Below, piece by piece: positions 1 to 64,000 of a stretch of DNA of 64,000 nucleotides (positions are counted from its first letter, which is position 1; each line of letters starts with the position of its first letter). A program made the translations under genes and the position numbers. The stretch lies in the NCBI RefSeq assembly GCF_003386535.1, contig NZ_QTTN01000001.1, positions 352,204 through 416,203 on the forward strand, written 5' to 3'. The notes under the pieces were generated by a model. That model was given only the letters and a program-made list of their open reading frames with translations. It had not been told where the DNA came from and did not search any database. Source of the stretch: Paenibacillus taihuensis (GTDB taxonomy: Bacteria > Bacillota > Bacilli > Paenibacillales > Paenibacillaceae).

Positions 1-381
1 GAGCAGTTTCTGCCATATCTGGAGCAAGGTGCATACGCGATCGTGCAGCAAGATGCGGGCATTTGCGGCATTACGGAAGGACTCCGCATCGCCAAGCTTG
101 CGTATCATCACGGCGTGCCGACGATTCCGCATAACTGGCATAACGGATTAATGACGCTCGCGAACGCGCATATGGTCGCTGCGCTGCCGAAGCCGATCAT
201 GCTTGAGCTGTGCATGATCCAAGGTCCGCTGCAGTGGGGGATCTTGAAGGAGCAGCCTGTTATCCATAACGGTTATCTGGAGCTGCCATCGGCACCGGGT
301 CTTGGCGCGGAGATTGCGGAAGGTCTTCTTGAGCAATACCCGTATATGGAGACGGATTACTATGTGACCGTCGATCGATAA
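1..381 (+). CDS. Enolase-superfamily (mandelate racemase/muconate lactonizing type) protein, C-terminal part
   Basis: The reading frame is open from base 1 and ends at 381, so only the last 126 residues are present; the start lies outside the window. The segment QQDAGICGITEGLRIAKLA followed by a VPTIPHNWHNG stretch matches the late barrel strands and C-terminal cap of the MR/MLE branch of the enolase superfamily, which abstracts an alpha-proton from a carboxylate substrate (sugar-acid dehydratases, racemases). The PHNWHNG histidines lie where this family carries catalytic or metal-shell residues. A beta-helix protein and an alpha-fucosidase follow on the same strand, so a sugar-acid dehydratase role in plant-glycan use is likely. 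The exact substrate cannot be told from this fragment. Confidence 0.85.
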   Translation, partial: EQFLPYLEQGAYAIVQQDAGICGITEGLRIAKLAYHHGVPTIPHNWHNGLMTLANAHMVAALPKPIMLELCMIQGPLQWGILKEQPVIHNGYLELPSAPGLGAEIAEGLLEQYPYMETDYYVTVDR

Positions 382-441
382 CAATGAAACGACAGATATA
401 AGCGATCAAGGTAGTAGAAGCTGAATAGAGGTGAGTTACGA

Positions 442-2451
442 ATGGCAGAGCAACAGACACGTACAGAATTGCAGCTGTACGTCGCCCCGCATGGTTCGGA
501 TACGAATGCGGGGACAGAAGCAGCACCTGTGCGCACGCTCTCGGAAGCATTGGCGCGAACGAGAGAAGCCGCTGGCAGCGAGGACAAACGAATTATCGTC
601 CGAGCCGGTGAATACGAAGACGTTAGCCTCGTCCTGACGGCTGCAGATTCCGGCTTGACGATTGAGGCATATCCGAACGAGCATCCGGTGTTGTATGGCG
701 GTTCGTTCATTACCAATTGGCAGCGGGAAGGCGATTGGCTGACCGCGCAGCTGGACGGCGTGAGCGCAGACGATCGCTCGCGCGACTTCCGTATGATCGA
801 AGCGAACGGTACATACCGGCAGCGGGCGCGACTTCCGGAGCAAGGCGCGTTCCGGCATCTGAACGAGTTCGACGTCGAATGGCTATCGACCTTCGCAGGC
901 GGATGGAAGAGACCGCCAGCCGAGGAAGAGATGATGACGCTTCGCGTTCGAAGCTCGGACGTCGGCGCCTGGCTGGACCCGAACAATGCGGAGTTGACCG
1001 TATTCCATGAATGGGATGAATCGCTCGTTGGCGTCGCGCAGGTTGAAGAAGCAAGCAAAGGCAACGCCGAAAGCGCAATCGAAGGCGGAAGCGATGGTGT
1101 GACCGCCATTCGCTTCGCGAATGCGCCGGGTCATCCGCCAGGCGCGTTCTATAAGCGTAACGACAACGCCATGACCTATGTGGCGTGGAATGTGCGGGAA
1201 GGGCTGCGCCAGCCAGGTCAATGGTATCTCGACCGGACGGCTGGAAAGCTAGTCTATTGGCCGCTGCCTGAGGAGATTGAGCGACCGGAAGCGCTCCGCT
1301 TGATCGCGCCTGCGAAGGAGCAGCTTCTCCGTCTCGAAGCTGGTGCAAATCGAATCCGCATCGCCGGACTCACTTTCGCCTGCGCTGCAACTGCGCTTTC
1401 CGCGGGCGGCTTCGGCGCTATTCATGTAAGCGCCGCAATCGACGCTGAAGAGGTGGAGGACGTTGCCTTCGACCGCGTCACCGTTCGCAACACGGGCGGC
1501 TGGGCATTTAAATTGAGCGGCATGCACATCAAGCTCACCGAATGCCACATCCACCATACCGGAGCGGGCGGCATCCAGTGGAGTGGCGAAGACATCACGC
1601 TTGAGCGGTCGCGTATCCACGATGTCGGGCTCGTGTACTCGAGTGCCATTGCTGTGAATGGTGACGGCACTGGGCACACGATTTCCCATAATGAGATTCA
1701 TGATACGCCGTACAGCGGCATTTCGACCACAAGCTCAAATACGACGATCAGCGGAAATCTGCTATACAATACGATGAACTTCATGAAGGATGGCTCTGCG
1801 ATCTATTTATCCTGGCATAGCGACCAGGTGACGGTCAGCGGCAACGCGGTCTTCGCCAAATCGAAGGAGCATGTGCGCCGTTATGCGTACTATCTCGACG
1901 AGAAATGCACGAACTGCACGGTGGTGCGCAATCTGGCTGTCAATCTCGGATTGCCAATGCTAAGCCATATGACGAGGGGCAGCCGTTATATCAGCAATAT
2001 TTTTCTCGATCGGGGTCCTCAGGTGCTCTCGTTCTATAATTCCTACGGACTTGCGTTCGAGCGCAATGTGCTGGTGGCGGAGTCGATTGAGTTCATTTCA
2101 CCGCAAGGCAATCCGAACAAGCTGCCTTCAGAGGAATATGACGCGCATCCGTACATGGGTACCTTCACGACCGCAGACGGGATTACATCGTTCAGGGACA
2201 ATGTGCTGCACAGCCGGACCGGAAGCCGTGTCTTCAGGGAAGTGCTGCATTACACGAAGATCAATGAGTGGGAGCTTGAGGAGCAGGACGGCAATGTGTT
2301 TGCAGATCCCGGGCTGATGGGAGCAGACCAAGGGGAAATCTCCTTCGCATCAGCTCAATCCGTGACAGAACCTCGGGGTATCGAGCCGTTATCTTTTGCC
2401 GATGTGGGCTGCCAAGGTCGGTATGAAGAAATATTCGAGGCGTTCAAATAA
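442..2451 (+). CDS. Right-handed parallel beta-helix repeat protein, probable polysaccharide-active enzyme
   Basis: A 669-residue protein. Residues 8-40 (LQLYVAPHGSDTNAGTEAAP and onward) are the usual opening of DUF1565/beta-helix proteins. From about residue 330 to 600 there are repeated strand turns of the 'I.HN.IHDT..SGI' type, as in pectate-lyase-like helices. No signal peptide is visible, so it probably acts inside the cell on imported oligosaccharides. The ATG at 442 is preceded by AGGTGAG. It lies 60 bases after the enolase-family gene and 18 before the GH29 gene, so all three are probably one operon. Such proteins include glycosidases, lyases and epimerases; I cannot choose between them. 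Confidence 0.8.
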   Translation: MAEQQTRTELQLYVAPHGSDTNAGTEAAPVRTLSEALARTREAAGSEDKRIIVRAGEYEDVSLVLTAADSGLTIEAYPNEHPVLYGGSFITNWQREGDWLTAQLDGVSADDRSRDFRMIEANGTYRQRARLPEQGAFRHLNEFDVEWLSTFAGGWKRPPAEEEMMTLRVRSSDVGAWLDPNNAELTVFHEWDESLVGVAQVEEASKGNAESAIEGGSDGVTAIRFANAPGHPPGAFYKRNDNAMTYVAWNVREGLRQPGQWYLDRTAGKLVYWPLPEEIERPEALRLIAPAKEQLLRLEAGANRIRIAGLTFACAATALSAGGFGAIHVSAAIDAEEVEDVAFDRVTVRNTGGWAFKLSGMHIKLTECHIHHTGAGGIQWSGEDITLERSRIHDVGLVYSSAIAVNGDGTGHTISHNEIHDTPYSGISTTSSNTTISGNLLYNTMNFMKDGSAIYLSWHSDQVTVSGNAVFAKSKEHVRRYAYYLDEKCTNCTVVRNLAVNLGLPMLSHMTRGSRYISNIFLDRGPQVLSFYNSYGLAFERNVLVAESIEFISPQGNPNKLPSEEYDAHPYMGTFTTADGITSFRDNVLHSRTGSRVFREVLHYTKINEWELEEQDGNVFADPGLMGADQGEISFASAQSVTEPRGIEPLSFADVGCQGRYEEIFEAFK

Positions 2452-2469
2452 GAAAGGAGACGCAGTCAA

Positions 2470-3774
2470 ATGTCGACTTCACCAGTTTCAGCACCAGCAT
2501 CAGCCGTTGCACCGCATCTGGAGTGGTTCGTCCATGAACGGTTCGGCATGTTTATCCACTGGGGACTCTATGCGATTCCAGCTCGAGGAGAGTGGGTTCG
2601 CAGCTTGGAAAAGCTGACGAAAGACGATTACCAACCGTTCTTTGAAGAATTTAACCCCATTAAATATGATCCCAGACAATGGGCAAAAGCAGCTAAGGCA
2701 GCCGGCATGAAATATGCCGTCATGACGGCGAAGCATCACGATGGCTTCTGCTTGTTCGACAGCAAGCTGACTGACTACAAAGCAACGAACACGCCTGCTG
2801 GACGTGATCTCATACGAGAATACATCGATGCTTTTCGCGAAGTGGGGATCCGGGTTGGCCTTTATTATTCCATCATTGATTGGCATCATGAGCACTATCC
2901 TCATTATGGCGACAAAATCCATCCGATGCGCGATAATGAAGCGTTCAAGGACTATACGTATGATTTCAATCAGTACCTCGAATATATGCATGGGCAAGTA
3001 AGAGAGCTGCTCACGGGCTACGGTCCGATCGATATTATGTGGTTCGATTTCTCCTACGACGACATGACAGGCGAGAAGTGGAGAGCAACCGAGCTTGTGC
3101 AAATGATGCGCTCGATTCAGCCGAACATCGTAATCGATAACCGGCTTGGCGGTGACGGGAAGTCTGCAAATCCGGAAATTTATGCGGGCGACTTCAAGAG
3201 TCCGGAGCAGATTTTGCCGCCTGAAGGTGTAGTGAATGAAGAAGGTAAGCCTGTACCTTGGGAATCATGCATTACGCTCAATGATCATTGGGGATACTGT
3301 TCAGGAGACAACAATTACAAATCGCCGAAGACGGTCATCCGTGGTTTAGTCGAATGCGTCAGCAAAGGCGGCAACCTGCTGCTCAATGTCGGTCCGAATG
3401 CGCTTGGCGAAATTCCGAGCCTGTCGCTCGATGTACTAGCTGAAGTTGGCAAATGGATGGATGGCAATGGCCGGAGCATCTATGGGTGCGGTCCGTCCAA
3501 GCTGGAGAAACCGGAGTGGGGACGCTACACGCAGCGTGGCAACATGCTGTACGCTCATATTTATGACCGCGGCATGGGACCGATCAACTTCCGCGGCTTG
3601 AGCGGAAAGGTCAAACGCGCGAGATTGCTATGCGACGGCACAGAGATCAAGGTAGAAACACCATGGATGGCGTGGGAGTATGCGGAGGATGCGTTCATTA
3701 GCTTCAGCAGCGCGGAGCTGCCGGACAGCATAGATACAGTTGTGGAGCTTGAGCTTCTAGATGGCGATAAATAG
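2470..3774 (+). CDS. Alpha-L-fucosidase, glycoside hydrolase family 29
   Basis: 434 residues, typical for the catalytic core of GH29. Visible signatures are WFVHERFGMFIHWG (19-32), the MTAKHHDGFCLFDS block (85-98), VGLYYSIIDWHH (129-140) and IDIMWFDFSY (187-196); Asp193 is the expected nucleophile of this retaining family. The KGGNLLLNVGPN element supports the assignment. No signal peptide, so it should cleave terminal fucose from oligosaccharides taken into the cytoplasm. AAAGGAG precedes the ATG. It is the last gene of the upstream carbohydrate operon, closed by a strong hairpin terminator. GH29 members differ in linkage preference, which the sequence does not reveal. Confidence 0.93.
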   Translation: MSTSPVSAPASAVAPHLEWFVHERFGMFIHWGLYAIPARGEWVRSLEKLTKDDYQPFFEEFNPIKYDPRQWAKAAKAAGMKYAVMTAKHHDGFCLFDSKLTDYKATNTPAGRDLIREYIDAFREVGIRVGLYYSIIDWHHEHYPHYGDKIHPMRDNEAFKDYTYDFNQYLEYMHGQVRELLTGYGPIDIMWFDFSYDDMTGEKWRATELVQMMRSIQPNIVIDNRLGGDGKSANPEIYAGDFKSPEQILPPEGVVNEEGKPVPWESCITLNDHWGYCSGDNNYKSPKTVIRGLVECVSKGGNLLLNVGPNALGEIPSLSLDVLAEVGKWMDGNGRSIYGCGPSKLEKPEWGRYTQRGNMLYAHIYDRGMGPINFRGLSGKVKRARLLCDGTEIKVETPWMAWEYAEDAFISFSSAELPDSIDTVVELELLDGDK

Positions 3775-3816
3775 GGTGATAAAGGTGTTAAATAGCACGT
3801 AATGGTTCATTTCGAG

Positions 3817-3845
3817 AAAGCTTGAGCGATCAAGCTTTTTTGTTT
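3817..3845 (+). terminator. Intrinsic terminator after the GH29 gene
   Basis: Perfect 9-bp stem AAAGCTTGA / TCAAGCTTT around a GCGA loop, followed by a run of T. It closes the carbohydrate operon. Confidence 0.9.
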
Positions 3846-3972
3846 GAACATTTTTATGGGAAATTAATTAAGTTTGTTAAAAAACTATAGCCAAGGACGA
3901 AAAGATGTGTTAGTTTAATACATGTAAAGCACGCAACACTACAAACGCAAACTAATCCTTGAGGTGATTATA

Positions 3973-4815
3973 ATGAATTTGAAAGTCAGTCAAGAAGAAT
4001 TGGATACGCTTACCCTTAAACCGGAAACACTAGAGCTGGCTGCCAACCTTGTTAAGATTAACGGCTACGTCATTATCGAGAATGCAGTACCGAAAGATAA
4101 AGTATCGGAGCTGTTCACATCGTTCAAGAAAGCGATGGACTGGTTCCTTGAGAAGCACGGCCACGATATTTACCTGAAGAAGAAAGGCTTCAACGAAGGC
4201 ACGAACCACCTTGGTATCTTCCTTCCATTCGAAGCACCGTTCAACGATTCGCTCGTTATTGAGCATCCGTTCGCAATGGCAATCATCGACAAAGTGCTTG
4301 GTCCTGAGTACAGCGTAACATTGTTCTCGTCCAACACATCGCTGCCAGGCGGCCAGAAGACGCAACCGGTTCACGCAGACTACGGCGCTCGCTTCGGCGA
4401 TCAATGCCAAGTTTCGCTGCCGATCACGGATCTTGTATTCAACATTCCGCTCGTTGATGTACACGATGGCAATGGCCCTATGGAAATTTGGCCAGGCGGC
4501 ACGCACTTGATGCCGGACAGCTGGTACGGCCCGAACGCGCCGAAGCCGGAAGATCTCGCGCAATACATGCAGTCGATGAAAGTGCACATGCCAGCAGGCT
4601 CCATTCTGATCCGCGACGTTCGCATGTGGCACAGAGGAACGCCTAACCGCGGCAACGAAATCCGTCCGAACATCGCGCTTATCTACTCTTCCGTAGACCG
4701 CGATAACCGGATTCAAATTCCGCAAGAGACATACGACAACATGTCGCCGCGCGCTCAACGCCTGTTCCGTTGGCAGAAGATTGGCTTCCCTGCAATCGAG
4801 CCTACTCACGAATAA
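3973..4815 (+). CDS. Phytanoyl-CoA dioxygenase (PhyH) family protein
   Basis: 280 residues if translation begins at ATG 3973. A GTG nine bases earlier lies inside the AGGTGAT ribosome binding site and is less likely. The Fe(II)/2-oxoglutarate facial triad is visible: HAD (His134, Asp136) and the distal His220 in MWHRGTPNRG, with an Arg nearby for 2-oxoglutarate. Family members hydroxylate varied small molecules; the substrate is unknown. It stands alone between two terminators after the sugar cluster, with an AT-rich promoter region upstream. A second, diverged PhyH gene lies at 24358. Confidence 0.9.
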   Translation: MNLKVSQEELDTLTLKPETLELAANLVKINGYVIIENAVPKDKVSELFTSFKKAMDWFLEKHGHDIYLKKKGFNEGTNHLGIFLPFEAPFNDSLVIEHPFAMAIIDKVLGPEYSVTLFSSNTSLPGGQKTQPVHADYGARFGDQCQVSLPITDLVFNIPLVDVHDGNGPMEIWPGGTHLMPDSWYGPNAPKPEDLAQYMQSMKVHMPAGSILIRDVRMWHRGTPNRGNEIRPNIALIYSSVDRDNRIQIPQETYDNMSPRAQRLFRWQKIGFPAIEPTHE

Positions 4816-4826
4816 GAAAGTGTCAC

Positions 4827-4863
4827 AAGAACTACAAGGCTTCGGCTTTGTAGTTCTTTTTAT
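4827..4863 (+). terminator. Intrinsic terminator after PhyH gene
   Basis: 14-bp stem AAGAACTACAAGGC with its complement (one G-U pair), TTCG tetraloop, then TTTTTATTT. Confidence 0.92.
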
Positions 4864-4925
4864 TTCCCATTTTCAGGAATATAATGGAAGGTGCGCTGGT
4901 GTGTATGAATGTGGAGGTGGACTGC

Positions 4926-5480
4926 ATGAACAATCGGATGCCGCGGAAGCTGTCACGACGCGCTTTCCTCGGAAGTACAGGCAAACTCGCATTAGGTGTT
5001 GCTGCCGCACTATCGGGAACAACAGGCTTGTTCTATTATGGCGCGAAGACGCACAAGAACGAAGCGGAGGCTGAGCAGCGGCCGGGCAATATCGCTCTGC
5101 TGGGCAGTTATGAGGAACTGTCGGCGTTGACCGCGATGAAGATGATTCATTACGAAGCTGAACATGTGGATGCTTGGTATAAGAAGCCGCTGCGTGGGTT
5201 CGTCTACGTAACGACGGATGCTGCGGGGCAGATCCTTATCATTTCGTCGGCGTGCTCGCATTTAGGCTGCACAGTTGAACCGGCTACGGACGCACAGCGC
5301 AAGAAGACAAAGGATCTCGTCTTAATATGTCCCTGCCATGGCGCGGAGTTTGGCAAGTACGGCGATACTGTAAGTGCCTTTGTGAACCGGGGATTGGATA
5401 CGTATGAGCCAATTATTGCGGGAGGGGGCGTGTACTTCGATGTCATGCAGCCCATTCAAAGAAACTTAACTATGGAATAG
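4926..5480 (+). CDS. Tat-exported Rieske [2Fe-2S] protein
   Basis: 184 residues from ATG 4926, which has GGAGGTGG upstream; an in-frame ATG at 4884 lacks a site and would bury the signal. The N-terminus carries a twin-arginine signal (KLSRRAFLGS, residues 9-17) and a hydrophobic stretch to about residue 38, so the folded protein would be moved across the membrane or anchored to it. The Rieske ligands are CSHLGC (Cys110, His112) and CPCH (Cys135, His138). Cys115 and Cys137 supply the extra disulfide typical of high-potential, bc1/b6f-type clusters. No cytochrome gene is adjacent, so this is an orphan electron-transfer protein with unknown partner. Confidence 0.9.
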   Translation: MNNRMPRKLSRRAFLGSTGKLALGVAAALSGTTGLFYYGAKTHKNEAEAEQRPGNIALLGSYEELSALTAMKMIHYEAEHVDAWYKKPLRGFVYVTTDAAGQILIISSACSHLGCTVEPATDAQRKKTKDLVLICPCHGAEFGKYGDTVSAFVNRGLDTYEPIIAGGGVYFDVMQPIQRNLTME

Positions 5481-5494
5481 ATTGGCGGATGAAG

Positions 5495-5522
5495 ACACCG
5501 GCTTGAAGGCTGGTGTTTTTTT
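5495..5522 (+). terminator. Intrinsic terminator after Rieske gene
   Basis: Stem ACACCGGC / GCTGGTGT (one G-U pair), loop TTGAAG, then seven T. Confidence 0.85.
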
Positions 5523-5565
5523 AGGTACCATTTAAGTATTGTCTCAGAGAGGAATGATTAGCACG

Positions 5566-6618
5566 ATGACGGAATCAATTAACGATATTAAATTAACTTC
5601 ATATTCGAGCAAGGGCGGCTGCGGCTGCAAAATCGGCCCGGCAGACTTGTCGGCAGTTCTTCGCAATCTGCCACCGGCGAAGCCGGACCCGAACCTGCTT
5701 GTCGGACTCGATACGAGCGACGATGCAGGGGTATATAAGCTGACGGACGAGCTGGCACTTGTGCAGACGCTCGACTTCTTCACGCCAATCGTCGACAATC
5801 CATACGACTTCGGTCAAATTGCAGCAGCGAATGCGATCAGCGATATCTACGCGATGGGCGGCAAGCCTTTAACGGTGTTAAATATCGTCGCGTTCCCGAT
5901 TTCGACGCTGGACAAGCGCGTGCTCAGCGAGATTCTGCGCGGTGCTGCAGATAAAGTCGCGGAAGCGGGCGCTACGCTGGTTGGCGGTCACTCGATTGAT
6001 GATAAAGAGCCGAAGTTCGGTCTGGCTGTTACCGGACTTGTCCATCCTGATAAGGTGCGGGCGAATGCTGGCGCGAAGCCGGGCGACCGCCTGATTCTCA
6101 CGAAGCCGATTGGCGTGGGCATTCTAACGACTTCTATTAAGAAAGATCAGCTGTCACCAGAAGAAACAACGCGACTTACGAAAGTTATGGCAACACTCAA
6201 TAAGACAGCTGCAGAAACGATGGAACCGTTCGACGTACATGGCTGTACCGATGTGACGGGTTTTGGTCTGGTCGGTCACGCGCTCGAGATGGCAAAGGGC
6301 AGCAAAGTCAGCGTACATATTCAGAAGCAAAATGTGCCGCTGCTGCCTAGAGTTCGTGAACTGGCGGAGCAAGGGTTCGTGCCAGGCGGAACGAAGAACA
6401 ACTTCGCCCATGTGGAGAATGACGTTACTTTCGCTGACGACATCGATCAGATCGATCGTTATATTCTTTGCGATGCGGTCACATCCGGCGGACTTCTCAT
6501 CGCAGTTGCGAGCGAGCAAGCGGAGACACTGCTTGAGGCGCTCAAGGTGAAGGGCGTAGAAGCAAGCTTGATCGGCGAAGTGACTGATGAACGTCCTGGA
6601 CATATTTTCGTACAATAA
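5566..6618 (+). CDS. selD: Selenide, water dikinase (selenophosphate synthetase)
   Basis: Makes selenophosphate from selenide and ATP. The glycine-rich N-terminal motif GGCGCK gives Cys19 and Lys22, matching E. coli SelD Cys17 and Lys20; the active residue is Cys, not selenocysteine. PurM-like AIRS domains follow (VGLDTSDDAGVYKL, GGHSIDDKEPKFG, GCTDVTGFGLVGHA). Length of about 350 residues is normal. The chosen ATG 5566 has GAGAGGA upstream; in-frame TTG 5539 and ATG 5554 are less well placed. It lies 20 bases before mnmH, the selenophosphate user, and starts a four-gene operon. Confidence 0.96.
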   Translation: MTESINDIKLTSYSSKGGCGCKIGPADLSAVLRNLPPAKPDPNLLVGLDTSDDAGVYKLTDELALVQTLDFFTPIVDNPYDFGQIAAANAISDIYAMGGKPLTVLNIVAFPISTLDKRVLSEILRGAADKVAEAGATLVGGHSIDDKEPKFGLAVTGLVHPDKVRANAGAKPGDRLILTKPIGVGILTTSIKKDQLSPEETTRLTKVMATLNKTAAETMEPFDVHGCTDVTGFGLVGHALEMAKGSKVSVHIQKQNVPLLPRVRELAEQGFVPGGTKNNFAHVENDVTFADDIDQIDRYILCDAVTSGGLLIAVASEQAETLLEALKVKGVEASLIGEVTDERPGHIFVQ

Positions 6619-6638
6619 CTACTCAAGGGGAAACGTCG

Positions 6639-7679
6639 ATGTTTCAAGATATTGCAATTGAAGATTTATCAGCACTGAGACAAGCTGGCAGCCTCGTCAC
6701 GATTGACGTCAGGTCGCCTTCAGAATACGCGGACGCGTCAATTCCCGGCAGCTTGAACATTCCGCTCTTCAATGATGAGGAGCGCGCCGAGATTGGCACG
6801 ATCTATAAGCAGGTCAGCGTTCAAGCGGCGAAGGAGCGCGGTCTTGAGATCGTTTCGGCGAAGCTGCCTGCGTTCATCAAGACGTTCGCCCAGATTCCGG
6901 GCAAGAGAGCCGTCTTCTGCTGGCGCGGCGGGATGCGGAGCAAAACATCCGCGACGGTGCTCGACCTGATGGGCATCCGCACCTACCGGCTTGAAGGCGG
7001 TTACCGCGCTTATCGCCAGTGGGTCGTTAGCCGGCTGGAGCAGATGGAGCTTACGCCTCCGGCTTTTGTGCTGCACGGCAATACGGGAACGGGAAAGACT
7101 GCGATTTTGCGCAAGCTGCACGAGCACTCCTATCCGGTGCTGGATATTGAACGTCTCGCGGGACATCGCGGATCCATCTTCGGCAACATTGGGCTGAAGT
7201 CGCACAATCAGAAGACGTTCGATGCGCTGATGTCGGATGAGCTTGACCGGTTAGAGCACGCGCCCTATTTTCTAATGGAAGCGGAGAGCAAGCGGGTTGG
7301 CAAGATTGTCATGCCGGATCGACTCGTCGCGAAGAAAGAGGAAGGCAAGCATATTTGGCTGGAGCTTCCGCTTGAAGCACGGGTTACGCATCTGCTGGAG
7401 GATTATCAGCCATGGGAACATCAAGAGGAATGCCTTCAATCGTTCCGGCTTATCAAAGCACGGATTCACACGCCGATTGCCGCCGAGATCGAATGGGCGC
7501 TGCAGCATGAAGAATACCGCATGGCGATTGAGCTGCTGCTCGTTTATTACTATGATCAGCGTTATGCGCACTCGGATACGAGCTATGATATGGACAATCG
7601 CACGGTGATCAAGGCGGGATCTGTTGAAGAAGCAGTTACGGAGATTCAGCAGCTGCTCGGAGGTGTGTCCAATGCATAA
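6639..7679 (+). CDS. mnmH: tRNA 2-selenouridine synthase
   Basis: 346 residues. An N-terminal rhodanese domain (residues 1-130) has the catalytic Cys94 in FCWRGGMRS, equivalent to Cys97 of E. coli MnmH/SelU. A C-terminal P-loop domain carries GNTGTGKT at 147-154. The enzyme replaces sulfur in 2-thiouridine at the tRNA wobble base with selenium from selenophosphate, by way of geranylated tRNA. It directly follows selD with a good AAGGGGA site. The last 8 bases overlap the next gene, so the operon is translationally tight. Confidence 0.96.
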
Positions 7680-8580
7680 TAGAAGGACGGAAGAAGGCTT
7701 TATTGATGTACCTGGGGGCAAAGTCTGGTACACGCGGCTGTCCGAAGAGGGCGCACAGGGGATTCCGCTGGTTGTTCTGCATGGAGGCCCGGGCAATACG
7801 CATGGTCCGCTGAAGTCGGAGCTCGAAGCGTTGGCGAATGAACGTCCGGTTATCTTCTACGATCAGCTCGGCTCTGGCAACTCGGAGCGTCCGACAGATG
7901 TTTCGCTCTGGAAGACCGAGCGTTTCGTGGAAGAGCTGGCTTCTATCCGGGAGGCACTGGGCCTTACGGAGATGCACTTGCTGGGACATTCTTGGGGCAC
8001 GATGCTCGCGGCATCTTATCTGATCGAACGTAAGCCGGAAGGTGTATACAGCGTGATTTTCTCCAGTCCATGCTTGAGCAGCGAAATGTGGAAGCAGGAT
8101 GCCGACAGGCTAATCGCACAGCTGCCAGATGACGTGCAGGCGACAATCAAGCTGCATGAAGAGCAGGGGACGACGGATTCCGAGGAATATCATGCCGCGA
8201 TGCAGGTCTACTATGACCGGCATGTCGTGCGGCTCAATCCGGTGCCGGAGATTCTGAAGATCAGCAGACCGAAGAGCAACGGCGAGATCTACATGACGAT
8301 GTGGGGACCGTCCGAGTTCTGTCCAACAGGCAACTTGAAGCATTATGATGTAACTCCGCAGCTGCATGAGATCGCGATTCCATCGTTGTTCCTATGTGGA
8401 CGTTATGATGAAGCGACTCCGGAGTCGACGCAGCATTACCAGTCGCTCGTGCCTGGCGCGGAGCTGCATGTGTTCGAGGAAAGCTCGCATATGGGCTACT
8501 TGGAAGAGACAGACGCTTATTTGCAGACGGTAAGACAGTTTTTGCAAAAGGTGGAGGCTTACCGTGGAACGCATCAATGA
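7672..8580 (+). CDS. Proline iminopeptidase-type alpha/beta hydrolase
   Basis: 302 residues from ATG 7672, which has GGAGGTG six bases before it and overlaps the end of mnmH by 8 bases; a longer in-frame start at 7624 is less likely. It shows the S33 family features: HGGPGN oxyanion region (38-42), nucleophile Ser107 in GHSWGT, acid Asp in [11 protein letters not shown] and catalytic His in [10 protein letters not shown], with a cap domain between. It probably removes N-terminal proline from peptides in the cytoplasm, although the fold also hosts other amidases and esterases. It is third in the selD operon, but a functional link to selenium is not evident. Confidence 0.85.
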
Positions 8581-9370
8581 ATCGGCATGGCCGGTAACTC
8601 GGACCTCGATAGCCGCTGATTTGTCTGCGCTTGGCGTCACGCTGGGGATGACCTTGATCGTCCATTCCTCGCTGAAGTCGATGAATCGCTGGATTGTTGG
8701 CGGCGCTAGCGCGATTGTACTTGCCCTTGAGGATGCCATCGGTGAAGAAGGGACGCTCGTGATGCCGACGCATACCGGGGACTTGTCTGATCCGGCGCCA
8801 TGGCAGAACCCGGCGGTCCCGGAAGTTTGGTGGCAGCTCATTCGCGATGAAATGCCGGCGTTCCAGCCGGATCTGACACCGACGAGGGCGATGGGCGCAG
8901 TCGTGGAATGCTTCCGCAAGCAGGATGGGACGCTTCGAAGCTGCCATCCGCAGCTGTCTTTTGCAGCGAGAGGTCCGCAGGCGGCGTACATCACTTCCGA
9001 TCATTCGCTGGCAAACGGTCTTGGCGAGCAGTCGCCTCTAGCCAAACTGTACGAGCTCGGCGCTTCGGTGCTGCTGTTCGGCGTAGATCATGGCAATAAT
9101 ACATCCATTCATCTCGCGGAATACCGCGCGAAATATGCAAAGAAGCATGTGACCAACCATGCGCCGATTCTGGTTGATGGCAGAAGGGAATGGGCTGCAC
9201 TCGAAGAGATCAACCTTGATGCGGACGACTTCGACGTGCTTGGTCAGGCATTCGAGGAAGAGACCGGCTGCGTGAAGCTTGGAAAGATCGGCGATGCGGT
9301 GATCCGCATTGTGCCGGTTCGGGAGCTGGTTGACTTCGGCGTGTCATGGATGGAACAGCATCGGGAGTAG
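8564..9370 (+). CDS. AAC(3)-family N-acetyltransferase (YokD-like)
   Basis: 268 residues, GTG start at 8564 with an AAAGGTGGAGG site; overlaps the upstream hydrolase by 17 bases. Family blocks are [34 protein letters not shown], the [11 protein letters not shown] region and [20 protein letters not shown]. The family transfers acetyl from acetyl-CoA to the 3-amino group of 2-deoxystreptamine aminoglycosides, but chromosomal copies like this often show little resistance and may act on other amines. Last gene of the selD operon, followed by a terminator. Confidence 0.88.
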
Positions 9371-9411
9371 ATCATCGAAGGTAGATCGTCGGGAGTAGAT
9401 ATGAGACAGCA

Positions 9412-9445
9412 ACAGCCCTATCCGGATTGGATAGGGCTGTTTTTG
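9412..9445 (+). terminator. Intrinsic terminator of the selD operon
   Basis: Perfect 12-bp stem ACAGCCCTATCC / GGATAGGGCTGT, loop GGATT, then TTTTT. The remaining bases to 9622 hold only near-duplicate gtagat phrases at 9378-9401 and no gene. Confidence 0.93.
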
Positions 9446-9622
9446 GGTTGGCTCCCCTTGGCCCCGCTCGCGATAACGGTTGCCATGGAGGCTATCTGGT
9501 GATTATGACGTCGAAATCATTCGATTTGAACTAAATAAGCTCACGGGCAACCGTTAAAGCAGAAAAAGGCTGTTTGTGGTACGAATAAGCGCTGTGCATC
9601 CGTTAGCAAGTTAATGAAGCCA

Positions 9623-10237
9623 CTATAGCGCTGTCGGCAGCTGCTGCAAATACATTTCCAGCGCGTTCGTCGCTTGATGCAGCACAGCAACCGTGCTCGG
9701 ATATGGATGGATGTAGATCGTCGGATAATCGATTTCCCCATAATATGTCCGAATCGGGAAAGCGAGCTGCTCCTCTTCCAGTGAGAACTGGGCGTCGATG
9801 CCGGGCTTGTTGCCGCGTGCGTCGAGTCTGACCCATCTGCCGAGAGACTCAAGGTATACGCCGTTCAGCGCATGGATGACATGGCCGGTGTCAGGCGTAT
9901 CGCCGAGCGTCAGCCGCTGGTAGCAGAAGCCAGCCGGCACGCCTTTGCTCCGCAGCAGTGCACAGAGCAGCATCGACTTGGCATAGCAAATTCCTTCACG
10001 ATGCAGCAGAGCGCCGGAAGCAGAGGAGGTGACGCGTGTGCTCTGGATGTCCCATGTGTGCGAGATGTGGTCGCGGACATATTCGAACGCTGCACGTACG
10101 AAAGCGAGCTCGTTGCCCGCCTCCCGGCTCAGCTCATCTGCAAGCGCAGCTACGGCTGTATTGGAGAAATCGACTTCAGCGGATTCGATCAAGTAATCCT
10201 CTAATTGCTCAGATTCTAGCAGCAACCTCATGCTCAT
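9623..10237 (-). CDS. Transglutaminase-like domain protein
   Basis: 204 residues. The cysteine-protease-like triad of the transglutaminase core is visible: Cys84 in REGICYAKS, His122 in HVIHALN and Asp139 in WVRLDARG. No signal peptide or membrane segment, so it is cytoplasmic. Microbial members are mostly peptidases or amidases rather than cross-linkers. It is preceded 19 bases upstream on the same strand by the YcaQ-like gene, so the two are likely cotranscribed. The substrate is unknown. Confidence 0.85.
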   Translation of the reverse strand: MSMRLLLESEQLEDYLIESAEVDFSNTAVAALADELSREAGNELAFVRAAFEYVRDHISHTWDIQSTRVTSSASGALLHREGICYAKSMLLCALLRSKGVPAGFCYQRLTLGDTPDTGHVIHALNGVYLESLGRWVRLDARGNKPGIDAQFSLEEEQLAFPIRTYYGEIDYPTIYIHPYPSTVAVLHQATNALEMYLQQLPTAL

Positions 10238-10256
10238 GCTCGACCAACCTCACTCT

Positions 10257-11456
10257 CTACGCTTTCAATTTTGCCAAACCGGCAGCTTCAATGCTCGTTC
10301 CAAGATACGCGGCAAATCGCTCCAAGCAAGCCAATACGCCGTCTCGCATTGCCGCATCTACCGTTACATCGCGCTCCCACCACCAATTCACAAGCGTAAG
10401 CGGCGAATTTTTGCGTTGGTTCGCAAACTCGACACGTGCGACGAGCTGGTCGCCATAAACGACGGGAAGCACATAGTACCCGTACTCGCGCTCGGCAGCT
10501 GGCTTGTACACTTCCCAGCGATACTCGAACCCGAACAGTTCTTTGATAAGCGCGCGATCCCAGAGAAAATTATCTAAGGGAGCCAGCAGGCTGGCGCGAT
10601 TCGCGCGGTCAGCGAAGCTGCTTCCGCCTTCCATAGCTCGCTCGAACAACTCGCGATCTGACGAGCGAAGGTAGAGCGGATGCTCCACGCCTTCGATCTT
10701 AACCTCGATGAGCTGACCGCTCGCGATCAGCTGCTTGAACGCCTCGTTCCGATGACGGCTCTTCATGGAGCGAATGCCAATCCAGGCATCGCTTGGCCGG
10801 TTCCAGAGTAGGCCGATACTGCCAACCCGGCGAAGCACATTCCATGCGAAATACCGCTCGTCCGATTCGATGGGATCGGAAGCACTGAAGAACTCGCCAG
10901 GGATATGCCGCTCAGCCAGATCGTAAAATCTCCGTGTCCCTGCCTTATGATGAACGATCAGCTTTCCCGCATAATACATGCTCTCCAATGTTGCTCGAGC
11001 CAATCTTGTCGGTCCCCAGCCCCAATCGATTTTCTCCGCATAATCCAGATCGCTCGAGCAGAGGGAGCCGCGTTTCTCAATCTCGGCATGGACTTGATCG
11101 ACGGTTTCCTGATTCGCGAGGCACCACGCGTCATGCTGTTTGCGGAAGCGGTTGAAATTCGGCCAATCCGTAACAGGTACGATTGACATGCATTTATCCC
11201 ATTGGTCGATCAGTCGACGATCCTCATAAAGCAGCTCCTGAAGCATAGACCGTTCGAAATTCGCAATGCGTGCCTGAAGGACAAGCTCATGATTCATGCT
11301 TACAACATTAAGCGGATCAAATTGAATGCAGCCGACGCGGTGAATATATGCCATAATGCCTGCTTTGCCTTCGAACTCGGCGTTCTCGCCCGAAAGTCCG
11401 TGATAGAACAGCAGGAACCGTCTTGCCTGCTGCTTCGTAATCGAAAGTTGAGCCAT
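10257..11456 (-). CDS. YcaQ/AlkZ-like winged-helix DNA glycosylase family protein
   Basis: 399 residues from ATG 11456, preceded by AGGTGA; a GTG at 11465 lies within that site. The N-terminal winged-helix segment has VGCIQFDPLN, where Gln-Phe-Asp corresponds to the catalytic Q-x-D/Q motif of the HTH_42 superfamily, followed by the conserved region around ARIANFERSML. The family removes alkylated bases or unhooks interstrand crosslinks in DNA. This Bacillota branch is usually annotated only as 'winged helix DNA-binding domain-containing', so activity is inferred. Likely cotranscribed with the transglutaminase-like gene. Confidence 0.82.
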   Translation of the reverse strand: MAQLSITKQQARRFLLFYHGLSGENAEFEGKAGIMAYIHRVGCIQFDPLNVVSMNHELVLQARIANFERSMLQELLYEDRRLIDQWDKCMSIVPVTDWPNFNRFRKQHDAWCLANQETVDQVHAEIEKRGSLCSSDLDYAEKIDWGWGPTRLARATLESMYYAGKLIVHHKAGTRRFYDLAERHIPGEFFSASDPIESDERYFAWNVLRRVGSIGLLWNRPSDAWIGIRSMKSRHRNEAFKQLIASGQLIEVKIEGVEHPLYLRSSDRELFERAMEGGSSFADRANRASLLAPLDNFLWDRALIKELFGFEYRWEVYKPAAEREYGYYVLPVVYGDQLVARVEFANQRKNSPLTLVNWWWERDVTVDAAMRDGVLACLERFAAYLGTSIEAAGLAKLKA

Positions 11457-11631
11457 ATCGTTCACCTGCCTGCTTGAAGTATGAGATGAAGTCTCTTTAT
11501 TAAAGAGAATAATTGGAAAATCTCTAGAAGTCCATGACTTATGAATTATTTGTGAAAATAGCTGACATAAAGGGAGGAATTAGTCGACTTTTGTCGAAAA
11601 ATAGCATACCACATCTTTTGGAGGCGCAACC

Positions 11632-13281
11632 ATGGAGCATCAGGCTTCTAAAATCGCTGTACAACATCTTCTGTCCACGCCTGCAAACCGGTCTCAGCGA
11701 AGGCTTGTCTATGTCATCGGTGCTCTGATCTGTGTCCTTTCTCTGTTTGCAGTTCCGTTCGCGCGCATACAGCTGGTTGAACTACCTGCGTATCAGCCCG
11801 CGATATTCTCGACCGTAATCTGCTTCGAACTGATAACGGCTTACGTATTGTACAGTCAATTCCGGATCAATCGCTTGCCATCGGTTCTCTCTCTGGCTGC
11901 CGGGTATCTGTTCTCTGGCGGTATGAGCGCGATGTATTTATTGACATTCCCTGGCATCTTCTCCAAAACAGGCTTATTCCATGCAGGGACGCAAACCGCT
12001 CCTTCGCTATATTTAATCTGGCATATCGGGCTGCCGACAGCGATTTTCGGTTATGTCTGGTTCGAGTCCAAGTCCAAAGGGAAGCAGCTAAGCCCTGCAA
12101 AAGCAAGAAGACTCGCCGTGATGGTAACGACGGTAGTACTCTTGTCAATTGCGGGATGTACCGTACTTACGACCAAGTTTCATGACAGCCTTCCCACGCT
12201 GCTGAAGAACGGCCATCTGACTTCACTGTTCATATACTACATCAGCGTGCCAATTATCATCTACAGTGTGATCGCGCTCATTCTGTTCTTTCGGTTATCG
12301 CGAGGAAACACAGTGACAACGGCTTGGCTATGTATTGCTTTGCTGGATCGCTGCTTGATGTATGCATTATCATTTGCGGAGGCGGCCGTTTCAGCCTTGG
12401 CTGGTACGTGGCAAAGTGGAACACGTTCATGTGCGCGAATGCGGTGCTATGCGGCATGATTTACGAATTTACGAAGATGTATATGAGCTTGACGGTGCTT
12501 TACCGAAAAGTCGGAGTAAGTGAAAGTCGCTATAAAGCTCTTCTTGGTGAAAGCCGGCTCGCAGAACGCGAGATATCGAAGCGAAATGAAATTATTGCGC
12601 GGATGCTGGAGTCAAGCCAAGATTGCTACGAGCAAAGAGAAGACGCGGTATTTCGAATCTTACGTCAGTCCGCTTACAGATGAACTGGATGGGCAGCTGC
12701 ACGGTCATCTGTTCGGATTCCATGACCGTACCGATGAAGTGCGCATTATGTACTACGATGAGCTGACAGGACTGCCGAACCGCCGATTTTTAGGAGAACG
12801 GTTGATCGAAGCGCTCGACCGCGCCAAGCAGCAGATTGCGAATTTCTCCGTATTCTTCATGGATTTGGACGGCTTCAAGAAAGTCAACGATACGCTGGGG
12901 CATGAGATGGGGGATCGGCTGCTTCAAGAGGTATCGAGTTTGCTTCAACTATGTGTAGGCAGCTCAGGCGTCTGTGCAAGATGGGCAGGCGATGAGTTCA
13001 TCGTTCTGCTGGAGGATATCCAGAACCGGGATCAGCTCGAGGCACTTGCCGAGCAGATTATTCATGCCATCGAACAGCTTCGTGAAATCGATGGAGTTCC
13101 GATTCATGTAACGGCGAGCATCGGCGTTGCGATATACCCGAATGACGGCTCGGAAGGAAAGACGCTGCTTATGCATGCCGACCAGGCGATGTATGAAGCG
13201 AAGCTGAAGGGGAAGAACAATTGCTGCTTCTACTCTGCAGACGATTACGAGCAAGCGCAGGAGCAAGCACAACTGCAATAA
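11632..13281 (+). pseudogene. MASE4-GGDEF diguanylate cyclase interrupted by two opposing frameshifts
   Basis: The intact design would be about 550 residues: an N-terminal MASE4 multi-helix membrane sensor, then a short coiled linker and a GGDEF domain. Reading begins at ATG 11632 (TTGGAGG site) in frame 1. Homology leaves frame 1 near 12340 and continues in frame 3 (SLLDVCIII, then the diagnostic GGGRFSLGWYV) until about 12625. It then returns to frame 1 (TSKEKTRYFESYV) through YYDELTGLPNRRF and RWAGDEF to the stop at 13281. The active-site motif is AGDEF instead of GGDEF. As the sequence stands, translation from 11632 stops at 12459, before the cyclase. Real decay or paired sequence errors are both possible. 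Confidence 0.82.
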
Positions 13282-13301
13282 GCATAATGATTTTATGGAT
13301 G

Positions 13302-13328
13302 AGACGCTCCTGAATGGAGCGTCTTTTT
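13302..13328 (+). terminator. Intrinsic terminator after GGDEF gene
   Basis: Perfect 9-bp stem AGACGCTCC / GGAGCGTCT, loop TGAAT, then TTTTT. Confidence 0.9.
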
Positions 13329-13444
13329 CTATGTCTTCCCGAACATAGGGCGCTCGTACTAAAAAAGTTTCAGCCAATTGATATAAACGATCGATGGGCT
13401 CATAGGATTAAGTAAGATGCTGTCTTATATAGGAGCGGAAGCGG

Positions 13445-13546
13445 ATGGAGAAAAGCATATTTTGCAAGAGCACTAATAAAATGATAGTACCGCATTTTTT
13501 CATCACTGCTCCCAATTCAAGTGTGGAAAAGGAAGTGTGGCCATGA
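13445..13546 (+). CDS. Candidate 33-residue upstream ORF coupled to the FtsH-like gene
   Basis: ATG 13445 has AGGAG nine bases upstream and opens 33 codons. The TGA stop overlaps the ATG of the next gene (ATGA at 13543-13546), the classic arrangement for translational coupling. The peptide (MEKSIFCKSTNK...) matches no family I know and has no obvious signal or membrane segment. It may be a regulatory leader or a small protein. The good site and precise overlap are the only support. Confidence 0.45.
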   Translation: MEKSIFCKSTNKMIVPHFFITAPNSSVEKEVWP

Positions 13547-15342
13547 GGAGTTATCAATGGGTAAAGTGGCGTAAATTTCTCCTCTGGCTGATTGCCCTCA
13601 TCATCTTAGCCGTCTTCTTAATTAATGGAGGGCCGACGGTCTGGAACATTACGCTTACGATTCTTAGTTTATTGTTTCAGCTCTTGTTTGCCGTGTTGTT
13701 CATCATTATTCAGTTCGTGGCGCTGTTCTGGTTTCTCGCGCGAGGGCGAACGTATTGGATATTGCCTGGCGAAACCGGCTCGACATGGGAAGATTACCGT
13801 GGGAATCCGGAAATTGTCGAGAATGCGAAGCGAATCGTCCTGCTGCTTAAAGGAGTGCGGGAGTTCAAGCAAATGGGAGGCGAGGTCATCCGCGGTTTCC
13901 TGCTGTGCGGACCGCCCGGTACCGGTAAATCCTACCTCGCGCAAGTCATAGCGAATGAAGCGAAGGTTCCTTTCGCTTATGCTTCGGCGCCAAGCTTTCA
14001 GAACATGTTCTTTGGCGTCGGAAACCTTAAAGTCATGGGCATATATAAGAAGGCAAGGAAGCTCGCTAGAATGTATGGCGCTTGCATCATCTTCATCGAC
14101 GAAATTGATGCGATAGGAATGAAGCGTCAAGGTGGCGGCGGCATGGCACTTGGCGGCATGATGGGTATGGGTGGCGGTTCAGGCCTTCTTAACGAACTGC
14201 TCCTGCAGATGGACCCGCCGAACTTGGACAATTCAAAGTTTAAGAAATTGCTAAGGCAGCTTGGCCTTCGCCGCAAGAGAGCGGAGCGTGAAGCGGTGCT
14301 TACCATCGCGGCAACGAACCTGCCGGATGTACTTGATCCGGCGCTGCTGCGCCCTGGCCGGTTCGACCGTCAGCTATGGGTCGATACGCCGGATTATGAT
14401 GGCCGCGTCGACGTCTTCCACTATTACCTCAATAAAGTGAAGCGCGGCGAATCTCTCACCGCAGAGAAAGCAGCGCTCGATACAATCGGCTACAGCCCTG
14501 CACAGATTAAGCATATCGTCAATGAAGCAGTTGTCATTGCCCATCAACGCGGCGCGCAGGAAGCCGAATATCAGGATTTCCGCGTAGCGATGGAAACGTA
14601 CGAGTGGGGGCTGAAACAGCCGCTCCGTTCGATGCGCGACGATGAGAAACGGAATGTGGCGTATCACGAAGCGGGCCACGCCGTTGCCCAATATTTGCTG
14701 AAGCCGCATGATCGCGTCTGGAAGGTAACGATCATTCGCCGCGGCAACGCGCTCGGTCTTGCTGCGACGAAACCGACGCACGAGCGGTATAATCGCAGCG
14801 ACAGCGAAATTCTCGCCAGCATCCAAGTTTGCCTCGCGGCGAGAGCAGTCGAGGAAGAGTTCCTAGGCAAGAAGCTGAATGGCGTCACCTCCGACCTGCA
14901 GCAGGCGACCAATATGGCAGGCGCCTTCCTTGGCGCGGTCGGCATGGGCGATGAGCTGTTCAGCTGGCTCGCGATCGGCTCGCATGCAGACTCGCTGCGC
15001 GCACTGCGGCCGAAGATCAACGAGCTGCTGAAGGAACAGATGCTGCAGGTGAAGAAGCTTATCCTCGCGCATTCCGAGTTCGTACATGCGATTGCGGAGG
15101 AACTGTTGAACCAAGGTGATTTGACAGGCGAGGAGATAGAGCAGATCTATCTGGGTCTCTATGGGCAAATTCGTCCGGAGCCGCCGGTTGTGAGGACGAT
15201 GCTATTCGTAGGCGATGCGAAGAAGCCTGAAGAAGAAATTGTTGAGGAAGAGCCGCCGATTAAGGAACCGTCTGAGGATGGGGAGCAGGGCGAGCAAGGC
15301 GAGGAAGAGAAGAAACCAGAGGACGATACGAAGGAATCTTGA
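13543..15342 (+). CDS. FtsH-like membrane AAA+ zinc metalloprotease (M41), no extracytoplasmic domain
   Basis: 599 residues. Two hydrophobic segments (about 11-28 and 36-66) are separated by only a short turn, whereas FtsH normally has a roughly 70-residue external domain between them. Then come Walker A GPPGTGKS (123-130), Walker B IIFIDEID (182-189), second region of homology AATNLPD with the arginine-finger stretch LLRPGRFDRQ, and the M41 zinc site HEAGH (375-379) with Asp451 as likely third ligand. A Gly/Met-rich insert (197-214) and an acidic Glu/Pro tail (from about 560) are unusual. It probably degrades membrane or cytosolic proteins as a ring at the membrane. ATG 13543 is preferred over GTG 13537 by site spacing. 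Confidence 0.9.
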   Translation: MRSYQWVKWRKFLLWLIALIILAVFLINGGPTVWNITLTILSLLFQLLFAVLFIIIQFVALFWFLARGRTYWILPGETGSTWEDYRGNPEIVENAKRIVLLLKGVREFKQMGGEVIRGFLLCGPPGTGKSYLAQVIANEAKVPFAYASAPSFQNMFFGVGNLKVMGIYKKARKLARMYGACIIFIDEIDAIGMKRQGGGGMALGGMMGMGGGSGLLNELLLQMDPPNLDNSKFKKLLRQLGLRRKRAEREAVLTIAATNLPDVLDPALLRPGRFDRQLWVDTPDYDGRVDVFHYYLNKVKRGESLTAEKAALDTIGYSPAQIKHIVNEAVVIAHQRGAQEAEYQDFRVAMETYEWGLKQPLRSMRDDEKRNVAYHEAGHAVAQYLLKPHDRVWKVTIIRRGNALGLAATKPTHERYNRSDSEILASIQVCLAARAVEEEFLGKKLNGVTSDLQQATNMAGAFLGAVGMGDELFSWLAIGSHADSLRALRPKINELLKEQMLQVKKLILAHSEFVHAIAEELLNQGDLTGEEIEQIYLGLYGQIRPEPPVVRTMLFVGDAKKPEEEIVEEEPPIKEPSEDGEQGEQGEEEKKPEDDTKES

Positions 15343-15370
15343 GGCAATGACGTGAGACGAGACATAGAGA

Positions 15371-15392
15371 AAGGCTGCCTGATGGCAGCCTT
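15371..15392 (+). terminator. Hairpin after FtsH-like gene
   Basis: Perfect 9-bp stem AAGGCTGCC / GGCAGCCTT, loop TGAT, followed only by TTGGG. It looks like a weak or decayed terminator. Its 3' half (TGCCTGATGGCAGCCTT) recurs at 15727-15743. Confidence 0.6.
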
Positions 15393-15399
15393 GGGCTTT

Positions 15400-15441
15400 A
15401 AAGAACCCCATGTCTGTTACGAAGACATGGGGTTCTTTTTG
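15400..15441 (+). terminator. Strong intrinsic terminator
   Basis: Perfect 16-bp stem AAAGAACCCCATGTCT and its complement around GTTACGA, then TTTTT. Confidence 0.95.
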
Positions 15442-15547
15442 GTGTCTTTCTGCATCTTACTGCATCTTACGCGTGCTCGTTGGTGCTTTGGCCAACCCTG
15501 TCCTCTTTTCTAGCGTTCTCGCTACAGCCTAAACAAATGACTGTGGC

Positions 15548-15684
15548 TGAGAGTCGGAAAATCCGACTCTCACGCTCGAAAGGCGTTGATATCACACCTG
15601 AGAGTCGTAAAATCCGTTTCTCAGCTGCGCTTTGGCAGTATTCGCCTATCTCTTGGCGTCGAGAGTCGTAAAATCCGTCTCTCA
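15548..15684. repeat. Intergenic palindrome array 1 (three units)
   Basis: Three 25-base palindromic units start at 15548, 15599 and 15660 (periods 51 and 61). They share GAGAGTCG..AAAATCCG..TCTCA. Unit 1 is a perfect 10-bp hairpin (TGAGAGTCGG / CCGACTCTCA, loop AAAAT). Units 2 and 3 are close copies with imperfect arms. The spacers after units 2 and 3 are also alike (GCAGTATTCGCCTAT versus GCGGTATTCGCTTTAT). Together with the terminators this is all that lies in the gene-free stretch 15343-15750. Confidence 0.85.
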
Positions 15685-15722
15685 GGTTCGCCCGAGCGGT
15701 ATTCGCTTTATATCGTCGCGCC

Positions 15723-15746
15723 GAGGTGCCTGATGGCAGCCTTTTG
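15723..15746 (+). terminator. Terminator-like hairpin downstream of array 1
   Basis: GAGGTGCC / GGCAGCC with one bulge, loop TGAT, then TTTT. It shares 17 identical bases with the hairpin at 15371-15392. Confidence 0.45.
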
Positions 15747-15750
15747 TCGA

Positions 15751-16047
15751 TCAGCCGTTATAGTGTTTGTCTTTCAGATTGTTCTCTGCAAGTTTCCTTA
15801 GTTGGATGAGCTCTTCTCTTATTGACAAAGACTCATCCTCTAATTCGCTGATCAGTCTCAGTAATATGAAACCAATCGATGAAACGATAGTCCCGAGAAG
15901 GGGAATGACGTATACTTTTAGCGCAATCATATTATCTGGTGCATTGAATCCGTGGGGCGACAAGAATTGCCCAAACCAATAGAGGATAAGCAGGATTCCT
16001 GCGGTAATCAAGCCATACACGAGCTTCCTTGTGGTGTTGTAAAACAT
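15751..16047 (-). CDS. Small two-helix membrane protein of unknown function
   Basis: 98 residues. Two hydrophobic segments (about 10-28 and 43-64) are followed by a charged, probably coiled-coil tail (ISELEDESLSIREELIQLRKL). The ATG at 16047 has GGGAGG nine bases upstream, which supports real coding. I do not recognise the family. No gene lies close on the same strand except the methyltransferase upstream (start 16793, stop 16131), 83 bases away. Confidence 0.6.
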   Translation of the reverse strand: MFYNTTRKLVYGLITAGILLILYWFGQFLSPHGFNAPDNMIALKVYVIPLLGTIVSSIGFILLRLISELEDESLSIREELIQLRKLAENNLKDKHYNG

Positions 16048-16130
16048 ATGCGTCAGCCTCCCAAGCCACTAAGTATTTCCATTCATGTATATACTTCGAT
16101 GGGCAAGAGAAGTTGCGAATGTATCAGGAT

Positions 16131-16793
16131 CTACCGCTTCCGCAGCAATGCTCGGAAACAGTAGATGCCGCCCCAATATTCCGTATGGAGCGCATTGCGA
16201 GGCATCGCGGTGTCGATCGGTCCATAAAATTCAAGCCCGGCTCGGCGGACAATCGACTGGAAGTAACCGAGGTTGACTGCCGGATAGTCGAGCGTCACGA
16301 CGATTAAGCCATCGTCTTGCAAAGTTCGCTCAAACTCCTTCAGTGCTAACAGTGCATCTGCTGGCGTCAAATGCTCCAGAACAGAGATACAGAAGATTTT
16401 GTCGAAGAGTCGATTCTCGTACGGGAGCGCTGTTATGCTCGCTTGGTTGAAGGTGATGCGTCCTTCTTCATATGTGGAAGCGACAGTTTCTGCAGCTGCT
16501 TCGCCAATGTCCAGCGTGACATCCCGCAGTATGCTCGGTATAGAAGTGATGCGAGGATCCATGTCACAGGCATATGTCTTGCGAGCTCGGCTCGCCAGGT
16601 AGAATTTGAACGGATGCGAAATGCCGCATGCCGCATCGAGCACCGTATCGGTCGATGCCACAAATTGCGAGCACCATGCGTATTCATAGGGTCTGCTCCA
16701 CCATTCTAATGGCAAGCTGTAGACAAATTGCCTTGAAGCAGGATCATCCGAACGTACGAATCGGGACACGGTTTGTTCCATCGGTAGCGGCAT
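16131..16793 (-). CDS. Class I SAM-dependent methyltransferase
   Basis: About 220 residues from ATG 16793 (AAGGAG eleven bases upstream); an in-frame ATG at 16814 has no site. Motif I is the variant VLDAACGISHP, followed by acidic loop CDMDPR, then the FDKIFCISVLEHL and LQDDGLIVVTLDYP strands typical of Methyltransf_11. It methylates an unknown small molecule or lipid in the cytoplasm. Note GISHP where most members have GxGxG, a looser SAM loop. Confidence 0.8.
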   Translation of the reverse strand: MPLPMEQTVSRFVRSDDPASRQFVYSLPLEWWSRPYEYAWCSQFVASTDTVLDAACGISHPFKFYLASRARKTYACDMDPRITSIPSILRDVTLDIGEAAAETVASTYEEGRITFNQASITALPYENRLFDKIFCISVLEHLTPADALLALKEFERTLQDDGLIVVTLDYPAVNLGYFQSIVRRAGLEFYGPIDTAMPRNALHTEYWGGIYCFRALLRKR

Positions 16794-16978
16794 CGTCTGT
16801 TTTGCTCCTTCCATAGCTTTGGAGATGAGTATAGGCTTCGATTCTATTTCAGTCTATGAATCACGGTCTCGGAATATATCATAACTATCATATACAGTTC
16901 GAAAGTCTTTCGTTCCGGGCAAGAGGTTATGCTATGATAGCGAAAGATTGTCAGTTTCGATAGGAGGCATGGGCGAAA

Positions 16979-17851
16979 ATGAAAGTGCTAGTAACAGGTG
17001 CAAGCGGCAATGGAGGTCAGGCAGTTTGTCGTGAGCTATTGCAGGCTGGTTATGAAGTTCGCATGGCTGATGTGATGCCGCCGAGCGCGGCTGATCTGAA
17101 GGAGCTGGAGTTTGTACGCTGCGACTCGCGTACCGTTACGGACGTGCAGCAAGCGGTAAAAGGCGTAGATGGCGTCATTCATCTGGCAGCTTGGCATTGC
17201 GCACATAATCCGCCGGTCAGTGACGATACGATCTTCGCGGTTAATGTTGACGGTACATTTCAGGTGCTGGAAGCGTGCCGTAGAGAAGGTATCCAGTCGA
17301 TCGTATATGCCTCGTCGATGGCTTATGGCTGGGGATCGGTATACGGCGTGACCAAAGTGATCGGGGAAGACCTGTGCCGCTCCTATCATGAAATGACAGG
17401 CGCATCAATCGCGATGCTTCGTTATCATGAGTTCATCCCTAGATCTTACTTGGAGTTCGGCGGCAAGTTGCTCCGCAACGGCGTCGATCGTCGCGATGTG
17501 GCGCGGGCAACAGTAGCTGCATTGGCAGCGGCGAGCAAACGTGAATTCGGCCTATTCCGGACGATCGTCCATTCGAACCACGGCATGTCGGAAGAGGTTC
17601 GCGCGAATTTCCGCTCGCTCGGTCAAGCTTGGTGCGAAGAGCGATTGCCAGGTGCTTCGGCCCTTATCGCCAAATACGACATCTCACTTCCTGGGGAAGT
17701 GGAACAGCATGATCTGACAGAGGCGCGCGAGGTGCTCGGATGGACGCCGCAGGTCGGGTTTATCGAGTTTTTGCGCGATTTGAAGCAGCGCGATGAGCGT
17801 GGCGAGGATGTGCGAAGCTTGTTCGTGCCATCGGAGCTGCCGCAAGTGTAA
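16979..17851 (+). CDS. NAD-dependent epimerase/dehydratase family protein
   Basis: 290 residues. An N-terminal Rossmann motif TGASGNGG (6-13), Ser pair in VYASSMAYG, and the YGVTK catalytic Tyr-Lys pair mark an extended SDR. HLAAWHCAH and FAVNVDGTFQVLEACR are the usual nucleotide-binding strands. It likely acts on a nucleotide sugar or other sugar-like substrate; neighbours give no pathway. ATG has AGGAGG upstream and a terminator follows. Confidence 0.88.
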   Translation: MKVLVTGASGNGGQAVCRELLQAGYEVRMADVMPPSAADLKELEFVRCDSRTVTDVQQAVKGVDGVIHLAAWHCAHNPPVSDDTIFAVNVDGTFQVLEACRREGIQSIVYASSMAYGWGSVYGVTKVIGEDLCRSYHEMTGASIAMLRYHEFIPRSYLEFGGKLLRNGVDRRDVARATVAALAAASKREFGLFRTIVHSNHGMSEEVRANFRSLGQAWCEERLPGASALIAKYDISLPGEVEQHDLTEAREVLGWTPQVGFIEFLRDLKQRDERGEDVRSLFVPSELPQV

Positions 17852-17897
17852 GAAGCTGGGTCAAGCTGCCGCAAGCGTATGTATTTGTTTACTTTGC

Positions 17898-17928
17898 AAG
17901 ACCGCTTTCGGGCGGTCTTTTTTTTATG
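17898..17928 (+). terminator. Intrinsic terminator after epimerase gene
   Basis: Stem AAGACCGC / GCGGTCTT, loop TTTCGG, then eight or more T. Confidence 0.92.
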
Positions 17929-17988
17929 ATAATCTAACTCCCAGCGGTGAACCTATAGGCGTATAGGCGGTAAGGCGGTAAGGTGGGG

Positions 17989-18125
17989 TGAGAGCACATA
18001 TACGTTCTCTCAAAGGCACAGTAACCTGAAATGGCGGCATTCATGTAGTCTGAGAGAACACATACGCTCTCTTAAGAACAAGAAACGCGCGAAAAAGGTA
18101 TCGAGAGAACCTATGCGCTCTCTTC
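17989..18125. repeat. Intergenic palindrome array 2 (three units)
   Basis: Three 24-base units start at 17989, 18051 and 18102 (periods 62 and 51), so total length matches array 1 with the two periods reversed. Each has GAGAG...CTCTC ends around an A(C/T)AYRCG-like core: GAGAGCACATATACG, GAGAGAACACATACG, GAGAGAACCTATGCG. Read on the minus strand, the unit starting at 18051 resembles array 1 in its spacer too (AATGCCGCCATTTC against TTGGCAGTATTCGCC). It occupies most of the gene-free stretch 17852-18273. Confidence 0.8.
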
Positions 18126-18139
18126 ATAACTTTCATAAT

Positions 18140-18176
18140 AATCATTGACTCATCATAGTCATGATTTTTTTTACTT
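18140..18176 (+). terminator. Terminator-like hairpin downstream of array 2
   Basis: AATCATTGACT / AGTCATGATT (one bulge) around CATCAT, followed by two T-runs. No gene ends here: the epimerase already has its own terminator at 17898. This suggests a transcript from the array region. Confidence 0.55.
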
Positions 18177-18273
18177 TTTTTTGGCCAACAGGCTACACGT
18201 GATAGTGAGTAATTCGTTCCCGAATTGGAAAATATAAGCAGGAATTTTCAAAGCTGCAAAGGAGCTTACTACT

Positions 18274-19560
18274 GTGAAAAGAACGATATCTGCGCCATAT
18301 CGAGAGGCGGTCATTGATGAGATTCGGAAAGCTTCGAATAAGCTCGAGCAGGATCAGGATTTGAAACCGCTCGCTGATGCAGCGGGGAAGGCGAAGATCG
18401 TGCTGCTCGGCGAGGCGAGCCATGGTACGAGCGAGTTTTATACGTGCCGAACCGCGCTGTCCAAGATGCTCATCCAAGAGCATGGCTTTACGTTCATCGC
18501 CGTGGAAGGCGACTGGCCGTCATGCTATGAGGTGAACAATTATGTGAAGCATGCACCTGACGCGAAGTCTTCGATGGACGAGGTGCTGCAGTCCTTCGAC
18601 AGGTGGCCGTCCTGGATGTGGGCGAATACAGAGACGAGAGATCTGGTCACTTGGCTGCGCGAATATAACCGTGAGCTTCCCGAGTCGAAGCGGGTCGGCT
18701 TCTATGGGCTTGATGTGTATAGCCTGTGGGAGTCGATGGACGAAATCATCAAGCATCTGAAGCAGACGAATTCGCCGGAGCTGGAAGCTGCACGGAAGGC
18801 TTTTGCCTGTTTCGAGCCCCATGCACGGGAGGGTCAGAATTACGGCATGACAGCAGCGTTCTTCTCGGAGACATGCCAGGACGAAGTGGTGCAATTGCTG
18901 GCGCAGCTTGAGGCGAAGCGCAGCGGCGGCACAGCCCGCACGCATGAGGCGCTGCTGAACGACGAGATCAACGGCCTCGTTGCCGTCAATGCCGAGCGGT
19001 ATTACCAATCGATGGTGAGAGGCGGTCCAGATTCGTGGAACATTCGGGATCGGCACATGGTCGAAGCGCTCAATCGGGTCATGGAATTCTATGGTTCAGC
19101 GGCAAAAGCAATCGTATGGGAGCATAACACCCACATCGGCGATGCCCGCGCGACGGACATGCTCGCAGACGATATGGTCAATGTCGGGCAACTGGTGCGA
19201 GAGCAAGCGCAGCAGCCTGACGACGTGTTCGCGATCGGCTCCGGCACTTATCGCGGTACGGTCATCGCTGGCGATGCTTGGGAGTCGCCGCTCGAAGTGA
19301 TGCGCGTGCCGCCGGCTATGAAGGGCAGCTGGGAAGAGCTGATGCACGAGGCGGGTGCGCATGATCAGTGGCTGATCTTCAAAGGTGCCGAATCGCCGCT
19401 GTTTCACGACACGTACGGCCACCGGGCAATTGGTGTCGTCTATCACCCGCATTATGAACGCGGCAATTATGTGCCGAGCGTCATGGCGGAGCGGTACGAC
19501 GCCTTCGTATTCTACGATGAGTCGCATGCGCTGACGCCGCTTACACCTGTACACGCATAA
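18274..19560 (+). CDS. Erythromycin esterase family protein
   Basis: 428 residues, GTG start with AAAGGAG. Conserved family blocks are IVLLGEASHGTSEFY (41-55), FIAVEGDW, FYGLDVYS, IRDRHMVEAL, AIVWEHNTHIGDARATDM and SGTYRGTV; the Glu/His of GEASHG and the WEHNTHIGDAR His are the catalytic and metal-region residues. True Ere enzymes open the macrolide lactone, but most chromosomal relatives, including succinoglycan-associated ones, have no shown resistance role. It is monocistronic, ending before a terminator. Confidence 0.9.
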   Translation: MKRTISAPYREAVIDEIRKASNKLEQDQDLKPLADAAGKAKIVLLGEASHGTSEFYTCRTALSKMLIQEHGFTFIAVEGDWPSCYEVNNYVKHAPDAKSSMDEVLQSFDRWPSWMWANTETRDLVTWLREYNRELPESKRVGFYGLDVYSLWESMDEIIKHLKQTNSPELEAARKAFACFEPHAREGQNYGMTAAFFSETCQDEVVQLLAQLEAKRSGGTARTHEALLNDEINGLVAVNAERYYQSMVRGGPDSWNIRDRHMVEALNRVMEFYGSAAKAIVWEHNTHIGDARATDMLADDMVNVGQLVREQAQQPDDVFAIGSGTYRGTVIAGDAWESPLEVMRVPPAMKGSWEELMHEAGAHDQWLIFKGAESPLFHDTYGHRAIGVVYHPHYERGNYVPSVMAERYDAFVFYDESHALTPLTPVHA

Positions 19561-19627
19561 CTCACATATCTCGCATAACTCACATGACTCATATGACAGC
19601 ATTACAAGGTTACAATGGTTAACCGGG

Positions 19628-19662
19628 AGACTGCCGAAGAGAAGGCGGTCTTCTTTTTCTTT
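19628..19662 (+). terminator. Intrinsic terminator after erythromycin-esterase-like gene
   Basis: Stem AGACTGCC / GGCGGTCT, loop GAAGAGAA, then TTCTTTTTCTTTT. Confidence 0.85.
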
Positions 19663-19754
19663 TGCATCAAGTCCATCTTTTCCAACTTTTAGCAATATAG
19701 TAGAATGAGAGGTACGGGTCTAAATTCCGAAGATCCGGTGAGGAGGAACGGGTT

Positions 19755-20648
19755 ATGATTTCATTTATTCCGATGAGCAAGCTGTCTCCTGAACAGCTGG
19801 TAACGATGTGGAACCGCGGTTTTGAAGGTTATTTTTCCAATATGACGCTCGGTGTGGATCGGTTCATTGCACGTGCGGGCAGCGAAGGGCTCTCCTTGGA
19901 GCATTCGATTGCGGCTTATGACGGTGAAGAGCCGGTCGGGTTCGTGATGAATGGGTTCCGTACGATTGAAGGGAAGAAGGTAGCTTGGAACGGGGGGACA
20001 GGCATTTCGCCTTCGTATCGGGGGCAAGGCCATGGCAAGCTGCTGATGCAGCAGAATGTGCAGATATACCGGGAGCAAGGCGTGGATATTGCGCTCCTTG
20101 AAGCGATGAGTCAGAATGAGCCTGCAATCAAGCTTTATACGAACACCGGCTACCATATTACCGAACGGCTTGTCGGCTTGCAGCAGACAGGTTCGCTGCA
20201 GGATGTTCTTGTACAACCGCAGGCAGAAGCCGAGCAATACTCTCTCTCGAAGGTGCTGCCGATTGAAGTGAAGCAGGTGTCTTATTATCATCAAATGGCA
20301 GCTTGGCAGACGCAGTGGGGAAGTCTGCGAGATGGCGAATGCTTGTTTGTAACCGAGCGCAGTGGCGAGACTGATGAACCGATTGGATATGCGCTCTTCA
20401 GACGCAACTTTGATGCAGAGGGGAACCTTGCATCTATCGTACTCTTCCAATGCGAGGCTTCACCGGACCGCGAGGATGCGGAAGCGATTATGCTGGCGGC
20501 GCTCGCACAGCTCTACATGCCGGAACAAAGCACGTGCAGGCGGATCGCGCTTAACCTGCGCGACAGCAATGAGACTCTTATCGCTCTGCTCGAGCGTCTC
20601 GGATTCAGCCGGTTTATGGAGCAGGTTCATATGGAGCTGCGATTCTAG
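19755..20648 (+). CDS. GNAT family N-acetyltransferase (tandem-domain length)
   Basis: 297 residues. The first half has acetyl-CoA motif A, GISPSYRGQGHGKLL (about 93-107), and motif B NEPAIKLYTNTGY. The second half is a diverged GNAT-like segment without a clear motif A but ending in NETLIALLERLGFSRF. The substrate is unknown. ATG with GAGGAGG site. It stands alone with about 120 bases before the next gene. Confidence 0.85.
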   Translation: MISFIPMSKLSPEQLVTMWNRGFEGYFSNMTLGVDRFIARAGSEGLSLEHSIAAYDGEEPVGFVMNGFRTIEGKKVAWNGGTGISPSYRGQGHGKLLMQQNVQIYREQGVDIALLEAMSQNEPAIKLYTNTGYHITERLVGLQQTGSLQDVLVQPQAEAEQYSLSKVLPIEVKQVSYYHQMAAWQTQWGSLRDGECLFVTERSGETDEPIGYALFRRNFDAEGNLASIVLFQCEASPDREDAEAIMLAALAQLYMPEQSTCRRIALNLRDSNETLIALLERLGFSRFMEQVHMELRF

Positions 20649-20708
20649 CAGGGGAAAACTTGCATCCGCTTCCAATCAATTTTATAATGTGCTTGTACTG
20701 GAAGAATT

Positions 20709-20740
20709 GCAGACTTGCAGACTTGAAGACTTGAAGTGAA
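20709..20740. repeat. 8-base microrepeat
   Basis: Units GCAGACTT, GCAGACTT, GAAGACTT and a partial GAAGTGAA lie head to tail between the GNAT gene and the FAD protein, 30 bases upstream of the latter's start. Confidence 0.8.
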
Positions 20741-20768
20741 TACCAATTCGAGGATGAGGAGCTGTTTT

Positions 20769-21332
20769 ATGTTTGACATTGCCATCATCGGTGCTGGACC
20801 AGCAGGAGCCAGCGCAGCGTTGTTCACCGCAAAGGCCGGAAAGAAAACTTTGCTTATCGATAATGATAAAAGCGTTACGAAGCGAGCATGGATCGAGAAC
20901 CATTACGGCGTTCCAGGCGCCAAAGGTCCAGACCTTGTTGAGACAGGCAAACAGCAGGCGGTCAAATTCGGTGCTGAGCTCGTTGCCGATGCAGTCGTGA
21001 ATGTGACAAAGCAAGAGAACGGCTTCAAGGTTGAGACGGAGAGCGAGTCCTTCGAGGCAGCTCATGTCATCTTCGCAACTGGCCTTGCTGCTGATCTTGC
21101 GGAGAAAGTCGGCCTTGAGATCAAGCCTGGCACTGAGCCGCGCATTAAATCGATTATCGCTTGCGACGCAAGCGGCAAGACGAATATCGAAGGCATCTGG
21201 GCAGCGGGTACAATTGCTGGCGTCAGCATGCACACGATTATTACTGCTGGCGACGGCGCGAAGGTTGCGATCAACGTCATCAGCGAGCTGAACGGCACAC
21301 GTTATGTCGATCACGACGTGCTTACATCCTAA
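20769..21332 (+). CDS. Short FAD-binding thioredoxin-reductase-like protein
   Basis: 187 residues from ATG 20769 (GAGGAG upstream). An N-terminal FAD fold IAIIGAGPAGASAALF and a C-terminal GIWAAGTIAGVSMHTIITAGDGA block match the FAD half of thioredoxin-reductase-like proteins. The NAD(P)H domain and the redox CxxC are both missing, and the length is about 60% of TrxB. It therefore resembles the single-domain FAD proteins found in Bacillota; electron partner unknown. Confidence 0.82.
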   Translation: MFDIAIIGAGPAGASAALFTAKAGKKTLLIDNDKSVTKRAWIENHYGVPGAKGPDLVETGKQQAVKFGAELVADAVVNVTKQENGFKVETESESFEAAHVIFATGLAADLAEKVGLEIKPGTEPRIKSIIACDASGKTNIEGIWAAGTIAGVSMHTIITAGDGAKVAINVISELNGTRYVDHDVLTS

Positions 21333-21355
21333 TCACATTGAACACATATACAAAT

Positions 21356-21398
21356 AAGAGGAACTGCCTAAGGTGTGGGCGGTTCCTCTTTGTATTTT
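21356..21398 (+). terminator. Intrinsic terminator after FAD protein
   Basis: 13-bp stem AAGAGGAACTGCC with its complement (one G-U), then TTTGTATTTT. Confidence 0.85.
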
Positions 21399-21442
21399 GG
21401 GCGAATATCGTATCGTATTGAGCATGAGAGGAGCAATACAAC

Positions 21443-22333
21443 ATGAGCGTTTATGTCGTCCAAATCGATGATTCATTAGGCAGCATCGCTTCGCGGTTCC
21501 GCACGACGGTGCCGAAGCTGCTGGATGTGAATGTGATTTGCGATCCGAAAGTGATTTTTGTCGGTCAACCCATTCTCGTTCCGGATGCCGGATTCGAGTA
21601 TCAGCGCGCAGGCGGCTACCCCTATTATATTGTTCAGTTCGGGGACACGCTGTCCTGTCTAGCCGCGCAATTCCATCAGACGGAAGCGGGGCTCGCTGCC
21701 GCGAATCAACTCCAGCCGGGCAATCCGCCAGTGATGGATAGCGAGCTCGTCGTCGGGTTCACAAGACCGGACCCGGCTCAGCTTGCCGCAAGCTGGAGGA
21801 AGACGGCGGCCGATGCAAGCTGCGACTTCAACTCCATGCAGCAGCATGGCATCTACTACATCGGCTCCTATCAGTGGGAGACGATAGGGGAGAGTGCCGT
21901 TCCATACTTGCTTCCTTTTCTAAAAGATTCATGTGCTATGGTTCGATATTACGCCGTTCTTAGTCTTGGCCGCATCGCGACAGGTCCAGGCGTGCAAGCC
22001 GCGCTTCAAGGAGCGCTCCAAGACAGCGATCCTTCAGTCGCGGAACTTGCTGCGTATGCTCTTGCCCGTGCGCAGCTCGTGCCTGGATCAACAAAGCGGC
22101 TTCATATTACAACCTCGGATCAGCAGCTCTACAAAGAACCGAGCGGTACTTCAAGCTCCACGCTGGTGCCGAAGGGAAGCGAAGTGATCTCGCTTCGCTG
22201 GAATATTCCGAGCGGCACGAACGAGGAAGGGCCGCGTGGCGGGCTTGAATATTATGATCAAGTGCAGGTGCGGAGCACAGGACAGATCGGTTACTTCGGA
22301 AGAGTAGGATTCAACGATAGCCAGCTGATCTAA
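21443..22333 (+). CDS. LysM-HEAT repeat protein
   Basis: 296 residues. Two LysM modules are seen: residues 3-47 (YVVQIDDSLGSIASRFRTT...GQPILVP) and 61-106 (YYIVQFGDTLSCLAAQF). Residues 145-215 form HEAT-like helices (AVPYLLPFLKDSCAMVRYYAVLSLGRIA, SDPSVAELAAYALARAQ). An SH3-like tail follows. LysM binds peptidoglycan or chitin-like GlcNAc chains, but there is no signal peptide, so it may be a spore-associated protein loaded from the mother cell. AGAGGAG precedes ATG. Its stop overlaps the stop of the convergent permease gene. Confidence 0.82.
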   Translation: MSVYVVQIDDSLGSIASRFRTTVPKLLDVNVICDPKVIFVGQPILVPDAGFEYQRAGGYPYYIVQFGDTLSCLAAQFHQTEAGLAAANQLQPGNPPVMDSELVVGFTRPDPAQLAASWRKTAADASCDFNSMQQHGIYYIGSYQWETIGESAVPYLLPFLKDSCAMVRYYAVLSLGRIATGPGVQAALQGALQDSDPSVAELAAYALARAQLVPGSTKRLHITTSDQQLYKEPSGTSSSTLVPKGSEVISLRWNIPSGTNEEGPRGGLEYYDQVQVRSTGQIGYFGRVGFNDSQLI

Positions 22334-23136
22334 CGGGTAATCCGCCACTGAACCAGCTTGAGTGTCGCCGTTATCGATACAATCGCAAAGCCGAGCAAGA
22401 CGATGCAGTTCACCATCACATCATGTGTCCAGCCGGTAAGCAGCGCGCCTCTCAGCGCTTCCGCCGCATACGTTGTCGGGAGCAGATACGAAATCCACTG
22501 TACGGGAAGCGGGAGTTGATCGAGCTGTACCATGACCGGCGACAAGAAGGTGATGAGCATCATTAAGGCTTGGGCGAGCATGTTCGTGAGCTGGTGATTC
22601 GGCGACCAGAAGCCCATACACACGCCGATGCCGACGACGCTGGCCAGGGATAGAATGGCGACAAGCGGGAGCGCCCAGGAAAAGTGGAATTGGATATCAT
22701 ACATCCATTGCCCGATGATGCTCAGCAAGGCAAAGGAAGGCAACGTACTCATTAATCCTCTGAGCAAAATGGCGATGACGAAGTTTAGCTTCGAGATCGG
22801 AAGCGAGGCGTAGAACGTGAAATGGCCATCATGCTTCTGCCACGAAATTTCTTGCGCCATTGCGTTTAACCCCATCACGAGCAGCCCAAAAATCATGTTG
22901 CCGGCGATCATCTGGATCATCGTTTCCCGAGTCGGATTCTCCACGAAGAAGCGCATGAACAGGAGCGTCGTTAAGGGGAACATGGTCGCCATGAGCACGA
23001 TCCATACCCAGCTGTCCCGCACGATCGCGAACTGAATCCGGAACAGGATGCTGAGCTCGGTCCGAAATCTCGCCGGACCTGTGAGAACAGACGCATGATG
23101 GATAGACTGGAGCTCCGCTTGTGCAGCTGTTTTCAT
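22330..23136 (-). CDS. ABC-2 type transporter permease
   Basis: 268 residues with six predicted membrane segments (for example about 43-60, 78-92, 118-140, 150-175, 184-200 and 240-260). It overlaps the ATPase gene by 4 bases (start inside its stop), so the two are cotranslated as an export system of the ABC-2 class. The conserved SPNHQLTNM and LLPTTYAAEALRG regions are typical of multidrug or natural-product exporters. Substrate unknown. Confidence 0.88.
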   Translation of the reverse strand: MKTAAQAELQSIHHASVLTGPARFRTELSILFRIQFAIVRDSWVWIVLMATMFPLTTLLFMRFFVENPTRETMIQMIAGNMIFGLLVMGLNAMAQEISWQKHDGHFTFYASLPISKLNFVIAILLRGLMSTLPSFALLSIIGQWMYDIQFHFSWALPLVAILSLASVVGIGVCMGFWSPNHQLTNMLAQALMMLITFLSPVMVQLDQLPLPVQWISYLLPTTYAAEALRGALLTGWTHDVMVNCIVLLGFAIVSITATLKLVQWRITR

Positions 23137-24101
23137 ACTCCGATCACCTCGCTTTGCGCCGCATTGTCAATATGGAAATATACATCTTCCAGGCTGGAGG
23201 GCTTGATGGAGTACTCGAGAATGGGCAGTTCCGGATGAGTCGTAATGAAATCCAGCAACTCGCTGGCATCTCGCTTATCAGCTAGAAGGAGCAGACGATT
23301 CTCGGCGAGCACAAGAGCTGTTCCGAATCGGGCTAGGATTGCTTCCATTTCATCTCGTTTGCCGATTGAGGTTAACAGCTCGAATTTGAGACGAGGATCG
23401 ACCTGCTGCTTCAGCTTCGCCACGGAATCGATAGCGAGCAGCTTGCCGTGATTGATTACGGCAACGCGGTGCACGACCTGTTCGGCTTCCAATACATTAT
23501 GCGTGACGAGGATGACGGTAGCGCCTTCACGATTTCGCTGGTTAATCAAGTCCCATACAAGTCGGCGATTACGCGGATCAAGCTCATTCGTCGGTTCATC
23601 GAGAATAAGAACCGGGGAGTGGCCGATCAAGACCGTTCCGATGCCGATCATGCGTTTCTGCCCGCCGGACAGCTGCTTGAGCAGTTTGTCGCGGAAGCTG
23701 CCCATCTCGAATTGCTCTAGAAGTTCATTCGCTTGCCGCTCGGCCTCCGCTTTTGGCACGCCACGAAGTCTCCCTGTGAAGGACAGCGCTTCATGCACCT
23801 TGAGCGCGGATATTGCATGCGGCTCTTGGGCGTAATATGCGACTAGAGTAGCCGCACGCTTCGTCTGCTGCGCAATATTCATCCCGTCGAACCGAACCTC
23901 ACCTGCTGTCGGTTTCAGCAAACCGACCATTTGCTTGATCAAGGTGGACTTGCCGGCGCCATTCGGACCGAGAACGCCGAGAATTTCGCCGGCCGGGATG
24001 TCGAAGGAGATGTTGTCATTCGCTTTCACTTTCCCTTTGGTGCGTCCTTTGCCTTTATATTCATGGCTAACCTGATCGATCTCATAGATCAAATGGTTCA
24101 C
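23133..24101 (-). CDS. ABC transporter ATP-binding protein
   Basis: 322 residues from GTG 24101, spaced seven bases from GGGAGG; an ATG at 24107 is too close to the site. Walker A is GPNGAGKST, signature LSGGQKRMIGIG, Walker B VLILDEPTNELD and H-loop VTHNV. A C-terminal extension of about 90 residues is common in exporter ATPases of the CcmA/YadG type. It pairs with the ABC-2 permease downstream and energises export. Confidence 0.93.
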   Translation of the reverse strand: MNHLIYEIDQVSHEYKGKGRTKGKVKANDNISFDIPAGEILGVLGPNGAGKSTLIKQMVGLLKPTAGEVRFDGMNIAQQTKRAATLVAYYAQEPHAISALKVHEALSFTGRLRGVPKAEAERQANELLEQFEMGSFRDKLLKQLSGGQKRMIGIGTVLIGHSPVLILDEPTNELDPRNRRLVWDLINQRNREGATVILVTHNVLEAEQVVHRVAVINHGKLLAIDSVAKLKQQVDPRLKFELLTSIGKRDEMEAILARFGTALVLAENRLLLLADKRDASELLDFITTHPELPILEYSIKPSSLEDVYFHIDNAAQSEVIGV

Positions 24102-24357
24102 GTACATACCTCCCAGCCGTAGTTAGCCTCATTATACGAAGTCCCAAATAAAGGAGCATTAGCCTGGAGAATGGAATTCCACTCCTCCGTAAGGTGCTTC
24201 TGTTTCTACATCTGCAGACGGAGAATCGCCTACAATTAAGGTGGAAAAAGTACAATAACTGCTGGAACCCGTTCATTGTTTGACAGCGCTTACTGCTAGA
24301 TAATTGAGCGAATGGCAAGTGATCCTGTGACTATGAATTGATCAAGGAGTGAGCGAT

Positions 24358-25083
24358 ATGATGTTGAATGCGGAGCAGTTGAAGCATTATGAGGAGCAAG
24401 GTTATGTCATCCTGGAGAATCTGTTCTCGAATGAAGAGATGGATCGTATTCGTTCGATCATCGATGTGTTTGACTGGGAGGGTGAAGAGGCACTGAAAGT
24501 GGGAAGCAAAGGCTTTAACAATATACCGAACCAAATTAATTTTACTTGTAATTTGGCTCGCCGTCACGAGAATTTGGAGCAGTTCATCTGCGATCGGCGC
24601 TTCGTCGATTTGACGACAACCGTGCTTGGCCCGGACATTCGTCTATATTGGGACCAATCGGTGTATAAGCGTCCGGAGGCTGATCGTGATTTTCCATGGC
24701 ATCAAGACAATGGCTATGTACCGACAGATCCTGTCGAGTATATGACCTGCTGGCTCGCGCTCGAAGATGCGACGCTTGAGAACGGCTGCATCTGGATTCA
24801 GCCGGAATCACATAAGAAGGGCTTCGTCGAGCATAAGAAGACGGATATCGGCTGGCAGTGTTATTTTGGCGAAGACCCAGGTATGCCGGTACCGCTCCGG
24901 AAGGGAAGCATGGTGATTTTCAACTCGCTGCTGTTTCATCGCAGTACGCCAAACCGCAGCCAAGGCACGCGGAAGGCTTATGTCATCCAATATTCCGTTG
25001 AAGGCGTGAAAAATCCGGATACCGGTGTCGTATTCGATAACGGACCGCTCATTGCTGTTGGCGGGAAGCAGGTTATTGCCTAA
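24358..25083 (+). CDS. Phytanoyl-CoA dioxygenase (PhyH) family protein
   Basis: 241 residues, ATG 24358 eight bases after AAGGAG. Fe(II) ligands are His and Asp of WHQDNGYV and the distal His of FHRSTPNRS; ENGCIWIQPESHKKG is the conserved loop between them. It is a 2-oxoglutarate oxygenase of unknown substrate. Its stop overlaps the start of the DUF1450 gene (TAATG) and an AraC regulator follows. It is clearly diverged from the PhyH protein at 3973. Confidence 0.9.
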   Translation: MMLNAEQLKHYEEQGYVILENLFSNEEMDRIRSIIDVFDWEGEEALKVGSKGFNNIPNQINFTCNLARRHENLEQFICDRRFVDLTTTVLGPDIRLYWDQSVYKRPEADRDFPWHQDNGYVPTDPVEYMTCWLALEDATLENGCIWIQPESHKKGFVEHKKTDIGWQCYFGEDPGMPVPLRKGSMVIFNSLLFHRSTPNRSQGTRKAYVIQYSVEGVKNPDTGVVFDNGPLIAVGGKQVIA

Positions 25084-25325
25084 TGCCGAGCGTGATTGTG
25101 TGCTGTCTTCGTAATTTGCAAGAGAATCGGCATGGCACACTGCTCGATGAGCTCGTGGAGATGGGGCATGAGGTGTCGCTTGACCGGTGCTTGAATCAAT
25201 GCGTCGGATGCAGGCGCGGACCAGCGCTCTCGATGGACGGGATTTGGATCGGGTCGACGAGTGAGGCGCTGCTTCGCCAAGAACTGGAGCCGAAGCTGTT
25301 TCCTGATGGCAAGCCGTTAGTGTAA
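25083..25325 (+). CDS. DUF1450 (YuzB-like) small protein
   Basis: 80 residues, start overlapping the PhyH stop by one base. CLRNL and the cysteine set CLNQCVGCRRGP match DUF1450 proteins of Bacillota, which resemble thioredoxin-fold or ferredoxin-like small proteins of unknown role. Coupling to PhyH may mean shared expression only. Confidence 0.75.
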   Translation: MPSVIVCCLRNLQENRHGTLLDELVEMGHEVSLDRCLNQCVGCRRGPALSMDGIWIGSTSEALLRQELEPKLFPDGKPLV

Positions 25326-25364
25326 ACTGGAAACAAAACGGATATTGAATCAGTGGAGGCGCGC

Positions 25365-26222
25365 GTGCAGACAAAATCGGTTGCGGGAGCAAGCATGGAT
25401 CAGTGGCAGGTCAGTGTCTATATGGCGGATCTTGGCAAATACGAGACGCTTAATTTGCAAAATATCGTGTATCCAAACTGGGTCATCAGTCACGTGCTGG
25501 AAGGCAGCGTCATTACGTCGACCGGCGGCGAGCATCATGAGGTGAGAGAAGGAGGGGTTATGCTTCACCCTCCTTGTTTGCCGTTCTCGGAATGGTCGGC
25601 AGGCTCCGGCGTGCATGAATGGGTATCGGTTCATATTCATACAGGGACGAACCTCGACTTGTTCCAGCTATATCCGGTTCAGCCGGTTGTGGAACTGCTT
25701 GACCCGGCGGCGTACAGTGCGATCTTCCGGTCATTATTCCGCTCTTGGCGGAGCAACGATCCGTTCAAGTCGATCTCGGTTACGGCAGACATGCTCAGGC
25801 TGGCCACGATGATTCTGGAAAGCTGGGACGCGCATGGAAGGCTTGGGAGAAGCGAGGCGTATACGGCCAAATATGACCGTTTCTTCCCGATCATCCGCTA
25901 CATGGCAGACAACTTGGAGCTGAAGCTGTCTCGGGATATGCTGGCGGAGCAGGTGCATCTCAATACGAATTATTTTGACCGTGCGTTTCATGAGGCGTAT
26001 GGCATTAACCCGATGCAGATGCTGCGGCAGATGCGGCTGAACAAAGCGAAGCGGCTGCTCGAGACGACCGAGGAGCCGCTAAGTGAGCTGGCGCAGCTGT
26101 GCGGGCTTGGCGATGCGGCATACTTAAGCCGGCAATTCATGAAGACGTTCGGGGTGACGCCGGGCAAGTATAAGCAGATGATTCGCTCGGCGCAGACGAA
26201 TTTGATGACGCTGCAGGAGTAG
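25365..26222 (+). CDS. AraC family transcriptional regulator
   Basis: 285 residues from GTG 25365 with AGTGGAGG upstream (in-frame GTG 25353 lies in that site). An N-terminal cupin-type sensor (residues 20-120) is followed by two helix-turn-helix units: MLAEQVHLNTNYFDRAFHEAYG and LCGLGDAAYLSRQFMKTFG. It probably controls the PhyH-DUF1450 genes or a sugar function in response to a ligand; the ligand is unknown. Confidence 0.9.
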   Translation: MQTKSVAGASMDQWQVSVYMADLGKYETLNLQNIVYPNWVISHVLEGSVITSTGGEHHEVREGGVMLHPPCLPFSEWSAGSGVHEWVSVHIHTGTNLDLFQLYPVQPVVELLDPAAYSAIFRSLFRSWRSNDPFKSISVTADMLRLATMILESWDAHGRLGRSEAYTAKYDRFFPIIRYMADNLELKLSRDMLAEQVHLNTNYFDRAFHEAYGINPMQMLRQMRLNKAKRLLETTEEPLSELAQLCGLGDAAYLSRQFMKTFGVTPGKYKQMIRSAQTNLMTLQE

Positions 26223-26680
26223 CTGGGGATGGACGCTCACACTAACGTCGAGCATTGGACTTGGTTTTGGTCGCTGTCGCTGTTGCTCGTGCGCGTACAC
26301 GTGTAAGTGTAAGCGTGCGTGTCCTGCTGTTCCTGGACTGGCTGCTGCGATTCCGGCGGCATCGGCGTTTGGACTTCGATGAGGCTTGCTTCTGGCGAAT
26401 GACTTCGTAGTAGATGCGCTCCGAGGCAGGGCTGCTCCTTATTGGTGACATTCACTGTCCCCCCAATGCGTTCACATAACGTTCCATCATATGAGTAGGA
26501 AGGGACAAAGTCGTGGGTGATCATCACCTTGCACAGATGCCAAAATGTTGAAACGGCATGCGAGCATTTACAACTGTGGAAGCTCTGTGGTAATCTATTA
26601 TTCAAACTATCGCTTCAACGCCAAAAAGCGTCAAAGCGATAACTTTGACCCGGACAACTAGCGTGAAGGAGAGGCACGAA
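26223..26680. other. 458-base region without a recognisable gene
   Basis: I see no gene here that I can defend. A minus-strand frame (26237-26605) is open for 122 residues but has no start site, a low-complexity Thr/Arg-type end and no known family. An imperfect palindrome lies at 26609-26640 (ATCGCTTCAACGC / GCGTCAAAGCGAT, 11 of 13 paired) just upstream of the chorismate mutase gene, and could be an operator or a hairpin. Confidence 0.5.
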
Positions 26681-26968
26681 ATGACGGTGAGCTTGCAAGA
26701 TTTAAGAGTGAAGATTGATGCCATTGATAAACAGATGATCACCTTGCTCGCGGAGCGGTTCCAGCTGACTGAAGAGGTAGGCCAATATAAAGCGGAGCAC
26801 CAGCTGCCCTCGCAAGATGCAGCCCGCGAAGCGCAGCAGTTCCAGAAAATTGCCGAGCTGTCCGAGCAGCACGGCTTGAATCCGGAATATGCGTCGGAGA
26901 TCTACAGATGCATTATGGACGTTGTCATCGCGCGCCATCAGGAGCTGCTGATGAAAGTGAAGGTATAA
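26681..26968 (+). CDS. Chorismate mutase, AroQ type
   Basis: 95 residues, one complete all-helical AroQ domain: LRVKIDAIDKQMITLLAERF (6-25), EVGQYKAEHQLPSQDAAREA, then YRCIMDVVIARHQ. The Arg, Lys, Asp and Gln/Glu residues lining the active site are in these helices. It converts chorismate to prephenate for Phe/Tyr synthesis. It is monofunctional and has no attached dehydratase or DAHP synthase. AAGGAGAGG precedes the ATG. Confidence 0.9.
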   Translation: MTVSLQDLRVKIDAIDKQMITLLAERFQLTEEVGQYKAEHQLPSQDAAREAQQFQKIAELSEQHGLNPEYASEIYRCIMDVVIARHQELLMKVKV

Positions 26969-26982
26969 TAGGAGTTGAAGTG

Positions 26983-27012
26983 AAATGACCTGCCGGCGGC
27001 GGGTCATTTTTG
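26983..27012 (+). terminator. Intrinsic terminator after chorismate mutase
   Basis: AAATGACCTGCC / GGCGGGTCATTT (one G-U), loop GGC, then TTTTTGCTTTTTT. Confidence 0.9.
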
Positions 27013-27120
27013 CTTTTTTGCGAGAAGGTCCGCGTGCTTCCAATATGTGTTAAAATAGCTGTGACTATGTGGCGAAATGTGGATCTTCGTGATTAGTAGA
27101 GCTAGTAAGAAGGTGCGTTC

Positions 27121-27159
27121 ATGAATCAGCAAATCCGAACCAAACCGAGCCATGCATAG
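27121..27159 (+). other. 12-codon leader-like ORF
   Basis: ATG 27121 follows an AAGAAGGTG site and encodes MNQQIRTKPSHA before TAG. It sits 50 bases upstream of the barstar-domain gene, whose own site is poor. The frame of that gene is open back through this stretch, so a frameshifted longer N-terminus is another reading. Confidence 0.35.
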
Positions 27160-27209
27160 CTTTCCAGATCACAGAATCAATCGAAGTAAACAGGAAAAAG
27201 CTGACGGGT

Positions 27210-27947
27210 ATGGGATATCATTATTCAATAATAGATGATGAAGATGATACAGTAATTGGCTACTGTAATGAGATAGAAGTAATCAAACAACAAGATGATG
27301 CGGTCTGTTCAGTACTGGCTATACTTGGCTTTCAATTATCAGATGAAAGTAAGAAGGTAGTAAAGCTACCCTTATCAAACTTTCGTATTCATTATCTAAA
27401 CAACGAAGGAGTAAGTCTTGGCGGATATTATTTCACCGCTAATCGCAGTATTAATCTCATGTCATTGGAGTTATTAGACACAAATTCATTCGAGATCTCC
27501 GGACAATTCACAGAAGAGCCAATGCCATTCGCGCATGATATTTGGCTGAAAAGGCGAGAAAATCCTAAAGTATGCGGTCAATGGGTGAGATGCTCACTTG
27601 AAGAGAAACGAGCTTGGTTACAAGTTGTACGGTTGAGTGGACATAGTCCTCAATCAGACCGAACTGATCAATTAATTACAATCGATGGAAGTCTGATTTT
27701 AGATCTCGAGTCGTTCTATGTTTGCTTAGGTGAAGCTATAAATGGCCCTTTCGGTTATTTTGGAGATAGCCTGGACAGTCTTAGTGATTGCTTATGCGGC
27801 GGTTTCGGTTTGGTTCCACCGTTCACTTTAGTATGGAGAAACTATCATAATTCCTTCTGTAATGGAGCAGCAAATCATGATGGTTACCTTACTCTATTGC
27901 TTGAAATATTGACAAGTCGTGGCTGTGAAGTACAGCTAATAGCGTAA
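27210..27947 (+). CDS. Barstar-domain protein with extra N-terminal domain
   Basis: 245 residues. The C-terminal part (about 155-245) fits barstar, the intracellular inhibitor of barnase-type RNases: ITIDGSLILDLESFYVCLGE, then FGDSLDSLSDCLCGG and PFTLVWRN. Barstars are normally about 90 residues; here some 150 residues of unknown function precede it. No barnase is nearby, so this may be an orphan immunity protein. Bases are visibly richer in A/T than in the neighbours, which hints at transfer. The only weak ribosome site is AGGAA about 14 bases before ATG 27210, so the start is uncertain. Confidence 0.72.
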   Translation: MGYHYSIIDDEDDTVIGYCNEIEVIKQQDDAVCSVLAILGFQLSDESKKVVKLPLSNFRIHYLNNEGVSLGGYYFTANRSINLMSLELLDTNSFEISGQFTEEPMPFAHDIWLKRRENPKVCGQWVRCSLEEKRAWLQVVRLSGHSPQSDRTDQLITIDGSLILDLESFYVCLGEAINGPFGYFGDSLDSLSDCLCGGFGLVPPFTLVWRNYHNSFCNGAANHDGYLTLLLEILTSRGCEVQLIA

Positions 27948-27997
27948 GAAAATAACAGGCGTATGGGAAGCAATATCTCATAGAGGTGGTGATAGAA

Positions 27998-28498
27998 GTG
28001 GTTCGACTTTCCCCTGTCTCAAAGGAACAAAAACAGGTTTTGTATAATCTTTATCAATTGTACCAGTATGATTTTAGTCCATATACCGGGAATGACTTAG
28101 GTAATTCAGGGGCATATGAACTCCATTTGGAACATTTCTGGGAGGATGCTCGCTGGAATCCTTTTCTGATTTATTTTGAAGGCAAAATTGTTGGTTTCCT
28201 AGTCGTCCTATTCGAGAACTATGATGTTGATCCAGATCCGGTGCACGTCATTTATGATTTTATGGTTTTAAGGAAATTCAGAAGATACGGATTCGGAAGG
28301 GAAGCCGCGATACAAGCTTTCAATCTGTATAAGGCAAATTGGAAAGTTACTCAAATGAGTGCGAACGAGCCGGCTATTCATTTTTGGCGTGAAGTCATTA
28401 AGGAGTACACGGGCGATAGATTTACAGAAGAGTTTCGAGAGGATCTGAATAAATACGTTCAGTCTTTCAGCACAAAAGATTCGGCAAGTTCGAGCTAA
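27998..28498 (+). CDS. GNAT family N-acetyltransferase
   Basis: About 166 residues from GTG 27998, eight bases after AGAGGTGG (earlier in-frame GTGs overlap the site). FLIYFEGKIVGFLVVL is strand 4, and FMVLRKFRRYGFGREAA carries the acetyl-CoA loop; NEPAIHFWREV is the last helix. Substrate unknown. It follows the barstar gene by 50 bases and precedes HAD and phosphotransferase genes on the same strand. Confidence 0.85.
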   Translation: MVRLSPVSKEQKQVLYNLYQLYQYDFSPYTGNDLGNSGAYELHLEHFWEDARWNPFLIYFEGKIVGFLVVLFENYDVDPDPVHVIYDFMVLRKFRRYGFGREAAIQAFNLYKANWKVTQMSANEPAIHFWREVIKEYTGDRFTEEFREDLNKYVQSFSTKDSASSS

Positions 28499-28517
28499 CC
28501 AGCGGAGAGGTGACCAA

Positions 28518-29192
28518 GTGACTTCCTATAAAGTCAAAGGAATTATATTCGATATGGACAATACGATTCTTCGATCGAAGATCAACTTCGGTGCGATGAA
28601 AGAAGCGGTGTTCCAGTGCTTAGTAGGGAATGAACTCCTTCATGGCGACTTTCCAATTACAGATCATACCACCTCAACAATCCTTGAACATGTTCAACGT
28701 ACAACTCACTGGAATGCAGCGTTGCAGGTGGAACTTTGGGATATTTTGAAGGAGCATGAGCTTCTCGGTATGCAAAATGCAGAGCTGGAGCAGGGAGCTA
28801 GAGAGGTTCTGCAACTGTTGCACGGTACGTTTAAGATGGTCATTATGACGAATAATTCAGATGCGGCAGCGTTGTCCGCTCTATCAGAGCACGGAATCGA
28901 TCATTATTTCGACACGATAATAGGCAGAGAACAGATGAAGTTCATGAAGCCAGCCCCTGATGGATTGTTTGCAATACTAGCCAAGTACCCTGAATTGTCG
29001 CCTGATGATTGGATTTCAGTAGGAGATGCTTGGATCGATGGGAAAGCGTCGCAAGGTGCGGGTGTTAAGTTCATTGCCTACCGAGCGGATAGCGAGAAAA
29101 TGAAGAGTAGAGGTGTCATTCCGGACGCATTAATAGATGATTTGGCTCAATTAGTTTCTATATTAAAGGAGAGCTCATGGACCCAACCATAA
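28518..29192 (+). CDS. HAD-superfamily hydrolase
   Basis: 224 residues, GTG start with GGAGAGGTGA. All four HAD motifs are present: FDMDNT (nucleophile Asp), MTNNS, Lys in KFMKPAPDG, and VGDAWIDG. A helical cap lies between motifs I and II. It is a phosphatase of the phosphoglycolate-phosphatase-like class with unknown substrate. It overlaps the next gene by 16 bases. Confidence 0.9.
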   Translation: MTSYKVKGIIFDMDNTILRSKINFGAMKEAVFQCLVGNELLHGDFPITDHTTSTILEHVQRTTHWNAALQVELWDILKEHELLGMQNAELEQGAREVLQLLHGTFKMVIMTNNSDAAALSALSEHGIDHYFDTIIGREQMKFMKPAPDGLFAILAKYPELSPDDWISVGDAWIDGKASQGAGVKFIAYRADSEKMKSRGVIPDALIDDLAQLVSILKESSWTQP

Positions 29193-30166
29193 AATCAATG
29201 TTCCAAGACGAGCATGCCGCTGAAGGTGCTGCCCACTTTGGGGTTAGCCTCAGGGATCTGACTTTCATAGGCGGCTTTCAAAATTTTATCTATTCCTACA
29301 CTCGGGATGAGCAGCAATATATCCTTCGATTCACGCCCAGCACGCTCCGTTCGGCAGAAGAAGTCGCAGCTGAAATAGAATGGATTCGCTACCTTTCGGA
29401 CAATGGGGTATCTGTTACAGCCTCTGTTCCTTCCATCACCGGAAAAGATGTTGAACATATTCAAGGAGATCCAATCGATTTCTTCGCAACCTCCTTCGAA
29501 CACGCATCTGGCAAGAAGATTGGATATCCTGAATGTCTTGGGAATCCTTCACTCTATGAACAATGCGGACGCATTACTGGCCGCCTTCACGAACGGACCA
29601 AACACTACACTCCTAAGGTGAAAAGACACACGTGGGAATCCAATCATTACTTGATTCGGGCCAGAGATTATTTACCCGCAGAGCTTCAGCCCGTTCTGGA
29701 TGCCCTTGATGAGCTCAAGAAAGAGTTAACTAAACTGCCAATAAATGCTGATACCTATGGATTAATTCATGGCGATATCAATGTTGGAAACTTTACAGTT
29801 GATGATTCCTGCCGCATAACGTTGTTTGATTTTGACGAGTGTCAGTACAGTTGGTATGCCGAGGATATTGCCATTCAGCTGTATTACCTGCTCTATGTGT
29901 TTGGGGAAGATTCCAAGCCTGAGCGTAAGGTGCAATTCGAGCAGTTCATGAATTATTTTGAGCTTGGCTATACTGCGGATGGTCGGCAAATGCCGGATGA
30001 CTGGAAGGATCAGCTGAAGCTGTTCCTGAGACTGCGCGAGATTATCGTTGTTGTCGGTATGCATCGGAGCTGGGACCTAAGTCAACCAGATGAATGGACC
30101 CGCGATTTCTTGCGAGATAGCAGAATGCGTATTTCGAATCGGATCTCATTGATTGATGAGTTATAG
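29177..30166 (+). CDS. Aminoglycoside-phosphotransferase-like kinase
   Basis: 329 residues, ATG 29177 after AAGGAG. The bilobed APH fold is indicated by YILRFTPST (ATP lysine equivalent replaced by Arg), AEIEWIRYL, the catalytic HGDINVGNF and Mg-binding LFDFDECQ. The family phosphorylates small hydroxylated compounds; resistance is only one of its roles. Overlap with the HAD phosphatase gene suggests both act on one metabolite. Confidence 0.87.
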   Translation: MDPTIKSMFQDEHAAEGAAHFGVSLRDLTFIGGFQNFIYSYTRDEQQYILRFTPSTLRSAEEVAAEIEWIRYLSDNGVSVTASVPSITGKDVEHIQGDPIDFFATSFEHASGKKIGYPECLGNPSLYEQCGRITGRLHERTKHYTPKVKRHTWESNHYLIRARDYLPAELQPVLDALDELKKELTKLPINADTYGLIHGDINVGNFTVDDSCRITLFDFDECQYSWYAEDIAIQLYYLLYVFGEDSKPERKVQFEQFMNYFELGYTADGRQMPDDWKDQLKLFLRLREIIVVVGMHRSWDLSQPDEWTRDFLRDSRMRISNRISLIDEL

Positions 30167-30200
30167 AAGAGTGTAATAGGAATTTAGCTTAACAAACAGA

Positions 30201-30240
30201 AGAAAGGCAACCGATCATCTCAATCGGTTGCCTTTCTTCT
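30201..30240. terminator. Bidirectional terminator between convergent genes
   Basis: Perfect 15-bp stem AGAAAGGCAACCGAT and its complement, loop CATCTCA. It serves the phosphotransferase gene on plus and, with a T-rich outer flank, the oxidoreductase on minus. Confidence 0.9.
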
Positions 30241-30251
30241 GCTTGTGGCGA

Positions 30252-31841
30252 TCAATCGCGAGATAGCAGCTGTTGAGCCACGATGTAGCCCGATCCACCG
30301 TTGATGCCGTGACCCGGCCATGTTGCTGCGCCAAGCATGTATAGATTCTCGATCTCTGACTGGTGGCCAGGCTGAGAAGGCAGTGGACGGAACAAGTAGC
30401 TCTGCATGAAGTCATGCGATCCACCGTAAGGGTCACCAGGTCCGGAATTTGGATTGAAGCGGGCAATGGTGTCAGGCGTAACGACGGACTTGCCGATAAT
30501 CGCGTCCGGAATGTTCGGGATATGCTTCCTAACTACATCAATTACACGCTGGGCGAATCGTTCGGTTAGCTCTGGCGTCCACGTGCCATCCCCGACGTCA
30601 ATCTGACCGGCAGCATCGCCGCGGGGACGGCAAGGGACCTCTAGAACCTGGAGCCTCATGATCGCTTTGCCGACCGGTGCTCGGCTCGGATCGAGATTGG
30701 TGGAGCAATCGACGGTGAAGGTCGGCTTGGCTGGCAATAGATCGGCCATTCCTTGCGCAATGGCTAGGGTAAAGCCGTCGAGTCCATCTGTCAGATGAGG
30801 CTGGCCGACTCTGTTGAAACGGGGATCGGGCCACTTCGGTGCTTCTTTCAGCGCCAGATGGATCTGAACGCAGCCTCTTCCATAACGGAATTTCTTGGCT
30901 TGGCTGAGAATGTCGGAGCTGACTTGCGTATCAGCTAGCAGCGACAAGTATAGCTGGTCCGGGCCGGTGGAGGCGATGACAGCATCATTAGCATGGTACT
31001 CGTCACCTTCCGCAGTGCGTACAGCGACAGCCTTGCCGTTATTGACGACGATCCGCTGCGCTCTAGTACCGGTTACGATCGTGCCGCCCTGATCTTGCAC
31101 TAACCGGGTCAATGCCGTTGCAAGCATCTCGCTGCCGCCATCGGGAATAGGCATTCCGCCGCCCATAAGTGCCATCGTTGTGAGCGGTACCCAGAAGCCG
31201 CTTCCGATTTCGTCCGGCGTGCGGCCTAGATGCGTGACCCATGATGCCAGCATTGCGCGCATGACCGGAGAGCGGAAATCGCTGACCACATTGCGGGCGG
31301 TGGAGAATAAGGAAGCGGCGAAGGAAGAGTAGCCTTTGCCCCCATTTCGCGCATCATGCAATAAACTCTGGATAATTCCGGAAGCTCGCTTGCCAGATAA
31401 GTCTAGAGAAAACAACTCGAACACATTACCTGCAAAAGGTGCAAATTCCTCGAACATACGTCCTAACACAGCACCGTCACCGGGTGCCAGACGTTCAGCT
31501 TCAGCGGCGAAGTCCTCGCTCGAGCGCGATAAGACGGCTGTTTCGCCATTCTCCATGGAAACGCCGGTTGGCAGGTCCGTGTTCACGTAACGCAGTCCTC
31601 GTGCCTCGAGCGCTTCCCTGAAGTCCGCATAAGCCGGGCCAGTCAGAAATAGCGGATGAGCTGCTGCATAGACATCATGCTTGAAGCCGGGCAGCGTCAA
31701 TTCTTCCGTACGCAGAAATCCGCCGGGGCGATCATTCTTCTCCAGCACGAGAACGCTTCGCCCCGCTCGCGTCAGATAAGCGGCCGCGATCAAGGCATTA
31801 TGGCCGCTGCCGATTATGATTACATCATACTTGTTCAACAT
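30252..31841 (-). CDS. Phytoene-desaturase-like FAD oxidoreductase (PYROXD2-type)
   Basis: 529 residues from ATG 31841, preceded by GGAGGA; a longer start at 31889 has no site. N-terminal dinucleotide fold DVIIIGSGHNALIAAAYL and EKNDRPGG second motif. The C-terminus has GGSHDFMQSYLFRPLP and LGAATWPGHGINGGSG, a flavin-contact region typical of CrtI-like proteins. No carotenoid gene is nearby, and PYROXD2-type members act on unknown substrates, so carotenoid work is not implied. Its promoter region (31842-32143) is shared with the divergent DGPF gene. Confidence 0.88.
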   Translation of the reverse strand: MLNKYDVIIIGSGHNALIAAAYLTRAGRSVLVLEKNDRPGGFLRTEELTLPGFKHDVYAAAHPLFLTGPAYADFREALEARGLRYVNTDLPTGVSMENGETAVLSRSSEDFAAEAERLAPGDGAVLGRMFEEFAPFAGNVFELFSLDLSGKRASGIIQSLLHDARNGGKGYSSFAASLFSTARNVVSDFRSPVMRAMLASWVTHLGRTPDEIGSGFWVPLTTMALMGGGMPIPDGGSEMLATALTRLVQDQGGTIVTGTRAQRIVVNNGKAVAVRTAEGDEYHANDAVIASTGPDQLYLSLLADTQVSSDILSQAKKFRYGRGCVQIHLALKEAPKWPDPRFNRVGQPHLTDGLDGFTLAIAQGMADLLPAKPTFTVDCSTNLDPSRAPVGKAIMRLQVLEVPCRPRGDAAGQIDVGDGTWTPELTERFAQRVIDVVRKHIPNIPDAIIGKSVVTPDTIARFNPNSGPGDPYGGSHDFMQSYLFRPLPSQPGHQSEIENLYMLGAATWPGHGINGGSGYIVAQQLLSRD

Positions 31842-32062
31842 CGATTCCTCCTCCGCATCTATAAACCAGTTATAGTGTAGCGTAAGCATACGGCGAGGAA
31901 TCGCGCTTGTTGTCGAACAGATTATTTAAATTTACCAAATTTTGTTTTTTTCTCATATCACAATATCCGGTCATATAATGCGGCCAACTTGGCTGGCAGC
32001 TTGATAGGCAGGAAATAATTAGCGATTTGCCGAATATCCAAATTATAAAATTGTTAAGGGAC

Positions 32063-32092
32063 TGTCGATATTGACGTTACTCGTTCGTTGTT
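32063..32092 (+). promoter_or_regulatory. Probable ECF42-type promoter of DGPF gene 1
   Basis: TGTCGA at 32063-32068, 17 bases, then CGTTGTT at 32086-32092; 51 bases before the ATG. It does not resemble a sigma-A promoter. The same two elements with identical spacing and a shared CGTT just before the second box occur upstream of the DGPF gene at 39777, which is paired with an ECF42-type sigma gene. Confidence 0.65.
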
Positions 32093-32143
32093 TAAGTAGA
32101 GGCAAAATAATGCTTCAATATCGCATTAAAGGAGACAGGATAA

Positions 32144-32518
32144 ATGAAATTTCTATGCTTAGGGTACTTGAATTCAGAAAAAATGGATGCCCGCCCAAAA
32201 GATGAGATTGAAGCTATTATGCAAGAATGTCCTCCTCATCTTGAGAAATTCTATGGCAGCGGCCAAGTCATTCTCGATGCGGGCCTTTCCGCAGAAACGA
32301 AATGCTTGCGACTTGCGAGAGGGAATTTGAAAGTCATGGACGGTCCTTTCATCGAATCGAAAGAGATGATAGGCAGTGCTTTTCTTATCGAAGCACAAGA
32401 TATGGAGGAAGCGATTCGGATAGCGTCCTTGCATCCGGCCGTACAGATCGGTGCGGGGGAGCAGTTTGGATGGGGAATCGAGATCCGTCCGATTCATTAT
32501 TATGAATCGAGAGGTTAA
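32144..32518 (+). CDS. DGPF/YCII-domain protein (orphan copy)
   Basis: 124 residues. The family name motif appears as DGPFIESKE (about 66-74), and the fold is the dimeric ferredoxin-like YCII barrel. Its function is unknown. DGPF proteins are typically encoded beside ECF42 sigma factors; this one has no adjacent sigma gene but has the same promoter as the sigma-linked copy at 39777. AAAGGAG precedes ATG. Confidence 0.9.
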   Translation: MKFLCLGYLNSEKMDARPKDEIEAIMQECPPHLEKFYGSGQVILDAGLSAETKCLRLARGNLKVMDGPFIESKEMIGSAFLIEAQDMEEAIRIASLHPAVQIGAGEQFGWGIEIRPIHYYESRG

Positions 32519-32527
32519 CATAATACT

Positions 32528-33568
32528 TCAAACATCCAAGTATAAATCTCCACGCATAGCTGCTAATGCTTGCCGAAAGCTTCCGTCATAGTTATTGCCA
32601 TGGGAATCAAGGGCATGTTCGCAGCGTGCAACATATGCCATACAATAGGTAGCAGCAGCGGATATTTTTGCCCGTTCGTCGCTGGAAATCTTGGTACCGC
32701 GCGCCTGCTCGTATTCATTGACGAATGCAAGCGACTCTTCCTGCGATGGCGTTATCCTAACCGGAATATCCCAAGTGGTCGTAAAAGTAGCAGCTGCAAT
32801 TCCGAGTACGTTGAGCTCGTCCTCTAGCTTTAGGCTATCCCAATCATAGACCATGACCACTTCATCTCTTTGGAAACGAAAATGCTTCAGCGACCAATCC
32901 AGGTGGCCCAGTACTTCACGGCCATTTATCCGAGTAACAAGCGTCTTAGCCCTCTCGGCAATCGCATCAATCCATTCGGCCCCTTGTGATGTGCGTTCAA
33001 AGTTGAACAACTCATTGTGAGGGATCGGATATAAGGTATCGTCCGCACAGAAACGTCCATAGGTTAAACCATTCACCGATTTATACGGCTCGGTTAACTG
33101 AATCAATTGGGCCAGAGTACGAGCAATTGATCCTCGAATGGCCGGATTATGAGCGTCCTTCAGTTCGCCCGGTACTGAGAACACATCTACGGTCGCGAGA
33201 GCGGCTCCGAACTCCATAGGCTCCCCTACTACGCGGGGACAAGGAAAGCCGATTTCCGCAAGGGATTTCTGCACGCTAGAAACAGCGGTTAAGGATGCAT
33301 GACTAATGGCTGTTATCGTGCCGGGCGGAGTAGGCCTATGAATTTTGATAAAGATTCGCATGCCATTTTCAAGTTCCAAGCCAAAAGAAGCTCCGACGCT
33401 AAACCCGATGTACAGAGCTGAGAATATGGCGCTGCCCAAGAGATGGATACAGAAATTGTCCAACTCTGCGGCAATATGATGCGCATCTATCGAACCGAGA
33501 ATGGAGTTGCATAAGATGATGTTCTCCTTGTCCTCGAAGGAGAAGCGCAGCGCTTCTTGTAAATTCAT
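32528..33568 (-). CDS. Phosphotransferase (APH-like) family protein
   Basis: 346 residues from ATG 33568 (AAGGGG upstream); an ATG at 33595 lacks a site. RIFIKIH holds the likely ATP lysine, GHLDWSLKHFRF is the catalytic-loop equivalent (HxD retained, the Asn replaced by His) and VMVYDWDSL is the Mg-binding site. Overall similarity to APH kinases is weak, so the substrate is open. It converges with the DGPF gene, with only 9 bases between them. Confidence 0.72.
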   Translation of the reverse strand: MNLQEALRFSFEDKENIILCNSILGSIDAHHIAAELDNFCIHLLGSAIFSALYIGFSVGASFGLELENGMRIFIKIHRPTPPGTITAISHASLTAVSSVQKSLAEIGFPCPRVVGEPMEFGAALATVDVFSVPGELKDAHNPAIRGSIARTLAQLIQLTEPYKSVNGLTYGRFCADDTLYPIPHNELFNFERTSQGAEWIDAIAERAKTLVTRINGREVLGHLDWSLKHFRFQRDEVVMVYDWDSLKLEDELNVLGIAAATFTTTWDIPVRITPSQEESLAFVNEYEQARGTKISSDERAKISAAATYCMAYVARCEHALDSHGNNYDGSFRQALAAMRGDLYLDV

Positions 33569-33636
33569 GCTTTTAACCCCTTTGCTAAATAGCATTAATA
33601 ATAATTGAATTCATTGACCGCAACTTGAGGCAGGGA

Positions 33637-34746
33637 GTGGAAATCCTGAAAATTGTCATTATAGGGGCCGGTATCGCTGGACTTGCAACCGCTCTTGCGC
33701 TTCAAAACAGAGAGACGGAAGTATTGGTATTTGATAAAAACGGAGGATTGGAGACGCGTGGTGCGGCTCTGACACTTTGGTCCAACGGAACATATGCCTT
33801 AAAGAAACTCCATGTATTGGAAGAGGTTCTGGAGCATTCCACAATTCTTTCGATGGGTAATATTTACTCGAGCAGGGGTGAACAGTTAGAAAGCCTGCCA
33901 ATTCATTATTCCACTCCAACCGTTGGTATTCCACGTTATGTATTATTGCGCATACTGGCAGATCGGTTATGGGAAGGGACAATCGTTTGGAACAAAAAGG
34001 TCCGGGGCTTAACAGAAACTGAAGTGAAATTTGAAGATGGCACGTCAGTAGAAGCTGATATGGTGATAGCGGCTGATGGTATACATTCCATTGCTCGAAG
34101 TCAACTCACGAACGATTCATTACGCTATAGCGGATATACATCCTGGCGCGGAATATCTAGTATCAAACTTTCTTCAGAATATGAAGGAACCATGACACAG
34201 TTTTGGGGAGACGGGATACGATTTGGCTTTTTGCCTTTGAAAGGTGGAATGACGTATTGGTTTATGACTGCGAATGCGAAAGAACAAGTATCTGAAAGGG
34301 ATGAAGTTCTGAGATGCGTTGGATTGCTGCCTAATCCTGCAGGTACCATCCTTGAAGGACAAGATCATTCCCAAATCATCCATTTAGATATCTATGATCG
34401 TCGCCCTATTCCTAAATGGTCTTATGGAAATGTGCTTTTGCTCGGTGACTCCGCGCATCCAATGACGCCTAGCCTTGGTCTAGGCGCTTGTATGGCGCTG
34501 GAAGATGCCGTTTGTTTCTCCGATTGCTATTCTTCATCCAAATCCATAAACCAAATCTATGGAGAATATGAAGCATTACGTGTTCCCCGAGCAAATGCTA
34601 TTGTTCAGTTATCGAAACGAATCGGCATGGTCGGTCAAATTCAGCAACCACTGTTAGTCCGTCTTAGAGATCTGATTTATCCAATGGTACCACGGAAATG
34701 GAAGCAACGTGTATGGGACGAGCTATATGGTTTCATGAATAATTAA
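33637..34746 (+). CDS. FAD-dependent monooxygenase (PHBH-like)
   Basis: About 369 residues. FAD motif IVIIGAGIAGLATALAL, the DG-type motif MVIAADGIHSIAR, and LLLGDSAHPMTPSLGLGAC are the three flavin-hydroxylase signatures. It hydroxylates an aromatic or related compound using NAD(P)H and O2. The start is unclear: GTG 33637 with GAGG is chosen, but CTG 33646, directly before the usual KIVIIGAG, would also follow a GGGAG site. It is divergent from the phosphotransferase-like gene. Confidence 0.85.
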   Translation: MEILKIVIIGAGIAGLATALALQNRETEVLVFDKNGGLETRGAALTLWSNGTYALKKLHVLEEVLEHSTILSMGNIYSSRGEQLESLPIHYSTPTVGIPRYVLLRILADRLWEGTIVWNKKVRGLTETEVKFEDGTSVEADMVIAADGIHSIARSQLTNDSLRYSGYTSWRGISSIKLSSEYEGTMTQFWGDGIRFGFLPLKGGMTYWFMTANAKEQVSERDEVLRCVGLLPNPAGTILEGQDHSQIIHLDIYDRRPIPKWSYGNVLLLGDSAHPMTPSLGLGACMALEDAVCFSDCYSSSKSINQIYGEYEALRVPRANAIVQLSKRIGMVGQIQQPLLVRLRDLIYPMVPRKWKQRVWDELYGFMNN

Positions 34747-34791
34747 ACCATTATCGAAGAGCAGAAAGACACTAGGAGGGTTATGTAGAGA

Positions 34792-34815
34792 AAGCCGCGA
34801 TTATTCGCGGTTTGT
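34792..34815 (-). terminator. Weak terminator of the YmaF gene
   Basis: On minus: AAACCGCGA / TCGCGGCTTT around ATAA, with a short T-run. It overlaps the gene's last codons. Confidence 0.45.
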
Positions 34816-35210
34816 TACATGGTACTGACTTCATTGCCTGTTCGTCCGTTGTAACCATGCGAGTGTGGGTTACTGCCATTAATCGTCGTAAATCCTTGGA
34901 AGACATGATAGTGCCCGCCGCCCGGCATGGCGATCGCTGGTCCTGTCGTCCCTTGAATGAGATGGGTGTGTCCTTGGCTGACATACGTCATCATATTATA
35001 GCCGTGTACATGAGGAACGCCGGTTGGGGCAGGCGAAGTCCAGCTAGCATATTGATGGGAATGCCCATCATCTATTGACGTTACACCTGACATCGGATGA
35101 ACATGATTTTGTCTTGGATAGCCGTTCCATGAAGTGATATAGAGCCTATGGGAATGAAGGGATTCGTCATCACCTGATTGGATAATAAATCCGGATATCG
35201 GGATTCTCAT
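34815..35210 (-). CDS. YmaF family histidine-rich protein
   Basis: 131 residues with many His-x-His pairs (HSHRLY, NHVHPMSG, GHSHQY, PHVHGY, GHTHLI, GHYHVF, PHSHGY) spaced about 18 apart, the hallmark of YmaF proteins. The pattern suggests a repeated beta structure that may bind metal. It is probably sporulation- or envelope-related, but function is unknown. ATG follows GGAAGGAG. Confidence 0.8.
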   Translation of the reverse strand: MRIPISGFIIQSGDDESLHSHRLYITSWNGYPRQNHVHPMSGVTSIDDGHSHQYASWTSPAPTGVPHVHGYNMMTYVSQGHTHLIQGTTGPAIAMPGGGHYHVFQGFTTINGSNPHSHGYNGRTGNEVSTM

Positions 35211-35390
35211 AACAAACTCCTTCCAACTATGCGATTGTTACAGGATAGCGTATGGCGGAGGAGTGATGCCGTGAAACGGCTATCGCCTAAAAAAACTCCC
35301 CCCTTGTCAAAAATGTAGAGGGATTTTGCGAGTTTAGTGGAATATTTTGTACAATTATAGCCAATTGAAACATATGGATGGTGAGACACT

Positions 35391-35855
35391 ATGCAGCTGC
35401 TTATTCCTGGACACGACAAACTTCAACTAACTCAACTCGTTTTAGATTTTAATGGAACGATTGCTTTAGACGGCATGATTTTACCTGATGTGAGGGAGAA
35501 ATTAAACGAATTAGCGAAATTACTTAAGATATTTGTTTTAACCGCTGATAGTAACGGTAGTGCTGCTAAAGAATGTGAGGGACTGCCCGTAGAGCTGCAT
35601 GTGATCGGCCAGAATTGTCAACGGGAGGAGAAAAGGGATTTTGTTCGTACGCTTACACCGGGTGTAGTTGTTTTAGGGAATGGCGTAAATGATGAACTGA
35701 TGTTTCTTGAAGCCGATCTTTCCATCGCTGTGATAGGGAGAGAAGGCTGTGCAACGGCGACGCTAATGAGTAGTACAATAGTCGTCACAGATATTATAGA
35801 TGGATTGAATTTGTTGCTCATGCATCATCGGCTTATTCCAACGCTCAGAAAATAA
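35391..35855 (+). CDS. Soluble HAD protein, COG4087 'P-type ATPase-like'
   Basis: 154 residues. Motif I is LDFNGTIA: the nucleophile Asp is present but the second Asp of DxDGT is Asn, as is normal for this subgroup. TADSNGSA is motif II and GNGVNDELM motif III/IV, as in P-type ATPase cytoplasmic domains. There is no membrane segment. Activity is unknown. It lies 38 bases upstream of a kinase-like gene on the same strand. Confidence 0.85.
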   Translation: MQLLIPGHDKLQLTQLVLDFNGTIALDGMILPDVREKLNELAKLLKIFVLTADSNGSAAKECEGLPVELHVIGQNCQREEKRDFVRTLTPGVVVLGNGVNDELMFLEADLSIAVIGREGCATATLMSSTIVVTDIIDGLNLLLMHHRLIPTLRK

Positions 35856-35893
35856 TGATTTGTTATTGCGCTAACGGGCAAAGGAGAGAAAAG

Positions 35894-36769
35894 ATGACGG
35901 ATCACTATCGTATTGAGCTTCACGATGTGAAATTTGAATTACAAGAAAAGCATGAATTTCATTGGCTTGAAGAGCTGGGCCATGTGTTTGCCGTTTTCGA
36001 CCAGCAGGATTCAGGAAACATTAGCTTCGGCGTTGTGTGTGGTACAGAGAAGTTTTTTGTTAAATACGCAGGAGCCAAAACCGTAGCTTATTCAGGTGAT
36101 GTTCCTGAAGCCGTCGCGAACTTGAAATCAGCCGTACACTTATACGATGAATTACATCACCCGTCCTTAATTACGTTGGTGAATCATTTTAGCGTTGGAT
36201 CGGGGTATGCTGCTATATTCAAGTGGTTCGAAGGAGAATCCCTTCATCCTCACTGGGCTTTTCCGCCGCCTGAAAAGTACACTCACCCCGATTCTCCATA
36301 TTATCGATTTAGACAGCTATCTGTGGAGCAAAGGTTAGAAGCGTTAGACAGCATATTTTCATTCCATGAGCTCGTTGCTCGAAAAGGTTTCGTTGCTGTT
36401 GATTTTTATGACGGCAGCCTTATCTATGATTTTGAGAAAAATAAAATTCAGATTTGCGATATTGATCTCTATCAAAGAAAATCATTCATCAACACGATGG
36501 GAAGGCTTTGGGGTTCTTCGCGGTTCATGTCGCCTGAAGAATTTGAATTCGGCTCTTCGATTGATGAAAAAACCAATGTCTTTACTATGGGAGCAACCGC
36601 TTTTGCATTACTTGGCGGCGAGCTTGACCGTTCGATCGAGAAGTGGGAAGCGGGGGAGGCTCTTTACAAGGTTGCCCTGCGCGCGGTCCATGCTGACCGA
36701 AAGCAGAGGTATCAGAGCTTGATGGAATTCAAGAAAACGTGGGACTCGGCGTTGAACGGTAAAATATAG
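35894..36769 (+). CDS. Serine/threonine-kinase-like protein
   Basis: 291 residues, ATG 35894 after AAAGGAGAG (an in-frame ATG at 35855 touches the previous stop). Lys in FFVKYAG is the ATP lysine; VAVDFYDGSLIYD replaces HRDxxxxN (Asp kept, Asn changed to Ser) and ICDIDLY replaces DFG. MSPEEFEFGSSIDEKTNVFTMG is the activation-lobe region. So it may be an active but atypical kinase or a pseudokinase. Likely cotranscribed with the HAD protein. Confidence 0.82.
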   Translation: MTDHYRIELHDVKFELQEKHEFHWLEELGHVFAVFDQQDSGNISFGVVCGTEKFFVKYAGAKTVAYSGDVPEAVANLKSAVHLYDELHHPSLITLVNHFSVGSGYAAIFKWFEGESLHPHWAFPPPEKYTHPDSPYYRFRQLSVEQRLEALDSIFSFHELVARKGFVAVDFYDGSLIYDFEKNKIQICDIDLYQRKSFINTMGRLWGSSRFMSPEEFEFGSSIDEKTNVFTMGATAFALLGGELDRSIEKWEAGEALYKVALRAVHADRKQRYQSLMEFKKTWDSALNGKI

Positions 36770-36805
36770 AAAAGCTGCTGACTGAAGTCAGCAGCTTTTC
36801 TTTCA
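36768..36805. terminator. Bidirectional terminator
   Basis: Perfect 16-bp stem AGAAAAGCTGCTGACT and complement with a GA turn, overlapping the kinase stop codon; it also serves the convergent amidase gene. Confidence 0.92.
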
Positions 36806-36816
36806 TGTAAACTTTT

Positions 36817-38295
36817 CTACTCGCTCAAACGAATCTGATTAATCGCTTGAGCCAAAATATCCATTGTCCGATTGGATTCCGCAAGCGTATTTGCCGTTCC
36901 GCCGACTTCGATTAATGCGCTGGACGGGGAATAATTCTGGTTATACCATCCGTTGCCGACGCTTTTATCTTTAAAGTAGACACCTCTGGATAGACCTGGG
37001 TACTTGGCCGTGACCATCGCTTGAATTTTCTTGGCGAAGGCAGCGTTCTGCTGCCAATTCGGATTTTCGAGCCCGATGACGAAATACAGTTTGGCGTAGT
37101 TCGTACCGTTTATCTTGACTGTCGTCTCGGTTCTCGGACTCGTATCGCGATGGATGTCGAATAAGTATTTGATCTGCGGATGCAGAGCGAGCTGATTAAT
37201 AATCGATTTCTCTGAATAAACGTATGATTTCGCGTAGTTGAATTGGCTGCCGTAGATGTCTGCGTAGTCGTAGGAAGTATGATACACCTGCGCGCCCATC
37301 GCTTGCAGAACGCCAGCCAACCGAGCCCCTAACATGCTGACATTGGTTGTCGCATTGAATGCGAGGTCAGGATTGGTCACGCCAGGCAATTCGGGAATCC
37401 ACGATTCACGATTATGCGATTGGTAAATATAGATTGCCGACTTCGTATCCGGTGACGAGGCTGCTGCAGCCAATCGAATGACTAGCTTCGACGAGTCGCC
37501 GGAGTTTTGAATTTGGTAGCTCACTTTCTGCTTTAAATCCAAGATGACGCGAACGGTCGATGATTCCGGGTCATTCATTTTGTAGTGGATCGTCGATACA
37601 TAGGGGTTGCTAGCAGGAATGTTTGAAACTTCACCGCTTGTACTCTCTGCAGGTGCACTAATGGTCCCATTAAACGTCACACCAGGCAGATCGACGACCA
37701 GACGATCCGGATTGGTTAATAGGGATACATTAGGTGAGAAGCTCCCGCTAGTTGCGATCGTGAATTGATTATTGTCCAATTGAATCGCTTGCAATGCAGG
37801 ATATTGATCCGGTGGTATTGCGGGCACGGTCGGATCTTCGGCCGGGTCGCTGCCGGATACGCCATTATTTGCTCTGAATAAACTGACAGCGTAAGCGGAT
37901 GCATCCCATTTCACGACAAGACCCAAGTTTTCGGCAACGAAACGGATCGGAAGCAACGTTACACCATTATTGACAGTTGCAGGCTGCTCCAGTGTCTTCG
38001 CTTTTCCATTTAGAATCGCATAAGCACCGTTAATTGGCAGAACAATGGTTGTCGTATCATTGGAGAGGGTTGTGATCTGGCTCTTCTTATCCCAGGTAAC
38101 GTTAACGCCGAGAGCTTCCGCGATGACACGAATCGGCACCATCGTGGTTTGATTAATCATTTTCGGAGCGACGGACGAGCTTAGCTTCTGACCGTCAAGA
38201 TACAGTCGGATCGTTGATGGTGCCGCTTTGGCAGTCGGAAGTGCAAAAGAGAGCACGAACAACAGCGACATCAATGTAAGTATCGATTTTTTCAT
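36817..38295 (-). CDS. SpoIIP-like amidase with copper-amine-oxidase-N stalk and AMIN domain
   Basis: 492 residues. Signal peptide 1-24 (AKA cleavage). Residues 27-140 are two copper-amine-oxidase-N-like stalk units (MVPIRVIAEALGVNVTWD, LLPIRFVAENLGLVVKWD). Residues 165-275 resemble AMIN, a peptidoglycan-targeting domain. Residues 285-490 match SpoIIP: IYQSHNRESW (His294) and FDIHRDT (His382), zinc-site and catalytic residues in SpoIIP, which strips stem peptides from glycan during engulfment. True SpoIIP has a membrane anchor and no stalk, so this is probably an extracellular or vegetative paralogue. ATG follows AGAGGTGG. Confidence 0.85.
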   Translation of the reverse strand: MKKSILTLMSLLFVLSFALPTAKAAPSTIRLYLDGQKLSSSVAPKMINQTTMVPIRVIAEALGVNVTWDKKSQITTLSNDTTTIVLPINGAYAILNGKAKTLEQPATVNNGVTLLPIRFVAENLGLVVKWDASAYAVSLFRANNGVSGSDPAEDPTVPAIPPDQYPALQAIQLDNNQFTIATSGSFSPNVSLLTNPDRLVVDLPGVTFNGTISAPAESTSGEVSNIPASNPYVSTIHYKMNDPESSTVRVILDLKQKVSYQIQNSGDSSKLVIRLAAAASSPDTKSAIYIYQSHNRESWIPELPGVTNPDLAFNATTNVSMLGARLAGVLQAMGAQVYHTSYDYADIYGSQFNYAKSYVYSEKSIINQLALHPQIKYLFDIHRDTSPRTETTVKINGTNYAKLYFVIGLENPNWQQNAAFAKKIQAMVTAKYPGLSRGVYFKDKSVGNGWYNQNYSPSSALIEVGGTANTLAESNRTMDILAQAINQIRLSE

Positions 38296-38541
38296 TATCC
38301 ACCTCTAGTCTAGTTGTCCAAGCTAGCAAATTCTCATCACAATAAATAAACGCAAGCCTCTTAAAAATAAGAAACTTTCGCCAAATTCTCAATGCTATAT
38401 TTTTGGTAATCGCTTTATTAGCTCGAAATTGTTAGGAATAGCTCCAAATAGATCGCGCCGAATCTATGAAAATCCCAGTCATCCTTAATCCCCGTTGAAT
38501 AGAGTAATAGAGTAGTATCCAGTTCAAAGGAGGAATAGGGT

Positions 38542-38799
38542 ATGGCTGTCAGCAAAAGTCAGATTTCGAAATATTACGGAAAGCAGATTTATGCGGTGAA
38601 GAAGGACGGGACCATCGTTACAGGAACACTGACGCAAATTCAGGGCAATCGAGTCGTTCTTACACAATACACACAAGGAAAAGGAAAGAAAGCACAAGCG
38701 AAATTTCTGTTTGCGTTGTTACTGTTCGATTTACTCGCTATTGGCCTGTTTGCTGGATTTGGTGAATTCGGTGGTTTTGACGGAGGGTATTACTATTAA
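38542..38799 (+). CDS. Small hypothetical membrane-associated protein
   Basis: 85 residues with excellent AAAGGAGG. The first 45 residues have a beta-strand pattern (QIYAVKKDGTIVTGTLTQIQGNRVVLTQ) like an Sm-type or SH3-like barrel. A hydrophobic segment (55-73) follows, and the tail is rich in Gly, Phe and Tyr (FGGFDGGYYY). I do not recognise the family; a spore or envelope role would fit the tail but is a guess. Confidence 0.7.
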   Translation: MAVSKSQISKYYGKQIYAVKKDGTIVTGTLTQIQGNRVVLTQYTQGKGKKAQAKFLFALLLFDLLAIGLFAGFGEFGGFDGGYYY

Positions 38800-38814
38800 C
38801 GTGTGAGACAAGCA

Positions 38815-38842
38815 AAGCCGCCCAGTCTTGGGTGGCTTCTTT
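38815..38842 (+). terminator. Intrinsic terminator
   Basis: AAGCCGCCCA / TGGGTGGCTT with GTCT loop, then TCTTTGTT. Confidence 0.75.
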
Positions 38843-38908
38843 GTTCGATGTATATACGCATGAGAAAATAGGGAACTCTATATCGAATCGCACAGGAGGA
38901 AAGCAACG

Positions 38909-39544
38909 ATGACGAATATCGCTGATATCAAGATTCCAGATAGTAAACTTGCCGTCCAAGCTGCTGAATTATTGCGTGAGCATGGCGATGATCTTCTGTG
39001 GAACCATTCGAATCGGGTGTTCCTGTTTGCAGCTATGAAGGGGAACCTGAATCAAATGAAATATGATGCTGAATTGCTTTATATCAGCTCGCTATTCCAC
39101 GATATAGGCCTTACTTCTGCATTCCGAAGTGAGGACAAGCGTTTTGAGGTCGACGGGGCGAATGCAGCGCGTGATTTTCTTCGAAGCCACGGCATTCCGG
39201 AGGCGTCCATTCGGCTTGTGTGGGATGCCGTCGCCCTGCATACAAGTATCGGGATCGTCGAATATAAGGAACCTGAAGCTGCGCTTATGAATTTTGGCGT
39301 CAGCTATGATGTAGTGGGAAAGAACTTTGATCTGATCTCAGCAGAAGCGCGGCAGCAAGTCGTAGCGGCTTTTCCACGGAATGATTTCAAGCATGGGATC
39401 TTGAATGCCTTCTTGGAAGGCTTCAAGCACAAACCGGAAACAACATACGGAACGATAAACGCCGACGTATGCGAGATGCTTCTTCCCGGATATAAGCGCC
39501 CGAACTTCTGCCATCATGTTCTTCATTCCAAGTGGGATGAGTAG
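38909..39544 (+). CDS. HD-domain phosphohydrolase-like protein
   Basis: 211 residues. His34 of WNHSNRVFLFA, the HD pair in SSLFHDIGLTSAF, and a later His (ALHTSIGI) and Asp form the usual metal site. It resembles cyanamide-hydratase-like HD proteins in order of motifs (WNHSNRVF...FHDIGLT). It has no obvious operon partner. AGGAGG precedes ATG. Confidence 0.85.
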   Translation: MTNIADIKIPDSKLAVQAAELLREHGDDLLWNHSNRVFLFAAMKGNLNQMKYDAELLYISSLFHDIGLTSAFRSEDKRFEVDGANAARDFLRSHGIPEASIRLVWDAVALHTSIGIVEYKEPEAALMNFGVSYDVVGKNFDLISAEARQQVVAAFPRNDFKHGILNAFLEGFKHKPETTYGTINADVCEMLLPGYKRPNFCHHVLHSKWDE

Positions 39545-39578
39545 TGCGCTCCAGTAACTATATAGTTACATATACAGG

Positions 39579-39609
39579 CAGCTGAACTGAACCGTTCGGC
39601 TGTTTTTTG
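39579..39609 (+). terminator. Intrinsic terminator after HD gene
   Basis: CAGCTGAAC / GTTCGGCTG (one G-U), loop TGAACC, then TTTTTTG. A separate perfect 16-base palindrome GTAACTATATAGTTAC lies just before it (39554-39569). Confidence 0.85.
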
Positions 39610-39703
39610 TTTGGCTTCGGGGAGGAACCTTCACTAAAATATCGAATGGTTGAAGAAGATCAAGTTCAAGCTCATAGAAAATATAGAATTTCCTACTTTC
39701 AGC

Positions 39704-39733
39704 TGTCGATTCAGTTGTTTCCCGTTCGTTGTT
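39704..39733 (+). promoter_or_regulatory. Probable ECF42-type promoter of DGPF-sigma operon
   Basis: TGTCGA at 39704-39709, 17 bases, then CGTTGTT at 39727-39733; 43 bases before the ATG. Known ECF42 promoters have TGTCGA in the -35 and CGA/T-type -10 elements, so autoregulation by the downstream sigma gene is likely. Confidence 0.7.
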
Positions 39734-39776
39734 ACCATAGAAGCAAATAAAAAGATAAACATGGAGGAGATCTGCG

Positions 39777-40211
39777 ATGAGATTCATGATGGTTGTCAAA
39801 GCGACGACGGATTCCGAGAACGGTGCTGCGCCAAATCCTGAGATGTTGGACGCAATGAGAAGATATAACGAGGAGCTGGCGCGGGCTGGCGTGTTTGTCG
39901 CGGCTGAAGGGCTTCACCCAAGCTCAAGCGCGATACGCATCTCTTTTCCGAAACCAAACGGCAAGCCGAACGTCATTGACGGTCCGTTCACGGAAGCGAA
40001 GGAATTGATTGCCGGCTTCACGCTAATTGAAGTGAAGTCGAGGGAAGAGGCGATTGAGTGGGCAATGCGCATGCCTGATCCGCATGGATTTGGACAAGGG
40101 GAAATCGAGCTGCGACAAATATTCGAATTCCCGAAATTGACGGAAGACTCGGATGCTGCAGCCAGAGTCGATGAACTGCATGAACGGATAACAAGGAAGC
40201 CGAGGTCATGA
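39777..40211 (+). CDS. DGPF/YCII-domain protein paired with ECF sigma factor
   Basis: 144 residues with the DGPFTEAKE motif. The fold is the YCII ferredoxin-like barrel; role unknown. GGAGGA precedes the ATG. The stop overlaps the sigma-factor start (ATGA at 40208-40211), so the two are cotranslated, as is typical for ECF42 loci. Confidence 0.92.
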   Translation: MRFMMVVKATTDSENGAAPNPEMLDAMRRYNEELARAGVFVAAEGLHPSSSAIRISFPKPNGKPNVIDGPFTEAKELIAGFTLIEVKSREEAIEWAMRMPDPHGFGQGEIELRQIFEFPKLTEDSDAAARVDELHERITRKPRS

Positions 40212-41464
40212 ATGAACAAGCCGTTCACCGCTCCATCGATGGAATCTGGAGAATCGAGTCGGCTAAAATCATTGCAGGCTTGGCACGTATGGTGCGGGAT
40301 GTTGGACTTGCCGAGGATCTTGCACAGGATGCGCTTATCATAGCGCTGGAACGCTGGCCGGAGGCGGGGATACCTGACAATCCAGGGGCGTGGCTTATGA
40401 CAACCGCGAAACGCCGAGCCATCGATCATCTCCGAAGGAATAAGGTGCTTGATAGGAAATACGAAGAGATAGGCTGGGAAATGGAGAGACAGCATGAGCC
40501 GGCCTGGGATGAATCGCTCGACAATCCAGTCAGCGACGATCTCCTTCGGCTAATCTTTACAACTTGCCATCCTGTTCTTCCGCCGGACGCGCGGGTAGCG
40601 CTTACGCTTCGATTGTTAGGCGGGTTAACGACAGAGGAGATCGCAACTGCATATCTTGTTCCGGCACCGACCGTCGCGCAGCGGATCGTGAGAGCAAAAC
40701 GAACGCTTGCCGCAGCGAATGTCCCTTTCGAATTGCCGCCAAAAGCCGAGCTGCCAGCAAGGCTGTGCTCTGTGCTTGAGGTGATCTATCTCATGTTTAA
40801 TGAGGGGTATGCTGCATCTTCAGGAGGCAGCTGGATTCGGCCCACGCTTTGTCATGAAGCACTTCGACTAGGGAGAATCTTAGCCGAGATCGCACCGGAA
40901 GAGTCAGAGGTTCATGGGCTGGTGGCTCTGATGGAAATCCAGTCCTCCAGATTCAGAGCGAGAGTCAGCCCGAGCGGAGAACCGATACTGCTGATGGACC
41001 AGAACCGGGCGTTATGGGATCACCTGCTCATACATCGGGGCTTAGCTGCCATTAAGCGCGCTGAACGGCTCGGCCATGCATTCGGTTCCTATCTGCTTCA
41101 AGCATCAATTGCTGCGTGTCACGCCCGCGCTCGTACGGCAGAGGAGACCGATTGGGTAAAGATAGCCGCACTTTATGACGCGCTTTCCCAAGTCGCGCAG
41201 TCACCTGTCGTCGAACTGAATCGTGCAGTCGCGTTGTCGATGGCATTCGGTCCGGAAGTAGGGCTAGAAGTGCTAGATGCACGGGTACAAGAGGATTCCC
41301 TGCGGAATTACCATCTCTTGCCGAGTGTGCGAGGAGACTTGCTGATGAAGCTAGGCAAGAAGCAAGAAGCATACTTAGAGTTCAAGCAAGCGGCTAGTTT
41401 GGCGCGCAATGAGAAGGAACGTGAGCTGTTATTAAGGCGTGCTTCCGAGTGTGCCGTAGAATAA
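40208..41464 (+). CDS. ECF sigma factor, ECF42 type with TPR-like extension
   Basis: 418 residues, more than twice a plain ECF sigma. Region 2 (about 12-80) includes DLAQDALIIALERWP and NPGAWLMTTAKRRAIDHLRR; region 4 (about 115-165) includes LTLRLLGGLTTEEIATAYL. The remaining 230 residues are the helical, TPR-like extension of ECF42 (DUF6596: LYLMFNEGYAAS-type motif and VVELNRAVALSMAFG), which is needed for activity in this group. No anti-sigma factor is present; control is thought to be through the extension or DGPF partner. Confidence 0.92.
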   Translation: MNEQAVHRSIDGIWRIESAKIIAGLARMVRDVGLAEDLAQDALIIALERWPEAGIPDNPGAWLMTTAKRRAIDHLRRNKVLDRKYEEIGWEMERQHEPAWDESLDNPVSDDLLRLIFTTCHPVLPPDARVALTLRLLGGLTTEEIATAYLVPAPTVAQRIVRAKRTLAAANVPFELPPKAELPARLCSVLEVIYLMFNEGYAASSGGSWIRPTLCHEALRLGRILAEIAPEESEVHGLVALMEIQSSRFRARVSPSGEPILLMDQNRALWDHLLIHRGLAAIKRAERLGHAFGSYLLQASIAACHARARTAEETDWVKIAALYDALSQVAQSPVVELNRAVALSMAFGPEVGLEVLDARVQEDSLRNYHLLPSVRGDLLMKLGKKQEAYLEFKQAASLARNEKERELLLRRASECAVE

Positions 41465-41466
41465 CG

Positions 41467-41502
41467 AAAGCCGCCCATCTAAGTCTAAGGGCGGCTTTTT
41501 CA
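41467..41502 (+). terminator. Intrinsic terminator after sigma gene
   Basis: AAAGCCGCCC / GGGCGGCTTT with a 12-base loop, then TTTTT; lies between convergent genes. Confidence 0.88.
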
Positions 41503-41509
41503 TGAAATG

Positions 41510-42250
41510 CTATAGCTTTCTCGCTTTAATGACAAAAGTTACAGGAATCATCTCGGCTTTCTTTGCAAGCTCGCTTTTATCATTCCGTGCTCGCATAAGT
41601 TCATCCTCTGATTCTTCAACCATCTGCTCAATGACCAATCCCGCTCTTGCCAATGCATTCACGTAGGTTGACAACTTACGGTCCGATAAAGTCAGCGCGC
41701 CTCCAACATGAGGTACGGAATACCAGGAATCATCGAAATAACTTTTCCTAACAACAAGCCTCTCGTCTTCTGCAGCAACACATTTATGTACCGGGTGAGA
41801 CCAGCTGAAAATAAATACACCGTCTTGTTTAAGGTAGGAAGCGATCCGGCGAAAAGTCCCATCAAGGTCGGTGGTCCAGCCAATGGCATAGATCGAGTAC
41901 ACGTAGTCAAAATAATTCAAGGGTATGCCGCACTCCTCTTCCATGGGAGAGCAGATCAACGTTGCAGAGAAACCGCGTGCCGCCAGATGCTGCAAAGCCT
42001 TCTCGATTTGGTTTTCCGATATATCTACAGCCCATAGTTCAGCTGCTTTGCGTTCCGCCTGATATTGCAAGGAATGCCCGTTCCCACAGCCGATCTCGAG
42101 CAGCTTCTTGCCGGAGACATCGCCGAAGAGCTGGCATTTCTCTTCGGATACAAATGGGCCATAGAACGGAAGCACGATTGCGCCTAAGAAATCATTCCCT
42201 TGTGTATCCCAATAGAAGCTGTTTGTTTCATAAACAGAATGCTTGTCCAT
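41510..42250 (-). CDS. Class I SAM-dependent methyltransferase
   Basis: 246 residues from ATG 42250 with GGGAGGG. Motif I LLEIGCGNGHSL, acidic loop AVDISENQ, and FDYVYSIYAIGW (motif IV) are standard. The N-terminal SFYWDTQGNDFLG is common in a UbiE-like Bacillota subgroup. It has no operon partner; substrate unknown. Confidence 0.87.
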   Translation of the reverse strand: MDKHSVYETNSFYWDTQGNDFLGAIVLPFYGPFVSEEKCQLFGDVSGKKLLEIGCGNGHSLQYQAERKAAELWAVDISENQIEKALQHLAARGFSATLICSPMEEECGIPLNYFDYVYSIYAIGWTTDLDGTFRRIASYLKQDGVFIFSWSHPVHKCVAAEDERLVVRKSYFDDSWYSVPHVGGALTLSDRKLSTYVNALARAGLVIEQMVEESEDELMRARNDKSELAKKAEMIPVTFVIKARKL

Positions 42251-42409
42251 GTCGATGCCCTCCCCATGTCTTCGAACTGAGCATATCACGAATTCATGCT
42301 GTACGGCAGGTGCTCCTTGTTATAAAATTTGGAAAATAAGTAACGAAGTCGAGTCTATTAGCGTCTAAATCATGTACAATGAGCCTAAAAGAGTTGGGAG
42401 GGGCTAGTA

Positions 42410-43894
42410 ATGAAAGAGTCGATCAATCAGCTTTTATTCGAGGCAGACATCCAATCCTTGCAATCCTCGATGACATCAGGGTTATTAACTTCGGTTGATT
42501 GCGTTCGCTGGTATTTGGAGCGGATCGAGCGGCTAAATCCGATACTGAAAGCTGTATTGGAAGTCAATCCGGATGCGATCGCAGACGCGGAGGCACTCGA
42601 CGCGGAGCGACGCGAGAAAGGACCGCGCGGCTTGCTTCATGGTATTCCGATATTGCTCAAGGACAATATCGATACAGGTGACCGCATGCATACAAGTGCT
42701 GGTTCTGTCGCTCTTGCGGAGCATTTTGCGCTTAGAGATTCGTCGGTGGCTGCGCAATTAAAGGCGGCTGGAGCCGTATTCCTAGGTAAGGCGAACATGA
42801 CGGAATGGGCCAATTTCATGTCGAGCAAGATGTGGTCGGGGTATAGTTCAAGGGGAGGACAGACACTTAATCCCTATGGTCCCGGCGAGCTTTTTGTTGG
42901 GGGATCGAGTTCGGGCTCTGGGTCCGCGGTTGCGGCAAATCTGTGCGCTGCTGCAATTGGAACGGAAACATCGGGATCGATTATTAGCCCTTCATCCCAA
43001 AATGGACTTGTCGGCATGAAGCCAACTATTGGTCTGGTCAGTCGTACGGGAATCATTCCAATTTCCCATAGTCAAGATTCCGCCGGTCCGATGACGCGCA
43101 CAGTCAGGGATGCAGCGATCTTGCTCAGTGCCATCTCTAATACAGATCCAGAGGATGCAGCCATGCAAGACAGTCGGCGACAAGCGTATACGGATTATAC
43201 TTGTTTCTTGGACGAGAAGGGATTACAAGGTGCAAGAATAGGGATTCCGAGACATTATTATCAAGGGCTTGACGAAGCTCGCGCAAAAATTATCGAGAGA
43301 GCGATCAGCTTATGCAAGGAACAAGGAGCCATTATCGTTGATCCGGTAGCCCTTCCTTGCGAGAGTGCGAAATGGAACTGGGATGTCATGCGGTTTGAAT
43401 TTAAAAAAGGGTTGAATGATTATCTATCGAAAGCTGGCCAAGGTACATCCGTACGAAATCTAGATGAACTTATCGCATATAACGAAACGATGCGTGACGT
43501 CGCGCTGAAATATGGACAAGATGTTCTGATCTGGTCGAACGAGACGAGCGGCACATTGTCTGAACCGGAATATTTAGAGAGTGTACGCCTTAACCGTGAA
43601 TTTTCCCAAAACCAAGGAATTGATCACGCGATTCGCGAGTATGGGCTGGACGTGTTACTGTTCTTGGGCAATGAGGAAGGTCTGGATGTATCTGCGCGAG
43701 CAGGTTATCCAGTTATTACGGTGCCTGGAGGGTATACGGATAGCGGGGTCATTGCCGATGAGGGATATCCGACTAAAGGTCCGCAAGGAATCACTTTCGT
43801 TGGTACCGCATACAGTGAGCCCGTGCTTTTGCGAATTGCCTATGCTTACGAACAAGCTAGCAAATATCGGTTTGCACCACCGGATCCAATCTAA
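42410..43894 (+). CDS. Amidase-signature family amidase
   Basis: 494 residues. The Ser-cisSer-Lys triad is visible: Lys in PILLKDNID, cis-Ser in the GGSSSGSGSAVAANL block and nucleophile Ser in GTETSGSIISPS. The Gly-Ser-rich signature is complete. Unlike GatA there is no gatB/C nearby, so it is a stand-alone amidase hydrolysing an unknown amide. GGGAGGGG precedes ATG. Confidence 0.9.
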   Translation: MKESINQLLFEADIQSLQSSMTSGLLTSVDCVRWYLERIERLNPILKAVLEVNPDAIADAEALDAERREKGPRGLLHGIPILLKDNIDTGDRMHTSAGSVALAEHFALRDSSVAAQLKAAGAVFLGKANMTEWANFMSSKMWSGYSSRGGQTLNPYGPGELFVGGSSSGSGSAVAANLCAAAIGTETSGSIISPSSQNGLVGMKPTIGLVSRTGIIPISHSQDSAGPMTRTVRDAAILLSAISNTDPEDAAMQDSRRQAYTDYTCFLDEKGLQGARIGIPRHYYQGLDEARAKIIERAISLCKEQGAIIVDPVALPCESAKWNWDVMRFEFKKGLNDYLSKAGQGTSVRNLDELIAYNETMRDVALKYGQDVLIWSNETSGTLSEPEYLESVRLNREFSQNQGIDHAIREYGLDVLLFLGNEEGLDVSARAGYPVITVPGGYTDSGVIADEGYPTKGPQGITFVGTAYSEPVLLRIAYAYEQASKYRFAPPDPI

Positions 43895-43959
43895 GGTTTG
43901 TGCTAAAATGGGGTTATCTATGTAATGAAGGTCATTATGGAGGTGTGAAAGGAGCAGCC

Positions 43960-44370
43960 ATGGATAAGAATACACCGGCTATCTCGTCGATCGATGAATA
44001 TATTTCGGCAACCCCGCCAGAAGTGCAGGCAGAGCTGCAGACGTTAAGGCAAGTCATTCGCGAAGCGGCGCCGGATGCGAAAGAGAAAATCGCTTACCAG
44101 ATGCCGACATTTGATCTGCATGGCAATCTCGTCCATTTCGCAGCCTTCAAGAAGCATTTCGGCTTTTATCCTACATCGAGCGGCATTGCCGTCTTCAACG
44201 ATGAACTATCTGCTTATAAAACCTCCAAAGGAGCCGTACAATTCCCGATTGGAGAATCACTGCCATATGGGCTCATCCGCCGTATTGTGGAATATCGCGT
44301 CCGTGAGAACATCGAGAAAGCGGAAGTGAAAGCGAGCCGTAAGCGTGTAATTAAATCCAAATCCGTTTAG
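43960..44370 (+). CDS. DUF1801 protein (YdhG-like)
   Basis: 136 residues from ATG 43960 (AAAGGAG). IDEYISATPPEVQAELQTLR and AKEKIAYQMPTFDLHGNLVHFAAFKKHFGFYP are the conserved DUF1801 segments. The fold is frataxin-like, and B. subtilis YdhG was proposed to act as an iron chaperone. It starts the run of genes that ends with bshB2. Confidence 0.9.
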   Translation: MDKNTPAISSIDEYISATPPEVQAELQTLRQVIREAAPDAKEKIAYQMPTFDLHGNLVHFAAFKKHFGFYPTSSGIAVFNDELSAYKTSKGAVQFPIGESLPYGLIRRIVEYRVRENIEKAEVKASRKRVIKSKSV

Positions 44371-44386
44371 AAGAGAGAGGCATGCC

Positions 44387-44698
44387 ATGATCCCAATTAA
44401 CAAAATGGAAGTAGAGTCCGAGCTCCGGAAATTCGTTGGGGCAGAGGCGTATATCCATAGCGAAGCGACGTCATTCATGTTCGTCCGGAACTTCAAGATA
44501 CAGGTAACGAACGCTTATATCGCGGGGGAAGGACCTTACCGCGCAGCTCTTCGATTCGACGGCCATGGCTGGCTGCGGATGGAAGAGCTAACGCATTTCG
44601 AGGTGGACGGGCTTGGCCGCTTGCTGCTGGCGGGCTTTGACGACAGAGGCCGCATGAACGTCGCGCTGCATCTAGGAAAGGAGCCGTTTCCGGAATGA
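44387..44698 (+). CDS. yojF: YojF family protein (DUF1806)
   Basis: 103 residues: VESELRKFVGAEAYIHSEAT...RFDGHGWLRMEELTHFE matches YojF. In Bacillus yojF lies directly upstream of bshB2 (yojG), the arrangement seen here with a 4-base overlap (ATGA). Its own biochemical function is not established, though a link to bacillithiol is likely from conserved pairing. Confidence 0.88.
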   Translation: MIPINKMEVESELRKFVGAEAYIHSEATSFMFVRNFKIQVTNAYIAGEGPYRAALRFDGHGWLRMEELTHFEVDGLGRLLLAGFDDRGRMNVALHLGKEPFPE

Positions 44699-45402
44699 AC
44701 CAAGAACAAGCGCCGAAACGCAAGCTGCTGGCGGTATTCGCTCATCCCGACGACGAATCGTTTATCTGCGGGGGCACCTTGGCCAAATACGCCTCGGAAG
44801 GCGTCGAGATCACACTAGTAAGTGCAACGAAGGGGGATATGGGGCGCCGGATGGGCAACCCGCCATACCTCAATCGAGAAACGATGGCTTCCGCACGCGA
44901 GCAAGAGCTGCGGGAAGCTTGTGACTGCCTCGGCATCGGCAGGCTGATCTTCTTCGGCATCCGCGACAAAACCGTAGAGTTCGAGGACGAAGCCTCGCTG
45001 ATTGGTCGCATCGAAGCGCTTATCCAAGAAGTGAAGCCGGACGTCGTGCTGACTTTCCATGAACGTTATGGCGGGCATCCGGACCACTGCGCGATCGGTA
45101 AGGCTACCACAACTGCCTTCCGGCGTTCAGCGGAAAAGGGATCGCTGTACTTCATTACATTCGGCGACGCCTTGGAGCGTCCGGAGCGTTATGGCTACAC
45201 GAAGAAGGACGTTGTCCGTATCGACGTGCATGCGCACAAAGCAGCTAAACTCGCTGCGTTCCGCGCTCACCGCTGCCAGACCGAAATTGACGAATGGGTA
45301 TGGCAATCCGATAATGCGGCGTTGTCCCGCTTAGGGAAGTATGAGTATTTCATGAAAGGGAATGTAGACGCGCCGCAGCGAGCGAGTGACGATTTATTTT
45401 AA
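44695..45402 (+). CDS. bshB2: Bacillithiol biosynthesis deacetylase BshB2
   Basis: 235 residues of the PIG-L/LmbE zinc deacetylase family. AHPDDESF (zinc ligands and catalytic Asp) and HPDHCAIG are both present. BshB enzymes deacetylate GlcNAc-malate to GlcN-malate in bacillithiol synthesis; BshB2 also removes acetyl from bacillithiol conjugates. It overlaps yojF. bshA and bshC are not in the window. Confidence 0.9.
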   Translation: MNQEQAPKRKLLAVFAHPDDESFICGGTLAKYASEGVEITLVSATKGDMGRRMGNPPYLNRETMASAREQELREACDCLGIGRLIFFGIRDKTVEFEDEASLIGRIEALIQEVKPDVVLTFHERYGGHPDHCAIGKATTTAFRRSAEKGSLYFITFGDALERPERYGYTKKDVVRIDVHAHKAAKLAAFRAHRCQTEIDEWVWQSDNAALSRLGKYEYFMKGNVDAPQRASDDLF

Positions 45403-45448
45403 TTTATTTTTGATTTGAATGAGAAAGTTTTCGGCCATGAAATAAACA

Positions 45449-45482
45449 GAAGCCGCTAGTAGAAACTAGCGGCTTCTTCGTT
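45449..45482. terminator. Bidirectional terminator
   Basis: Perfect 12-bp stem GAAGCCGCTAGT and complement, loop AGAA, between bshB2 and the convergent dehydrogenase gene. Confidence 0.88.
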
Positions 45483-45545
45483 ATTTGATCTATGAAGTGC
45501 TTGCGGTGCGATAGTGTCTGCGGAGCATTACTTGCAGCGGATCGC

Positions 45546-46712
45546 CTATGAAGGCGCAGCCTCGCCAATCGCGGACGCGGCGAGCATCTGAAGAACCGAG
45601 CTATCCATCGGCGGGTTATGCAAGCCGGCGCGGACGTCGCGGTAATAGCGCTCCAGCGGATTCGCGCGTGACAGGCTGGTGCCGCCGACGATGCGCATCG
45701 CCAGGTCGACGACGCGGATGGAGTTGTTCGTGACTGAATATTTGGCCAGACCAAGTTCCGGCCTCATCGCAGTCCGTTCCGACGGTTCCTTGTCCCAACT
45801 GTCTGCCGCCGCATACAACAGCGTGCGGGCTGTACGAAGCTCGATCTCCATCTCTCCGATCATTTGCTGTACAGCAGGGAGGGAGGCTATCGGCTTATCC
45901 AAGGAATTAGGTTTATACGAGCGGGCGAATGCCAGCGCATAATCGCGCGCAGCCAGGGCGATGCCCATATAGCAAGCCGGAATATGCAGCAGCCACCCGC
46001 CGCCGTCATCGGTGCCTTTACCAGTCAGCCGGCTGTCCGCGCTGGCGAAAGCGCCGTCGAGCACCACGTCATGGCTGCCCGTTGCGCGCATTCCGATCGT
46101 GTCCCATGTCTCTATGATCGATACTCGATCCGACCGATGGACGAGAAAATCGGCCGTACAGTCTTCATCCGGGATGTAGGCGGAGACGACGAAACGGTTA
46201 AGAATCGGCGACAGCGTGCTGAACGTCTTCCGTCCCGTGATCCGCCAGCCTCCATCCGCGGCAACGGCGGTCGTCTCGGGACGGCCGCCGCGACTCGGAC
46301 TGCCGGAGGACGCTTCGCTGGCGAAGGTGTTGATCATCGTGCCGTCTTTCACGACGGAGCGGCAAAGGGCTTCGAACGTTTCCGCCGGCCACTTCCCGGT
46401 GGTGCGCAAATGCATGATTTGGCCGAGATGCCAGCCGACGGCAAGCGCGGTTGAGCCGTCCCCGTAAGCGAGCCGTTCCTGCAGAAGGACGAACTCATAC
46501 AGCGTGATTTCGTCGCCGCCGTAAGCACGCGGAACGGTCAGCTTGAGATATCCGTTCTCCCGCAGGTCAGCGAAGTTGTCGAACGGAAACGAGCCCTCGC
46601 GGTCATGCCGGGGAGCACGCTCCGAGAATCGGGCTGCCAATCGCTCGACGAGCTCGACTCGGCATCGTTCCTCATCGCCCCGAATAGGGCTGTCTATGAA
46701 TCGTTTCATCAT
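45546..46712 (-). CDS. Acyl-CoA-dehydrogenase-like flavoprotein
   Basis: 388 residues. LKLTVPRAYGGDEITLYEF, an FASEASSGSPSRGG region where classic enzymes have flavin-contact TEP/GSD motifs, GWRITGRKTFST, and IGMRATGSHDVVLDG are clear family markers; MRIVGGTSL is the C-terminal segment. The usual catalytic Glu region is not evident, so it may belong to the FMN-dependent monooxygenase branch (SfnB/DszC-like). It follows the aldo/keto reductase by 16 bases on the same strand. ATG after AGGAG. Confidence 0.85.
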   Translation of the reverse strand: MMKRFIDSPIRGDEERCRVELVERLAARFSERAPRHDREGSFPFDNFADLRENGYLKLTVPRAYGGDEITLYEFVLLQERLAYGDGSTALAVGWHLGQIMHLRTTGKWPAETFEALCRSVVKDGTMINTFASEASSGSPSRGGRPETTAVAADGGWRITGRKTFSTLSPILNRFVVSAYIPDEDCTADFLVHRSDRVSIIETWDTIGMRATGSHDVVLDGAFASADSRLTGKGTDDGGGWLLHIPACYMGIALAARDYALAFARSYKPNSLDKPIASLPAVQQMIGEMEIELRTARTLLYAAADSWDKEPSERTAMRPELGLAKYSVTNNSIRVVDLAMRIVGGTSLSRANPLERYYRDVRAGLHNPPMDSSVLQMLAASAIGEAAPS

Positions 46713-46728
46713 GACTACACTCCTTGAG

Positions 46729-47709
46729 TTACTGAAAGCCTAATACAGGATGCGGCACGTAGAGCTCTTCCAGCGCAGTAATTTCTGCGGAAGTGAGGTC
46801 AAGCGAGAGCGCTGCTGTTGCGTCCTCCAGATGGCCGGGCTTTGTCGCGCCGATGATCGGTGCCGTAACCGGTGATTTGCTCAGCACCCATGCGAGCGCG
46901 ACCTGGGCTTGCGGCACTCCGCGTTCGGCTGCGATGCGAGAGACGCGATCGACGATCGCGCGGTCCGACTCAATGGCGGACGTATATAGAGTCTTGCCGA
47001 ATGCGTCGGTTTCCGAGCGTTCGCTAATTTCGTCCCAACCGCGCGTCAAGCGGCCGCGGGCCAGCGGGCTCCAAGGGATGACACCTACGCCGAGATCCTC
47101 GCAGAGCGGAAGCATTTCTCGTTCTTCCTCGCGGTACAGCAGATTCAAATGATTTTGCATGCTGATGAATTTGGTCCAGCCGTGTTTCTCCGCCGTGAAC
47201 TGCGCTTTGAGAAACTGCCACGCGTACATGGACGATGCGCCGATATAGCGGGCTTTACCCGACTTCACGACGTCGTGGAGTGCTTCCATCGTTTCTTCGA
47301 TCGGCGTCTGCGGGTCCCAACGGTGAATTTGATAGAGATCGATATAGTCCGTACCAAGTCTTCGCAGGCTATCGTCGACTTCGCTCAGGATCGCTTTGCG
47401 CGACAAGCCGGCCCCGTTCGGACCTGGCCGCATGCGGCCGTGTACCTTGGTCGCGATGACAACGTCCTCGCGCCGGGCGAAGTCCTTCAGTGCGCGGCCG
47501 ACGATTTCTTCGCTTGTTCCGTCCGAGTAGACGTTTGCGGTATCGAAGAAATTGATGCCAAGCTCGAGCGCCTTGCGGATGAAAGGGCGGCTCCGCTCTT
47601 CATCCAGCGTCCAAGAATGCGTTCCTCTTGACGGTATGCCATAGCTCATGCAACCCAGACATAGTCTGGATACTTCCAGGCCAGTTTGGCCTAGGCGGGT
47701 ATAATCCAT
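46729..47709 (-). CDS. Aldo/keto reductase
   Basis: 326 residues. The AKR tetrad is present: Asp56 (FFDTANVYS), Tyr61, Lys88 (IATKVHG) and His129 (LYQIHRW). NADPH-binding elements are GVIPWSPLARGRLT and PIIGATKPGHLEDA. It reduces carbonyls on an unknown substrate. First gene of a two-gene operon with the acyl-CoA-dehydrogenase-like gene. Related to the yeast Aad / E. coli YajO branch by its TGLEVSRLCLGCMSYG opening. Confidence 0.93.
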   Translation of the reverse strand: MDYTRLGQTGLEVSRLCLGCMSYGIPSRGTHSWTLDEERSRPFIRKALELGINFFDTANVYSDGTSEEIVGRALKDFARREDVVIATKVHGRMRPGPNGAGLSRKAILSEVDDSLRRLGTDYIDLYQIHRWDPQTPIEETMEALHDVVKSGKARYIGASSMYAWQFLKAQFTAEKHGWTKFISMQNHLNLLYREEEREMLPLCEDLGVGVIPWSPLARGRLTRGWDEISERSETDAFGKTLYTSAIESDRAIVDRVSRIAAERGVPQAQVALAWVLSKSPVTAPIIGATKPGHLEDATAALSLDLTSAEITALEELYVPHPVLGFQ

Positions 47710-47856
47710 TTCTGCTTCCTCCTCTTATTTCGTCGACCTAGTAAGGCGAACGGAGTCTGCTAATCTCGTTGTTTACTCTATGGTACCGTTTTTTCGAGGG
47801 GATCACAATTTTCCCTCAGAAATGGAAGCGGGATGTTATTACCCCACCTACCCAAG

Positions 47857-47870
47857 CGAACGTTCGTTTG
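47857..47870. promoter_or_regulatory. LexA-box-like site
   Basis: CGAACGTTCGTTTG differs by one base from the Gram-positive LexA pattern CGAAC-N4-GTTCG, and directly precedes a TATAAT at 47872-47877 upstream of the DinB-family gene. One mismatch means it may be chance. Confidence 0.35.
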
Positions 47871-47904
47871 CTATAATTTAGTGAACTCTAGGAGGTGGAC
47901 ATGC

Positions 47905-48408
47905 TTGGACAGTTCAAGTATTGTGATTAATCTGCTATTAAGGAAATACAGAGCGGATCAGAAATGGACTCGTATCGTGATTGAGCAATTATCTGAAGAG
48001 GATCTCTGCTGGTCACCGACACCTGAGAGCAATAGCATAGCTAATCTAATCGCACATATATCTGGAGCAGCGCGTTATTGGTTTGATGCCGCTTACTACG
48101 GCACTCCACTGAACGAATACAGGAGCATCGAATTCGAGCGAGAGCTGCAAATGTCGAAAGATCAAGCACTGGAAATCTCGAAGAAGTCGTATGATTCCAT
48201 TATCGGGGTTCTCGAGTTGATGAAAGCAAACCCTGAACGATTGCTGGAACAACCATACTTACATTACCCGCCGTTCGACTCAGGTGCCTTGAACAATCAA
48301 TGTACCGTTCTAGAAATGCTTTTACATCAATTTAGACATTTACCTAGTCACACGGGACAAATCATGTACATAGCAAAAATGAGAAAGGGTCATTTGGTGT
48401 GGGATTGA
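47905..48408 (+). CDS. DinB superfamily protein (DUF1572)
   Basis: 167 residues from TTG 47905, six bases after AGGAGGTGG; an out-of-frame ATG at 47901 opens only nine codons and earlier in-frame starts have no site. The three metal-ligand histidines of the DinB four-helix bundle appear in NLIAHISGAARYW and LLHQFRHLPSHTGQI. Members include bacillithiol-dependent transferases; function here unknown. Confidence 0.85.
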   Translation: MDSSSIVINLLLRKYRADQKWTRIVIEQLSEEDLCWSPTPESNSIANLIAHISGAARYWFDAAYYGTPLNEYRSIEFERELQMSKDQALEISKKSYDSIIGVLELMKANPERLLEQPYLHYPPFDSGALNNQCTVLEMLLHQFRHLPSHTGQIMYIAKMRKGHLVWD

Positions 48409-48477
48409 AGCTTTCGTCTGCCCAGTAACCATTCCTGCAACTTCAACGAAACATCAACGAAACATCATCGAAAGTTC

Positions 48478-48522
48478 AGCGGCAGTCGAGGACTCTAGTC
48501 CAAGACTGCTGCTATTTTTTTT
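48478..48522. terminator. Terminator after DinB-like gene
   Basis: AGCGGCAGTC / GACTGCTGCT outer stem (one G-U) with an inner GGACT/AGTCC hairpin, then nine T. Near-duplicate atcaacgaaac phrases precede it (48441-48473). Confidence 0.82.
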
Positions 48523-49439
48523 TAGCTGGTTTCGAACGCTTCCGGTACTGGTTTTCGATGAAAAGCTTTAATATCTTGAAGCGGAGGAAGACCGAAGAGT
48601 CTGCGGTATTCTCGGTTGAATTGAGCCGGGCTTTCGTATCCGACTTCCAGTGCGGCGGTGGTCGCATTCGCTGATCCGTTCAGCATCAGGCGTCTTGCCT
48701 CCTGGAGGCGCAGCTGTTTCTGATATTGCTGGGGAGCCATCGTTGTGACCGCTTTGAATTTGTGATGAAGTCCGGAGACGCTCATTTTGGACGACCTCGC
48801 TACTTCTTCGATCGTAAAGGTTCTGTTGTAATTCTGTTTAATCCATTCAATCGCTCTGCTGATCCCCTCGTTCTGTTGGTCCATGAATACGCGTTGGACA
48901 AACAAGTGCCCGTGATCCCCCGTGAGCAAGCGGAATATCATCTCGCGTTTGAGCAGCGAAGATAGGAAGCGGACCTCTGCTTCAGACTTATCCCGCAGCT
49001 CCAACAGCCGAATGAATAAGAGCTGTAATTGCTCATCGGATTTGCCGACGTATGCACCTGGACCGAGCTTTCGGTCGACTGGCTTAACGCTGATACCGGT
49101 GTCCGTTAGGACGGAAGCAATCTCATCCGCCGTTATATCGATTCGCAAACCGATATAAGGTGATTGGGGCGTAGCATCGACGATCTGGCCGGAGGCAGGT
49201 ATATCGATTAATGATACCAAGTAATCGCCTGAGCCATAATAGATCGTATCCTGTCCGAGATGGAGCTTCTTTCTTCCTTGTAGAATCAGGCAAAAGGAGG
49301 GAGTGAGGACACCAGATGTCATCGCCGTCGGCCGACTGCGCCGGACCAGCGAGAAGAAAGGGATCGATGTTTCTGTACGACCCTCCGCAAGATCAAGGGA
49401 AGTTAACATGTTCACTAACTGATTCAGCTTCGTCTGCAT
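48522..49439 (-). CDS. AraC family regulator with AraC_N domain
   Basis: 305 residues. The N-terminal half (PTAMTSGVLTPSFCLILQGRK, YLVSLIDIPASGQI) is the AraC_N (PF06719) ligand module. The C-terminus carries two helix-turn-helix units (IEEVARSSKMSVSGLHHKF, ALEVGYESPAQFNREY). Divergent from the MFS gene with 188 bases between, so it probably regulates that pump. Confidence 0.9.
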   Translation of the reverse strand: MQTKLNQLVNMLTSLDLAEGRTETSIPFFSLVRRSRPTAMTSGVLTPSFCLILQGRKKLHLGQDTIYYGSGDYLVSLIDIPASGQIVDATPQSPYIGLRIDITADEIASVLTDTGISVKPVDRKLGPGAYVGKSDEQLQLLFIRLLELRDKSEAEVRFLSSLLKREMIFRLLTGDHGHLFVQRVFMDQQNEGISRAIEWIKQNYNRTFTIEEVARSSKMSVSGLHHKFKAVTTMAPQQYQKQLRLQEARRLMLNGSANATTAALEVGYESPAQFNREYRRLFGLPPLQDIKAFHRKPVPEAFETS

Positions 49440-49627
49440 GGGAACGTCCTCCCAAAGTCAATTTTCCTCTCCTAATTATATGTTCTTTCCTTAGTTGTGC
49501 CAACCTGTTTAACAAACGATCAAAAATCTGATTTGCAGTATTGAGCAATTTTTAAGCAGGAACGATCTACTTCCCAATGTCGCTACGCGTCATAATGACG
49601 ATAGAACTTGAAAGGGAGGTTACCTTC

Positions 49628-51055
49628 TTGAATGAACATTCGAAACGAATGATACTGACAATGATTATTGCCTGTCAGTTGATGATGGTGCTCGACGCCT
49701 CTGTCTTGGTTACCGCGATGCCCGAAATCGGCCGCTCGCTGCATCTATCGACGGCAGCACTAACTTGGGTACAGAACGCTTATATATTGGCATTCGGAGG
49801 ATTCCTGTTGTTAGGAGCTCGAGCGGGGGACATTCTAGGAAGGAGAAAAACATTCAGCGCAGGGATCGCCTTGTTCACGTTAGCCTCGATGCTGGCTGGT
49901 TTGGCACCTTCCTCTACACTGCTGCTTGCGGCTCGTGCTCTACAAGGATTGGCTGCAGCGATGGCGACGCCTTCGGCACTAGCCTTGTTGTCCGTTAGCT
50001 TCTCGGAAGCACGGGAACGATCGAAAGCGATCGCCATCTACAGTGCCGTGTCAGGAGCAGGCGGGAGCGTTGGTCTGATCATCGGCGGATTGTTGACAGA
50101 CCTGATCTCTTGGCGAGCAGGGATGTTCCTCAACGTACCGATTGGCATTGCACTTCTCCTCATCGTGCCACGATACATGCAGGAGACGGAGATGAAAGCA
50201 GGCCGTCTGGATATCTTGGGAGCCTTGACGTCGGTAATCGGCATGACGGCATTAGCATTCGGCTTCGTTCAAGCTGCTTCTGTCGGATGGGGAGCGCCGG
50301 AAGTATGGGGATCGCTTGCCGTTGGAGGTGTCTCGCTTGCGGCTTTCGTGTGGATTGAAGCACGAGCGAAAGAACCGATTACGCCTCTTCGCTTGTTTGC
50401 GAGCAGAACGAGATCCGGTGCCTATTTGGGTAGGTTGTTGCTCTTGTGCGGAAATTATCCGATCTTTTTCTTCATCCCGCAATATTTACAGAACGTCCTG
50501 CACTTCGATTCCTTGGAGGCTGGACTCGCGATCATGCCGTTCACAGTCGTTCAGTTCGGGATGATGTATGCAATGCCATCGCTCGTAACCCGATTCGGGA
50601 ATGTGAAAGTGCTGATCGCCGGATTGGGAATCGCGATCGCGGGAACAAGCTGGCTAAGTCAAATCTCGGCTGATTCGAGCTTCTTCCCTGAATTGTTCTT
50701 CCCATTGATCGTCATGGGTGGTGGTGCCGGGTTGATCTTCCAACCTTTCACAACGCTTGGGTTGTCGGGCGTGGACGCCAAAGACGCGGGAGCAGCGTCG
50801 GGGCTCGTCAACGTTGCTCATCAGACTGGCGCGTCGCTCGGTCTCGCGGTACTGATTGCCGTCTTCGAGGCGGCGAACCAGCAGGCAAATCCTTCGACTG
50901 CAACTTTTGCCCATGCGATCTCGATCTCGATCTGGGGCTCGGTCATGTTCTTGACAGCTTCACTCGTGGCGGTCTTGATCTTCCTGATACCTAGAGCGCG
51001 CGCAACAAGCCGCCAGGGCATGAAGCCAAGACAGATTACTCTAAGGGACCAATAA
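49628..51055 (+). CDS. MFS transporter, DHA2 (14-helix) drug exporter type
   Basis: 475 residues from TTG 49628, eight bases after AAAGGGAGG; the in-frame ATG 49577 has no site. The first helix has DASVLVTAMPEI, the loop GARAGDILGRRK is MFS motif A, and GAGGSVGLIIGGLLTD fits the exporter motif C region. Fourteen membrane segments are expected from length and hydrophobic spacing. It probably exports drugs by proton antiport under the divergent AraC regulator. Confidence 0.92.
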   Translation: MNEHSKRMILTMIIACQLMMVLDASVLVTAMPEIGRSLHLSTAALTWVQNAYILAFGGFLLLGARAGDILGRRKTFSAGIALFTLASMLAGLAPSSTLLLAARALQGLAAAMATPSALALLSVSFSEARERSKAIAIYSAVSGAGGSVGLIIGGLLTDLISWRAGMFLNVPIGIALLLIVPRYMQETEMKAGRLDILGALTSVIGMTALAFGFVQAASVGWGAPEVWGSLAVGGVSLAAFVWIEARAKEPITPLRLFASRTRSGAYLGRLLLLCGNYPIFFFIPQYLQNVLHFDSLEAGLAIMPFTVVQFGMMYAMPSLVTRFGNVKVLIAGLGIAIAGTSWLSQISADSSFFPELFFPLIVMGGGAGLIFQPFTTLGLSGVDAKDAGAASGLVNVAHQTGASLGLAVLIAVFEAANQQANPSTATFAHAISISIWGSVMFLTASLVAVLIFLIPRARATSRQGMKPRQITLRDQ

Positions 51056-51072
51056 TTGAACAAAGCACGATG

Positions 51073-51106
51073 GGCAGCCTGTCAATGTGGATCGGCTGCC
51101 TTTTTT
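51073..51106 (+). terminator. Terminator after MFS gene
   Basis: GGCAGCC / GGCTGCC with a 14-base loop, then TTTTTT. From here to 51272 I see nothing further except AT-rich promoter-like sequence. Confidence 0.8.
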
Positions 51107-51272
51107 CCATGAAAGAACGAGCAGTTAGGAGCAAAGAGTATTCCTAGTCGTGTGTGTTTAAATAAACGCAAGATGCTCATCCTAAGTGAGGGAGTTTTTC
51201 GTCGAAATTCGAGACATTTTGCATCTGTACGAAATGTGCATAATGAGCTAAAATAAAAGTATTCAAGTTCAT

Positions 51273-51290
51273 TTGTGAATAATTTCACAG
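51273..51290. promoter_or_regulatory. Rex operator upstream of yjlC-ndh
   Basis: TTGTGAA-TAAT-TTCACAG matches the Rex consensus TTGTGAA-N4-TTCACAA except the last base. In B. subtilis the redox repressor Rex controls the yjlC-ndh operon, the same gene pair as here. Confidence 0.75.
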
Positions 51291-51356
51291 TGTGGCCGAT
51301 ATCAGCCTGCAGCTTAGGCTGGCGGTTTGATGATTTCATCTGAGGGAGGAAACAAG

Positions 51357-51791
51357 ATGTCTGAAACAACAGCAGTATTGGAGCAAGGAGCTGCAGTTAA
51401 GGAAGCAGTGGCAAAGCTCGACGTGTTGGACCAGCTTTTGAAACCGGAAGTGCAGCAAGCGATCACCGCATTGGTGGATCAACTTCCGAAATTGGCGGAA
51501 ATGATGACCGTCATGACGGGCATCTACGATCTCGCGCAGAAAGTCTCCAAGGACAGGGTCCTCATCCAGGATACGCTTGGCGGATTCCAAGAAGTTCTTA
51601 AGCCGCTTGGCGAAAAAGTGAAGGACTACGCTTCTGCGGCAATTGAAGCGAACGACCGTGCGGACCAAGGCGGACCTACGATCGGCGTATTCGGCATGGT
51701 CAAATTGCTGAAGGATCCTGAGCTGCAGCGCATGCTTCGCTTCGGACAAGCCTATCTGGATATCTTGGGCGAAAGAAAATCACAACAATAA
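51357..51791 (+). CDS. yjlC: DUF1641 protein, YjlC-like
   Basis: 144 residues from ATG 51357 (GAGGGAGG); the in-frame ATG 51327 is upstream of the site. LDQLLKPEVQQAITALVDQLPKL and a FGMVKLLKDPELQRMLRFG end match DUF1641. In Bacillus this small protein precedes ndh; it is thought to associate with the dehydrogenase but its role is not established. 28 bases before ndh. Confidence 0.85.
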   Translation: MSETTAVLEQGAAVKEAVAKLDVLDQLLKPEVQQAITALVDQLPKLAEMMTVMTGIYDLAQKVSKDRVLIQDTLGGFQEVLKPLGEKVKDYASAAIEANDRADQGGPTIGVFGMVKLLKDPELQRMLRFGQAYLDILGERKSQQ

Positions 51792-51819
51792 TAGCGACCG
51801 TTAGAATGGAGGAATACAG

Positions 51820-52998
51820 ATGAGCAAGGAAATTCTGATTCTCGGCGGCGGTTACGGAGGCTTGCTGGCAGCGCAATCCGTCAGAGATCATCTTACAACC
51901 GAAGAAGCGAATGTTACGATCATCAACCGCTCGAGCACGCACCAAATTATCACTGAGCTGCACCGTTTAGCTGCAGGCAATGTGTCCGAAAAAGCAGTAG
52001 CGCTCCCACTCGAGAAGCTGCTGAAGAAGAAGAGCGTCAACGTTGTTGTTGGCGAAATTCAGTCGATCGACGTACAAAGCAAGAAAGTTGATCTGAGCAA
52101 TGGTTCTTCCTACCGTTATGACGCGCTCGTTCTCGCTCTGGGCAGCGAAACGAACTATTTCGGCATTCCGGGACTGCAAGAAAACAGCTTGATCCTGAAG
52201 TCCGTCAACGATGCGAACAAGATTTTTGCTCATGTCGTGGATCGAGTCAAAGCATATGCGAAATCCAAAGCTCCAGAAGATGCTACGTTCGTTATCGGCG
52301 GCGGCGGTCTGACAGGCGTCGAGCTTGTCGGCGAGCTGGTTGATGAACTGCCGGCGATTTGCCGTGCGAACGGCGTAGACTTCTCAGATATCAAGCTGAA
52401 GCTGGTTGAAGCAATGCCTACGATTCTGCCGATGTTCTCGCCGGATCTGATCAACCGCGCGATGACGAGCCTGCAAGCTCGCGGCGTAGAATTCCTGACG
52501 AGCCTTCCGATCACGGAAGTAAAAGGAAATGTAGTTACGTTGAAGGACGGCCAAACGATTACGTCGAACACGATCGTATGGACGGGCGGCGTACAAGGCA
52601 ACTCGCTCGTAGCGAACTGCGGTATCGAAGTGAACCGCGGCCGCGCAACAGTCAACAGCGCACTGCAGTCGACATCGCACCCTGATGTCTACCTGGCTGG
52701 CGACTGCGCAGTTGTCTTCGCACCTGAAGGCAGACCATATCCGCCGACTGCACAACTCGCTTGGCAAATGGGCGAATTGGTTGGCGTTAATATCGCTGCA
52801 GCCTTCAAAGGCACGAACACAGAAGAATTCAAGCCGGTATTCTCCGGAACGCTTGCGAGCCTAGGCCGCAAGGACGGCATCGGTGCGATTGGCGAGACGG
52901 GCATCGAGCTTCGTGGTACGCCGGCATCGTTGATGAAGAAGGCGAGCAACGCGCGTTACCTGTCGCACATCAACGGCCTCTACACACTGGCTTACTAA
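51820..52998 (+). CDS. ndh: Type II NADH dehydrogenase (NDH-2)
   Basis: 392 residues. FAD-binding GGGYGGLLAAQ (N-terminal), NADH-binding GGGGLTGVELVGEL (about 157-170), and VYLAGDCAVV near the flavin. No transmembrane helix; NDH-2 is a peripheral membrane enzyme that passes electrons from NADH to menaquinone without pumping protons. The Rex box upstream indicates induction at high NADH/NAD+. Starts with ATG after GGAGG. Confidence 0.9.
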   Translation: MSKEILILGGGYGGLLAAQSVRDHLTTEEANVTIINRSSTHQIITELHRLAAGNVSEKAVALPLEKLLKKKSVNVVVGEIQSIDVQSKKVDLSNGSSYRYDALVLALGSETNYFGIPGLQENSLILKSVNDANKIFAHVVDRVKAYAKSKAPEDATFVIGGGGLTGVELVGELVDELPAICRANGVDFSDIKLKLVEAMPTILPMFSPDLINRAMTSLQARGVEFLTSLPITEVKGNVVTLKDGQTITSNTIVWTGGVQGNSLVANCGIEVNRGRATVNSALQSTSHPDVYLAGDCAVVFAPEGRPYPPTAQLAWQMGELVGVNIAAAFKGTNTEEFKPVFSGTLASLGRKDGIGAIGETGIELRGTPASLMKKASNARYLSHINGLYTLAY

Positions 52999-53039
52999 GA
53001 GCCGCTTGGGCACTTAAATAACATCTTTGAATGACAACC

Positions 53040-53090
53040 AGCAGCCTTGGTTCGGCACTATGATGCCGAATCGGGGCTGCTTTATTATTT
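53040..53090 (+). terminator. Terminator of yjlC-ndh operon
   Basis: AGCAGCC / GGCTGCT with a second inner stem TTCGGCA / TGCCGAA, then TTTATTATTTT. Confidence 0.85.
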
Positions 53091-53116
53091 TAATAATCAT
53101 AAAGTGAGGGTTAAGA

Positions 53117-53596
53117 ATGAATGCCAAGTCTATTCTCATCGATCAGTTAAACGCTTGTTATCACGATAAGAGCTGGTTTATTCCGCTTCAAGACATACTT
53201 AAAGATCTAAGTGCAGAACAAGCTGCGAATGAGCATGCCAGTAAACAATCGATATGGGGAATCGTGAATCATCTTATTTTTTGGAATGAGAAATGGCTGG
53301 AGAGATTTGAGGTCGGAAATTTTGAAATAGATGGTGAAATAAACAATGACGATACGTTTTATGTAGATCCAGACACGATAAATGATTCTGAATGGAATAG
53401 GACCCTTCAAAGACTCGAAACAGTATTTAGAAGCTGGACTGTGGCGCTTGAGGAAAGCGATGAGTTTAAACTAACCTCGGAGATTCCTTCTTATTACAAT
53501 GCTCCATGGTGGGGCGTAGTATCTAATCTATCCATACATAATGCGTATCATATCGGTCAAATTATGCTGCTCAAAAAAACAATGCAAAATCAATAA
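53117..53596 (+). CDS. DinB family protein
   Basis: 159 residues. Metal-ligand histidines appear in IWGIVNHLIFWNEKW and SIHNAYHIGQIM, the standard first and last DinB sites. It has no near partner and is AT-richer than the ndh operon. Substrate unknown; a bacillithiol-S-transferase-like role is possible for the superfamily. Only distantly similar to the DinB-like protein at 47905. Confidence 0.88.
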   Translation: MNAKSILIDQLNACYHDKSWFIPLQDILKDLSAEQAANEHASKQSIWGIVNHLIFWNEKWLERFEVGNFEIDGEINNDDTFYVDPDTINDSEWNRTLQRLETVFRSWTVALEESDEFKLTSEIPSYYNAPWWGVVSNLSIHNAYHIGQIMLLKKTMQNQ

Positions 53597-53622
53597 GGAC
53601 AATTCATACGATTCGAAACACG

Positions 53623-53658
53623 AAGGCTGCAGACAATTCGATCTGCGAGCCTTTTTTT
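53623..53658 (+). terminator. Terminator after DinB gene
   Basis: AAGGCTGCAGA / TCTGCGAGCCTT (one bulge), then seven T. Confidence 0.8.
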
Positions 53659-53762
53659 ATTGAACTTTTGTGCGTTCTAACCGTATTATTTTAAGAGTAG
53701 GGATTTGGGAAGGGTTGGAAATTGGAATTTTCAATCAAGGTTTTCAATCAAAGGAGGCTATT

Positions 53763-54401
53763 ATGCGTAAAACTTGGATAAGTGTAATGTTGATCTTGTT
53801 CCTTGTTGCTATAGTTACAGGTTGTGGTCAAACTTCACCATATGGTACTCCAGTCCCAATTAAACAGCTCAAATGGGGCATGAACGAGAAAGAAACGATG
53901 ACTCGCTTAGGCATTACTGAGAAAGAAATTACTGCAACTTCAAATGGTTTTATGCTCAAGGAAAGAATTGAGCTATACAATCGTCCGGCTGAAGTGAATT
54001 TCTTGTTCTCCGAACATTTCTTACTTGGAATTACGGCTATATTTAAACCAGCGGACGTCGCATTTGTAGAACAAGAAATAACTAAACAACGCGGCCCAGG
54101 AGAACCTCAATACAATGCTAAAAATGAGCTGATACAGCTTAGCTGGAATGATGGGTTGCTTCAAGACAACAAAAAGTGGTTAGCTGTTGTTGAGAAGATT
54201 TATCGCGATAATGGAATGAAGGCAACCGAGAATCCTATGGAAGACGGAGTAAATGTAACTGGAAAACCGATTACAAGCTGGGTGCTTATACTAGATAAGA
54301 ACAGCCCACGATATGGTGTTGTTAGTTTTTATGGTCAGGTGGCAGCGATGTTAAATTATCCAGAGAGGTTCTTCCCTACTGGAAAAGTGGAGAAGGAGTA
54401 A
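53763..54401 (+). CDS. Hypothetical lipoprotein
   Basis: 212 residues from ATG 53763 (AAAGGAGG); upstream in-frame starts lack a site. A lipoprotein signal with lipobox VTGC (Cys about 21) predicts anchoring on the outer face of the membrane. The body has no recognised domain; KWGMNEKETMTRLGITEKEI looks like the opening of SmpA/OmlA-like or PepSY-like small folds. It is followed after 6 bases by the GNAT remnant. Confidence 0.75.
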   Translation: MRKTWISVMLILFLVAIVTGCGQTSPYGTPVPIKQLKWGMNEKETMTRLGITEKEITATSNGFMLKERIELYNRPAEVNFLFSEHFLLGITAIFKPADVAFVEQEITKQRGPGEPQYNAKNELIQLSWNDGLLQDNKKWLAVVEKIYRDNGMKATENPMEDGVNVTGKPITSWVLILDKNSPRYGVVSFYGQVAAMLNYPERFFPTGKVEKE

Positions 54402-54407
54402 TTCTGA

Positions 54408-54653
54408 ATGTTGAAGTTTCGTCCTATAGATATAAATTTAGACAGAGAAACGATCATTTCTTTTCGAAAAGATTCTTATCTGGTGAGCTTCGGAAACAAG
54501 GACGGATTTGGGGATGAGGATGTAGGCGAATACCACTTACGAGTTGCCCCAAATAATGAACGAGCAATGAGATTTTACAAGAAATTTGACATGCAGAAAT
54601 TAATAGAGGAACAGTCACCCTATCATGTGTGGAGATTGGGCAAGAAGATGTAA
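54408..54653 (+). pseudogene. GNAT acetyltransferase with internal deletion
   Basis: 81 residues with intact ends only: FRPIDINLDRETIISFRKDS is a GNAT N-terminus, and EYHLRVAPNNERAMRFYKKFD is the final strand-helix motif. The central 80-90 residues, including the acetyl-CoA binding (R/Q)xxGxG loop, are missing, although the reading frame is kept. It is very unlikely to bind acetyl-CoA. Confidence 0.75.
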
Positions 54654-54721
54654 CTAGCTGGGATGGGGGATAGAGATGATATGGTTTTGCCCAATTAGAG
54701 GATCGAGGAGTGAGGAGTAGG

Positions 54722-55715
54722 ATGGCTGAGCAGCATTTAAAGCTGGAGCGACGACTCTTTATCGTGTCTGAAACCATTCGTTTAGTTGAGCGTGCTTTTG
54801 TGCATTGGGATGATGCAAGAATCGATCCGGATAAATTGGATCAAATGGCGGAAGAGTTTTTTCAGAAAGCAACTGAAGCAGAGACTCGCCTCGACTTTCA
54901 AAAGGTGATGTGGGAGTTGTTCGGGCGATTGCGGAACGGCCATTCTTGGTATTTCGACAAGCTCACGCCAGAACCTGAAAATGGGATCCTTAGTATTTTT
55001 CTTTATTGGAGCTGGAGCATCAAGGTGAATGGGTTGTGAATCGAGATGTAACAAAACTTGTAAAATCTGGTGATTTGGTACTGTCAATTGAGGGAAAACA
55101 TCCGTCTGAGTGGTTCAAGGAACTTGAACCATTCACAGGGATATCGAATAAAGCATCCCAACATATACGAACGAACTACTATCTCCCATACTTCATTCAT
55201 ACGAAGTCAATTGAAGTCGAGATCGTGGATCAAAACAATTCAAACAAAACGATGTTTCTCCCACGGCTTGCGCGTGACGATGCACGGTTTGACTTGTCCA
55301 AGAAACCTTCGGAAACGGAAGGGAAATGGATTAAGGAAGGCAAAGCAGCCTACATTCGGATTCCTAGTTTCGGGGCTCCCAAATACGAAAACCGTGCGTT
55401 AGAGTTTGTACAAGAGTTCTGCCATGCCCAAACACTTATTGTTGATGTACGTGGAAATGGTGGGGGATCAACGCTAAGGACAATGGTCGAGCAACGATTG
55501 TCGGGGAGAGAACTTGGGGATCAACTGGCCAGCCAATAATTCGGCATTTCGGTGAGGATATTCTGATCGGAATAGGTTCTATACGTGCTTTCTTTCCAAA
55601 TGGGGAGCCTTTTGAAGGCGTTGGTATTACACCAGATATACAAGTTGAACAAAATCGAGAAGACTTTTATAGTATGAGGGATGTCATTCTGGAAAAAGCT
55701 CTTGAGTTAATCTAG
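54722..55715 (+). pseudogene. S41 peptidase, broken by a frameshift and an internal deletion
   Basis: Three pieces. 54722-~55000 (frame 2) gives the N-terminal helical part up to GHSWYFDKLTPEPENG. ~55010-55500 (frame 1) gives the PDZ-like/linker part and VDVRGNGGGSTLRTM. ~55500-55715 continues in another frame as GERTWGSTGQPIIRHFGEDI, then GEPFEGVGITPDIQVE, a typical S41 end. The segment between GNGGGST and GERTWGST, which holds the catalytic Ser, is missing. ATG 54722 has GAGGAG. Confidence 0.78.
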
Positions 55716-55753
55716 TGACAACCGTTTAAGAAGTTCAGTTTGAGAGGTGTTAT

Positions 55754-56008
55754 ATGAATATTTTTAAGATTATAATTAACTTTCTTTTACCCAAAGAGAA
55801 ATCATTAATCTTTACTACATTTGCAACGGAAGATTATTTTAGAGCTAAGTCTAAGCTGCAAGGAGCCGGGATTGTTCACCGATCCAAAATTACAAATCAA
55901 GTTCAACAAAATGATATGCGTTCATTCAGTAGCCGTGGATTAACTCAATATGACTTATATGTAAGTAAAGAAGATGTATATAGAGCACAAGAAGCGATGC
56001 GGAAATAA
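55754..56008 (+). CDS. Small hypothetical protein
   Basis: 84 residues with AGAGGTG before the ATG. An N-terminal short hydrophobic stretch (FKIIINFLLP) is followed by FTTFATEDYFRAKSKLQGAGI and YDLYVSKEDVYRAQEAMRK, which has the layout of DUF2007-like signal-transducing small proteins (strand-helix, then strand and a final helix). The family is not certain. Confidence 0.6.
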   Translation: MNIFKIIINFLLPKEKSLIFTTFATEDYFRAKSKLQGAGIVHRSKITNQVQQNDMRSFSSRGLTQYDLYVSKEDVYRAQEAMRK

Positions 56009-56156
56009 TAATTATGAACAGTTGTAGGCTGCCTATTGAGTCAGCAGTTGCCATCCCTTGCATAAATGCTTGCAACCACCTATTCAGTAGGACGTAAAAG
56101 GGATAAAGCAGAAAGGATGAGCGAATATTTCTACCCAAGCGGCTTTATTCCGAATA

Positions 56157-56765
56157 ATGAAAACGTCTAGTTCTATTTTCTTTGTCTCCGTGCTCCTCGT
56201 GTCCGTCTTGACGGGCGTCTTGTCGAAGCCCTATTTCACGGACCGGGTCTTCTACCTGTACGAGGATACGTACAAATTCGCCGGCGAGCAAGACCATCTC
56301 GTCACTTATCATAGCAGCACGGCCGGTCCCGTCCAAGTACTCACCGATGACGAGCTGCATCGCACGGTGATTATCGACGGGCAGTCCTATATGATTGCAG
56401 ACAAAAGCGTCCCTTACTCGACGAAGTTCCGAGTGACTTATCCGAACGGCCATGTCTACGTCGTCGAGCGGATCAAACAGGAAGGGGAAGAAGATTATCC
56501 GCCATCGGCGCTCGTAAGCGCGGCTTATCCCGATTATCATTTCAAACGAGGCATGCCAGGGTTTCTGTTTCTTGCCCTCGGCCTATTGATCTTTGGCTGG
56601 TGCAGCTTCCGATACGAAGCCTTTCAGGATTTCATGTTCCGTCTATTTCCGCAGCGGCTCATGTACGAGAACCCCGAGCCGAGCGACTTCTATTATTTCA
56701 CGAGCAAGGTCGGCGGCATTGTTGTGATGATCGGTTCGATTATTGTCGCTTTCAAAGCGTACTAG
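56157..56765 (+). CDS. Hypothetical membrane protein
   Basis: 202 residues. An N-terminal hydrophobic segment (8-24) serves as signal or anchor, and two more occur at about 131-150 and 184-200; a soluble region of about 105 residues lies outside between the first two. No family recognised. The ATG has no good site. A 17-codon ORF (ATG 56117, stop 56168-56170) overlaps the start and could couple translation. Confidence 0.65.
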   Translation: MKTSSSIFFVSVLLVSVLTGVLSKPYFTDRVFYLYEDTYKFAGEQDHLVTYHSSTAGPVQVLTDDELHRTVIIDGQSYMIADKSVPYSTKFRVTYPNGHVYVVERIKQEGEEDYPPSALVSAAYPDYHFKRGMPGFLFLALGLLIFGWCSFRYEAFQDFMFRLFPQRLMYENPEPSDFYYFTSKVGGIVVMIGSIIVAFKAY

Positions 56766-56791
56766 GTGCATGCGAACGGCTGCGCCTGCAA

Positions 56792-56832
56792 AAAAGGAGC
56801 AGTGCGTCAATTCCGCACTGCTCCTTTTCAGT
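56792..56832. terminator. Bidirectional terminator
   Basis: Perfect 15-bp stem AAAAGGAGCAGTGCG and complement, loop TCAATTC, with T-runs on both outer sides; between convergent genes. Confidence 0.92.
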
Positions 56833-56888
56833 GTTCTAATACACAGACTCCCATAACCTCACTCGCTGCTAGCCTCACCAGACCGCTG

Positions 56889-57281
56889 TTAAGAAGATGG
56901 CATGAAGAGCTGGAGATTTCGGATCTGCTGCAAGTGAACGGCCGATAATCGCTCCAGTATCTCTAATCCCTTGTCAGTTAGCGCAATGTGAACGCTTCGA
57001 GCATCGTCCGGGTTCGGGCGTCTCGAGACAAGATCGCTGTTCTCGCAGCGGGTCACTAGACCAACGCAGGCATGATGCGTGACTTGAAGGCGTTCGGCTA
57101 ATTCAGAGATCGTCGCATAGTCGCGTCCCGGATAGCCTTGAATCGCAAGCAGTAACTGGTGTTGCTGCGGTGTTAGTCCCATCTCACGGGCAGCGCTTTC
57201 GCTAAAATGAATAAATTTGCGCAACGTGTATCTAAACTCGGCCAACTGTTCATAGACGGATTTCGGTAAGGGTTTCGGCAT
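56889..57281 (-). CDS. MarR family regulator
   Basis: 130 residues. GLTPQQHQLLLAIQGYP, ISELAERLQVTHHACVGLVTRCE (recognition helix) and VSRRPNPDDARSVHIALTDKG (wing) are standard MarR elements. It is divergent from the ClC gene with only about 80 bases between, so it likely regulates that channel and itself. Confidence 0.9.
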   Translation of the reverse strand: MPKPLPKSVYEQLAEFRYTLRKFIHFSESAAREMGLTPQQHQLLLAIQGYPGRDYATISELAERLQVTHHACVGLVTRCENSDLVSRRPNPDDARSVHIALTDKGLEILERLSAVHLQQIRNLQLFMPSS

Positions 57282-57364
57282 ACAGACAACCTCCTATGCG
57301 TATTTATATCTCAATGCGATATAAATTTGTAACCATTCCAAAACAGTCATGGGGGAGAAACGTG

Positions 57365-59188
57365 TTGAAAATGCAGCATACCAGTACTCTATCTGATTTT
57401 AACATAACGCCTAGAGTCTTGTACCTTTCATTCCTAGCTGTAATTGTAGGCTCCGCAGGCGCGTTGATGGCAGTTGTGCTGACTAAACTGATTGGATTCT
57501 TCACGAACCTGTTTATCTATCATCGCATTTCGTTCGAATTCGTCAAAGCTTACCCCAACCAACTGGGTTGGGGCATCATTATCGTCCCGATCATCGGCGG
57601 GCTGCTGATCGGCTTAATGGCGCGCTTCGGCTCGGATAAAATTCGCGGACATGGCATTCCCGAAGCGATGGAAGCGATTCTGATCGGTAAAAGCGTCATC
57701 GCGCCTAAAGTTGCCGTGTTAAAACCAATCTCAGCGGCAATCTCGATCGGAAGCGGCGGCCCGTTCGGTGCAGAAGGGCCGATTATTATGACAGGCGGAT
57801 CAATTGGCTCGGTCATCGGGCAATTTCTGTACCTGTCTGCAGCTGAACGCAAAATATTGCTGCTTGCAGGAGCGGCAGCCGGCATGTGTGCCACTTTCAA
57901 TGCTCCGATCGCCTCTGTTTTGTTCGTGACCGAGCTGCTGGCTTTTGAGATGCGACCCCGCAGTATTATGCCGATCGCGTTGGCGAGCGGCGTGGCCGAT
58001 TTTATCCGAATCGGAATCCTGGGAGGTGGGGCGATCTTTCCTTCTCATGCGCAGCCGTTAATGAATATGGAGGGGATGGCCGTAGGGCTGCTCTTCGGGA
58101 TCGTAGGACCCTTAATTGCTTATTTGCTAACCAAATTAATCTACGGATCGGAAGATCTCTTTGCCAAGCTGCCCTTGCATTGGATGTATTGGCCAGCTAT
58201 CGGTGGCCTGGTCGTTGGAGCGGGAGGCTTTCTCGTTCCACAGGTGCTTGGTGTGGGGTACGATACGATTCAAGGATTAGCGGTCGGGCAAGTAGCTCTA
58301 TCGCTTGCTCTCAAAATTCTGCTTGTCAAAACAGTCGTATGGATCATATCGCTCGGTTCCGGTACATCGGGAGGGATTTTGGCTCCAATCCTAATCATTG
58401 GCGGGACCTTAGGTGAAATTATGGGGATGATGTTCCATGCACCGGCCCCGGCTGTCTGGTCGATTCTTGGAATGGCTGCTGTATTCGCGGGAGTAACGAG
58501 ATCTCCGTTCACTGCGGTCTTGTTCCTGCTGGAGCTTACGCACGATATGCAGATGCTCCTGCCATTGACAATTGCTTGCTTTCTAGCCTACGGGATATCA
58601 GCACTCGTTCTTTCGCGTTCTATCCTGACAGAAAAGATCGCCCGTCGAAACCGGCTCATCACCCGTGATTACGGCATCGACCCGCTTGAATTATATACTT
58701 TAGCGGAGCTTCCTCTTGAACAACCTGCCGTCGTATCGGAGGAGATGACACTGTCTGAGCTAATAAGAAAGCAGGCGGAGACGGATATGAAGATGGAAGA
58801 TTTCCTCGTCGTTTCTACAGAAGGCCGACTGATCGGCTATATGAAGCATTCAGAGCTCTGGAAGTGGGTTTACGACAAGCGCGCTCCGTATTCGAGGATC
58901 GGCGATCATTGTGTCTGCCCCGTGAACACGATAACTTGCCAACAAACGGCTTCTGAAGCATTGACCCTTCTGTTGAAAGAGTCAGAGCAGAAACTGGTCG
59001 TGATCGATGAGCACCACTGTCCAAAGGGGATATTAACGGCTTCAATGCTTCTCCGGATACGTGAGCGAACGGCTGAAGAGGAGCACGACCGTAAGCGATA
59101 TTTGTTTTTGCCTTGGATTCGCAGGACTGCAAGCTGGAAGAAACTCGCTATTCATTCTTTCCAAGAAGTGGAACGCAAAGCAGAATAA
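57365..59188 (+). CDS. ClC-type chloride channel/transporter with CBS domains
   Basis: About 607 residues. Start is uncertain among GTG 57362, TTG 57365 (best spacing to GGGGGAG) and ATG 57371. ClC filter motifs: GHGIPEAMEA (His where most have GSGIP), GPFGAEGPI (gating Glu kept) and GSGTSGGILAPIL. About ten membrane helices run to residue 430. Two CBS units follow (about 460-590), which often sense adenine nucleotides. Transports chloride or another anion, perhaps with protons. Confidence 0.9.
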   Translation: MKMQHTSTLSDFNITPRVLYLSFLAVIVGSAGALMAVVLTKLIGFFTNLFIYHRISFEFVKAYPNQLGWGIIIVPIIGGLLIGLMARFGSDKIRGHGIPEAMEAILIGKSVIAPKVAVLKPISAAISIGSGGPFGAEGPIIMTGGSIGSVIGQFLYLSAAERKILLLAGAAAGMCATFNAPIASVLFVTELLAFEMRPRSIMPIALASGVADFIRIGILGGGAIFPSHAQPLMNMEGMAVGLLFGIVGPLIAYLLTKLIYGSEDLFAKLPLHWMYWPAIGGLVVGAGGFLVPQVLGVGYDTIQGLAVGQVALSLALKILLVKTVVWIISLGSGTSGGILAPILIIGGTLGEIMGMMFHAPAPAVWSILGMAAVFAGVTRSPFTAVLFLLELTHDMQMLLPLTIACFLAYGISALVLSRSILTEKIARRNRLITRDYGIDPLELYTLAELPLEQPAVVSEEMTLSELIRKQAETDMKMEDFLVVSTEGRLIGYMKHSELWKWVYDKRAPYSRIGDHCVCPVNTITCQQTASEALTLLLKESEQKLVVIDEHHCPKGILTASMLLRIRERTAEEEHDRKRYLFLPWIRRTASWKKLAIHSFQEVERKAE

Positions 59189-59310
59189 CCAGCTATAGTT
59201 GACGGGGGAAAAAGCTATGTTCCGATTCGATTCATTGCACAACCACTTGGAACGGAATAGATGAAAAAATCCATTTATTTTGGGCTTTAAAGAGGGTTTA
59301 CACAAAGAAA

Positions 59311-59394
59311 TGACCGAAATAACTGGATATTCCAGTTATTTCGGTCAAAATGCTGCAATCGTACTTGAATAACTGGAGATATCCAGTTATTCAA
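59311..59394. repeat. Intergenic palindrome array 3 (two units)
   Basis: Unit 1 (59311-59347) is a perfect 17-bp inverted repeat TGACCGAAATAACTGGA with loop TAT; unit 2 (59365-59394) is a perfect 13-bp inverted repeat TTGAATAACTGGA with loop GATA. They share the core AATAACTGGA/TCCAGTTATT, and centres lie about 51 bases apart, the spacing of arrays 1 and 2. The spacer has AATGCTGCAATC, akin to the array spacers elsewhere. Neither unit has a T-run, so they are not ordinary terminators. The gap 59189-59543 holds this and the MarR promoter. Confidence 0.85.
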
Positions 59395-59478
59395 AATTAT
59401 CGATGAGATGTTCATCATCGTCTGCGACTCGTCAGAGTCATGGATGTTTATATTGATCTGAAGCTTGGACAATTGTTC

Positions 59479-59507
59479 TTGAAGTTAAATGCTATAGCAT
59501 GTATAAT
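59479..59507 (+). promoter_or_regulatory. Sigma-A promoter with MarR operator
   Basis: TTGAAG (59479-59484), 17-base spacer, TATAAT (59502-59507). The perfect palindrome ATGCTATAGCAT (59489-59500) fills the spacer just before the -10 box, so a bound dimer would block polymerase. The same palindrome recurs at 60012-60023. Confidence 0.8.
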
Positions 59508-59543
59508 GCGAAACAGGGCAGTGAGTCGGCAAAGGAGACGCAT

Positions 59544-59969
59544 ATGGAACTTTATGATTTTACTGGATTTCAGATTCATCTCACCGATGTGAAGATGAAC
59601 AATTATTTTACGAAGCAATTGAAGCCGTTCGAAATCACGCCGGATCAATGGGGCATTCTGAGTGTGTTGGACGGCGATAAAGCAACGACTCAGAAAGAGC
59701 TTGCGGAAGCTATTGACCGTGATCAGACCACGGTTGTTCGAATGATTCATTCATTGGAGAAGAAAGGAATCGTTCAACGCTTCGTTCATGATACGGATAA
59801 ACGTTCGCACAATCTATTCCTGACTGACAAAGGAATTGAGCTCAAATCGAAGGTGCTTCCCGTCGTAATCGCAGCGCATCATTATGCGACAAGATACTTA
59901 AGCAACGAGGAAATCCATAATCTGAAAGCGATACTCGAGAAGTTGTACGCAGCTGTGAATGATGAGTGA
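59544..59969 (+). CDS. MarR family regulator, likely controls DoxX gene
   Basis: 141 residues from ATG 59544 (AAAGGAG). ITPDQWGILSVLDGD, TTQKELAEAIDRDQTTVVRMIHSLEKKG and FVHDTDKRSHNLFLTDKG mark the winged helix. Its own promoter and the region before the next gene share a perfect palindrome, implying autorepression and control of the DoxX-like gene. The inducing ligand is unknown. Confidence 0.92.
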   Translation: MELYDFTGFQIHLTDVKMNNYFTKQLKPFEITPDQWGILSVLDGDKATTQKELAEAIDRDQTTVVRMIHSLEKKGIVQRFVHDTDKRSHNLFLTDKGIELKSKVLPVVIAAHHYATRYLSNEEIHNLKAILEKLYAAVNDE

Positions 59970-60008
59970 GGAGAGAGGAGGTGGGGCGATGTAATCATTC
60001 ATGTCTAA

Positions 60009-60026
60009 TATATGCTATAGCATATA
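60009..60026. promoter_or_regulatory. MarR operator upstream of DoxX gene
   Basis: Perfect 18-base palindrome TATATGCTATAGCATATA, containing the ATGCTATAGCAT core found at the MarR promoter. It lies 41 bases upstream of the ATG. Confidence 0.75.
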
Positions 60027-60066
60027 CGTGGAGGGGGTAAAAACGAGCAAAAAGGAGCTGCTTACT

Positions 60067-60423
60067 ATGATAACGATGATTTTGCAAGTGATTGTTGGCG
60101 TGTTCTTCATGTTCACAGGGGTTCGAATCGTTAGCGGTAGAATGGCACATGAATTCAAGCGCTTCGGGCTGCCGCCAATCTTTAATTTCGTGAAGGGTCT
60201 TATTGAGATCGTAAGCTCGCTTGGCATGATTGCGGGGATTTGGTTCTCTGTTACAGCGGTGTTAGCCGGACTTTTATTAGCCGTAACGATGCTTGCAGCG
60301 ACCTTCATTCTTATTGTCATTGCCAAAGATCCATTCACGAAGGCGATCCCATCGGTCGTGCTATGCCTGGCGTCAACAGAAATCGCCATTAGTCTCATGG
60401 TATGGCCTCTGCGTGAAAATTAG
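60067..60423 (+). CDS. DoxX-like small membrane protein
   Basis: 118 residues from ATG 60067 (AAAGGAG); starts further up would run through the operator. Four hydrophobic segments (about 4-20, 42-60, 66-86 and 95-112), with FFMFTGVRIVSGRMAHEFKRFGLPPIFN and KGLIEIVSSLGMIAGIW typical of DoxX_2. Often under MarR-type control in stress or quinone response; its exact function is unknown. Confidence 0.85.
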   Translation: MITMILQVIVGVFFMFTGVRIVSGRMAHEFKRFGLPPIFNFVKGLIEIVSSLGMIAGIWFSVTAVLAGLLLAVTMLAATFILIVIAKDPFTKAIPSVVLCLASTEIAISLMVWPLREN

Positions 60424-60438
60424 GTAAATGATGAGGGG

Positions 60439-60463
60439 AATCTGGCTCGTTAAGAGCCAGATT
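60439..60463. terminator. Hairpin between convergent genes
   Basis: Perfect 10-bp stem AATCTGGCTC / GAGCCAGATT, loop GTTAA. The T-run is missing, so terminator function is uncertain. Confidence 0.5.
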
Positions 60464-60485
60464 AGGTCATCGGTGTGAACGCAGA

Positions 60486-61126
60486 TTAGATGGTTGTGGT
60501 CAGCCACTGCACGCTGTTCTGAATCAGCTTGCGGCTGGATGGATGGAGGAACGATGGCTTATGATGGCCAGGCATTAAGTACACAATACGGCCTCGCCCT
60601 CGGGCCGCGGTCCATGCAGCCGGAATGCGTTGATCTCCAAGCTTATATTCGAGCAGCACTTCGACGTTAGCATCGGAATAAAACTCGAATTGGTACGGCT
60701 CTTCCTCTAGTGAGAAAGGCTCGATGCCGCTCGTAATCGGATGAGTGACCGCGGTCTGATTGAAGCCAGGCGCTGATAGTCCGGATGACCAGTAAATTTG
60801 CCGCCAATGAGCCTTGCGCACGCTTCGCGCGACTGCAGCGATATTCCGTTATGTATGACGAGCAGGCTGCCGCCGCGCTGCACGAATTGGCTGAGCGACG
60901 CGGCTTGGTCTTCCGTTACCGGCGTCGTCCAGCAGTCCGTGTATGCAATCATCAGGTCGTAAGATTGAAGGATATCAGTGTCAAGCACGCTGTAGTTATC
61001 CATCATATCGATTGCATGGTGATCGCCAATAATGGCAGCAAGCTCGTCTTGTATATGATCTAGCGGATGGTAAGGTGCTCGCTCATTGTTGTCGCCTAGC
61101 ACAAGAATTCGTTTTTGAACGGTCAT
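60486..61126 (-). pseudogene. ThuA-domain protein with frameshift
   Basis: The N-terminal frame (61126 down to about 60775) gives ILVLGDNNERAPYHPLDHI, LMIAYTDCWTTPVTEDQ and FVQRGGSLLVIHNG, and GGKFTGHPD. Homology then continues in another frame as FNQTAVTHPITSGIEPF and IVYLMPGHHKPSFLHP to 60486. One indel near CATCCGGACTATCAGCG would restore a single protein of about 210 residues. ThuA (trehalose-utilization/glutamine-amidotransferase-like) domains have poorly known function. Confidence 0.8.
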
Positions 61127-61156
61127 CGCTTCATTCCTCGCTTTCTTCAGCTCGGC

Positions 61157-61879
61157 TTACCAAGGCAATTCGTTCCCCGCATAATCGAGATAATTCGGTC
61201 TCTCTCCGGGAGCGGCAGGTATCGCTTCTTGAATTCGCTCCACGAGATGCGCCGCGGACTCGTCCGCAGTTAATGTCGCTTCTGTATTCAAAGAGCCGCT
61301 CATGTAAGATTGCACCCATCCCGGATGGAGAAGCAGCACTTTTCCGCCGGACTTCTTCACTTCATTATGAATGAGCGCGCCTTGCATGTTGACGGCAGCC
61401 TTCGACATACAGTAGCCGAACCAACTGTTGCGTTCGCAATCGGCAATGCTGCCAGCTTCCGAAGAGATTTGCACGAACAGCTTGGATTCGCTTCGAAGCA
61501 CGAGGGGAGCGACCGCGTTAGTGACGCGAAGCGGACCAAGCGCATTGACGTTATAGACTTGCTGCATGTCCGCCATAGAAAGCGGATCGAGAATCGTTGC
61601 CCCAATATCGCCTAATATGCCCGCATTATTGATGACCAGCTCCAAGGTATCCGTGATGCGGGCTATTTGCGCCGCGGCATCTGCGACGCTTTGATCGCTG
61701 GAGACGTCCAGCTCTACGAGCGAGAGACGGTCTTGCCATACTTCGGCAAGGTCAGTGAGCTGCCGATTGTCGGCCATGAAGCGTCCTGCAATGACGCAGT
61801 ACTCGTGTTGAAGCAATTCCTTTACAAGCGCCAAACCGAGGCCTCGGTCTGCGCCGGTTACAAATGCATATCGTTTCAT
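61157..61879 (-). CDS. Short-chain dehydrogenase/reductase
   Basis: 240 residues from ATG 61879. NAD(P) loop TGADRGLG, NNAG motif (VINNAGILGDIG), active-site Ser in ISSEAGSIAD and YxxxK as YCMSK. C-terminus ends in EQIQEA-type helix then YAGNELPW. Oxidoreductase for an unknown alcohol or ketone. It ends 30 bases upstream of the ThuA gene on the same strand, so the two may form an operon. Confidence 0.92.
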   Translation of the reverse strand: MKRYAFVTGADRGLGLALVKELLQHEYCVIAGRFMADNRQLTDLAEVWQDRLSLVELDVSSDQSVADAAAQIARITDTLELVINNAGILGDIGATILDPLSMADMQQVYNVNALGPLRVTNAVAPLVLRSESKLFVQISSEAGSIADCERNSWFGYCMSKAAVNMQGALIHNEVKKSGGKVLLLHPGWVQSYMSGSLNTEATLTADESAAHLVERIQEAIPAAPGERPNYLDYAGNELPW

Positions 61880-61977
61880 GGAAAAGTGCACACTCCTTTA
61901 CCGGTGAACTTGTGGTTGCAGGTCATGGTTGTACCCTTTTCCATTTTACACTTTTCCGATTACATCTTCAGATTATT

Positions 61978-62580
61978 TTAGCCCCCGAACGTCTCGAGCG
62001 GGATATTCAGAATATTCACCTTGCTGCCGTCCTTCGCGCTATACTCGAACAGCTGCAGCATGAGCGTGCCGTTCTGCGGCAGCTTATTCGCCGGAATCGA
62101 GATATTCAGCTTGAACGCCGACCAAGCCGGTGCGCCTTCGCTCAGCATATAATTCTTCTCTAGCAAGTAGTTATGACCGTCTTCCACGGCGTAGCTCATC
62201 ACCGCTTCGAAAACCCGGCCTTCACCTGTTACCGTATATTTGCCTGCACTCCCCGTAACCTGCACGTTACGGAACGCATTATTCTGAATCGGTCCGCCGC
62301 CGCCGTACGTAATGATTACCCGTTTCTGCGCGTTATCCCAGCCAACGGTCGCTCCAAGCAGGTCGCCCACCGCACGAAGCGGTACATAGGTGCTGCCCTT
62401 GTAGTTCATCACCGGTAGCTGATCACTTTCATAGGTCGAGCCGTTCACTTCAATAGGATAGGTTGCTTCACCAAGCACAAATTTCTTCACAGTTGCAGCC
62501 ATTGTTGGCATAGTCAGCATCAGCATACAACCGCTCAAGAGACCGACAACGAATCCGCGAACGCCACGCAAACTCTTCAT
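61978..62580 (-). CDS. Secreted copper-amine-oxidase-N/Gmad2 protein
   Basis: 200 residues from ATG 62580. Signal peptide about 1-29 (VVGLLSGCMLMLTMPTMAA). Residues 35-90 form a copper-amine-oxidase-N stalk unit (YVPLRAVGDLLGATVGWD). Residues 100-200 match Gmad2, an Ig-like fold found in spore-germination and cell-envelope proteins (VQVTGSAGKYTVTGEGRVFEA, LMLQLFEYSAKDGS). Probably surface located; role unknown. Confidence 0.82.
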   Translation of the reverse strand: MKSLRGVRGFVVGLLSGCMLMLTMPTMAATVKKFVLGEATYPIEVNGSTYESDQLPVMNYKGSTYVPLRAVGDLLGATVGWDNAQKRVIITYGGGGPIQNNAFRNVQVTGSAGKYTVTGEGRVFEAVMSYAVEDGHNYLLEKNYMLSEGAPAWSAFKLNISIPANKLPQNGTLMLQLFEYSAKDGSKVNILNIPLETFGG

Positions 62581-62929
62581 CACTTCACACTCTTTTCTTT
62601 GGCCGCAGCCCGAATTTTGTGTTGCGTAGTTCATCCTATGCGTGAGACAAGCACGTTTACCCCTTGTAAGAGTCATTATATAAGTTGTACGCAGGATCGC
62701 ACGATATGAAATTGCTAGAAAAAAATAATTCGCTATGAAAAAAAACGAAGTGCTCAGTTGTATTAATAGTGATGGGGTTCCAATGCTCCGACAGTCTGGT
62801 TTACTCATTCATCTATATTATTGTTATTAACTTAAATATAGATTGCAACTTTTCTAGTGTAAGTGCCGTTTGGGAACATGTAACATGTAACTCTCTATCA
62901 AGGAGAAAAACAACGAGGAGGAAATTAGT
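62581..62929. other. Divergent promoter region, 349 bases
   Basis: Lies between the Gmad2 gene (minus) and the SLH gene (plus). No gene seen. It holds AT-rich stretches with AACATGTAACATGTAA (62875-62890, a 9-base direct repeat) and the strong site AGGAGG before 62930. Confidence 0.6.
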
Positions 62930-63874
62930 ATGAAAAAATTGGTGGCAGTGCTTTCCACCGCAGTTCTGATCAGCAGCGCTTCCGTGAGTACCGCATTCGC
63001 GTTCTCGGATGTTGACAAAAGTCAGTCCACAGTGGTAGCAACACTTCAGCAAAAGGGGATTGTGAACGGAACAGATCCGGGACATTTTAACCCAAAAGGA
63101 ACGGTCAACTTTGCGCAAGGCGTACAATTGATCGTGAATACATTCGGTTATAATTTGGATTTGATGCGGTTCTTGAAATTGCCGAAAGCTTCGGATTTCT
63201 ACACCAACGTTCCAGATAACGCTTGGTACGCGGATGCATTCGTTCGCGCTCATTTCAACGGCGTCGATATCCCGAAAGACGTAAACCCGAACGCCGTTAT
63301 GACACGCGAGCAGTTTGCATCTATGCTGGACAGTGCCTTGTCGAAGAAGGCGGACTTGCCTATGGTAAAGCTGTACTTGGCAGTCAAGGATGGGGATCAG
63401 ATCAGTACTGAGCTTCAAGGTAGTGTGGAGCGTCTTGTCTATTATAAAATCGTCGCTTTGGACAAAGACGGTAAATTCAATCCGAAGGGCGCGCTTAATC
63501 GCGGCGAGGCATCGACTTGGATTTATAACGCCATCAATGTCATGAATCAAGTGAAAGATCCAGTTCAATCGGAGAATGTCCAGTTGTCTGTAGAGAAAGT
63601 GAACGACGATGTGAACAAGGTGACAGTCTCTCGTGGTGAGAAGCCAAATGCAGGTTATGCCATTGCGATTGACAGCATTAGCTTTGGACAGGACGGACGT
63701 GCTGTGATTCACTATACGCTTCAAGATCCGAAGCCGGACCCAATGTACGCGGATATGATTACGGTCCCGACAGCCGTTACCTATATTTCTTCTAAATATG
63801 AAGCTGTATTGGAACCGGCTGCAGTAGATTCACCAGAACTTCGTCATAGTCATCCGATGATCCCAGCTCAATAA
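62930..63874 (+). CDS. SLH-domain surface protein with PrcB-like C-terminus
   Basis: 314 residues. Signal peptide 1-25 (STAFA-F). SLH modules follow: FSDVDKSQ...GIVNGTDPGHFNPKGTVNFAQG (26-75), NVPDNAWYADAFVRAHFNGV...MTREQFASML and FNPKGALNRGEASTWIYNAI (up to about 205). These bind the pyruvylated secondary cell-wall polymer. Residues 215-295 look like PrcB_C (VSRGEKPNAGYAIAIDSISF), found with proteases. AGGAGG precedes ATG. Confidence 0.88.
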   Translation: MKKLVAVLSTAVLISSASVSTAFAFSDVDKSQSTVVATLQQKGIVNGTDPGHFNPKGTVNFAQGVQLIVNTFGYNLDLMRFLKLPKASDFYTNVPDNAWYADAFVRAHFNGVDIPKDVNPNAVMTREQFASMLDSALSKKADLPMVKLYLAVKDGDQISTELQGSVERLVYYKIVALDKDGKFNPKGALNRGEASTWIYNAINVMNQVKDPVQSENVQLSVEKVNDDVNKVTVSRGEKPNAGYAIAIDSISFGQDGRAVIHYTLQDPKPDPMYADMITVPTAVTYISSKYEAVLEPAAVDSPELRHSHPMIPAQ

Positions 63875-63949
63875 ATTATGGATACAAACAAACGGTAGCC
63901 CACCAAGGCCAATGTCATTAAGTTAAGGTGTTGAACCAAATATCTATGC

Positions 63950-63988
63950 AAAGGAGCAGGTTATCGAAAGATAGCCTGCTCCTTTTTT
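63950..63988 (+). terminator. Terminator after SLH gene
   Basis: 16-bp stem AAAGGAGCAGGTTATC with complement (one G-U), GAAA tetraloop, then six T. Confidence 0.93.
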
Positions 63989-64000
63989 GCGTGAAAAAGA

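What the first reader, a model, noticed from the sequence alone, without database searches (positions are those of the whole stretch)
15548..15684. Palindrome array family, locus 1: three hairpins at 51- and 61-base spacing
Three copies of TGAGAGTCG..AAAATCCG..TCTCA lie between genes; the first is a perfect hairpin. The sequence between palindromes is also repeated (GC-GTATTCGC motif). Two other loci in this window have the same layout with different palindromes. The arms are alike within a locus and differ between loci, so copies may be homogenised locally while the architecture is kept. This fits no known REP, BIME, CRISPR or IS type that I can name. Possible roles are a structured RNA, a protein-binding array, or a miniature element.
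Basis: partly seen in the sequence, partly recalled or inferred. Interest (0 to 1): 0.8.

Follow-up and report, generated by a model that had tools for sequence, protein, structure and literature searches.

The report
Helically spaced palindrome arrays in Paenibacillus
Some bacteria of the Paenibacillus group carry, between genes, rows of short DNA palindromes set almost always about 51 or 62 letters apart, and this layout is kept while the letters change, which likely lets a still unknown protein grip or wrap the DNA from one side.

Summary
The three palindromes at 15549-15683 (spacing 51, 61) belong to a genome-wide family (158 strand matches in the window's genome, reversed-pattern control 1). 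In six related genomes 262 of 283 adjacent palindrome pairs under 80 bp lie at 50-52 or 61-63 bp. A second family with other outer arms (TGGAWWWWTCCA) has the same spacing in several genera: in an open 37-67 bp search of seven genomes all 115 pairs lie at 50-52 or 61-62. Spacers diverge in sequence, but short A/T tracts stay near 20.5, 31 (and 41.5) bp from the palindrome centre, in one 10.2-10.3 bp register. Related species carry arrays in the same gene gap with replaced palindromes. Arrays are enriched between convergent genes. Thirteen of 14 carriers lack Y1/REP transposases. Best reading: a BIME-like element acting as duplex DNA, likely a docking or wrapping site for an architectural protein or gyrase. 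No binding protein was identified. It is not a classic REP/BIME, CRISPR or Rfam RNA.

The parts
15549..15571 (.). palindrome 1 (23 bp, GAGAG..CTCTC), perfect
15572..15599 (.). short spacer, 28 bp, with W tracts at 15579-15581 and 15589-15592
   Evidence: tract positions as
15600..15622 (.). palindrome 2, 51 bp from the first
15623..15660 (.). long spacer, 38 bp (family mode 39)
15661..15683 (.). palindrome 3, 61 bp from the second
15400..15438 (+). predicted intrinsic terminator between the upstream gene and the array
   Evidence: I3; -23.1 kcal/mol
15376..15392 (.). 17-bp direct repeat, copy 1 (hairpin sequence)
   Evidence: D3
15727..15743 (.). 17-bp direct repeat, copy 2; such flanking repeats are not general
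13537..15342 (+). upstream flanking gene, AAA / peptidase M41 (FtsH-like); part of it was used for the orthologous-site comparison
15751..16047 (-). nearest ORF on the other side, 98 aa, pointing towards the array (convergent); not annotated
16131..16814 (-). next longer ORF, methyltransferase domain
17990..18124 (.). second array of the window: palindromes at 17990-18011, 18052-18073, 18103-18124 (spacing 62, 51)
59256..59394 (.). third array: dyads centred at 59267, 59329 and 59379.5 (62, 50.5), AACTGGA core of the TGGA family

Best explanation
These are dispersed intergenic arrays of palindromes spaced mostly 51 or 62 bp apart, with A/T tracts between them in one helical register, and they likely work as duplex DNA that an architectural protein or DNA gyrase docks on or wraps. 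Shown: palindrome centres and the A/T tracts of the spacers fall in phase at 10.2-10.3 bp; spacing and tract positions are kept while arms and spacers are replaced, also at orthologous sites; arrays are enriched between convergent genes and rare between divergent ones. Inferred: selection acts on DNA geometry and bendability; a dimeric or multi-site protein reads the dyads; the site helps absorb supercoiling or organise DNA where transcription units meet, as BIME-2 may do with gyrase in E. coli. Arrays probably grow and homogenise by tandem duplication of a 113-bp dimer, and in one lineage they were also copied to new sites as part of a larger dispersed repeat.
For: Spacing: 163 adjacent pairs at 50-52 and 99 at 61-63 among 283 adjacent pairs under 80 bp in six genomes (39 of the 60 stretches are from G000). 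TGGA family: 115 forward matches in an open 37-67 bp search of seven genomes; 106 are at 51 and the nine others, read off the listing, at 50, 52, 61 or 62; reversed-pattern control 0. Tracts: W at about 20.5 and 31 bp in the short spacer and 20.5, 31, 41.5 in the long one, seen again in each of G000, OV219, CF384 and P. lignilyticus and in the mean of eight genomes of the TGGA family. Phase relative to the palindrome centre is -4 degrees (short) and 4 degrees (long) at 10.2 bp; the fraction of arrays within 90 degrees of the mean is 1.00 of 120 and 0.97 of 107; shuffled amplitude is 0.001 and 0.004 against 0.157 and 0.081. Tracts use A and T about equally and TpA is rare (59, against 183 ApT). 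Same site with replaced palindromes in G018 and G001 and 13 both-flank orthologous array pairs among sampled arrays. Context: 49 convergent, 51 codirectional, 4 divergent gaps with arrays against 33, 192, 101 without (odds ratio 7.9, p 6e-15). Arm mismatches show no clear G-U bias (GT+TG 129, AC+CA 112), a weak test because arrays were not oriented by transcription. A predicted terminator lies between gene stop and array in 68 of 148 facing gene ends against 108 of 407 control ends. E. coli gyrase sites show phased GC content and are overrepresented in BIME-2 (PMC6379681, passages).
Against: No binding protein was found or tested. Most genomes searched lack the arrays: the GAGAG pattern matches 9 of 394 family genomes and the TGGA pattern 20 of 392 order genomes, so they are dispensable. 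Predicted static curvature by a wedge model is only slightly above dinucleotide shuffles (26.7-32.4 against 25.8-28.5 degrees per 40 bp in four species). The 10.2-10.3 bp register differs from the 10.75 bp of the published gyrase motif. In G045 many copies are one copied repeat, so their spacing is not independent. Orientation EM finds slight sequence structure in short spacers beyond independent columns (13.74 against 12.73, sd 0.44), so spacers are not purely W/S coded. The innermost arm pairs do not covary. The convergent-gene bias could come from insertion preference or from selection against arrays near promoters.
Confidence: 0.55

Rival explanations
1. Selfish miniature elements spread by an unknown transposase; the fixed spacing is the geometry of the transposition complex and the arrays do nothing for the host.
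For: Dispersed copies in each carrier; in G045 15 of 20 fetched loci share a repeat of about 370-600 bp around the array; divergent gaps are avoided, as inserted elements would.
Against: Arrays persist at orthologous sites between species whose flanking gene DNA is 81-84% identical to the window's (G018, G001; further pairs); spacing is kept while sequence is replaced; Y1 transposase is missing in 13 of 14 carriers; flanking direct repeats are not clearly more common than in controls (5 of 114 against 10 of 342).
Confidence: 0.25
2. Structured RNA: the hairpins act in 3' untranslated regions of converging transcripts, as stabilisers, processing sites or terminators.
For: Strong predicted RNA folding of the window array (z -5.5); inner arm positions 6-8 pair more than when 3' arms are dealt among arrays (0.75, 0.62, 0.88 against maxima 0.73, 0.51, 0.64); location at gene 3' ends.
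Against: No clear G-U bias in mismatches (weak test); helical A/T phasing of the linkers has no RNA reason; predicted terminators often lie before the array (68 of 148); a T run lies within 10 nt of only 107 of 1506 palindrome strands; innermost arm pairs do not covary; no Rfam match in the window.
Confidence: 0.12
3. Strong DNA gyrase sites: each palindrome is a G-segment and the phased spacers wrap the GyrA C-terminal domains, a functional copy of E. coli BIME-2.
For: Convergent-gene location, palindrome arrays, and phased A/T and G/C flanks of an extent comparable to the published gyrase motif.
Against: Period 10.2-10.3 instead of 10.75 bp; the GAGAG outer arms are 94-99% conserved per position (partly enforced by the detector), which gyrase would not need; gyrase is general in bacteria (recalled) while the arrays are patchy.
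Confidence: 0.2

Closest known systems
BIME-1/BIME-2 (arrays of REP/PU palindromes, enterobacteria)
   Same: intergenic, regularly spaced palindromes in many copies; BIME-2 bind and are cut by gyrase (PMC6379681 and PMC2817692, passages). That BIMEs use short and long linkers is recalled.
   Different: no GTAG/CGTC tag at one end, Y1/RAYT missing in 13 of 14 carriers, and a 51/62-bp helical spacing shared by families with different outer arms
GTAG and CGTC REP superfamilies (PMC3733652, passages)
   Same: short hairpins in many copies; subfamilies with alternative complementary stem residues
   Different: tags absent; that paper reports spacers of most REP dimers varying from 20 to 100 bp, here mostly 28 or 39 bp
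E. coli DNA gyrase motif / strong gyrase sites (PMC6379681, passages)
   Same: central region flanked by phased A/T-G/C variation read as bendability
   Different: 10.75-bp period there, 10.2-10.3 here; palindrome arms conserved here
CRISPR arrays
   Same: regularly spaced palindromic repeats
   Different: spacers are repeated or drifting, not unique; two alternating spacer lengths; many small arrays per genome

Membership tests
REP/BIME with RAYT (GTAG type) | palindrome tagged by GTAG (or GTGG) at one end | tested here: not met
   flank consensus is GCT-GAGAG..CTCTC-AGC, no GTAG
REP/BIME with RAYT (GTAG type) | Y1 (IS200-type, RAYT) transposase in the genome | tested here: not met
   PF01797 absent in 13 of 14 carriers, G000 among them; present in G109; positive controls ring
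BIME (general plan) | intergenic clusters of palindromes with two linker classes | tested here: met
   28 and 39-bp spacers in 130 arrays (detector links 27-30 and 38-41); 3' and convergent bias
BIME-2 | bound and cut by DNA gyrase | not testable with these tools
   only indirect: phased A/T tracts
CRISPR | unique spacers between identical repeats | tested here: not met
   spacers repeat within arrays and drift between species; cas genes were not searched for
Rfam structured RNA | match to a curated family | tested here: not met
   0 matches at gathering score in the window; other loci not scanned
Gyrase strong site | about 130-bp motif with 10.75-bp periodic GC content | tested here: inconclusive
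   periodic but at 10.2-10.3 bp; the published matrix was not at hand
MITE / IS-derived element | defined ends with target duplication | tested here: inconclusive
   no clear excess of flanking direct repeats for GAGAG arrays, 5 of 114 against 10 of 342; a dispersed repeat around TGGA arrays in G045

The most novel reading that the evidence does not exclude
A geometry-coded chromosomal site: what is inherited and selected is the set of helical positions (palindromes every 5 or 6 turns, A/T tracts on the same face), while the bases are free to turn over, so that families with different outer arms in several genera of the order share one layout read by one DNA-wrapping machine. It would be a nucleosome-positioning-like code in bacterial chromosomes.
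Probability: 0.35. Interest if true: 0.88.

Novelty: new variant of a known kind. Interest (0 to 1): 0.74.

Why it matters
Whether bacterial palindromic repeats are selfish or functional is a long-standing question. Here the spacing is kept to about one base and the spacer composition is phased with the helix while sequence turns over, also at orthologous sites, which makes a functional, geometry-based reading directly testable. If a protein is found, carriers would offer a natural set of dozens of arrays per genome for studying DNA wrapping or supercoil control between converging genes.

Tried and rejected
RAYT/REPIN: no Y1 transposase in 13 of 14 carriers. Rfam: no match in the window. Plasmid and phage records: no match to the window array. 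Terminator or target-site duplication as a general feature: suggested by the window's 17-bp direct repeat and by G045 copies, not borne out for GAGAG arrays. A strict palindrome scan gave few pairs. The sequence-blind triplet scan was too noisy at a low threshold; at the highest threshold the (51,62) and (62,51) combinations rank top in G000 but with only 3 hits each, and no excess appears in 100 kb each of five non-carrier genomes or in 400 kb of P. alginolyticus. Static curvature by a wedge model: only slightly above shuffles (parameters recalled, not from a call). The Armatimonadetes and Bacillus EB106 hits are G-rich or 25-bp tandem repeats, not arrays of this kind. Recurrent flanking gene: the ORFs recurring beside arrays were not annotated; loci with TGGA arrays show no shared neighbour by eye; no systematic gene-presence test was made. 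Literature: seven keyword searches listed no description of these arrays; subscription papers are mostly not held.

Full report
The finding itself. The three palindromes are present where stated, and the two other loci claimed for the window are real: 17990-18124 with spacing 62 and 51, and 59256-59394 with spacing 62 and 50.5. A scan of the window with no sequence given puts 51, 61, 50.5, 62 and 61.5 as the five best-scoring distances between similar dyads over 35-80 bp. The nearest neighbours are an FtsH-like gene on the left and a 98-aa minus-strand ORF on the right, so the gap is convergent.

Extent. The window's genome (G000, 6.79 Mb, 85 contigs) holds 70 forward and 88 reverse matches to the family pattern with up to 2 mismatches, against 1 for the reversed pattern. 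Of 394 genomes of its family, searched with a pattern of one palindrome, a 28-bp spacer and the next left arm, nine match: five carry 76-125 forward matches each (G000, G001, G003, G014, G018), G005 and G008 carry 3 and 2, and two others have one stray match; reversed-pattern matches occur in three genomes (G018 1, G107 5, G156 1). Contig lengths identify G018 as Paenibacillus sp. OV219, G014 as Paenibacillus sp. CF384 and G003 as P. lignilyticus DLE-14. In a tree of the flanking FtsH-like gene, available in 14 of 22 genus genomes, these seven carriers are one side of a branch with support 99/99 (midpoint root, for drawing only).

Geometry. In 64 arrays, 328 palindromes give 138 spacings of 51 and 90 of 62 (a detector that links only 50-52 and 61-63). 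Without that restriction, 262 of 283 adjacent pairs under 80 bp lie at 50-52 (163) or 61-63 (99), in stretches of six genomes. By species the spacer modes are 28 and 39 bp (that detector links 27-30 and 38-41). Four palindromes is the commonest array size, 26 of 130 arrays.

A second family with the same geometry. In the G000 stretches held, all 15 listed pairs of TGGA[AT]4-5TCCA palindromes closer than 160 bp have spacing 50-51, 61-62 or 113. The 51-bp pattern occurs in 8 of 197 family genomes and in 20 of 392 order genomes (families f1 and f6), six genera over the two calls, with no reversed-pattern match in either. With the gap left open (37-67 bp spacing) in seven of these genomes, 115 forward matches are found; 106 are at 51 and the nine others at 50, 52, 61 or 62 (whose listing is cut). 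In OV219 a flank holds a palindrome that mixes the TGGA core with a CTCTC half, and members of both families share a GGA-A/T-TCC core, so they may be distant forms of one element and 'unrelated' would be too strong.

Helical phasing. Aligned on palindrome centres and weighted one per array, the spacers show A/T tracts near 20.5 and 31 bp in the short spacer and 20.5, 31 and 41.5 in the long one. G000, OV219, CF384 and P. lignilyticus each show this, and so does the TGGA family averaged over eight genomes, most with only 1-3 loci. At a period of 10.2 bp the tract phase relative to the palindrome centre is -4 degrees (short) and 4 degrees (long); the fraction of arrays within 90 degrees of the mean is 1.00 of 120 and 0.97 of 107. 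Periods from about 9.5 to 11 give similar amplitude, so the period rests mainly on phase and on 51/5 and 62/6. A and T are about equally used; letting arrays choose an orientation does not reduce the tracts to one base. TpA steps are rare in the tracts. Static curvature by a wedge model is only slightly raised, so bendability rather than fixed curvature is the better description.

Evolution. The intergenic site next to the FtsH-like gene carries an array in G018 and G001 too, with different inner palindromes. Of the eleven other genomes with a clear ortholog, ten have no array anywhere in the locus held and G005 has one of four palindromes that is not in the 750 bases after the gene match. Among sampled arrays of six genomes, 13 pairs have matching genes on both sides (two share one partner array, and one G000 array is in two pairs); they involve 24 arrays, whose 163 spacers include 77 of 28 bp and 58 of 39 bp. 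Units within an array are often near-identical while orthologous arrays differ. Inner arm positions 6-8 pair beyond dealt controls, positions 9-10 do not. In G045, 15 of 20 fetched loci share a dispersed repeat around the array, so copying to new sites happens there.

Context. With ORF-based gene calls, gaps holding arrays are 49 convergent, 51 codirectional and 4 divergent, other gaps of at least 100 bp 33, 192 and 101. A predicted terminator separates gene stop and array in 68 of 148 facing gene ends, against 108 of 407 control ends (antisense rate 41 of 407; four species; windows are not exactly length-matched).

Mechanism. Spacing kept to about one base, A/T tracts in register with the palindromes and turnover of the bases point to selection on duplex geometry, hence (inference) to a protein that grips or wraps one face. 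The closest precedent is BIME-2, overrepresented in gyrase cleavage sites in E. coli, and the gyrase motif with phased GC content (PMC6379681, passages; PMC12393610, passages; PMC2817692, passages). The period differs (10.2-10.3 against 10.75), which to my knowledge (recalled, not from a call) would suit a left-handed rather than gyrase's right-handed wrap, so gyrase is one candidate among architectural proteins. No protein was identified here.

Noticed in passing
L336-L350 (genome G045): A dispersed repeat of about 370-600 bp carries a TGGA palindrome array between two hairpin ends; some copies sit in what looks like a native terminator hairpin present on both sides.
   Followed up: partly
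L322 (genome G392): A tandem run of nine TGGA palindromes at strict 51-bp spacing with near-identical 39-bp spacers, open in one reading frame (51 is a multiple of 3).
   Followed up: no
G000 C5:97443-97573 and L079-L083 joined (G003) near 46650: Another repeat family, TAACGGTTGTCA, with copies 50 and 70 bp apart or dyads 112 bp apart.
   Followed up: no
L169 (P. alginolyticus DSM 5050): A single locus with GAGAG palindromes at 28/38-bp spacers, outside the main carrier group.
   Followed up: partly
window 15376-15392 and 15727-15743: A 17-bp hairpin sequence occurs on both sides of the array; such flanking repeats are not general.
   Followed up: yes
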